From Bacteroidota bacterium (GTDB taxonomy: Bacteria > Bacteroidota > Ignavibacteria > Ignavibacteriales > Ignavibacteriaceae), in contig JAKAJV010000108.1 of assembly GCA_021813585.1 (NCBI GenBank), positions 1 to 32,901 of the forward strand: a stretch of DNA of 32,901 nucleotides, read 5' to 3'. This document shows positions 1-32,901 of this stretch, in pieces (within the stretch, counting starts at the first letter, position 1; each line of letters begins with the position of its first letter). The notes beneath the pieces are model-generated. The model ran no database searches. It had not been told where the DNA came from and saw nothing but the letters and a program-made list of their open reading frames with translations. Position numbers and translations under genes: made by a program.

Positions 1-115
1 CACAAAAATTCTTAATGTACTGTATAATTTTTTCATTTTATTTTCATCTAAAAAAATTAAATTTGGCTCTATTTTATAATGGGTAATATTTATATCAGAC
101 TTTTAATGATGAATT

Positions 116-2545
116 ATGCACAAAAGAAAGTTTATAGTTTTAATCATCACGATCACTTTAACCAATTTATTATTCGGGCAACAGCAAACGACAAAAAACG
201 CCGGTTCAATAACGGGTAAAGTTTTTGATGAATCGACAAAAAAACCGGTTGAATTTTCAAACGTACTGTTGCTAAGTGCTAAAGACAACAAGCTTGTAAG
301 CGGTACGGTAACGGCAAAAAGCGGGGAGTTTAATCTGAAGAATATAAAGCCGGGCAGTTATAATCTGCAGGTGCAGTTCGTCGGTTATACAACAAGAAAA
401 ATAAACGGAATAACCGTTACGAATATAAAACCGGCGCTGGATTTGGGAAAGATTTATATTAAGCCGACGGCGATAAATTTGCAGAATGTTGTTGTTGAAG
501 GCCGGCGTTCGCCTATTTCCTATGAGCTGGATAAAAAAGTAATTGACGTTAGCCAGATGCATACGGCTATCTCCGGTACTGCGGCGGATGTACTTCAGAA
601 CGTACCGTCGGTAAGCGTAGATATTGACGGAACCGTTAGCTTAAGAGGCAGTACAAATTTCCAGGTGCTGATTGACGGCAGACCTTCGGTAATGAGCGCG
701 CAGGATGCGCTTCAGCAAATACCTGCAAGCTCAATACAGAATATCGAGATTATGACAAACCCCTCTGCAAAGTACGATGCAAGCGGGACGGCAGGCATAA
801 TAAACATAATTCTTAAAAAAAATTCCAACCTTGGTTTAAGCGGCATTGCCGATTTAACCGGCGGGTTGAATGATAAGTACGGCGGAGACTTTCTCTTCCA
901 GTACAGAACGCCGTCGTTTAGCTATAACTTCGGAGCCGATTTTAACCGCAGGACTTTCCCAGGCTCCAATCGCCAGGAAAAGCAGTTTATCATTGGAGAC
1001 AACACGTCATATCTAAATTCCGACGGCGTATTTACATGGCAAAGGATTGTCTCCGGAATTCAGGGCGGTATAGGATTTGACTTAAGCGGCATCGATAATA
1101 TAACTTTAAGCGGCAGATACGGCACTAGAGCCTTCCACAGAAACTCGAGTTTGGATTACAGCCAGTGGTCTATCATCAATCCGCAGAAATTTTATTATCT
1201 GGACAACACCAACCACAACCACTCGGGCACATTCTATGACCTGAATGCGCACTACATCCACAAGTTCGGACCGGAAGGCAATGAACTTACGGGCGATCTT
1301 TCTTTTAGGCACAACAATTCAAACGAGGCTTCTTTGAGCGCTTCCGTTCAAAGCGTAAGCCAGGTTAACGGTACAAAAACTACGGAGCTCGGCCCTCAAA
1401 ACGAATTGAGAGGAAGGATTGATTACACCCTTCCAATCGGTAAATCGGAAAAATTCTCTGCAGGCTCAGAATTCTTCAGCCGGGTTTACCAGGATATTAA
1501 CAAGCTGTACGTCTTTGATACTTTAAGCAGCATCTATCAGTTCCAGCCATTGTACAGCCACACGAATGATTTTAACCGTACACGTTTTGCCGCATATTCG
1601 ATATTCTCGAACCAATGGGACAGCCTTGGCGTTCAGGTCGGATTCCGTACCGAGTATACTTACCAGTTGGTAAAATTAGCCGAAACAGGAGAGCAGTTTT
1701 CACTAAGCAGGTGGGATTACTTCCCGTCAATCCATGCCTCTTATAATTTTGCAGGCGGAACTCAAATTATGGCAAGCTACACTAGAAGAATCGACAGGCC
1801 GGACGGCGGCGACCTTGAGCCGTTCTATTCTTGGTTCGATGCGAACAACGTCCATATCGGGAATCCACAGGTTAAGCCTGAGCTGATAGATTCTTATGAA
1901 ATCGGCTATCAAACATTTTTCGGCAAGGTATCGTTCTCAAATGATTTCTATTTCCGGTTTACGCACGATAAAAGAGAAGATATAAATTCCGTTTATGCAG
2001 AGGATGTAACGCTTAGGACTGTTGCCAACGTTGGCACCGATCAATCGCTCGGCGCAGAATTTATGATTCTGTTTAATCCCATCGAGCTTTGGCAATTAAA
2101 CCTTATGGGTGACCTTTACGATTATAAAATAAGCGGCGCGGTTAGCAACGAATCTTTTGCAAGGGAAAGCTTTAACTGGAGCGTGAAAGCAAATAATGTT
2201 TTTAAATTGAGTCCCACAACTGAGCTTCAATTGAATACCAGATATTTCAGTCCGTCTGTTACCGCGCAGGGCAAGTGGAATGGATTTTTTATTACCGACC
2301 TCGGAGTAAAGCAGGATATAATTGAGAAGAAGCTGTCGTTGACCCTGCAGGTAAGCGATTTGTTTAAGACAGGCAAGCGCGAGTTTACTTCTCAGGGAAT
2401 TGATTTTTACAATTATAATTATTTTACCAGGCAGGCGCCAATGGTAATGCTTAATCTAAAATATAATTTCAACAATTATAAGGAAGAGAAGCAGCAGGGC
2501 GGTGACCAGCAGGATAACAGTGGGAATGGCGGCGGGAATGAATAG
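116..2545 (+). CDS. TonB-dependent outer-membrane receptor (CarboxypepD_reg / plug / OMP beta-barrel)
   Basis: This 809-residue protein has the layout of Bacteroidota-type TonB-dependent receptors. A signal peptide (about residues 1-21, ending LLFGQ) is followed by a carboxypeptidase-regulatory-like beta-sandwich (about 28-110, GSITGKVFDESTKKPV start), a plug domain (about 130-235, with SVSVDIDGTVSLRG and IEIMTNPSAKYDASGTAG) and a large beta-barrel to about residue 785. The plug motifs match the 'outer membrane beta-barrel family' receptors rather than the SusC family. Such proteins sit in the outer membrane and import or bind a substrate that cannot be named here. The last barrel strand (MLNLKYNF) is followed by an unusual tail of about 22 residues rich in Gln, Gly, Asn and Asp. 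I see no strong Shine-Dalgarno before the ATG. The neighbouring gene is convergent, so this is probably a single-gene unit. Confidence 0.9.
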   Translation: MHKRKFIVLIITITLTNLLFGQQQTTKNAGSITGKVFDESTKKPVEFSNVLLLSAKDNKLVSGTVTAKSGEFNLKNIKPGSYNLQVQFVGYTTRKINGITVTNIKPALDLGKIYIKPTAINLQNVVVEGRRSPISYELDKKVIDVSQMHTAISGTAADVLQNVPSVSVDIDGTVSLRGSTNFQVLIDGRPSVMSAQDALQQIPASSIQNIEIMTNPSAKYDASGTAGIINIILKKNSNLGLSGIADLTGGLNDKYGGDFLFQYRTPSFSYNFGADFNRRTFPGSNRQEKQFIIGDNTSYLNSDGVFTWQRIVSGIQGGIGFDLSGIDNITLSGRYGTRAFHRNSSLDYSQWSIINPQKFYYLDNTNHNHSGTFYDLNAHYIHKFGPEGNELTGDLSFRHNNSNEASLSASVQSVSQVNGTKTTELGPQNELRGRIDYTLPIGKSEKFSAGSEFFSRVYQDINKLYVFDTLSSIYQFQPLYSHTNDFNRTRFAAYSIFSNQWDSLGVQVGFRTEYTYQLVKLAETGEQFSLSRWDYFPSIHASYNFAGGTQIMASYTRRIDRPDGGDLEPFYSWFDANNVHIGNPQVKPELIDSYEIGYQTFFGKVSFSNDFYFRFTHDKREDINSVYAEDVTLRTVANVGTDQSLGAEFMILFNPIELWQLNLMGDLYDYKISGAVSNESFARESFNWSVKANNVFKLSPTTELQLNTRYFSPSVTAQGKWNGFFITDLGVKQDIIEKKLSLTLQVSDLFKTGKREFTSQGIDFYNYNYFTRQAPMVMLNLKYNFNNYKEEKQQGGDQQDNSGNGGGNE

Positions 2546-2706
2546 CAATAGTTCGTAATAGATAGTCAGTTCATAAAGTTTAAAGCTGTAGTAAAAGTAT
2601 ACGGTATAGGGTATAAGGGTAAGGAAAGCTACTTTATAACATTGAGTTTCAAGAGGCAAAATGCCGGAGTGCATTATAGTCTAAAATAATAGTCGGTCAA
2701 TCTGAG

Positions 2707-3300
2707 TTACTTTAAAAAATTCTTGAGCCAAATAGGCGTGGCAAATGAATAAGAGATGCCGCCGGACAATAAAAACAGCTCTATTCTTTTATGAGTAAAC
2801 ACAGCCGCATAGTCTACGGCAACAAATAACATAAAATTGTGTATTATATATAAACTCATTCTTGAGCTAACCCCTGCCGATAGTTGAAGCTTATGATGCT
2901 GCTCGTCTGACAAGCTGTCTCCGTCAAAAGTCATTTCGAAAGCGCCAACTTTAAAACCGTTGTACCATTCTAGGCTAACCGGAAGATTCAATTTTTGGCC
3001 CCAGCCGGCAAAATAAAATGCGGCATTTATATTATGATGTATATTCCCTTTAGCTCTATAAGGTAAAAAGCGGATTCCCCCGACGATTGTACCGTAATAA
3101 AAAGGCATTTCAACACTAGCCTCAAAACCAGGTTTTGCATTCCACAAACGGTTTAGCTCATCCGTACTTTTATTTATTACAATATTTATGTTCAAACGGG
3201 TAATAGAAAATACATCTGTTTTACTTTGGGCAATAATATATGAGCTAAAAAGTATGGGAAATAAAAAGATAAATTTTCCGAATTCCGTTTTCATTTGCAT
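2707..3300 (-). CDS. Small secreted or outer-membrane beta-barrel-like protein, unknown function
   Basis: The 197-residue product starts with a clear signal peptide (hydrophobic core FIFLFPILFSSYIIAQ). The rest alternates short amphipathic strands with aromatic residues, such as TIVGGIRFLPY, AAFYFAGWG and LFLLSGGISYSFA. This suggests a small outer-membrane barrel, but no family is recognised. It is convergent to the TonB receptor, with about 160 bases between the stop codons, and shows no operon partner. ATG at 3300 is used; a second in-frame ATG lies two codons later. Function is unknown. Confidence 0.7.
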   Translation of the reverse strand: MQMKTEFGKFIFLFPILFSSYIIAQSKTDVFSITRLNINIVINKSTDELNRLWNAKPGFEASVEMPFYYGTIVGGIRFLPYRAKGNIHHNINAAFYFAGWGQKLNLPVSLEWYNGFKVGAFEMTFDGDSLSDEQHHKLQLSAGVSSRMSLYIIHNFMLFVAVDYAAVFTHKRIELFLLSGGISYSFATPIWLKNFLK

Positions 3301-3535
3301 TTAGACTTTTTTTGACTTTAACAAAACTAAAGCTTTACATACACCAACAACATGCCACAAACCACAATTATTCCAAAATAGTCCGACGATACTGGCTGCG
3401 TGAATCTGCTAATAATTAAACTGGTTAAATTGTAAACAGTTAAAAAGTTTAGTACATGTTATTTTTTGTCGATAATAGAAATCTATTTTATAATTCACAC
3501 AGTGATTTTATGCTAATAACAATTTTTAATTTTAT
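3301..3535. other. Intergenic stretch without recognised genes
   Basis: Apart from the candidate promoter near its start, this AT-rich stretch between the small barrel gene and the inverted-repeat element shows no coding frame, hairpin or family motif that I recognise. Confidence 0.5.
3322..3350 (-). promoter_or_regulatory. Possible Bacteroidota-like promoter for the 2707-3300 gene
   Basis: On the minus strand TAGTTTTG (3322-3329) fits the Bacteroidetes -7 consensus TAnnTTTG. A TTG triplet (3348-3350) lies 18 bases upstream, roughly where the -33 element should be. The start codon follows about 20 bases later. Whether this lineage uses the Bacteroidetes-type sigma factor is not shown, so this is only a candidate. 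Confidence 0.25.
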
Positions 3536-3798
3536 GGGCACTTGTAAAAACTATTTTTTAAAAGAATAGAACACGCGGATGAAACGGACCTGCCTCTACC
3601 TGTAGGTAGAGCGTGTTGCAGAACTGTAAAATTGGGATGTCACGGACCATTCCGTGACATAAAAAACTCACAATTCAGTCATGGTTTGGACCATGACTGC
3701 TATGCACTAGAGTTGCGCAACAGGCTCGGTAGACAGGTGCGGCAGGCAGGTTGAGCGGATTAAGACGGATTAGTTTTGAAATTTTTAGAAGTGCCCAT
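3535..3798. repeat. 264-bp miniature element with terminal inverted repeats and three internal hairpins
   Basis: The left end reads ATGGGCACTTGTAAAAA and the right end is the complement of ATGGGCACTTCTAAAAA, giving terminal inverted repeats of about 17 bp with one mismatch. Inside are three independent perfect hairpins: CTCTACC/GGTAGAG (about 3594-3611), ATGTCACGGA/TCCGTGACAT (about 3637-3661) and CAGTCATGGT/ACCATGACTG (about 3676-3699). There is no coding capacity, so it resembles a non-autonomous element. A further copy of the end sequence stands alone at 5322-5336. Confidence 0.6.
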
Positions 3799-3854
3799 AA
3801 TACAATTTTGGAAAGGCGGAACAGCTTACCTTAAAGTCTGACTAAATATTTTTA

Positions 3855-3945
3855 TTGACATAAGCAATGATTATTTATAACTTATAAGTGCCGAAAGGGA
3901 TAATTTGGGGCTCTGATCGAGAAGTTCCCTTATTTTGTTTTGAGC
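3855..3945 (+). ncRNA. Candidate small RNA or isolated promoter plus terminator-like hairpin
   Basis: TTGACA (3855-3860) and TATAAC (3876-3881) resemble a sigma-70 promoter, but with a short 15-base spacer. About 14 bases after the -10 box comes AAGGGA (3895-3900), pairing with TCCCTT (3926-3931) around an inner CTC/GAG stem, then a T-rich run (ATTTTGTTTT). A transcript of about 60 bases with its own terminator would fit. No family is recognised and the call rests only on the order of these signals. Confidence 0.2.
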
Positions 3946-4160
3946 GCGTTAAATAAATAAGTTTTAGGGCTGAGGCTTATATATGTACGAAGATTCGGAA
4001 CAGAGAAAAGCTGTTATACTTCAAATCTTTCTAATAAGAAATAATATAATTAATTTAAAAGAATAAAAATATCAAAGCGTCGGCTTTTGCTGTTAGAGTA
4101 TTTTAAAGTGCAGCTCAAGTTTAGTAAGCGGCAAAGAAATTTTTCCTGTTTTACACTCTT

Positions 4161-4400
4161 TGCTTTAGAATAGCAGATAAAATTTTACGCATGTACAGCG
4201 CAAGTTTAAGAGCTGGCAGTCAAAATTTACACACTGACAATGCAATTTTAGACGCCGGCAGCCGGAATTTTAATAGCGGCGGCCTTATTTTGATACAGGG
4301 CAGCCAAATTTTGCCTTCTGGCAGCGCATTTTTAATAAGGTACGACAAAATTTTATACTATGGCGACGCAATTTTTAGGATGGAAGACGCTTTTTTACTC
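4161..4400. repeat. Degenerate 21-bp tandem repeat, about 10-11 units, with phased A/T tracts
   Basis: An AATTTT-like tract recurs every 21 bases at about 4182, 4203, 4224, 4245, 4266, 4287, 4308, 4329, 4350, 4371 and 4392, alternating with GC-rich cores such as GGCAGC. Weaker A/T tracts at a similar spacing continue upstream to about 4084. One frame is open across it (ATG at 4191, stop ending at 4499). It would give heptapeptides such as ILDAGSR, ILIQGSQ, ILPSGSA and ILYYGDA. That frame has no Shine-Dalgarno. Because 21 bp is two helical turns, phased A/T tracts could bend DNA ahead of the gene at 4502. I favour a DNA-level role, but a repeat protein is not excluded. Confidence 0.65.
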
Positions 4401-4433
4401 CAAAACATTATATATTTGAATAAAAACGCAACA

Positions 4434-4499
4434 ATGACAAAAAGGAGATCATTTAATCACAATTTAATTCAAATAACTTTTAACAAACTAAGGAGTTAA
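4434..4499 (+). other. Possible 21-residue leader peptide ahead of the 4502 gene
   Basis: ATG at 4434 opens a short basic peptide (MTKRRSFNHN...) whose stop codon ends two bases before the start codon at 4502. The AGGAG of the downstream gene lies inside its last codons. It is the end of the same frame that runs through the 21-bp repeats. Translation here could couple to the downstream gene. There is no independent evidence of expression. Confidence 0.2.
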
Positions 4500-4501
4500 C
4501 A

Positions 4502-5197
4502 ATGAATGCGGCAGTAAACTATAATATCCAGGACGCGAACGCGCTGGATGAAACCATCGGCAGAAATGAGGCTGCGCTTACGGAGAAGGGATTCCCTGCA
4601 GAAAACCGTACTGAGCTGAAGAACAGAATAATAATCCTTACAGAAAAGGAAAATACTTTAAACGGTAAAGCGAAAAAGCTTGAAGATTTAACTGCAGGGC
4701 AAAATGTAATTATAACCGAATCGCAAGGTTTAGCTTCCAAGGTACGTAATGCAGCAAGCAGCGCGTATGTAGGTAATGCCCGCGTTTTAAAACAATTTAA
4801 CGTAGGAATAAACAAACGTATTCCAAGAGCTATCAACTCACTTCGCGCAGAGTGCGAATATTTAATACCGCTGGTTACAGAGAAGAAAGCTGACTTATTA
4901 AAAGGCGGCTTGCAGGAAGCCGACGTTACTGCACTCGGCGAGGCGCCGGCAAAATTAATAACATCGGATAAGCAGCAGGAAGACGCGAAGAAGGAGAGGA
5001 ACCAGGCAACAGTTGAAAGAGAAGAAGCGGATAAGGAATTAAAAAGAATAAAGACGAAAATCCGGAAATTCGTACAAACCGCCTTTGCAGGCAACAAGGC
5101 AATGCTAGTACAATTCGAGCCGATACCTAAAGGTAGAGGCGGAGGTAAAGATGATGCAAGCGGAACTACTCCTCCACCTGCACCGCCGGTACAATAA
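4502..5197 (+). CDS. Internally duplicated helical (coiled-coil-like) protein with Pro/Gly-rich tail, unknown function
   Basis: The 231-residue product has no signal peptide or membrane segment. It is rich in Lys, Glu and Ala and is predicted by eye to be almost all helical. It contains two copies of a unit of about 100 residues. The clearest shared motif is K-x-R-x5-A-(Y/F)-x-G-N-x3-L-x-Q-F, at residues 80-99 and 186-205, exactly 106 residues apart. Each copy starts with a weaker L-x3-G-(F/L)-x5-T-x-L segment. The C-terminus (about 209-231) is a flexible Gly/Asp stretch ending in a proline cluster. The start is well supported by AAGGAG six bases before the ATG. No partner gene is adjacent, and the upstream DNA is the phased 21-bp repeat tract. 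I do not recognise the family; a cytoplasmic four-helix-bundle role is only a guess. Confidence 0.8.
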   Translation: MNAAVNYNIQDANALDETIGRNEAALTEKGFPAENRTELKNRIIILTEKENTLNGKAKKLEDLTAGQNVIITESQGLASKVRNAASSAYVGNARVLKQFNVGINKRIPRAINSLRAECEYLIPLVTEKKADLLKGGLQEADVTALGEAPAKLITSDKQQEDAKKERNQATVEREEADKELKRIKTKIRKFVQTAFAGNKAMLVQFEPIPKGRGGGKDDASGTTPPPAPPVQ

Positions 5198-5202
5198 TTA
5201 TT

Positions 5203-5245
5203 TGGTGGTTGGCTGTTGGAGGTTGGTGGTAGTTTGTTGTAGTGT
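5203..5245 (+). other. G/T-rich strand-asymmetric tract
   Basis: Just after the 4502 gene stop the plus strand is almost all G and T, with six or more GG pairs spaced by one to five bases. This could form a two-tetrad G-quadruplex in DNA or in the 3' end of the transcript. It lies directly before the terminator hairpin. Confidence 0.3.
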
Positions 5246-5246
5246 T

Positions 5247-5282
5247 AAAGGGATGGCATTATAAGGATGATGCCGTCCCTTT
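5247..5282 (+). terminator. Hairpin terminator of the 4502-5197 gene
   Basis: AAAGGGA-T-GGCAT pairs with ATGCC-G-TCCCTTT, with one central mismatch and a short loop. It is followed by A-rich rather than T-rich sequence. The symmetric flanks could act on either strand, but the nearest upstream gene is on the plus strand. Confidence 0.6.
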
Positions 5283-5321
5283 AAAATAACTTTTGTGAAT
5301 TTACTATAAAAATTATTTAAG

Positions 5322-5336
5322 GGCACTTCTAAAAAC
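5322..5336 (+). repeat. Solo copy of the 3535-3798 element end
   Basis: GGGCACTTCTAAAAA matches the terminal repeat of the 264-bp element exactly in its right-end form. No partner end in the opposite orientation is visible in the following few hundred bases. It is either a degraded copy or a remnant left by deletion. Confidence 0.5.
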
Positions 5337-5398
5337 TAACAATTAATTAATTGATTTGTTCTGCAAAATAATTTTTTCAAAAAAGACAACTTAAAAAC

Positions 5399-5417
5399 CC
5401 ACGTGCTCAGCACGTGG
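5399..5417. repeat. Perfect hairpin CCACGTGC/GCACGTGG
   Basis: Two 8-base arms separated by TCA form a strong perfect stem. It stands alone among other small repeats between the 4502 gene and the minus-strand PAP2 gene. It may be a member of a dispersed short palindromic family, or a terminator for either side. Confidence 0.5.
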
Positions 5418-5451
5418 TAATGTAATGATGGCTATGCCTAAACGAGCGAAT

Positions 5452-5630
5452 AGAAATCTCGGTGGCGAAGCCATGAATTCGGCCAAAAGAGGCTGACCAA
5501 AAAGTATCCATATGCGTCGGCTGAGCTTGTTGAAGCCAGCATTTTATTGCAAATACCGCATTTCGACAAGCTCAATGCTCGGTTTTATGTTCTTTTAGGT
5601 CAGCCTCATAATCGAATTCAAGAGATTTCT
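5452..5630. repeat. Nested inverted repeats forming a cruciform or long hairpin
   Basis: From outside to inside, AGAAATCTC (5452-5460) pairs with GAGATTTCT (5622-5630). GAATTC pairs with a second GAATTC. GAGGCTGACC (5489-5498) pairs with GGTCAGCCTC (5598-5607). TGAGCTTGT.GAA (5522-5534) pairs with TTC.ACAAGCTCA (5562-5574). A side hairpin (ATGGCT..GCC 5428-5438 with GGC..AGCCAT 5464-5474) straddles the left edge. The structure lies just after the stop codon of the minus-strand PAP2 gene, so it may shape or end that transcript, but it looks built from nested insertions. Confidence 0.6.
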
Positions 5631-5636
5631 TTACTT

Positions 5637-6563
5637 TTAGAATGTTACTAATAAATTCAAATGCATGTCGTTATTTCCTAAAGAAGGAAATACAGTAATA
5701 CTTGTAAAGCTTGCTTTATTCTTCTCGGAATTCTTTTCAATTCTGGGTGGGGCAATTATATTACCAAAGGTATATCCTAAAAAGTATGCAAGTGGTAAAT
5801 CACTATACCAATGCATCCCCTTGTTAATAAGAGAAAAGCCAAGTAACCCAAGAAGAGGATAGCCTATCGGTCTAATCCACTTTTGGTCTGGGTAGTTGTT
5901 AGCAATAACTGTTAGTACCGCAGTGGCTGTTGCTAAATGCCCAGATGGGAAAGAATAATATCGCGGTTGGTCTTTTTGATATTCTTTTATGCTCGGCATA
6001 AAAGCCCAATCTCCGCCTTTTTCAGACGAAGCAATTGGACTTTCCCTACCAGAAATTCTCTTGAGAATTTGTACAAATATTCCTGTAGCCAAAACTGCCT
6101 CTGAAATATTACTTCCCGTTTGAAGCGCAGTTTTATCATGTAAGATCAATCCAGCAGTAGCAAAAACAGCAGCGCTAATAAATTGATACGTGCCATTCCC
6201 AATATTCACAATAAAATTAGATGTTCTGTGATCCAAAGATGATTTTAGAAATAATTTTCGTTGTGCTGTCCATCCTTTTTGATCAACAAACATTAGAGAC
6301 CCCGTAAGCGCAGCAATTCCTAAATAAGTTTGCATCATTTTCTTATCTACGGTTCTCTTGAAAAAAGATATATAGTCTGAAGGGATATCCGTAATCATTT
6401 GATGCCATGTTATTTTTTCTTGGTGGTCAGTTTGCTGATTACATGTATCTACCTTTGAATTAGTGGAATCGTTTGGCATTAATTGATAAACTAAGGCAGC
6501 TGAAAAAGTACTTCTCCAGCATAAAAGCAAAATTATTAAAATGCCTGTTAAAGATTTAATCAT
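5637..6563 (-). CDS. PAP2-family phosphatase, secreted or membrane-anchored (first of two paralogues)
   Basis: The 308-residue protein carries an N-terminal signal or anchor (about 4-25) and a PAP2 acid-phosphatase domain in its second half. Motif 1 is K168-RISGRES-P176, motif 2 is PSGH (206-209), and motif 3 has H251 and D255 in GMHWYSD. The family removes phosphate from lipids such as undecaprenyl or phosphatidic acid phosphates, on the periplasmic side of a membrane. The second motif-1 arginine is Ser175 and the motif-3 arginine is Leu245, although the histidines and aspartate are kept. The neighbour at 6702-7733 has the same changes and is a diverged paralogue. The ATG directly abuts a 103-bp inverted-repeat element that supplies its upstream DNA, and no good Shine-Dalgarno is visible. 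Confidence 0.85.
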   Translation of the reverse strand: MIKSLTGILIILLLCWRSTFSAALVYQLMPNDSTNSKVDTCNQQTDHQEKITWHQMITDIPSDYISFFKRTVDKKMMQTYLGIAALTGSLMFVDQKGWTAQRKLFLKSSLDHRTSNFIVNIGNGTYQFISAAVFATAGLILHDKTALQTGSNISEAVLATGIFVQILKRISGRESPIASSEKGGDWAFMPSIKEYQKDQPRYYSFPSGHLATATAVLTVIANNYPDQKWIRPIGYPLLGLLGFSLINKGMHWYSDLPLAYFLGYTFGNIIAPPRIEKNSEKNKASFTSITVFPSLGNNDMHLNLLVTF

Positions 6564-6565
6564 TT

Positions 6566-6668
6566 ATGAGTCCGCTCTAAAAAGCCCCAAATCGAATTTT
6601 TGAGCTTTGAATATGAGCAATAATCAAAACATTTTTTCATCAAAAATACCTTTTTAGAGCGGACTCAT
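6566..6668. repeat. 103-bp inverted-repeat miniature element between the PAP2 genes
   Basis: The ends are perfect 19-bp inverted repeats, ATGAGTCCGCTCTAAAAAG (6566-6584) and its complement (6650-6668). A 9-base direct repeat, CATTTATGA, occurs at 6561-6569 and 6666-6674, overlapping both ends. The 65-base centre has no coding potential. The left end touches the start codon of the downstream minus-strand PAP2 gene, so the element forms that gene's leader. Confidence 0.65.
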
Positions 6669-6701
6669 TTATGAAATTGTTTTTTGAGTTTAAACCAGTA
6701 C

Positions 6702-7733
6702 TTAAAAAGCATATGTCATTTCCAATCCTGGTCCAGTCGGTGATACAAAAGGGTGAATATATAGTTGTGTTTTTTCATTTAAATAAGCCTTTGTCTCTCT
6801 GCCTCCGAACGATATAATATTTCCAAATTCATAACCAAGAAAAATTGCAAGCGGATAATCGCTATACCAATGAATTCCTTGATTGACCATGCTGACAGCA
6901 AGCATTGCCATTAAAGTATATGTAAGTGGTCTAATCCAGTTTGCCTTAGGATAATTTTTAGCTATTACTGTAAAAGCTGCTAGTGATGTGGCTAAATGAC
7001 CAGATGGGAAAGCATCATAAAAAGGAACGTGCTTGTGATAATCAATTTGATTAGGGAAAAATTTCCAGACACCTCCCGGTTTTGTTGATACAAAAGGACT
7101 TTGTCGTCCTGTAATATGTTTTATTAATTGTACAACTGTGCCAGTTGCTAACACAGCTTCTACAACTTGGCTTGCTGTTGTTAATGCAAGCTTATCATTT
7201 GAAATCCAACCATAAATTGCAAATGCGCCCGCAAGGCCGAACTGAACCTTTCCATCTCCTATATCTACAAATAAATCACTTACGTTTTTATTAACCTGTG
7301 TTTGATTATAGAATTTGTCTGAAGCTGTCCATACTTTATCATCTATTAAAATTAAACCGGTTGTTATTGCAGCTATTCCCAAATAGATGGGAGCTTTTTC
7401 TAATCTAATGTCTCTATTATAAAATTTTACGATGTCGTGTGGTAAATTGGTAATCATATCGTACCATTTAGGTGCTGAGATATTTTTGCCTGCTACTTTT
7501 TCGCTGTCTACACTTCTATCAATTTTATTCTTAGAATTAACTCCAACCGAATCAGCAAGTGAATCCCTATCCTGGTTTGTTTCATTATAAATAGGTGTAC
7601 AAGACGATGTTGTATTATCTCTATAAAAATTATCTACGCGGTTTACCATTTTTAATTTATTTTCAAAAGGATAAACTTTATTTGTAAATATTAAAAAAGT
7701 ATAACAAATTGTTATTGTGATTAAATAGTTCAT
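6702..7733 (-). CDS. PAP2-family phosphatase, second paralogue with a longer N-terminal region
   Basis: The 343-residue protein is a paralogue of the 5637-6563 product. They share TYLGIAA/IYLGIAA, EAVLATG, the PSGHLAT block and HWYSD.PLA..LGY.FGNII. Motif 1 is K205-HITGRQS-P213, motif 2 is PSGH (243-246), and motif 3 has H288 and D292. As in its sister, the second motif-1 arginine is Ser212 and the motif-3 arginine is Met282. After the N-terminal hydrophobic segment (about 2-17) comes a polar Asn/Asp/Ser-rich linker (about 30-88), longer than in the sister gene. A periplasmic lipid-phosphate phosphatase role is the family expectation; the substrate is unknown. The two genes face the same way with the 103-bp element between them. 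Confidence 0.85.
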   Translation of the reverse strand: MNYLITITICYTFLIFTNKVYPFENKLKMVNRVDNFYRDNTTSSCTPIYNETNQDRDSLADSVGVNSKNKIDRSVDSEKVAGKNISAPKWYDMITNLPHDIVKFYNRDIRLEKAPIYLGIAAITTGLILIDDKVWTASDKFYNQTQVNKNVSDLFVDIGDGKVQFGLAGAFAIYGWISNDKLALTTASQVVEAVLATGTVVQLIKHITGRQSPFVSTKPGGVWKFFPNQIDYHKHVPFYDAFPSGHLATSLAAFTVIAKNYPKANWIRPLTYTLMAMLAVSMVNQGIHWYSDYPLAIFLGYEFGNIISFGGRETKAYLNEKTQLYIHPFVSPTGPGLEMTYAF

Positions 7734-7808
7734 AATGAATTCATTTTGAATTCTAATATATAATTTTTAATTCAAAATTGATTTACTTTTCTTTTAATTC
7801 TGAAGCCG

Positions 7809-8762
7809 TTATTTCAGCAAAATAAATTTCTTTGAATCAACAAAATTTTGTGTCTGAATATGGTATATATAAACCCCGCCCGCAAGATTCCTGGCGTTAA
7901 ATCGAATCTCATGAACGCCAGCAGGAATATTTGAATTTAGTAATGTTGCCACTTCTTGTCCTAAAATATTATATATTTTTAGTGTTACTAAACCTGATTG
8001 AGGTATAGAAAAACTTATATTTGTTGTCGGATTAAATGGATTTGGAAAATTTTGTTTTAGCTCAAATGTAAGCGATAGAGTTGAATTATCTGATACAGTT
8101 ACAGTTCTAAGATAAGCTTCTAGAACTGGGAGAATAGTTGGTATAATAATTCTAATCCCTCCTAATTCACTTTCATGTAGTCCATCTGGAAGATAATTCC
8201 ATAATGTCTGTCGATCTAGCCCCAACCATTTTTTTGTTATATCAATATACGTAATATTTTTTTCTTGTGCCACGTCTTGCCAAGCTTGAAAATAAGTTTT
8301 CCAATGTGGACGAGCAACCGCAGGGTTTCTTCCGTCAATTAAGCTATCGAGTGGCGGACTCATACCTAATATAAATATTTTAACTTTAGAATTATACTTT
8401 CTCAAAGAATCCACCATATCTTCAGCATTTTGCCTTGATAAATCTAACGGTACAATCGTATAATTATAATAGGGATTAGGAAGTTCATAACAATCATTAA
8501 TTGCAAATTCCATAAATACAATGTCAGGTCTTTTATTTATCACTAAATTTTTTAGATTTGTTTTACCCCAAATCGAATTCATACCGCCTTTTGCCGAGTT
8601 ATAATAAGTAACATTTGGGAAATCTTTATTTACTTGATACATTAAATTCCTAACCCATTTTCCTACAACAGTTAAACTTGTACCATAAAAAACTATATTT
8701 TTACCCTGTGCAAAAATAAGACTTATATTAAAAATTACTAAAAGGGAAATTTTTTTTATCAT
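7809..8762 (-). CDS. Secreted SGNH/GDSL-type hydrolase with type IX secretion sorting domain
   Basis: The 317-residue protein has a signal peptide (about 1-19, ending IFAQ), an SGNH hydrolase domain (about 20-220) and a C-terminal type IX secretion/FlgD-like domain (about 236-317, beginning QNFPNPFNPTTNISF and ending KKFILLK). Catalytic blocks are visible: GTSL with Ser29 (a variant of GDSL), Gly60 in AKGG, Asn89 in FAIND, and D193-x-x-H196 in PDGLH. Family members are esterases or acetyl-esterases, often acting on polysaccharides. The sorting domain implies export through the T9SS to the surface or medium, although no T9SS machinery genes lie in this window. The 46-base gap from the next minus-strand gene end and the separate ATG suggest its own or a loosely coupled transcript. 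Confidence 0.88.
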   Translation of the reverse strand: MIKKISLLVIFNISLIFAQGKNIVFYGTSLTVVGKWVRNLMYQVNKDFPNVTYYNSAKGGMNSIWGKTNLKNLVINKRPDIVFMEFAINDCYELPNPYYNYTIVPLDLSRQNAEDMVDSLRKYNSKVKIFILGMSPPLDSLIDGRNPAVARPHWKTYFQAWQDVAQEKNITYIDITKKWLGLDRQTLWNYLPDGLHESELGGIRIIIPTILPVLEAYLRTVTVSDNSTLSLTFELKQNFPNPFNPTTNISFSIPQSGLVTLKIYNILGQEVATLLNSNIPAGVHEIRFNARNLAGGVYIYHIQTQNFVDSKKFILLK

Positions 8763-8820
8763 TATAGTTTCCTTAATATTTTAACTTCACCGATCATTAT
8801 TTTTTTACTCATACGAAAGG

Positions 8821-10137
8821 CTACTTTGTTATGTGGATTTCATTCTTAGCTTTTTCTAAAAGCTTAGTAAGCTTTTCATTCTTTGGGTTTAGCACTATCG
8901 CTTTCTCCCATTCTGCTATTGCTTCTTTAAGCATACTTTTCTTATAATATGCTATGCCAGCATTTATATGTGCCTGCTCTATTTTTTCATCTATGCTAAT
9001 TGCTCTTAAGCTAAATTCCAATGCTTTATCATAATTACCTTTTAATAAATATTGATAACCGGTATTGGTATATTGTTCTGCTGAAACTATCTCTTTATTC
9101 AAATCATTATTGCTGCGAAGCGTTGACTGATTAACATTAAATTGCTTCTCATATTCGGAATTCTTACCAAAACTAATTTGTAAACCTAAATTAACTGAAC
9201 TGGAAGTAAAATTACGTAAGTTGTCATTCGAAAAATCTTTCATAAAATTATAGCTTAATCTTAAAGAAAGCCATTCTGTTATATTCTTTTTTATACCAAT
9301 TATTGCGGTGTTCAATATATCTTGTCTATTCTTAGTTGAATGAGTTCGGATCTTTCTACCGTCAAAACTTAAGTTTCCGAATACGTTTTCAATTTGAAAA
9401 AAATAACCATTTCCCAAATTGTATGATAGGTAAGCATCTAAGAACATCCTTTGATAAACATAATTGCTGTTATTAGAATTGTTTGTAATAAAACCGGTCT
9501 GTAAGTCCGTAAAGGTTTTTTTATCAAACTGATGAACCCATCTTAAAGTAAAAAGACTCTGAAAATCTTTTTGTTTTTCTGAGGTAAGAGTGTAAAAATT
9601 AGGGTAACTTCTATTAAAGGCGGAATATTCTAATGAGAAAAGATTTATTTGATCGGCAAGCCAATTAACGCTTACATCTACGGACGTTTGTCCGAATGTT
9701 TGAAATCTATAAACAGAAGAATTTGTTGTTAATATATCCGGTTGGTTTGAATATGTATATAAACCATAAATATTAAGTAGCCAAGTTGGTGAAAAATAAT
9801 GCCCAATCTTTAGTCCTATTTGGTTGTAATTTGTGTTCAAGAAAGATGTGGATACATATTTTTTTAGCCCTAAAACATACTGTGCGGTAATTTTTGTGCT
9901 TAATGAAATAGGATATATTAATGTTAATGAAGGATAGATTAAAGTGGATACATCAGAAGTACCGGAAGACATTCTTAAAACGTTGGAATCAAATTTACTA
10001 AGACTATAAACAGATATCCGGTATCCAAATTTAGATAAAAACTGACTTGATTTTATTACTGAATTAGAATCTTGTGCATGACAAGAAAGTGAGAATATAA
10101 CCATTAAAAAAATTATGTGGGATTTATTTATTCGCAT
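8821..10137 (-). CDS. Outer-membrane beta-barrel protein with C-terminal TPR repeats
   Basis: The 438-residue protein has a signal peptide ending SLSCHAQ, a stretch of alternating beta strands (about 30-330, last strand VNLGLQISFGK) typical of a 12-16 stranded outer-membrane barrel, and two tetratricopeptide repeats (about 353-420; for example QAHINAGIAYYKKSMLKEAIAEWEKA, written here as A-G-I-A-Y-Y and A-I-x-x-W-x-x-A core positions). The TPR part would lie in the periplasm and bind a partner protein. Exopolysaccharide exporters such as PgaA also join TPRs to a barrel, but with the TPRs at the N-terminus, so this order is unusual. It is next to the small secreted protein gene 10218-10583. The family is not recognised beyond this architecture. 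Confidence 0.75.
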   Translation of the reverse strand: MRINKSHIIFLMVIFSLSCHAQDSNSVIKSSQFLSKFGYRISVYSLSKFDSNVLRMSSGTSDVSTLIYPSLTLIYPISLSTKITAQYVLGLKKYVSTSFLNTNYNQIGLKIGHYFSPTWLLNIYGLYTYSNQPDILTTNSSVYRFQTFGQTSVDVSVNWLADQINLFSLEYSAFNRSYPNFYTLTSEKQKDFQSLFTLRWVHQFDKKTFTDLQTGFITNNSNNSNYVYQRMFLDAYLSYNLGNGYFFQIENVFGNLSFDGRKIRTHSTKNRQDILNTAIIGIKKNITEWLSLRLSYNFMKDFSNDNLRNFTSSSVNLGLQISFGKNSEYEKQFNVNQSTLRSNNDLNKEIVSAEQYTNTGYQYLLKGNYDKALEFSLRAISIDEKIEQAHINAGIAYYKKSMLKEAIAEWEKAIVLNPKNEKLTKLLEKAKNEIHITK

Positions 10138-10217
10138 TGCATTAACCTAATGAAATTAAAATTTTCCCGGCTAAAGGAAACTGAAGGATAAGTCAATGCT
10201 TTGTTATTATTTTATAT

Positions 10218-10583
10218 CTAATGATTACCTGTCTCTTCGCCATTGAATTCGTGCGTAGAGCCGCCAGGCCCGTCTAAATCCGGTCCTTCAGTTGTTCCTT
10301 CTTTTACACCTTCAGGTCCATCAGTTACTATGCTAGTTGTCTTTGCTATTGATGTTCTGACTGAACTCAATTTGTTAAGAGCTGAATTCTGAACTGCTTC
10401 GTTTAACTCTAACTTAGATTGAACATTGACGCTTCCTATATCTGTATGCTGTACGTCCATGTTAACGCCGGAAGCGACTTCTAATAAATCTTGGTCAGTA
10501 ATAGACTGGGCATTCAACTTAACAGTAAATCCAACTATAGCTACACTAAATAACACTATTATTAGCTTATATGTGTTTTTCAT
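10218..10583 (-). CDS. Small secreted protein with acidic Gly/Glu/Asp-rich C-terminus, unknown function
   Basis: A strong AGGAGGT lies seven bases before ATG at 10583, which fixes the start. A GTG nine bases further upstream overlaps the ribosome-binding site and is unlikely to be used. The 121-residue product has a signal peptide (about 1-26, ending KLNAQ), a polar middle region with NVQSKLELNEAVQNSALNKL, and a tail (about 85-121) rich in Gly, Glu, Asp, Pro and Thr with two DGP motifs. The mature protein would be small and acidic. The ribosome-binding site is one of the best in the window, suggesting high expression. The gene sits between the barrel-TPR gene and the kinase operon. No family is recognised. 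Confidence 0.75.
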   Translation of the reverse strand: MKNTYKLIIVLFSVAIVGFTVKLNAQSITDQDLLEVASGVNMDVQHTDIGSVNVQSKLELNEAVQNSALNKLSSVRTSIAKTTSIVTDGPEGVKEGTTEGPDLDGPGGSTHEFNGEETGNH

Positions 10584-10811
10584 ACTTTTCACCTCCTTCT
10601 ATAATTATTTGCATCAACGAATCATTCATTTCCTAATTCTGCCGGGATTAGTTTGTATAAAAAATACCATTTGGTTTACCTCTATTTTTAATAATTCAAA
10701 TTTGCTGAAACCAAATTTTATACCATACGAAAAAAAAGAAATTCAAACTGGTGGGTTGAAATATCGTTCTTAAGTTAAATGCAGAAAATATAGTTAACGA
10801 AGGATAGTCAA

Positions 10812-10862
10812 TTTTTTAACTTCTTTTGTTAAAAAACTAACAGCAGTTGTCAAATATTTGAC
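10812..10862 (-). terminator. AT-rich hairpin and palindrome after the kinase operon
   Basis: Downstream of the last operon gene on the minus strand comes GTCAAATATTTGAC, a perfect 14-base palindrome (10849-10862). Next is a 9-base stem TTTTTTAAC/GTTAAAAAA (10812-10820 with 10828-10836). The second hairpin could end the operon transcript, though it lacks a clean U-run. The palindrome might be a protein-binding site for the 10218 gene. Confidence 0.35.
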
Positions 10863-10877
10863 GGTAGTTAAAACTTG

Positions 10878-12008
10878 CTAAAATTCAAAGTGAATTCCTG
10901 AGGTGATTTTATAAGAGTTATATTTTGCCTGATTTAAGTTGGAAATATCATTTTCTAAATTGAAAGATAAATTTAAACTGAGCGAACTCATGAATTTGTA
11001 TTTCATCATTAGGGAGTTATAAAATAAAATATCGCTTCTTAAATCTTCATTTGAATTAACAATCCAACTGTTAAAATTCTTAAATTGAAAGACATTAAAA
11101 CTAAATAAGGATAGTTTTTCATTTATCTTAACTAACAGCGTAATGTTAAATTGGTTTTTCAAGTAATCAAAATCAGCATCCTCAATTAATAAATCTTCAA
11201 AATTTTCATCACCTTGAAAATTATTTTGATTTTGATTCGAGGAATTATCGTTCGGCTGGTCGCTCTCAAACTTATAGGCAAATTCTGTTAAAAGATTTTT
11301 CCCCCACAGCTTATTAATTAATATTTCAGCATAATATCTCGAACCGGTTAAACCTCCAGTAGAATTTATTAAGCTGCTTCCTGGATAGAGATTTCCGCGG
11401 TGCAATTGGTATTCCAATTTAACTCTAGCGTAATCGGTGCTGTTAAAATAATAATTAATTTTAGTAAAAAGCCTGTGACTGAGATAGCTCTCTAGCAATG
11501 AACTATTTTGATAATTCTTAATCCAATTTTTATACCCAATTAAAAAATGTAATTGGTGGGTTAAATCTATTCTATCATAAATGTCTACAATATTTCTAAT
11601 ATAATTATCCAGCTTTAATTTATCATAGTTTCTTATACTAAAAGAGTTATATAAAAATAAAATATTATTTGTATCTAAATTAATAGACCCATTTATTGAG
11701 AAGTGATGTTCCATTCTTCTGTAATTATTTAAATTATAATAGTGCAAGTACCTGTTTTCGTATGATAAATCAAAACCCCATCTTTGTAATATGTTGTTTA
11801 GGTTATAGCCTATAATTATCGAACTCAATAATCTTCCATCTTTACTGCTTGACGAATCTGGCAATCGCAGCCAGTTGTTGCTGTATTCCTGATTTATATT
11901 ACCTGAAAAATAAAACGCCCTTTCCTGCTGTGCATAAACATTCTTGCAGTTTATTAATATAAGCAAGACTAATGTCAACATTATATAAATATTTTTAAAA
12001 TTTACCAT
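10878..12008 (-). CDS. Outer-membrane beta-barrel-like protein, last gene of the kinase operon
   Basis: The 376-residue protein has a signal peptide (about 1-26, ending KNVYAQ) and then alternating strands rich in Asn, Tyr and Leu. It ends in a terminal strand TSGIHFEF with the C-terminal Phe typical of barrels inserted by the BAM complex. An acidic, Asn/Gln-rich insertion (about 250-275) may be a surface loop. It starts 11 bases after the stop of the coiled-coil gene, so the two are almost certainly co-transcribed with the sensor kinase and regulator. No specific family is recognised; a role in export or surface attachment is possible from the context only. Confidence 0.7.
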   Translation of the reverse strand: MVNFKNIYIMLTLVLLILINCKNVYAQQERAFYFSGNINQEYSNNWLRLPDSSSSKDGRLLSSIIIGYNLNNILQRWGFDLSYENRYLHYYNLNNYRRMEHHFSINGSINLDTNNILFLYNSFSIRNYDKLKLDNYIRNIVDIYDRIDLTHQLHFLIGYKNWIKNYQNSSLLESYLSHRLFTKINYYFNSTDYARVKLEYQLHRGNLYPGSSLINSTGGLTGSRYYAEILINKLWGKNLLTEFAYKFESDQPNDNSSNQNQNNFQGDENFEDLLIEDADFDYLKNQFNITLLVKINEKLSLFSFNVFQFKNFNSWIVNSNEDLRSDILFYNSLMMKYKFMSSLSLNLSFNLENDISNLNQAKYNSYKITSGIHFEF

Positions 12009-12019
12009 TCATTATCTCA

Positions 12020-12925
12020 TTATTTATTTGAGGACTTCAACAACTTGTCCAAATAGTTTTTAAATTTATCTATCTTATATAAACACTTATTTTTTTCAAC
12101 ACCCATATTTTTTAATTTTATTTCATTATCCGAAAGTTCACTTTTTATGTCTCTAATTTGATATCTTAGTTGGTTAACACGGTCTCTGTCGTAAAAATCT
12201 TGTTCTTCATCTATGTTTAGTCTTAGTTCAGCTAGAAAATCGAGCATGTCTTGATAAATTAAGATCTCAGATTTAAGTTCGTTTTGACTTTCTGAAAGTC
12301 TGTTTCGTTCTTTATCTATATAGTTAATCCTATCATACAAAATATCAATTTTTAGTTTTACACTTTCAAACGAATCTCCTGCTTCTATTTCTACTGGTGT
12401 CTCTATATTTATTTTTGTTGTATTGATATTTAATTTATCTAGAAATTTTTGTTTCTCTTTTTCCATATCTTGAATGTTATTGAAAATATCTATTTTCTTT
12501 TGCGCTACGGTTTCTTTTTTAAATTTTTCTTGCTCTGTTAAAATCATCCCATTCAATATTGTAATTACAGAATTATATTTATTGTTTAATGATAATAATA
12601 TCCTATTTACTAATGAGTTTATTGTTTCAATACTATCCGCGTATAAGTTCGATTCTTTCAGGTATTGGCTGAGTTTAATATTATTAAGTAGATTGCCAGT
12701 ATTTTTAAGCTTTATCTCATAAATTTTATTATTTATACTTTTAAAAAGTTCACTAATGGTTTCTTTTTGTGATTTCAACTTGCTAAGTACGATTTCATCG
12801 GTTGCAATAGAAATCCTTAAGGAATCTATCGCCTTAACCTGGCACAATGATTTTTGCACATACAATAGCAAAATGAAGATAAGAACAAATGGATAATATT
12901 TTTGTAGAAAATTAGTCATCTGCAT
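12020..12925 (-). CDS. Periplasmic coiled-coil protein in the kinase operon
   Basis: The 301-residue protein has an N-terminal hydrophobic segment (about 10-28, VLIFILLLYVQKSLCQ) that may be a signal peptide or anchor. The remainder is a nearly continuous coiled coil rich in Lys, Glu, Leu, Ile and Asn. Its start overlaps the end of the regulator gene by 14 bases, indicating translational coupling. Long periplasmic coiled coils of this kind often bridge inner and outer membrane or act as adaptors. Pairing with the barrel gene directly downstream fits that idea, but this is inference. No known family motif was found. Confidence 0.7.
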   Translation of the reverse strand: MQMTNFLQKYYPFVLIFILLLYVQKSLCQVKAIDSLRISIATDEIVLSKLKSQKETISELFKSINNKIYEIKLKNTGNLLNNIKLSQYLKESNLYADSIETINSLVNRILLSLNNKYNSVITILNGMILTEQEKFKKETVAQKKIDIFNNIQDMEKEKQKFLDKLNINTTKINIETPVEIEAGDSFESVKLKIDILYDRINYIDKERNRLSESQNELKSEILIYQDMLDFLAELRLNIDEEQDFYDRDRVNQLRYQIRDIKSELSDNEIKLKNMGVEKNKCLYKIDKFKNYLDKLLKSSNK

Positions 12926-14321
12926 AATTCATATTATCTATTATCAGACCATATTTATCCATTTTATATCTCAGGGTTGTTCGCTTAATTCCCAAAATCT
13001 TAGAAGCTTTTGAAATATTATTTTCACTTTTGTTTAGTGCGTCTTGTATTAATTCTCTTTCAAATTTTTCTATTAAATCAGTCAGATTATTCTTTTGATT
13101 GGCGCTTGGTTTACTAGGTTCTTCAATATTTCCAATGTTGTTTATTATATTCTCCGGCAAGTCTTTTATAGAAAGGAAATCTGAATCGCTCATAACAACA
13201 GCCCTTTCTATTACGTTTTCAAGTTCTCTGATATTACCCGGCCACCTGTATTCTTGCAGCACTTCCAATGCATCATTTTTTATTTCAGTTATTATTTTAT
13301 TTGCTTCAACTGAGTATTTCTTTATGAAATGTTGAGTGAGCACCGGAATGTCTTCCTTCCTTTCCCGTAAAGGCGGAATTACAACAGGCACTACATTCAA
13401 TCTGTAAAATAAGTCTTCGCGGAATGTCCCTTCTTTTACCATCTTTGCCAGGTTTCTGTTTGTTGCGGCGAGTATTCTTGCCTTCATTCTTATGGTAACG
13501 TTGCTTCCCACTCTTTCAAACTCTCTTTCTTGCAGCACTCTCAGTAATTTTACTTGCAGTTCCGGTGATATTTCACCTATTTCATCCAAAAAAATAGTCC
13601 CATCTCCAGCAATTTCAAACCTACCGGGCTTCTTGTTAATTGCGCCACTAAAAGCTCCTTTTTCGTGCCCAAACAATTCACTTTCTAATATACCTTGCGC
13701 TAATGCTGCACAATGTACTCTTACGAATGGTTTATTTTTTCTTCGGCTGTTAATATGAAGCGCTCTTGCAGCAAGTTCTTTCCCAGTGCCGCTTTCTCCT
13801 AATAACAATACAGGCGAGTTTGCATCGGCTAATTTTTTTATTTGCTCTATCACTTTTACCATCGCTCTGCTTTGTCCTATTATTTCTGAAAAATTAAAGC
13901 TCAGCTCTGTTCTTAAATATTCATTTTCCAAACTTAACTCTAAGTTTTGTTTGGTTAATTGGCTGGTTTCAAGTGTCTTCTTTATTTTTATCTCAATTTC
14001 GTCAATAGTAAACGGTTTTGCTATAAAATCGGTAGCGCCTAATTTTATAGCTTCCACCGCTTTTTCAACGCTTCCATAAGCGGTAATTACAATAATTGGA
14101 ATCAAATTGTTTACTCTTCTTATCTTGCTTAAAAGCTCAATCCCGTTCATACCGGGCAGCATTAAATCTGTTATTATTAAATCGACATTATTATTCACAA
14201 ATATATCGTACCCGCTTTCAGCTGTTCCGGCAGAATAAACATTGGAACCATTCTTTATTATTATTTGTGAAAGCGCGTCAATAGTGCTTTTATTATCATC
14301 AATTATTAGAATATTCTCCAT
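12912..14321 (-). CDS. Sigma-54-dependent response regulator (NtrC type)
   Basis: The 469-residue protein has three domains. The receiver (about 1-120) has the acidic pair D8/D9, phospho-acceptor D52 in ITDLMLPG, T80 and K102. The AAA+ domain (about 145-385) has Walker A GESGTGKE (175-182), GAFSGA (222-227) and Walker B GTIFLDE (241-247). A Fis-type helix-turn-helix lies near the C-terminus (ISKASKILGIKRTTLRYKM). It should activate sigma-54 promoters once phosphorylated by the kinase encoded three bases upstream. The sigma-54 contact loop reads GAFSGA rather than GAFTGA, a Thr-to-Ser change. I could not find a convincing GG-N10-GC promoter beside the neighbouring genes by eye, so its targets are unknown. 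Confidence 0.93.
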   Translation of the reverse strand: MENILIIDDNKSTIDALSQIIIKNGSNVYSAGTAESGYDIFVNNNVDLIITDLMLPGMNGIELLSKIRRVNNLIPIIVITAYGSVEKAVEAIKLGATDFIAKPFTIDEIEIKIKKTLETSQLTKQNLELSLENEYLRTELSFNFSEIIGQSRAMVKVIEQIKKLADANSPVLLLGESGTGKELAARALHINSRRKNKPFVRVHCAALAQGILESELFGHEKGAFSGAINKKPGRFEIAGDGTIFLDEIGEISPELQVKLLRVLQEREFERVGSNVTIRMKARILAATNRNLAKMVKEGTFREDLFYRLNVVPVVIPPLRERKEDIPVLTQHFIKKYSVEANKIITEIKNDALEVLQEYRWPGNIRELENVIERAVVMSDSDFLSIKDLPENIINNIGNIEEPSKPSANQKNNLTDLIEKFERELIQDALNKSENNISKASKILGIKRTTLRYKMDKYGLIIDNMNYADD

Positions 14322-14324
14322 TTT

Positions 14325-16190
14325 TTAATTTACATCTCTTCTTAATTTTAATATTACCGATGTACCTTCATTAACTTTACTATAGACACTTATTGTGCCA
14401 TTATGTGCATTAATTATATTTGATACAATGGACAATCCAAGTCCTGTACCATTTCCCCGGGTTGTAAAAAAAGGCTTAAATATCTTATCCAAATTTTCCG
14501 GCTCTATTCCATGTCCGTTGTCTGTAATTTTTATATTAACTCCATTTTCTATATATGCTTTAATTTTTATTTCACCATTTTCTTCCATTGCTGCTATCGA
14601 ATTCTTAATAATATTTAGTAAGGCCTGTTTCATCTGCATCTTATCACAAATTATTAAGATGTCTTCTTTGGTTATGTCAGCTTCTACTTTAATATTTTTC
14701 TGACTAATATCATCATTTGCGAGAAATAAACTTTCATTTAATAAATCTGAAATAAATACACTTTCTAAATTTAATTTTGTTGGGCGGGCAAAATAAAGGA
14801 AATCGGCTACTATATTATTTAAATTCTTTATTTCGTTCTGAATTTTGTCTACTCGTTCAATAGCTTCATACTCATCTTTTAGCTCTCGTTTTAATAACCC
14901 AAGATACAATGAAATGGAATTTAGCGGATTTCTAATTTCGTGCGCAATGCCTGCTGATAATTCGCCTAAATTCGCCAGCCATTTTTTTTCTTCTACTTGT
15001 ATTTTCAATTCTTTTATATCAGATAAATCAACTAACAGCCAATTACTTCCTATTAACTTTTTATTTGAATCTAATAGTGGTGCAACTTTTACAGACAACG
15101 TCTTAACTTTTTCCGCTAATATTAATTCCTCTTCTAAGAGAGCTGTAAATTCTTTTTTGTTATATATATCGTCGACTATCTTTCTGAATGGATGTTCTTT
15201 ATTAAAAATATCAGTGTAATGTTTATGTGTAATACTGGCTGTCTTAATATTTAGCAGCGTTTCTGCTTCTCCGTTGCATACTGTTATGCGTCCCTCCAAA
15301 TCTATGGTTAAAATTCCAGTAGGAATATTTTGTAATATTAGCTCATTATAAGATTTGATATTATCAGCTTCATTTTCTGCTTTTTGTTTTAATATTTTTA
15401 ATTTGGTTTCATTCTCACGAATATCTTTTTGCATAGCATTAAAAACGTTGCCTAAAAAACCTATTTCATTTCTTGAAATTATATTTATATCTTCCTGATA
15501 ATTGCCGCAGCTTATTCTTTGTGCAGCGCTTACTAATTTTTTTATTGGATTTGTAATCGATTTGGCTAATATGAAGCTTAATATAACGGCAGCTAAAAGG
15601 CTTATTAAGTTTAAATAAAATATAAAGCGTTCAATTTTATTTATAACATTTAAAAAAGTTGGACTTGCCTCTACACATGCTATCGCAATTATTTTCCCAT
15701 TCTTATTTTTAATGGGAGAAAAAGCAGATTTTACAAGGTTCCCGTTGTAATCCCTGTATAACGTAGTGGAAACTGTTTTCCCTTCTTTTGCTTCCTTAAG
15801 TTCAATTAAATTTGTTTGAAGCTGAGGTATTGCAGAACCTATGTTATTATTTTGATCGGCATCTAATAGTAACTTATTCGATTTATCTACAATATATACG
15901 CTTTCTAATTCGAATGATTTTTTAAGCCCTCGTAATGATGAGCTAAGTGATTCATAAAATTTGCCTTTTTCTATTCCGGGAGTTATATAAGACAATAGGT
16001 CCGGTTGCACTAAATAAGTTATTTCAGCCGATGCACTTTTAAGTTTATTACCCAATTCCTCATCAAAATATTTTTTCGTTTGAAAATATATTATCCATCC
16101 AACTGTGTTGATTAGTAATATCGTGAATAATATAAAATATAGTGTGAACTGCGCTTGTAATGATTTTATATGTATTCTTTTATTCCTCAT
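14325..16190 (-). CDS. Membrane sensor histidine kinase with periplasmic Cache-like, HAMP and PAS domains
   Basis: The 621-residue protein has a transmembrane helix at about 15-37, a periplasmic sensor region (about 40-185) of single-Cache type, and a second membrane helix (about 187-208). These are followed by a HAMP linker with ITNPIKKL, a PAS domain (about 285-395), a HisKA domain with the phospho-accepting His in AGIAHEIRNPLNSI, and a HATPase_c domain. The ATPase boxes are NIIKNSIAAM (N box), ITDNGHGI (G1), FFTTRGNGTGLGL (F/G2). It is the partner of the sigma-54 regulator that starts three bases downstream. The Cache-like sensor suggests a small extracellular ligand, unknown here. This is the first gene of the four-gene operon, divergent from the periplasmic protein gene at 16278. 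Confidence 0.93.
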   Translation of the reverse strand: MRNKRIHIKSLQAQFTLYFILFTILLINTVGWIIYFQTKKYFDEELGNKLKSASAEITYLVQPDLLSYITPGIEKGKFYESLSSSLRGLKKSFELESVYIVDKSNKLLLDADQNNNIGSAIPQLQTNLIELKEAKEGKTVSTTLYRDYNGNLVKSAFSPIKNKNGKIIAIACVEASPTFLNVINKIERFIFYLNLISLLAAVILSFILAKSITNPIKKLVSAAQRISCGNYQEDINIISRNEIGFLGNVFNAMQKDIRENETKLKILKQKAENEADNIKSYNELILQNIPTGILTIDLEGRITVCNGEAETLLNIKTASITHKHYTDIFNKEHPFRKIVDDIYNKKEFTALLEEELILAEKVKTLSVKVAPLLDSNKKLIGSNWLLVDLSDIKELKIQVEEKKWLANLGELSAGIAHEIRNPLNSISLYLGLLKRELKDEYEAIERVDKIQNEIKNLNNIVADFLYFARPTKLNLESVFISDLLNESLFLANDDISQKNIKVEADITKEDILIICDKMQMKQALLNIIKNSIAAMEENGEIKIKAYIENGVNIKITDNGHGIEPENLDKIFKPFFTTRGNGTGLGLSIVSNIINAHNGTISVYSKVNEGTSVILKLRRDVN

Positions 16191-16277
16191 CTGTTCTTAT
16201 AAAATTTTCACATTCTTTTCATCTTTACTATATATTTTGGGTCTAAATAAAATCATTTTTCTTTTAGGAGTTATTTT

Positions 16278-16958
16278 ATGCAAACCAAGTTAATAAATGT
16301 AAAATTAAATATATCATTTTTAATTCTAAGTTTGGCGTGCTTCGTTTTATTTTATAGTAATCAAATTAAAGCCCAGCAATTGCCTACGGCTATATATAAT
16401 ACTGGAGAAGCCGCTGAAGATTTGGTAGATTTTGCCCAAGCAGGCAACTGGAAAGAAATTAAAATTAAAATAAATACAATAGATGACTTGTACAAAGCAT
16501 ATCGTTCTGAGGTCCTTAGCAATAAATTGTCTTCCCAACTTTTAGATTTTTATTCAATGTATATAGAACAGCTTAACTCTTCCCTTAAATCAAAAAATTC
16601 TAAAGATATTGCTTTTGCTGCAAATCAAATTACGGGTATTGGCGTAGATTTTTCCAGCCACTTTAAACAAAAGATCCCTGCTGAAATTGGTAGATTAGAT
16701 TATCTTGGACGTGAACTTCTATTAGAAGCACACGATAACAACCTAACAGCAATCGATAGGAGGTTGGGCGATGTAGACTATACATGGCAATCTATAAAAC
16801 CGGATATTTTAGCTCATCATGGAGTCAAACAAGCGGCTGTTTTTGAAAAATTAGTTTCTGAAATTAAGTCACTTAAAAACAAACCAGTTTCATCTGAATA
16901 CAATAAATTCGTTAATAAATATTCAGATCATATTGACAAACTTGAAAAATTGTTTTAG
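16278..16958 (+). CDS. Periplasmic all-helical protein, unknown function
   Basis: A clear TAGGAG precedes the ATG by about eight bases. The 226-residue product has a signal peptide (about 1-32, ending NQIKAQQ) and a mature part that appears as a bundle of amphipathic helices, with no cysteines for haem and no metal motif seen. The gene is divergent from the kinase operon, with 87 bases between the starts, so the two may share a control region. It is followed 52 bases later by the YncE-like gene. Helical periplasmic proteins of this size can be metal or haem binding, but nothing in the sequence shows that here. Confidence 0.75.
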   Translation: MQTKLINVKLNISFLILSLACFVLFYSNQIKAQQLPTAIYNTGEAAEDLVDFAQAGNWKEIKIKINTIDDLYKAYRSEVLSNKLSSQLLDFYSMYIEQLNSSLKSKNSKDIAFAANQITGIGVDFSSHFKQKIPAEIGRLDYLGRELLLEAHDNNLTAIDRRLGDVDYTWQSIKPDILAHHGVKQAAVFEKLVSEIKSLKNKPVSSEYNKFVNKYSDHIDKLEKLF

Positions 16959-17010
16959 TAGATTGTTAATTTATTCTATTCATATTTTATATAACATATT
17001 ATAGACTTTT

Positions 17011-17997
17011 ATGAAAAAATTATTTTTCTTAATCTGTTCGCTGTTCATTTTTATCCCGGCAGCAGCTTTCTCTCAGACTTCGGGATACAAAGTTACCGGT
17101 GCTATTAACATCGGCGGGCAAGGCTGGTGGGATTATCCTTCAATTGATGTGCCTATGCACAGATTATATCTAGCCCATGCAGTTAAAGTAAATGTTATCG
17201 ATTTAAAAACAAACAAAGTGATTGGCGAAATAGATGGGCTTAACGGAGTTCACGGGATCGTTTTCGCGGATGAATTCGGAAAAGGATTTATAAGCAACGG
17301 CAGAAGCGATTCGGTTACAGTCTTCGATCTGAAAAGCTTAAAGACAATCGCAGGCATCCATGTAACCGGCAAAGATCCCGATGCAATTGTATATGATCCT
17401 TTTACGAAGAGAGTTTTTACGATGAACGGTCATAGCTCCAATGTAACGGTAATCGATGCCAAGACTGATAAGGTAATAGGAACAATTCAACTAGACGGCA
17501 GCCCGGAATTCTGTGTTTCAAACGGCAAGGGCTTAATGTATGTTAACCTGGAAAACAAAAGTCAGATCGAAGTATTTAATCCAAAAACATTAAAGACAAT
17601 TAAGACTTGGTCACTTGCACCGGGAGAGGGACCATCTGGCTTGGCAATAGACGTTAAGCACGATATTTTATTTTCCGGCTGCCATAATAAATTGATGGCG
17701 GTGGTAAATGCAAATACCGGCAAGGTAATTACAACTTTGCTAATTGGCGGCAGGGTTGACGGCTGCAGCTTTGATCCGGAAACAAATCTTGCTTTCAGTT
17801 CTAACGGCGACGGAACTTTAACTGTTATTCGCGAAGTATCATCTAAAGAATTTAAAGTTATCGATAACATCGTTACTCAGCAAGGATGCAGAACAATGGA
17901 GATCGATCTGAACAGTCATAATATTTATTTACCCGGCATGCTCGAAGCAAAAGATAAAGCTAAGAGCTTCGGTGTACTAATACTCGCAAGAAAATGA
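17011..17997 (+). CDS. YncE-like seven-bladed beta-propeller, periplasmic
   Basis: The 328-residue protein has a signal peptide (about 1-21, ending AFSQ). It is followed by repeated 40-45-residue blades with the YVTN-type pattern: V-x-V-(I/F)-D-x-(K/L)-T-x-K-V-I-G-x-I, seen for example at VNVIDLKTNKVIGEI and VTVIDAKTDKVIGTI. Such propellers bind ligands or partners in the periplasm or at the cell surface; the family has no single function. It lies 52 bases after the helical protein gene and 85 before the PepSY-like gene, so a short operon is possible. Base composition is higher in GC than the upstream block. Substrate unknown. Confidence 0.88.
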   Translation: MKKLFFLICSLFIFIPAAAFSQTSGYKVTGAINIGGQGWWDYPSIDVPMHRLYLAHAVKVNVIDLKTNKVIGEIDGLNGVHGIVFADEFGKGFISNGRSDSVTVFDLKSLKTIAGIHVTGKDPDAIVYDPFTKRVFTMNGHSSNVTVIDAKTDKVIGTIQLDGSPEFCVSNGKGLMYVNLENKSQIEVFNPKTLKTIKTWSLAPGEGPSGLAIDVKHDILFSGCHNKLMAVVNANTGKVITTLLIGGRVDGCSFDPETNLAFSSNGDGTLTVIREVSSKEFKVIDNIVTQQGCRTMEIDLNSHNIYLPGMLEAKDKAKSFGVLILARK

Positions 17998-18082
17998 TTT
18001 CCGGTAAAGTATTTTCATCCTGGTTTCATAATCAATCTTTAATTTTGTTATGTCAAACAAAAAAATAATTAAAGGAGGTTTT

Positions 18083-18589
18083 ATGAAATTGACAAAAGTA
18101 TCTTTCTTATCATCTGTATTAGCTGCCGGTATTTTATTAGCTGCCGGTTCGCTTCTGTTTGCTCAGGAAAAAAAGATTAGCGAGAAGGAAGTGCCATCTG
18201 CTGTTTTGAACTCATTCCATAAGGCATATCCAAAAGCCGAAATTAAAGGATTGAGCACAGAAACGGAAAAGGGCAAAAAATATTTTGAAATTGAGAGCGT
18301 TGAAGGTACAAAGCATATTGATCTTTTAATTTCGAAGACCGGCAAGATAACCGAGGTTGAAGAGACAATACCTACAGACCAACTGCCAGGCGCGGTAATG
18401 AAAACGCTTGAAGCGAAATTTAAGGGATTGAAAATTGAGAAAGCAGAAAAAGTTACTAGCGGAGCTGTCTCTAATTACGAGCTTGTAATTGAAAGCAAGG
18501 CAGGCAAGCATGAAGTAAAGCTTAATGCCGCCGGTAAGCTTTTAAAATCCGAAAAGATTAGGAAAGGCGAATCGGACGAATCCGACTAA
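18083..18589 (+). CDS. PepSY-like periplasmic protein with two domains
   Basis: AAAGGAGGT lies five bases before ATG at 18083, so this start is preferred over an ATG 33 bases upstream at 18050. The 168-residue product has a signal peptide (about 1-28, ending LLFAQ) and two PepSY-like domains. The first is about 36-90 (VPSAVLNSFHKAYP, then KKYFEIE, then GKITEVEE) and the second about 97-155, with the same strand-helix order. Proteins of this class are small periplasmic beta-lactamase-inhibitor-like folds, often beside two-component or transport genes, and their role is unknown. A hairpin follows at 18608-18642. Confidence 0.85.
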   Translation: MKLTKVSFLSSVLAAGILLAAGSLLFAQEKKISEKEVPSAVLNSFHKAYPKAEIKGLSTETEKGKKYFEIESVEGTKHIDLLISKTGKITEVEETIPTDQLPGAVMKTLEAKFKGLKIEKAEKVTSGAVSNYELVIESKAGKHEVKLNAAGKLLKSEKIRKGESDESD

Positions 18590-18607
18590 TTGCTTTTAGT
18601 TCATTAT

Positions 18608-18642
18608 GCCGCATTTGGGATTTTTATAATTTTGAATGCGGC
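18608..18642 (+). terminator. Hairpin after the PepSY-like gene
   Basis: GCCGCATT (18608-18615) pairs with AATGCGGC (18635-18642) around a 19-base AT-rich loop. It lies about 20 bases after the stop codon. There is only a weak T-run after it, so termination may be partial. It separates this gene from the MITE copy and the efflux operon. Confidence 0.5.
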
Positions 18643-18666
18643 GCTATTTATAACGTAACTTAAATA

Positions 18667-18809
18667 CTCATGTTATGCAAAATTATAAAGCTTGAGTGTC
18701 ATACCCGCGAAAGCGGGTATCCAAGATGCGAAAATATGATAAAAAATGGATTCCCACTTTCGTGGGAATGACAATGCAGACATCAAAATATATTCCTGCG
18801 TAACATGAG
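18667..18809 (+). mobile_element. 143-bp MITE-like element, copy 1
   Basis: The ends are 13-bp inverted repeats (left CTCATGTTATGCA, right complement of CTCATGTTACGCA). A 7-base direct repeat TTAAATA (18660-18666 and 18810-18816) flanks it, as expected for target-site duplication. Two hairpins with GAAA tetraloops (on opposite strands) lie inside, TACCCGC/GCGGGTA and ATTCCCAC/GTGGGAAT. A second copy in reverse orientation at 27233-27375 differs at three of 143 bases. It sits 26 bases before the start of the efflux TolC gene and so must carry or displace its promoter. Confidence 0.85.
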
Positions 18810-18835
18810 TTAAATAGTTTTAAATATTGGAATAC

Positions 18836-20083
18836 ATGCGAAACTTAATTTTACTTATCTCAATCCTTCTCTTGTTTCAAATAAAATTTTACGCTCAAAC
18901 AGATAGCTTAACATTAAGCAAGGCGATTGAGCTGGCGCTAAAGCATAATCAAAATATTACGCTAGCAAACCAGGAAATAGAAAAGAGTAAAGCAGCGTTA
19001 AAGGAAGTGAAAGCCAATCTTTATCCTTCGCTTTATGGAACGAGCCATTATCTATACGCTCCGGAAAACGGTTACGACCCGGTTGTAACAAACGGAGGCG
19101 AGTACGGTCTTCAGCTTAACGCAAATTATACTTTATTCGACGGCGGAATACGAAGCGCCCTTATTAAGAAGGCTTCGGTTAGCATCGAAGGAAAAAGCCT
19201 CAGCCTCCAGCAGACAAAATCGGAAATAAGATATTTGGTAAGGGTTGTTTACTACCAAATTTCTGCGGCTAATAATGAACTTGAGGCTCAAAGGAAAGGA
19301 GTAGCGGAATTAACCAATTATCTTCAACTCCTAGAGCAATTAAAATCCGGCGGCATTGCATCCGAAAGCGATGTGCTGAAAGCTAGAGTGGATTTGAATA
19401 ATCTTATTATCTCGCTAGAAACCGTTAAACAAAACATTGAAAAATTAAAATTCAATATGAACAATTTGCTCGGCAGAAGAATTGACAAGCCTTTCGAGAT
19501 TTATCAAAACACTGCTGCTGATACTTTAATGCAGCCTAACTCCGACTTAAATAAAATGATAGAACTTGAAGTTGTTCAAAATGAGGCTAAAGCGAGCAGC
19601 TACGATATTAATATCGCTAAAGGAGAAAAGCTTCCGCAGCTTTCTATTACGGGCGACGCCGGTGTGCTCGGCGTTAAGCCGAACAACATCAAGCAAGATG
19701 CGGGTTATTCGCTTTTCTTTTCCTTCAGCGTGCCGCTTTTTACCTGGGGCGGAATAGACGGCAGAATTCAACAAGCCGAGATAACGCAGAGACAGGCATT
19801 AACTAATATTGATTTAACAGATAGAGCACTTCAAACGCAGCGGCTTACCATTTTAAGTGAGATTGAGCTTGCAAAAAGGAATATGATAAATTATCAGTCA
19901 TCTATAAAGACTGCTGAAGAAAATTATCTATCCTCCGAAGCGCGCTTTAAGGGCGGCAGCGGCACCAACCTTGATGTTCTTGATGCTCACCGCTTGGAAA
20001 TTCAAGCTGAACTGGATTATAATAATGCTGTTTTGCAGTATCAAACTGCAAAAGCAAGCTTGTTGAGATTGTATGGTATGTAA
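18836..20083 (+). CDS. TolC-family outer-membrane efflux protein
   Basis: From ATG at 18836 the product has 415 residues; a TTG nine bases upstream is a weaker alternative. A signal peptide (ending IKFYAQ) is followed by two outer-membrane-efflux-protein repeats of long helices, for example LSKAIELALKHNQNITLANQEIE (start, cited as A-I-E-L-A-L-K-H-N) and SEDVLKARVDL-type segments, ending AVLQYQTAKASLLRLYG. It would form the trimeric exit duct for the adaptor and pump encoded next. It starts the three-gene operon, with 44 bases to the adaptor gene. A MITE copy lies directly upstream. Confidence 0.9.
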   Translation: MRNLILLISILLLFQIKFYAQTDSLTLSKAIELALKHNQNITLANQEIEKSKAALKEVKANLYPSLYGTSHYLYAPENGYDPVVTNGGEYGLQLNANYTLFDGGIRSALIKKASVSIEGKSLSLQQTKSEIRYLVRVVYYQISAANNELEAQRKGVAELTNYLQLLEQLKSGGIASESDVLKARVDLNNLIISLETVKQNIEKLKFNMNNLLGRRIDKPFEIYQNTAADTLMQPNSDLNKMIELEVVQNEAKASSYDINIAKGEKLPQLSITGDAGVLGVKPNNIKQDAGYSLFFSFSVPLFTWGGIDGRIQQAEITQRQALTNIDLTDRALQTQRLTILSEIELAKRNMINYQSSIKTAEENYLSSEARFKGGSGTNLDVLDAHRLEIQAELDYNNAVLQYQTAKASLLRLYGM

Positions 20084-20127
20084 AACAACATAAATTGAAA
20101 ATTTTTACTAAATACATTTAATGAATA

Positions 20128-21129
20128 ATGAATTCGAATTATAAAAAATATATTGCTGTAATTTTTCTTTTAACCGCATTGGTAAGCGGCTGTGCCAACG
20201 ATGCAAAAGAAACGCCCGAACCCCCTGTCGTAGTTCAAGTAAAAACCGGTTTGGTTCAAACCGGAACAGTTGATCAAACGGTTACTGCTACAGGTCAAAC
20301 TTCGGTTCAAAAATTATTTCAAATAAATTCGCCTTTAACCGGTGTTATAGTTAAGATGAAATATTTTAACGGCGATGTGATTAACAAAGGCGATGTAATT
20401 TGTTTGATAAGAACGAAAGAATCTCAAGCTGCAATTACCGGTGCCGAATTGCTGCTGCAAAATGCCGTTACACAACAGCAGAAAAACGAAGCTGAGCTGG
20501 CACTAAACTCCGCCAGAAAGAATTCTAACGAAGTAAAAATAATAGCGCCGTTTACAGGCATACTAACCAAGAAGATGAAGAACGAAGGCGAAGTTGTTGC
20601 CGAGGGTGATCAAATAGGCGCGCTGATAAACGACGCTTCAATTATTTTTATTGCAAATGTTCCCGCTTCATCAATTTCAAAAATTAAGAGGGGCGAGACT
20701 GTATATCTTAAATTTGCCTCGCAAGATGGGAAAGAATTTTCCGGAACTGTTAAGCGAATTGAACCCACGGTAAATGCGGATCAGACAATACCGGTGCAAA
20801 TTGAATTTAACGGCATGCATAAGATTTTTGAAGATGCGCTTTTCGGCGAAGCTTCTATTTTAACCGGTAGGCTTCCGAATCAATTAATTGTCCCGGTTAA
20901 AGCGGTACTTCATGATGATGAAAACAATACAAACTCGGTTTTTCTAATCAATCCGGATTCGATTGCGTATAGCGTTAATGTTAATGTAGTTCAGCGCGGC
21001 GATTCAACTGTGGCTGTTTCTTCGCCGCAGTTAAAAAAAGGAATGGCGGTTATTGTTGAAGGAAGTTACGGCTTGCCGGATTCAACAAAAGTTAATGCCA
21101 TACCTTCCGGCGTGCAGGTATCCAAATGA
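20128..21129 (+). CDS. Efflux RND periplasmic adaptor (membrane-fusion) lipoprotein
   Basis: The 333-residue protein starts with a lipoprotein signal (LVSGC, lipidated Cys22). It shows the adaptor order: lipoyl/barrel-sandwich half-motifs around a short helical hairpin (INSPLTGVIVKMKYFNGDVINKGD, cited as G-V-I-V-K and G-D-V-I, then APFTGILTKKMKNEGEVV), then a beta-barrel domain and a membrane-proximal domain. The coiled-coil hairpin is short. It links the inner-membrane pump to the TolC duct. Its stop codon overlaps the pump start (ATGA), showing tight coupling. Confidence 0.9.
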   Translation: MNSNYKKYIAVIFLLTALVSGCANDAKETPEPPVVVQVKTGLVQTGTVDQTVTATGQTSVQKLFQINSPLTGVIVKMKYFNGDVINKGDVICLIRTKESQAAITGAELLLQNAVTQQQKNEAELALNSARKNSNEVKIIAPFTGILTKKMKNEGEVVAEGDQIGALINDASIIFIANVPASSISKIKRGETVYLKFASQDGKEFSGTVKRIEPTVNADQTIPVQIEFNGMHKIFEDALFGEASILTGRLPNQLIVPVKAVLHDDENNTNSVFLINPDSIAYSVNVNVVQRGDSTVAVSSPQLKKGMAVIVEGSYGLPDSTKVNAIPSGVQVSK

Positions 21130-24100
21130 ATATATTCTTATTTGCAGAACGTCACGCTAAAGCGATAATCTTCGGCATCGCACTATTATTCCTTGCCGGA
21201 ATTTATGCCTCGATAAATTTGCCGGTTGCAATTTTCCCCAACATCGATTTTCCGAGAATAGTTGTTCTGGTTGATAACGGCGAGCAGCCTGCTCAGCAAG
21301 TTATGATTACATTGACCAAGCCGCTTGAAGAAGCCATACGCGCAGTTCCCGGCGTTCGCGATGTTCGCTCCACTACCGCAAGAGGCTCTGCAGAAATATC
21401 AATTAACTTTGATTGGGGCACAGATGTAATTCAAGCACAGCAGCTTTTGCTTGCGCAAATATCATCAGTAAGAAATCAACTTCCTTCAACTGCGAATATC
21501 GTAGTGGAAAGAATGAACGCCACTTTCTTTCCGATAATGGGATATGAAATTACGTCCGATACTCACAGCCAGGTTGAGTTAAAAGATTTAGCGCTTTATA
21601 CTATTCGTCCTATTCTAAGCAGAATAAAAGGAATCTCGCAGGTTGTTGTTGTCGGCGGAAGGACAAGAGAATTTTTAGTAACGGTAAATCCGTTAAAGTT
21701 AGCTTCCTATCATTTAAGCATTAAGCAGGTTTCAGATGCAATCGGAAATACAAATATAGTCAGCTCCGTCGGATACATGGATGAGAATTATCATCTCTAT
21801 CTTACGCTTGTTGACGACATGTATAAAACGATTGACGATATAGACAGCACGGTAATTGCCACACAAAATTCAACGCCTATTTATCTTCGGGATGTTGCTA
21901 ATGTAACCCCGTCTCTTAAGGATGAGTACATTAGAGTTACCGGAAACGGCAAGCCCGCAGTGCTGATAAATATTGTAAGGCAGCCGGACGGCAACACCGT
22001 GCAAATTGCCAAGGATGTAAAGGCTGCGCTGAACAATTTGAAATCTCAAATCCCTTCCGGAATTACCATTAGAAATTATTATGATCAGTCAGAGCTTGTT
22101 ATGGGTTCTTTTGGAAGCGTTAGGGACAGTATCGGCATCGGGGTGCTGTTCGCAATTATTGTGCTTCTAATCTTCCTAAGAAATTGGCGCGTTACCTTTG
22201 TCGCGGCCGTAATAATTCCCGCAACCGTGTCGATTACAGCAGCGCTGCTGATGGTAACAAACCAAACGCTTAACATGATGACGCTCGGCGGAATAGCCGC
22301 GGCAATAGGACTGATAATTGACGACACGATTGTTATCATCGAAAATGTTTTCCGGCATTTCGGGCACGGGCACGAAAAAATATCGCATGCAATTTCAGCA
22401 TCGATTAAAGAAATGCTTCCTGCTGTTATCGGTTCAAGCTCGAGCACAATAATTATTTTTCTTCCGTTCGCTTTCTTAGGCGGAGTAACCGGCGCATTCT
22501 TTAAATCACTTTCGTTAACGATGGCGCTGGCTTTAATTGTTTCTCTTGTACTCTCATTAATTTTCGCGCCGATGCTGGCTTCCAAAATAATTCGTGTAAA
22601 AGATTTTCAGAAAGAGGCTAAAAGCGAAAGCTCGGGCAGAATACTTTTGCTTTATAAGAAATTCCTCCGCTTTCTTGTTGAAAGAAGATGGATTGTTCTG
22701 CCGATTATTCTTATTCTGCTTGCATCCGGCTATTACATCTACTTGCATCTAGGCAGCGAGTTTATGCCGAAGATGGATGAAGGCGCTTTTGTAATGGATT
22801 ATGTTGCGCCGTTCGGAACTTCGCTTAATGAAACAAACCGGATGCTGATGCATGTTGAAAAAATTATTATGAGCATTCCGGAAGTTGAAACGTATTCCAG
22901 GAGAACCGGAACTCAAATGGGGTTTTTTATTACAGAACCTAACACCGGCGATTATCTGATAAAGCTGAAAAACAATCGAACCAAAAGCATTGATGAGGTA
23001 ATAAATGAGCTTCGCCAAAAAGTAGAAACCTCTGAGCCTGCCTTGCAGATTGATTTTGGACAGGCGATGCAGGACCTAATCGGCGATCTTACCAGTGTGC
23101 CTTCGCCCATTGAAATAAAAGTATTCGGCGAGAACAAAGAGATAATGCAGGCTGAAGCAAAAAAAATCGCTAATCTTATAAGTCGTGTCCGCGGCGTTGT
23201 GGATGTTTTTAACGGCATAACAATAAGCGGACCGGCATATATTATTAAGGTTAATCAAGAAGCTGCCGGCAGGGCGGGGTTTACGGTTTCCCAATTACAG
23301 CAGATTATTTATAACTATGTTCATGGAGAAATTCCTACAAGCGTTCAAAGCGGAGAAAAATTAATCGGCATAAGAATTAGATATCCTGATGAATACCGGG
23401 ATAATATCGATAAGCTGAAAACAATTCGAATCGTTTCCCCCAACGGCGGCAGCTATATGTTAGGCTCATTGGCAAATATTTCCGTTGATCCCGGCCAATC
23501 GGAAATTGATAGAGAGAATCTTAAACAGATGGTAGCCGTTACCGCAAGAATTTCCGGTAGAGATTTAGGCAGTACAATCGGTGCTATTAAAAATGAATTA
23601 AATAAAAATTTAGTTTTGCCTCAAGGGGTCTCAATTAGCTACGGCGGAATATATAAAACACAGCAGGAATCTTTTTACGGACTTTTGATGGTTCTGTTAG
23701 CCGCTTCGCTGCTGGTTATTCTTGTGCTTGTAATTGAGTTTGAATCTTTCTTCCTCCCGCTTGCAATTTATCTTGTCGCACTGCTTTCACTGTTCGGCGT
23801 GTTCCTGGCTTTGTGGATTACGAACATTTCATTCAATATTACCAGCTTTATGGGCGCAATTATGATGGTTGGCATTGTTGCAGAGAACAGCATCTTTCTT
23901 GTCCATTACTTCTTGCAATTTCAAAAGCAGGGAATGCCGTTGAAGGAAGCGATTGTTGAAGCTGGTGCGGTAAGGTTTCGCCCGATTATAATGACGGCGC
24001 TCGCCGCAATATTGGCCCTTATGCCTCTGGCACTTGGAATCGGCGCCGGTGCGCAGATGCAGCAGCCGCTTGCCATAGCGGTTATCGGCGGATTTTCGTT

Positions 24101-24158
24101 ATCAAGCCTGCTCTTACTTTTTATCCTTCCGGTGTTAATTGCGAAGTATAAAAAATAA
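21126..24158 (+). CDS. RND efflux transporter, inner-membrane permease
   Basis: The 1010-residue protein has the full RND repeat: two groups of six membrane helices and two large periplasmic loops. The fourth-helix proton-relay motif is GLIIDDTIVIIENV with Asp399 and Asp400, as in hydrophobe/amphiphile exporters, rather than the single-Asp heavy-metal type. The C-terminus reads GAQMQQPLAIAVIGG then LLLLFILPVLIAKYKK. It would trade protons for substrate, in a complex with the adaptor and TolC protein. Substrate cannot be named. Its 3' end recurs in degraded form at 24201-24329 and 24988-25029. Confidence 0.95.
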   Translation: MNIFLFAERHAKAIIFGIALLFLAGIYASINLPVAIFPNIDFPRIVVLVDNGEQPAQQVMITLTKPLEEAIRAVPGVRDVRSTTARGSAEISINFDWGTDVIQAQQLLLAQISSVRNQLPSTANIVVERMNATFFPIMGYEITSDTHSQVELKDLALYTIRPILSRIKGISQVVVVGGRTREFLVTVNPLKLASYHLSIKQVSDAIGNTNIVSSVGYMDENYHLYLTLVDDMYKTIDDIDSTVIATQNSTPIYLRDVANVTPSLKDEYIRVTGNGKPAVLINIVRQPDGNTVQIAKDVKAALNNLKSQIPSGITIRNYYDQSELVMGSFGSVRDSIGIGVLFAIIVLLIFLRNWRVTFVAAVIIPATVSITAALLMVTNQTLNMMTLGGIAAAIGLIIDDTIVIIENVFRHFGHGHEKISHAISASIKEMLPAVIGSSSSTIIIFLPFAFLGGVTGAFFKSLSLTMALALIVSLVLSLIFAPMLASKIIRVKDFQKEAKSESSGRILLLYKKFLRFLVERRWIVLPIILILLASGYYIYLHLGSEFMPKMDEGAFVMDYVAPFGTSLNETNRMLMHVEKIIMSIPEVETYSRRTGTQMGFFITEPNTGDYLIKLKNNRTKSIDEVINELRQKVETSEPALQIDFGQAMQDLIGDLTSVPSPIEIKVFGENKEIMQAEAKKIANLISRVRGVVDVFNGITISGPAYIIKVNQEAAGRAGFTVSQLQQIIYNYVHGEIPTSVQSGEKLIGIRIRYPDEYRDNIDKLKTIRIVSPNGGSYMLGSLANISVDPGQSEIDRENLKQMVAVTARISGRDLGSTIGAIKNELNKNLVLPQGVSISYGGIYKTQQESFYGLLMVLLAASLLVILVLVIEFESFFLPLAIYLVALLSLFGVFLALWITNISFNITSFMGAIMMVGIVAENSIFLVHYFLQFQKQGMPLKEAIVEAGAVRFRPIIMTALAAILALMPLALGIGAGAQMQQPLAIAVIGGFSLSSLLLLFILPVLIAKYKK

Positions 24159-24200
24159 TTGCAGTAAAAAATAACCAAACGCTATTATATACTTTGTTTC

Positions 24201-24329
24201 CTTTTAGCTTTGGTAAAAATCGTGCAGATACACCAGCCGCTGGCTATTGCGATTATCGGCGGGCTCAATATTGCATTGCCGCTGCTGTTGATTGTGGTGC
24301 AGACAATACTTAAAATTATTGAAAAATAA
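24201..24329 (+). pseudogene. Fragment of an RND transporter C-terminus
   Basis: In one open frame this stretch gives LLALVKIVQIHQPLAIAIIGG and then a hydrophobic end with a stop at 24327. It matches the end of the neighbouring pump (GAQMQQPLAIAVIGG) by family pattern, with several substitutions, so it came from a diverged second RND gene and is not a recent tandem copy. There is no start codon or upstream part. The truncated toxin gene on the opposite strand runs into it. Confidence 0.7.
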
Positions 24330-24533
24330 AATTTGAAAAGTTTATCAACTGTTGAACTAATCTCTCCTTTCGCGACATCATAAACTTTTTCCAAAACATA
24401 GATGATTTCAGCTACTACTTCATAAGGAACAAAAAATATCTTGCTGCTCTAAAATAATCTTAGCTTTCTCATATAAGACCTCATTATCTTTCAGCAAATA
24501 TCTTAATATGATATTGGCGTCAACTATTTGCAT
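24330..24533 (-). pseudogene. Broken PIN-domain toxin (frameshifted and 3'-truncated)
   Basis: From ATG at 24533 the frame gives MQIVDANIILRYLLKDNEVL and then ...KAKIILEQQDIF, the start of a PIN-type ribonuclease toxin, with Asp5 as a candidate catalytic residue. It stops early (TGA at 24420-24422). Removing one T from a run of six (24431-24436 on the plus strand shows A6) restores VPYEVVAEIIYVLEKVYDVA and continues to about KLFKFYF. After that the homology ends near the RND fragment, leaving about 70 of the usual 130 or so residues. Its start overlaps the antitoxin stop by 14 bases. It is almost surely inactive. Confidence 0.7.
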
Positions 24534-24777
24534 ATTTATCCTGAGCGGCTTTCTCCCAAGCTGATTTTTCTTTCGAAATCAGTTTTGGGTTTTTATATTT
24601 CTCAAGTAAACCGCCTACTTTAATTTCGTTATTGATTTTACTTGAACCTTTTGCAGCGTGGTTTTTAATAGGCGGAGATATAATTATGATCTCTACTTCT
24701 CGTCCCTTAAATTTTTCCAGCTCTTCAATAACTAGTGTAGATGATTTAATTTTTTTCTTAATTTTTATTGCTTCCAT
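24520..24777 (-). CDS. Antitoxin of a type II toxin-antitoxin pair
   Basis: The 85-residue product starts MEAIKIKKKIKSSTLVIEEL and contains FKGREVEIII, a pattern common in small antitoxins that pair with PIN toxins, and ends with an acidic/basic tail including KEKSAWEKAAQDKYAN. The N-terminus would form the DNA-binding part and the C-terminus would wrap the toxin. The toxin gene directly downstream overlaps it by 14 bases but is broken, so this antitoxin may be an orphan. Whether it is still expressed is not shown. Confidence 0.7.
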   Translation of the reverse strand: MEAIKIKKKIKSSTLVIEELEKFKGREVEIIIISPPIKNHAAKGSSKINNEIKVGGLLEKYKNPKLISKEKSAWEKAAQDKYANS

Positions 24778-24987
24778 ATTTTTTCCGGTAGAATATAAAA
24801 TTATTGTTCTCTATATAATGCGATCTTCTTTAATAGAAAAATAGCAAATACTTTTTATGGAAACAATGTATAGCGCATTTGTATATTTATCTTATACCAA
24901 GCTTAGTCTGAAGAATGTAACTGCGCTTAATGCAAGCATTGCGTTTATGCATGTTATAGCAGCTATCAATATGATTTCATTACCCAG
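24778..24987. other. Intergenic remnant between antitoxin and RND tail copy
   Basis: AT-rich sequence with no convincing gene. An open frame (ATG at 24857) runs through it and into the following repeats but has no Shine-Dalgarno and a composition unlike a real protein, so I do not call it. The antitoxin promoter should lie at its left end. Confidence 0.4.
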
Positions 24988-25029
24988 CTTACTTTTTATT
25001 CTTCCGGTGTTAATTGCGAAGTATAAAAA
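24988..25029 (+). repeat. 42-bp copy of the RND pump 3' end
   Basis: This stretch matches 24113-24154 at 41 of 42 bases (counted by eye; C versus T at the twelfth position) and would encode LLFILPVLIAKYK. Such high identity points to a recent duplication of the last bases of the pump gene. The flanking sequence does not continue the match on either side. Confidence 0.75.
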
Positions 25030-25094
25030 TTTTCACAAGAAATGGTTTTCCTGTGCACTCAATTGCCGTACTAGCAAAGTTTTAAGCAGTTTAA

Positions 25095-25136
25095 TCCGCC
25101 TTCTCCCGATGAATCGGGTTACGGCGGACGAGAAGG
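25095..25136. repeat. Nested small inverted repeats after the helicase gene
   Basis: TCCGCC (25095-25100) pairs with GGCGGA (25123-25128) around a perfect inner hairpin CCCGAT/ATCGGG, and CCTTCTC (25099-25105) can pair instead with GAGAAGG (25130-25136), so the two stems compete. The element lies downstream of the helicase stop codon on the minus strand and could form part of its terminator. It looks like a dispersed palindromic repeat. Confidence 0.45.
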
Positions 25137-25193
25137 TTGGATTTAATTCCCCGTCGCTTACTGAGGTACAGGGTTTGGGGTTTGCCACGAGGT

Positions 25194-26924
25194 TCATACC
25201 ATTGATTTCTTGCCGGCTTTAGATTTTTTCCTTTTCATGCCGCCCGATTTCTTATTCTTTTTATTGCTGGACTTAGTAGCCTGCCGTTTCCTTTTTTTCT
25301 GATTGCCGCTGCCGCGCTTATTATCGGCAACCTCTACCGCAACTTGCCGGTTCTTATATTTTTTATTTATAAAAGATTGAAGCACGGTTTCGGTATAATC
25401 GCTGTCGGTTTCAAAAAAGGAAAAATTATTTAGTATTTCAATATCGCCTATCTCAATATTTCTTATGCTGGTGTAATCGTTAATCATTCCGATAAGAGTT
25501 GCCGGCTTTAGGTTGTCTATTCTGCCTAGGTTAATAAAAAAACGTGTAAACCCGGAAGATTCTGAGTGCCCTTTGCCTGATGACCTGCCGTCGACAGGCT
25601 GATTTAAATCTTTTGATTCTTTATAATATTCAATGAACCTGTTGAATTCCGCCGAAACGAATTTCTTTATCAGCTCTTCGCGATCAAGCCATTCAAGCTT
25701 TTTATAAATTTCGGGCAGGAACGAATCAATCTCTTCATCGTTCACCTCAACTTTTTCTATTTTATCAATCAGATGAAAAAGCTGCTTTTTACATATATCC
25801 TTTCCCGAAGGAACAGGAAGTAGTTTGATAGTTTTGTTAATCTGTTTTTCTATCTGCTGGAGCCTATACTTTTCTTTCAGATTGGAAATTATTATTGAAG
25901 TTCCGTGTCTGCCTGCTCGACCGGTTCGCCCGCTCCGGTGAGTATACAAATAAATTTCATCAGGGAGATTGTAATTAATAATATGAGTTAGGTTGTCTAC
26001 GTCAAGGCCGCGTGCGGCAACATCCGTTGCCACAAGCAGCTGAATATTCTTTAGCCTGAACTTGTTCATCACGGTATCCCTCTGTACCTGGGATAGGTCG
26101 CCGTACAGCGCATCGGCATTATAACCGTCCTTAAGCAGCTTATCTGCAACCTCCTGTGTTTCTCTCCTAGTGCGGCAGAATATTATTCCGTAAATATCAG
26201 GGTAAAAATCGGCAATCCGCTTTAGTGCCAGATATCTATCCTTTTCATGCACCATAAAGCAGACATGCTCAATATTTTCAGCGCCGGAATTACGCTTGCC
26301 GATTGTTATTTCAACCGGATCGTTCAAATACTTATCTGCAATGGAAAGAAGTTCTTTAGGCATTGTAGCTGAGAACAGCAGAGTGTTTTTATCTTTCGGC
26401 GTTTTATCAAGAATCGATTTTAGCTCTTCTCTAAAGCCCATATTCAGCATCTCATCTGCTTCATCAAGAACAACTGTCTTAACCGATGACAAATCAACCA
26501 CTCGTCTTTCAATTAAGTCGATCAGACGCCCGGGTGTTGCCGAAACAATTTGCGCGCCTTTCTTAATTGCCTTTATCTGCATATCAATGCTGGCGCCGCC
26601 AAATACCGCTGCAATTTTTATTTCGCTTTTATATTTGGAATAACCCTGAAGATCATTTGTAATCTGCAGACACAATTCCCTGGTAGGAGAAAGAATTAAG
26701 TACTGAATATGCTTTACGTGTGTATCAGTCTTTTGAATTAGCGGCAGCCCGAATGCCGCAGTTTTTCCCGTGCCGGTTTGTGCCAAGGCTAGTATATCCG
26801 GCCGGTCTTCTTTCATTAAATACGGAATTACTTGTTCCTGTATAGGCATAGGCTTTTCAAATCCCGATTCCTCAATTGCCTTTACTATAACGGCCTCTAT
26901 ACCAATTCCTTCAAATGATGACAT
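25194..26924 (-). CDS. DEAD-box RNA helicase with DbpA-like RNA-binding domain and basic tail
   Basis: The 576-residue protein carries all DEAD-box motifs: the Q motif near 28 (PMPIQEQ), AQTGTGKT (48-55), PTREL, DEAD (154-157), SAT (185-187), and HRSGRTGRAGR (329-339). After the helicase core come a DbpA-type RNA-binding domain (about 455-535, FTRFFINLGRIDNL) and a very basic Lys/Arg/Ser-rich tail (about 540-576). It unwinds RNA duplexes, probably in ribosome assembly or cold adaptation. The start has AGGA eight bases before the ATG. It is a single minus-strand gene. Confidence 0.95.
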   Translation of the reverse strand: MSSFEGIGIEAVIVKAIEESGFEKPMPIQEQVIPYLMKEDRPDILALAQTGTGKTAAFGLPLIQKTDTHVKHIQYLILSPTRELCLQITNDLQGYSKYKSEIKIAAVFGGASIDMQIKAIKKGAQIVSATPGRLIDLIERRVVDLSSVKTVVLDEADEMLNMGFREELKSILDKTPKDKNTLLFSATMPKELLSIADKYLNDPVEITIGKRNSGAENIEHVCFMVHEKDRYLALKRIADFYPDIYGIIFCRTRRETQEVADKLLKDGYNADALYGDLSQVQRDTVMNKFRLKNIQLLVATDVAARGLDVDNLTHIINYNLPDEIYLYTHRSGRTGRAGRHGTSIIISNLKEKYRLQQIEKQINKTIKLLPVPSGKDICKKQLFHLIDKIEKVEVNDEEIDSFLPEIYKKLEWLDREELIKKFVSAEFNRFIEYYKESKDLNQPVDGRSSGKGHSESSGFTRFFINLGRIDNLKPATLIGMINDYTSIRNIEIGDIEILNNFSFFETDSDYTETVLQSFINKKYKNRQVAVEVADNKRGSGNQKKRKRQATKSSNKKNKKSGGMKRKKSKAGKKSMV

Positions 26925-27224
26925 TTTGTATCCTGTATTTTTTATAATTTAATCAAGTATAGTAATTAACATACTTATTAGAATCTTTTTAATGTAAAAA
27001 ACTGTCTGAGCGAGGCAAATTTTACAGATTGAGGAAATATGACATGCAAGAATATTCGGTAAAATATCCGGCTGGTTTAATTCCTTTCCTAAGAGGAGTG
27101 CGAAATCAAAATCCGCTTTAACAGACGAAGTTAAAAATAAGCTTCAAATAGTTTAATCACCTATTATTTTAAATGGTAATTTTAAAATTACCATAACAAA
27201 GATATGAAAATAAATTGTAATATC
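26925..27224. other. Upstream region of the helicase gene with a perfect 22-bp palindrome
   Basis: The only clear structure is a perfect palindrome at 27173-27194 with arms ATGGTAATTTT and its complement. A short frame from ATG at 27042 (MQEYSVKYPAGLIPFL...) ends after 25 codons and is not called. The helicase promoter should lie here, on the minus strand, but no box is clear. Confidence 0.4.
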
Positions 27225-27232
27225 TTAGGTAA

Positions 27233-27375
27233 CTCATGTTACGCAGGAATACATTTTGATGTCCGCATTGTCATTCCCACGAAAGTGGGAATCCATTTTT
27301 TATCATATTTTCGCATCTTGGATACCCGCTTTCGCGGGTATGACACTCAAGCTTTATAATTTTGCGTAACATGAG
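27233..27375 (-). mobile_element. 143-bp MITE-like element, copy 2
   Basis: This is the reverse complement of the copy at 18667-18809 with three differences in 143 bases (140/143 by hand comparison). The ends are CTCATGTTACGCA on both sides (perfect 13-bp inverted repeat). An 8-base direct repeat TTAGGTAA flanks it at 27225-27232 and 27376-27383. It lies between the helicase upstream region and the reductase terminator. No transposase is encoded; a full-length relative elsewhere in the genome would be needed to move it. Confidence 0.85.
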
Positions 27376-27390
27376 TTAGGTAAAACAGAA

Positions 27391-27414
27391 AAGCCGCTCA
27401 ACTTTGAGCGGCTT
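27391..27414 (-). terminator. Terminator of the ribonucleotide reductase gene
   Basis: AAGCCGCTCA (27391-27400) pairs perfectly with TGAGCGGCTT (27405-27414) around a four-base loop. On the minus strand it is followed by TTTTCTGTTTT. It lies about 25 bases after the reductase stop codon and has the standard form of an intrinsic terminator. Confidence 0.85.
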
Positions 27415-27439
27415 TATAAAACAAATTATTTCAAAATGA

Positions 27440-30400
27440 TTAGCTGCATCCGGAAGTGGCCCCGCAAGTCATACACTTTAAGCATGTACCGTTCCTTACC
27501 ATAGTCATACTCTGGCATTCGGTGCAGATATCGCCGGTGTAGCCCTTCTCGATCGCCTGTCTTACCTTCGTCTGCATAGATGCTTTCTGCTGGTTTACAG
27601 GCTGATGATACTTGGCTTCGTTGGAAGAGAGCGAGTAATTGTATGAGCTTGCTTTCTCTTTATCTAGCTCTACTACGCGTGTGCTCACTACTTCCTCGCT
27701 TACATATTCCGGTTCAATAAACTTCTTTACTATTCCGGGGGAGACCTTTGATTTTGATTCGTCCGGCTCAACGTGTGCAAGGTCGTTTCTTCCCAGGTAT
27801 GTTACGGCAAGCTCCCTGAAAATATAATCGATAACCGAAGTTGCCATCTTTATTTTATCGTTGCCCGATACAATACCGCTCGGCTCAAACCGAGTAAATA
27901 CAAATGCATCTACAAATTCTTCAAGCGGAACCCCGTGCTGCAGCCCCAACGAAATTGAGATTGCGAAACAGTTCAGCAGGCTTCTAAAGGCGGCGCCCTC
28001 GCGGTGCATATCTATAAATATTTCGCCAAGCTGTCCGTTCTCATACTCGCCGGTTCTTATATAAACGGACTGTCCGTTTATCTTTGCCTTTTGAGTGTAG
28101 CCGGTTCTTCTATCCGGCAGCCTTCTCCTTTTAGCTATGTACCTGTGGATAATCTTTTCGGCAATCTTAATTATATCGTTATGCTCTTTGTCCTCAATTA
28201 TCGCCTCAAGCTCTTCTTCCGTAATGGAATTTAGCGGCTGCGATAATTTGGAGCCGTCCCTGTAAAGCGCGTTTGCCTTAACGCCGAGCCTCCATGAGTC
28301 CATGTATGCATCCTTAATGTCCTGGATGGAAGCGTTATTCGGTAAGTTAATAGTTTTGGATATAGCGCCCGAGATGAACGGCTGCGCCGCGCCCATCATC
28401 TTTATATGTGCAACGGGGCGAATGAACCTTGTGCCCTTTTTGCCGCATTTGTTTGCGCAGTCAAATACCGGGTAATGTTCATGCTTTAAAAACGGCGCAC
28501 CTTCAATCGTCATAGTCCCGCATACATAGTCGTTCGCGGATGCAATCTCCTGCTTCGAGAAGCCGAGAGCAGTTAATAAATTAAAATCGAATGAGTTGAT
28601 TTGCTCTTCGCCCATGCCCAATTTATTTATCAGGAAATCCTCGCCGATTGTATACTTGTTGAACGCGAAGCTTAAATCGAAAACAGAAGGCAGCGATTTT
28701 TCTATCTTGGAAATAATTGAATCGCTGAAGCCTTTGGCCTTTAACGATTCCGGATTTATATAAGGGCAGCCGTTAAGAGTGCCGGAGCCTTTGGCGTACT
28801 TTACTATCTCGTTAGTCTGGTCTTTATTATAACCTAATCTTTCCAGTGCCGGCGGAATGGATTGATTTATTATTTTAAAGTATCCGCCTCCGGCCAATTT
28901 TTTGAATTTGACTAAAGCGTAATCCGGCTCAACCCCGGTTGTATCGCAGTCCATTACAAGTCCTATCGTTCCTGTAGGCGCTATAACCGTTACCTGCGCA
29001 TTTCTAAAACCGAACTCGGTACCCATCTCAAGCGCCCTGTCTGCATCTTCCCTTGCGGCTTTCAGCAGATCGGAGGGACAGAATTTCGGGTCTATACCTA
29101 CCGGGAAGATTGACAGTCTTTCATATTCCTCGTGAGGTACATTGTAAGCGGCGCGCCTGTGGTTCCTTATAACGCGCAGCATATGCTCTTTGTTCTTTTC
29201 GTATTTAGAAAACGTGCCGAGCTCTTTTGCCATTTCCGCGGACGTAGCGTAGGCGGTCATATGCATAACGGCAGTAACTGCGCCGCATATTGCAAAGGCT
29301 TCGTTGCTGTCGTAAGGAATTCCCTGCTGCATTAGTAACGAGCCCAGGTTAGCGTAGCCCAGGCCGAGCGTTCTGAAATCGTAGCTTAGTTGAGCGATTT
29401 CCTTGCTGGGGAACTGTGCCATCAAAACGCTTATCTCCAGGACGATCGTCCATAATCTTGTAGTATGCCTGTAAGCTTCGATATTGAATTTCTGTTTCTT
29501 AGAGTCGTAATATTTTACAACGTTTATGGAAGCCAGGTTGCATGCAGTATCGTCAAGGAACATATATTCGCTGCACGGATTTGAAGCCTTAATTTCTCCG
29601 TCTTCAGGGCAGGTATGCCATTCGTTTATTGTTGTATGGTACTGTATCCCCGGGTCGGCGCTAGACCAGGCAGCATAAGAGATTTGATCCCAGAGGTCTC
29701 TAGCTCTCAATGTTTTAAAAGGCTTGGGATTTCGCTTCTCATCTTTTGCTCTTTTCTTCTCAACTCTTCCGTAAAGGTTCCAGTCGCCGTCATTAATTAC
29801 GGCATTCATATATTCGTTTGTTACTCTTATAGAGTTATTTGAATTCTGCCCGGCCACGGTTGCATAAGCGTCCGAATTATAATCGGTATCGTATTCGGGA
29901 AATTCAATTGATTTAAAACCAAGCTTTGCAAGCTGAATAACCCTTTCAATATAGTTATTCGGAATTTGAGCTTTCCTTGCCTCAATTACTGCATGTTTCA
30001 ATTTGGCGTTCAACGACTTATTGAACCTGTCGTTTTCCGGGTGCTCATCGTAGCATGCCTGCATAATGGCATTTAAATGATAGTTGCATAATTTAGAGCC
30101 GGCAACCAGTGAAGCCACCTTTTGCTCTTCAACTACTTTCCAGTTTATGTATTCTTCGATATCCGGATGGTCGAGATCGAGGGTTACCATTTTTGCCGCT
30201 CTTCTTGTAGTGCCGCCGGATTTAATGGCGCCTGCGGAGCGGTCGCCGATCTTTAGGAAAGACATTAAGCCGGAGGACTTGCCGCCGCCGCTCAGTGTTT
30301 CATTTGCACCTCTAATTTCCGAAAAGTTGGAACCTGTTCCCGATCCGTATTTAAACAATCTGGCTTCGCGCACCCACAGGTCCATTATTCCGCCTTCGTT

Positions 30401-32242
30401 CACAAGATCGTCTTTAACCGACTGGATGAAACAGTTATGGACGACTACGCCGTTGGCTAAAAATTTCCCGGATTCGGTCTGTATATCGTATACTTCTTCT
30501 CTGCCAATATAATCTATAGAAACTATAGTCTCTTCGGAAAGATCATTCTTCTTCTTCCCTTGTATTTCTTGATTAAGCAATCCTAATTTTTTTATTTTAT
30601 CCTTGGAAATAAAACCAATCATATTTTCAAATTTTATTCTTTCCGAATGGAAAGCTATAATTACTTGATATGATGGCTTTCTGTTTTCTCTTGAGTCATT
30701 GCATAAAGATATGGATGAATATATCCCGAGGCTAAGCAAAAGGACCTGAACATCGTGAGCAAGCTGTTCTGAAATAGTTGTTAGAACGATATCTCCTGAA
30801 TTTCTTCCATTTGTATTTCTGATCCTTACCGAGCCGTCTGCCTGAAACAAGCTTTTAAGATATAGAGATTTTTCTTTTTCCGTACCTTTAAATATTTTTT
30901 CGGAAACATGGGCTGTATAGGAAGTAGAGTTTAATTCATACTGCTGTACAAATTCATCAACACGTTTTGAATCTAGCTTTACAATTCTATATAAACTATT
31001 AATATTTTTTCTTACAACAGTTTTATAACTTCCAAATATTGTCTGGAAAAGCGAGCTGACATAGGCATATTCGTCGTCATTTATAGTAATAGCTCCGAAC
31101 AAAGTTGTTTTGTTGTTCCTATTATACTTGCCGTAATATCCATCACCGGTAATCCATCCGGCTAAAGCAGCTTCAGCGTGATTATATTTAAGATGAGTGA
31201 AGTCATCATTTGGAACTAACTCTTCATATGTGTCTTCATTACCTAAAATTTTGAGAAAGTCTTTTTGCGTGTTCGCAACGTATACGGCTTCATTAACAGA
31301 TTTTTCAAGAATAGCAGCAATTTCTTTTTCAAAAAGTGCATCACTTTTTACGGTATACTGCTGTACCTTCAGCCCTAAAGTTTTCTTAAGCTCATTCCAT
31401 TCATAATTACCGCCATCTTTTAATCTTTTATCTGATGATAAAATCAAATGGTCGTCTGTAAATTCTATGTAATTTCCGTTTTTTAGTGTAGCTCTGTAAA
31501 TATCTTTAATGCCGTTATTCTTTACGGCTAATATTTTTACATACTCGCTTCCGTCATATATTTTCGCTTCCGTTAAATTATTATCTACAATTTCACCAAT
31601 CTGAAATATTCCATTTTCCGCAAAAAGGTAAGTATTTGCACGTGCACATGCATGCGGCTGCGGATGTGAATATGCATCGGTAGAGGCAGTAAGCTTACCG
31701 GTTGTGTAATCCACATAGTAGTGGCCTTGGGAGGGTCCGGTTATTCCGTAAGCCCAGTGCAGGCCCGTATTAAACCACTGCGGGCTGTTAGGCGCAGTCA
31801 TCTGGTTTGCAAGCATGTAAATCAATTCATCATAAAATGCCAATGCGTCATCTTCGGAATCGAAATATTTAGCCTGCCATCCCCAGTAAGTCCAGCAGCC
31901 TGCAAGCCTGTGGAAAACCTGGCGTGCGTCGGTTTCGGATGAGTACCTTTCCTTGGGAGTCAGTTGTTCAAGTCTTTCACTATCGGCAGTAGAAGGCTGA
32001 AGCCACGAAGGTATGCCTTTTTCAGGCACCTTCTTTAAAAGTTTTGGAACGCCGGCCTTCCTGAAATATTTTTGTGCAATTATATCGGTAGCAACCTGGG
32101 ACCAGCTTTCCGGCACCTGTACGTCCTCCATCCTGAACACTATCGATCCGTCCGGATTTTTTATTTCGGATGTGCGTTTAACAAAATCAAATGACGAAAG
32201 AGGATCTTTACCTGCCTCAGTAAAATATCTTTTTATTTGCAT
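27440..32242 (-). CDS. nrdJ: Class II (B12-dependent) ribonucleotide reductase with intein
   Basis: The 1600-residue precursor loses a 405-residue intein (residues 199-603) to give an enzyme of 1195 residues that reduces ribonucleotides to deoxyribonucleotides, with adenosylcobalamin as the radical source. Extein motifs include SHPQPHA before the intein and CFIQS after it, NPCSE (888-892) with the thiyl-radical Cys890, Cys901 eleven residues later, and APTGTIG. The C-terminal zinc-ribbon-like tail has paired cysteines (CTEC, CLKCMTC, SGCS) that should regenerate the active-site disulphide. Cys604, the first extein residue after the intein, matches the redox-active partner cysteine, so splicing is needed for function. 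GGGAG precedes the ATG by about eight bases. No B12 riboswitch or clear NrdR box was seen upstream. Confidence 0.95.
30434..31648 (-). other. 405-residue LAGLIDADG intein inside the reductase
   Basis: Precursor residues 199-603. It begins with Cys ([14 protein letters not shown]) and ends with VVHN, followed by Cys604 as the +1 nucleophile. Block B is [13 protein letters not shown] with Thr262 and His265. The homing-endonuclease motifs are [12 protein letters not shown] (about 360-371) and [11 protein letters not shown] (about 462-472), both keeping the Asp that binds metal. Block F/G is [21 protein letters not shown], cited by its ends. All splicing residues that I can place are intact, and the two endonuclease acidic residues are kept, so both splicing and homing may be active. 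The base composition is clearly more AT-rich than the flanking exteins. Confidence 0.93.
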
Positions 32243-32591
32243 TATCTATCTCCCATTAAGCAAAATTTAAAATTTTAATAAAAATAAAAATTCGATTTCA
32301 AATTAAAATGTGTCGAAGTGTTATTGAGGTTTAAATAAATTTTCATTATAAAAATTTTTCAGTATGATTTTTCTTTTCAGCTGTATTCAAGCTAATTAAA
32401 AATTTTATAAAAGGGAATACACAAAAAAAATTTTTTTCCGCGTGGAAAGAATTGGGGCAAAGTTGAGAATATTTTTTGCAAAAAACAAATTAAATTTTAA
32501 TAAGAATTTTTTTAATGTAATTTTCGGCAAAGAAAAAATATTTGTTACTAAATACCGGCAATATTTTTAAAAAAAAGATACGGGTAAAAAT
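32243..32591. other. AT-rich divergent control region between nrdJ and an ABC transporter gene
   Basis: Very AT-rich sequence with long A and T runs. One short inverted repeat, TTTCC-GCGT-GGAAA (32435-32448), stands out because of its GC-rich loop and could be a binding site, but matches no box I know with confidence. I found no B12 riboswitch motif. Both promoters should lie here. Confidence 0.4.
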
Positions 32592-32901
32592 TTGGAAGAC
32601 GAGAAAATAATAGAAGTAAAAAATCTCTCCAAGCAATTTAAAGAAGTTAAAGCCGTAAACGGACTGAATATTAATGTGTATAGGGGGGACGTTTTCGGGT
32701 TCCTTGGCCCAAACGGCGCAGGCAAAAGCACCACAATTAGAATGCTGCTTTCACTCATTACTCCCGCAGAAGGAGAGATAAGAATATTCGGCAAAGAGCT
32801 AAACAGCAACAGAAGAGAAATACTTAGCAAGATAGGCGCCATTGTTGAGAAGCCCGACTTTTACGGCTACCTTTCCGCATACAAGAATCTTGAGATAGTC
32901 G
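32592..32901 (+). CDS. ABC transporter ATP-binding protein, N-terminal part (runs off the window)
   Basis: The frame starts at TTG (32592), because an in-frame stop at 32568-32570 and the absence of ATG or GTG leave no other start. The visible 103 residues read EDEKIIEVKNLSKQFKEV..., then Walker A GPNGAGKST and the Q-loop area (VEKPDFYGYLSAYKNLE). The order and the short N-terminus match the ATPase subunits of ABC-2-type exporters (drug, antibiotic or multi-substrate). The signature motif and Walker B lie beyond the window end. Substrate unknown. Confidence 0.9.
   Translation, partial: MEDEKIIEVKNLSKQFKEVKAVNGLNINVYRGDVFGFLGPNGAGKSTTIRMLLSLITPAEGEIRIFGKELNSNRREILSKIGAIVEKPDFYGYLSAYKNLEIV

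Follow-up and report, generated by a model that had tools for sequence, protein, structure and literature searches.

A 21-bp-phased repeat array beside the gene of a small helical protein points to an undescribed kind of bacterial locus

Iteron and parC-like arrays adjoin the gene of their binding protein, as at plasmid rep and par loci, and the length of iterons varies between systems. Promoters curved by phased A-tracts are also known. A terminator between the repeats and the gene has been used to recognize ToxIN (PMC8860590), and TIGR arrays are reported to consist of repeats of 8-12 nt with 9-nt spacers (PMC12045711). Among openly licensed papers, judged by title and the start of the abstract, nothing matched 21-bp arrays in bacteria.

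The DNA analyzed here, referred to as the window, comprises 32,901 nucleotides of a Bacteroidota bacterium of the Ignavibacteriaceae (GCA_021813585.1, contig JAKAJV010000108.1, positions 1-32,901, forward strand). A preliminary description had noted phased A/T tracts directly upstream of a gene starting at 4502 and had proposed that they bend DNA or, alternatively, encode a short repeat protein; its observation was confirmed and its interpretation partly supported. The array is real. In the 600 bp 5' of the 4502 gene, self-identity at lag 21 lay 6.0 sd above that of dinucleotide shuffles, and the three top lags of the autocorrelation were 42, 21, and 63. Lags 21, 42, and 63 combined gave z = 13.5, with 21 the best among all lags of 12-60. 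The ten or so units first reported correspond to ten rows that are strong by eye (4187-4396), and further in-phase rows run from about 4103 to 4417. The 21-bp register, which had been called exact, held throughout except for one 22-bp step near the upstream end of the fitted chain. The reported ribosome-binding site is visible as AAGGAG just before the ATG at 4502. Tandem Repeats Finder (minimum score 30) did not report the array because its units are too divergent. The array was the sole match at z > 9 in the window and 20 further stretches of the same genome (372,599 bp, lags 12-45). In 100 stretches of this genome outside the window (1,702,581 bp), 12 periodic regions and one run of N were found at z > 8; one of the 12 had lag 21 (L185:8905) and lies within a 360-aa ORF with a heptapeptide repeat. 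The 1.74 Mb scanned, window included, held no intergenic 21-bp array other than that at 4103-4417; a paralogue array described below (L092) falls outside the 100 stretches. The features of the locus are listed in Table 1.

Table 1. Features of the array locus in the window (positions in the 32,901-nucleotide stretch).
Feature	Position	Strand	Basis
Discrete cassette (upstream block, array, gene, terminator)	3843..5321	+	blastn to L005 (G019), at an unrelated site
Block upstream of the array	3843..4051	+	Partly conserved with L006; putative promoter or leader
21-bp-period repeat array	4103..4417	+	Unit consensus about GGCAGCnnAATTTTAnnnnnn; A/T-tract columns constrained in comparison with L006
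Array-to-start-codon region with ribosome-binding site	4421..4501	+	78 of 80 aligned bases identical to L006
231-aa helical protein, remote PQLLE family relative	4502..5197	+	ORF; NF052641.1 match; alignment with 9 homologues
Terminator-like hairpin 3' of the gene	5245..5284	+	18-pair stem

As in iteron and parC-like systems, direct repeats in helical phase, about two turns apart, stand beside one gene at this locus, and the site sequence differs between systems. In contrast, the present loci are chromosomal cassettes, one period is common to the tested arrays of the family, unlike the variable lengths of iterons, and no replication, partition, or centromere-like protein family was recognized (Pfam, E up to 0.1; PDB sequences, E up to 1). 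The tracts of the window array are in helical phase and curved in prediction, like those of phased A-tract promoters, but curvature is not common to the family. Tandem repeats directly 5' of a single small gene are shared with type III toxin-antitoxin systems (ToxIN, CptIN); here, however, the unit is 21 bp in 10-26 copies, by a strict hairpin rule none of 30 loci had an intrinsic terminator separating the repeats from the gene, and neither a general fold signal nor a known toxin family was seen. TIGR-Tas, as described in PMC12045711, likewise combines a repeat array with a single gene and varies in unit sequence between loci, but the period here is 21 or 42 rather than 36, constant repeat pairs separated by random spacers are not clearly seen, although arrays other than the homogeneous ones do have variable columns, and no Nop domain was found (10 members, Pfam, E up to 0.1). 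Because type III toxin-antitoxin, TIGR-Tas, and iteron arrays each fail at least one tested defining feature, we regard the locus, with caution, as representing a new kind relative to the openly licensed papers with which it was compared.

The window protein is, by sequence, a remote relative of NCBIfam NF052641, the 'PQLLE family': it matched NF052641.1 with E 9.4e-8 and 32 bits, below the curated cut-off of 80 bits, and the model was matched weakly by all 10 aligned members (threshold E 0.1, best 1.1e-13). The model name carries no function and is absent from the openly licensed literature searched. The window protein had no Pfam match above the cut-off, and among other members DUF3048 gave isolated weak matches (two of 10, best 1.9e-5); no DNA-binding, initiator, or centromere-binding family was recognized among 10 members by Pfam at E up to 0.1. 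A search of PDB sequences with the profile of the window protein gave no relative (E up to 1). With PADLOC models (E up to 0.1), the window protein had no match and the best value was 0.0039, in one of 10 members, and 12 PHROGs families were each matched by a single member (best 6.6e-5), none of them by the window protein. No viral relatives were confirmed in IMG/VR using two peptide patterns, and phage and plasmid records held no relatives at E 0.01. An AlphaFold model of two sequences was helical and of low confidence (mean pLDDT 48.5), too weak to serve as the basis of a fold search. The pI of members ranges from 4.5 to 9.6, many being acidic. Relatives were present in seven of 80 genomes of the host family, 16 of 164 of the order, and, by search with the NCBIfam model, 11 of 296 genomes drawn from the phylum. 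The gene had been described as duplicated, which is borne out by one full-length paralogue in the same genome (L002, G000:C129:39089-39781; 76% amino acid identity); this copy has an in-frame TAG near codon 44 in an otherwise open frame, together with its own 21-bp array (L092). Some distant relatives (L051, L052, and L127) are about 390-409 aa long and carry apparent fibronectin-type domains at the C-terminus; L051 and L052 keep an array upstream.

The linkage of array and gene is general. The best lag of 12-60 was 21 or 42 in 37 of 45 loci measured, among which L031 and L043 are one gene. In 40 homologue neighborhoods (613,127 bp in total), 38 periodic arrays exceeded the threshold of z > 9: 27 had lag 21, seven had lag 42, and one each had lags 18, 36, 39, and 40. 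Thirty-two of the 34 arrays with period 21 or 42 adjoin the homologue, the distance never exceeding about 1.1 kb and the adjacency for two of L119-L121 resting on the 45-locus lag measurement. Hence 32 of the 40 neighborhoods, from several orders and at least two classes, have such an array beside the gene, as the preliminary description had supposed for the window. Of the other two arrays, L131:6973 does not look like an array, and L093:13357-13735 (G019:C113) is a lone 21-bp array without an adjacent family gene, about 5 kb from a family array on the same contig, and is possibly an orphan. Eight neighborhoods had no array at z > 9 (L096, L107, L114, L115, L117, L118, L119, and L127); the contig ends close upstream in L096 and L127, which cannot be judged, and the other six homologues have enough upstream sequence. 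Arrays lying away from the gene in relatives had been expected to speak against the bending idea; the cases are few, namely L116 and L069, with the array downstream of the gene (in L116 after its apparent terminator), and the lone array in L093.

Spacing, rather than sequence, is what these arrays conserve, in line with the preliminary description. A set of 31 arrays was analyzed, which omits L028, L029, L031, L033, L037, L040, L041, L042, L048, L050, L055, L057, L062, and L069 (L033, L040, L050, L055, L062, and L069 among them bear arrays). In this set, 425 of 469 scored steps were exactly 21, in a fit that slightly penalizes other steps, so that the free variation of spacing named earlier as a counter-sign was not seen; many of the remaining steps fell at array ends or in weak arrays. 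The period is held while units diverge: consensus units differ widely between loci, and what stays constant is neither composition nor an A-tract, since array G+C spans 25-67%. Homogeneous arrays (L012 and L007) have almost no variable columns, while others do have them.

Units were strongly alike in some related cassettes of different genomes (L035/L036; L022/L032, 60% identity, z 6.9; L030/L035, 36% identity, z 6.2). Among nine same-genome pairs with proteins less than 52% identical, six had unrelated units (z < 1) and three had z of 2.6-3.4. The units of L046 and L056, from one genome and with 70% protein identity, were unrelated, and z of 5-6 was obtained for L034/L053, L034/L064, and L023/L053 despite about 20% protein identity. 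Over all pairs, unit similarity correlated weakly with protein identity (Spearman 0.15). Linkage and descent alone could also make units follow the protein.

In two related pairs, the unit core and the flanks proved constrained, with the remaining columns drifting near neutrality. When the window was compared with L006, a relative of 90% identity, tract columns differed at 3 of 78 positions, other unit columns at 44 of 194, and fourfold sites of the gene at 24 of 88; the A/T tract is constrained here. Upstream (3901-4083), 151 of 180 aligned bases were identical; long stretches are unchanged up to 4051, beyond which the alignment is poor. Between L035 and L036, 14 of 120 unit-core columns (picked after the counts were seen), 48 of 132 other columns, and 18 of 81 fourfold sites differed. 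The 300 bp upstream of the array differed at 16 of 300 positions (284 identical) in this pair, and the sole indel in the array was exactly one 21-bp unit.

By sequence comparison, array, gene, and terminator form a discrete cassette that occurs at unrelated sites. The L005 copy in G019 matched the window cassette at 85.5% by blastn, and the other matches of L005 to the window were two dispersed repeats of about 150 bp. The left and right neighbors of the window locus best matched G019 contigs C67 and C142, whereas the G019 cassette is on C113. A hairpin similar to that of the window follows the gene in L002 and L005. Two segments of the window, 3537-3800 and 5298-5384, have ends reading GGGCACTT(C/G)TAAAAA; by eye, 3537-3800 is bounded by an inverted copy, and 5298-5384 adjoins the cassette on its right side and has counterparts in several related genomes.

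The neighbors of the cassettes include CRISPR-Cas genes. The G019 cassette on C113 lies beside cas1 and, by eye, cas9, and the paralogue in the window's own genome (L002) directly precedes cas3. We found 16 Cas1 loci in 15 of 24 family-bearing genomes, nine having none, and six of the 16 were less than 10 kb from a family gene (G000, G019, G016, G124, G106, and G248). Uniform placement, assuming 45 or 58 family loci, predicts 0.15-0.19 such loci (P = 1e-8 to 5e-8), a value that is indicative only, the sample being one of related genomes selected because they bear the family. Two of the six, G124 and G016, had no array above threshold, and the majority of cassettes are not near Cas1. In four of 88 hits (G018:C29, G021:C5, G021:C34, and G198:C4), a Y1 transposase match follows the gene at a distance of no more than about 0.5 kb, and a tyrosine recombinase adjoins the gene in L103. 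In G018:C29, an 18-bp-period array (L101:11089-11803), overlapped by an ORF with a PQPFTL-type repeat, follows the Y1 transposase gene downstream of the family gene. Elsewhere in the window, the translation of 27440-32242 resembles, by eye, a ribonucleotide-reductase-like protein with an apparent intein, and the middle of ORF 24857-25222 repeats the end of an efflux-pump-like gene at 21126-24158 (LFILPVLIAKYK), perhaps as the leftover of a partial duplication.

We tentatively favor the reading that the array is a DNA platform, phased at two helical turns, that serves the protein encoded in the same cassette. The locus would be a mobile or formerly mobile cassette made up of the upstream block, the phased array, the gene of the helical protein, and the terminator, and the array would work as DNA by presenting consecutive cognate sites at a spacing of exactly two helical turns. 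Molecules of the protein encoded by the cassette may load on one face of the DNA and touch one another, and we infer that the resulting nucleoprotein filament would control the gene and probably do the work of the locus, possibly in defense or in a mobile context. Spacing alone would then have to be kept everywhere; the site sequence would drift together with its own protein and would therefore differ between cassettes, even within one genome. That a period of exactly two turns persists while sequence and composition change is most consistent with a protein reading one face of the DNA at a constant pitch. A sequence-specific host factor common to all cassettes is unlikely, because one genome can contain different units, and the cassette's own protein is thus the natural candidate. 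Counting against the DNA platform are the lack of any recognized DNA-binding family together with the acidity of many members, the six arrayless homologues with enough upstream sequence, and the weak overall correlation of unit and protein with discordant pairs such as L046/L056.

The main rival to the DNA platform, which we consider unlikely, is that the array is transcribed and that a 21-nt repeat RNA is the active part, each repeat binding one protomer and the RNA serving as antitoxin or scaffold, much as in type III toxin-antitoxin systems. The order of parts, with a promoter-like conserved block, repeats, and a single gene, resembles toxI-toxN, and conserved blocks similarly placed to that of the window occur in L035/L036 and L021/L022/L032, making three lineages in all. 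Should these blocks be promoters, transcription would extend into the array, making a mechanism based on repeat RNA likely. A promoter-like motif, TTG-N17-23-TAnnTTTG, was found upstream of four of 31 arrays as against 1.1 expected, the one at the window locus falling outside the cassette. A slight purine excess of the sense strand of the arrays (0.53, p 0.007) hints at their transcription, and eight of 30 members have RG dipeptides near the C-terminus, within the last 50 residues. The signs of a structured RNA are few, however. Excess folding over column shuffles did not pass z -2 in 30 of 31 arrays, L053 being the exception (z -2.6 and -3.8), and a folded RNA in the array was rejected as a general feature. 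Rfam gave one chance-level match outside the array in window positions 3300-5700 (E 0.83) and none at E 0.1 in 14 loci; in the block upstream of the array, 120-nt fold windows gave mixed scores, taken as the lowest of up to 12 windows per locus and hence biased low. The repeat-RNA reading must also accommodate the missing array-gene terminators, the L116 array that comes after the apparent terminator of its gene, a fixed length of exactly 21 without an obvious RNA reason, and a window protein that PADLOC did not match.

Improbable, in our judgment, is a neutral minisatellite that rides with a mobile gene, its 21-bp unit inherited and amplified by slippage. The 42-bp periods of seven arrays, the one-unit difference in copy number between L035 and L036, and the near-fourfold rate at which most unit columns evolve agree with such an origin. 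Drift would not, however, be expected to leave the unit core constrained, to hold a spacing of 21 as units diverge, or to give the same period to unrelated unit sequences.

The curved promoter enhancer of the preliminary description, taken here to mean that any 21-bp repeat sums small bends, fits the predicted curvature of the window array but seems quite improbable as a general explanation. In a wedge model with column-permuted arrays as controls, the window array had a predicted curvature of 114 degrees per about 115 bp, and none of 100 permutations was as curved; L006 reached 141 degrees (0 of 100), and L052 (fraction 0.00) and L026 (0.01) were also extremely curved. Over all 31 arrays, in contrast, the mean was 56.6 degrees as against 51.3 in permuted arrays. 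The fraction of permutations that equaled or exceeded the curvature of the array had a median of 0.41, with four arrays below 0.1 and five above 0.9 in a flat distribution. Several arrays, including L032, L034, and L054, are predicted to be nearly straight, arrays reach 67% G+C, and some sit downstream of the gene. Curvature as a family-wide function was therefore rejected.

A guide array of an RNA-guided system, TIGR-like or CRISPR-like, is very unlikely. It would suit the closeness of six Cas1 loci to family genes and the 42-bp periods of some arrays, and the TIGR repeat and spacer lengths given in PMC12045711 could, by number alone, give half-units of up to 21; against it stand L012 and L007, with almost no variable columns to serve as spacers, and the 10 members without a Nop domain among their Pfam matches at E up to 0.1. 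A short heptapeptide repeat protein is hardly credible: the 102-aa ORF at 4191-4499 is open, as had been noted, and fully open sense frames were somewhat commoner in the 31 arrays than in column shuffles (17 as against 9.5), but single-base gaps shift the frame in L006, changes relative to L006 fell at 10, 22, and 15 first, second, and third codon positions so that second positions change most, 16 of the 31 arrays have no open sense frame, and sense stops numbered 561 as against 569.3 expected, so that heptad coding was rejected for the family.

Returning to the phased DNA platform, a sequence left free while spacing is fixed at two helical turns across several bacterial orders is rare evidence of selection on DNA phase. 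The phase-locked array comes with one small partner gene, in a locus compact enough for laboratory testing, and the unexpected closeness to Cas1 makes a role in defense or in mobile elements worth asking about. The family of small helical proteins beside period-locked repeats points to an undescribed kind of genetic locus. Tentatively, it may be a class of helix-locked 'satellite' arrays in which the period and not the sequence is conserved, each with a dedicated helical protein, spread as a small cassette repeatedly beside CRISPR-Cas and transposase genes, and it may serve genome defense or mobility as a nucleoprotein (or RNA-protein) system complete in itself.
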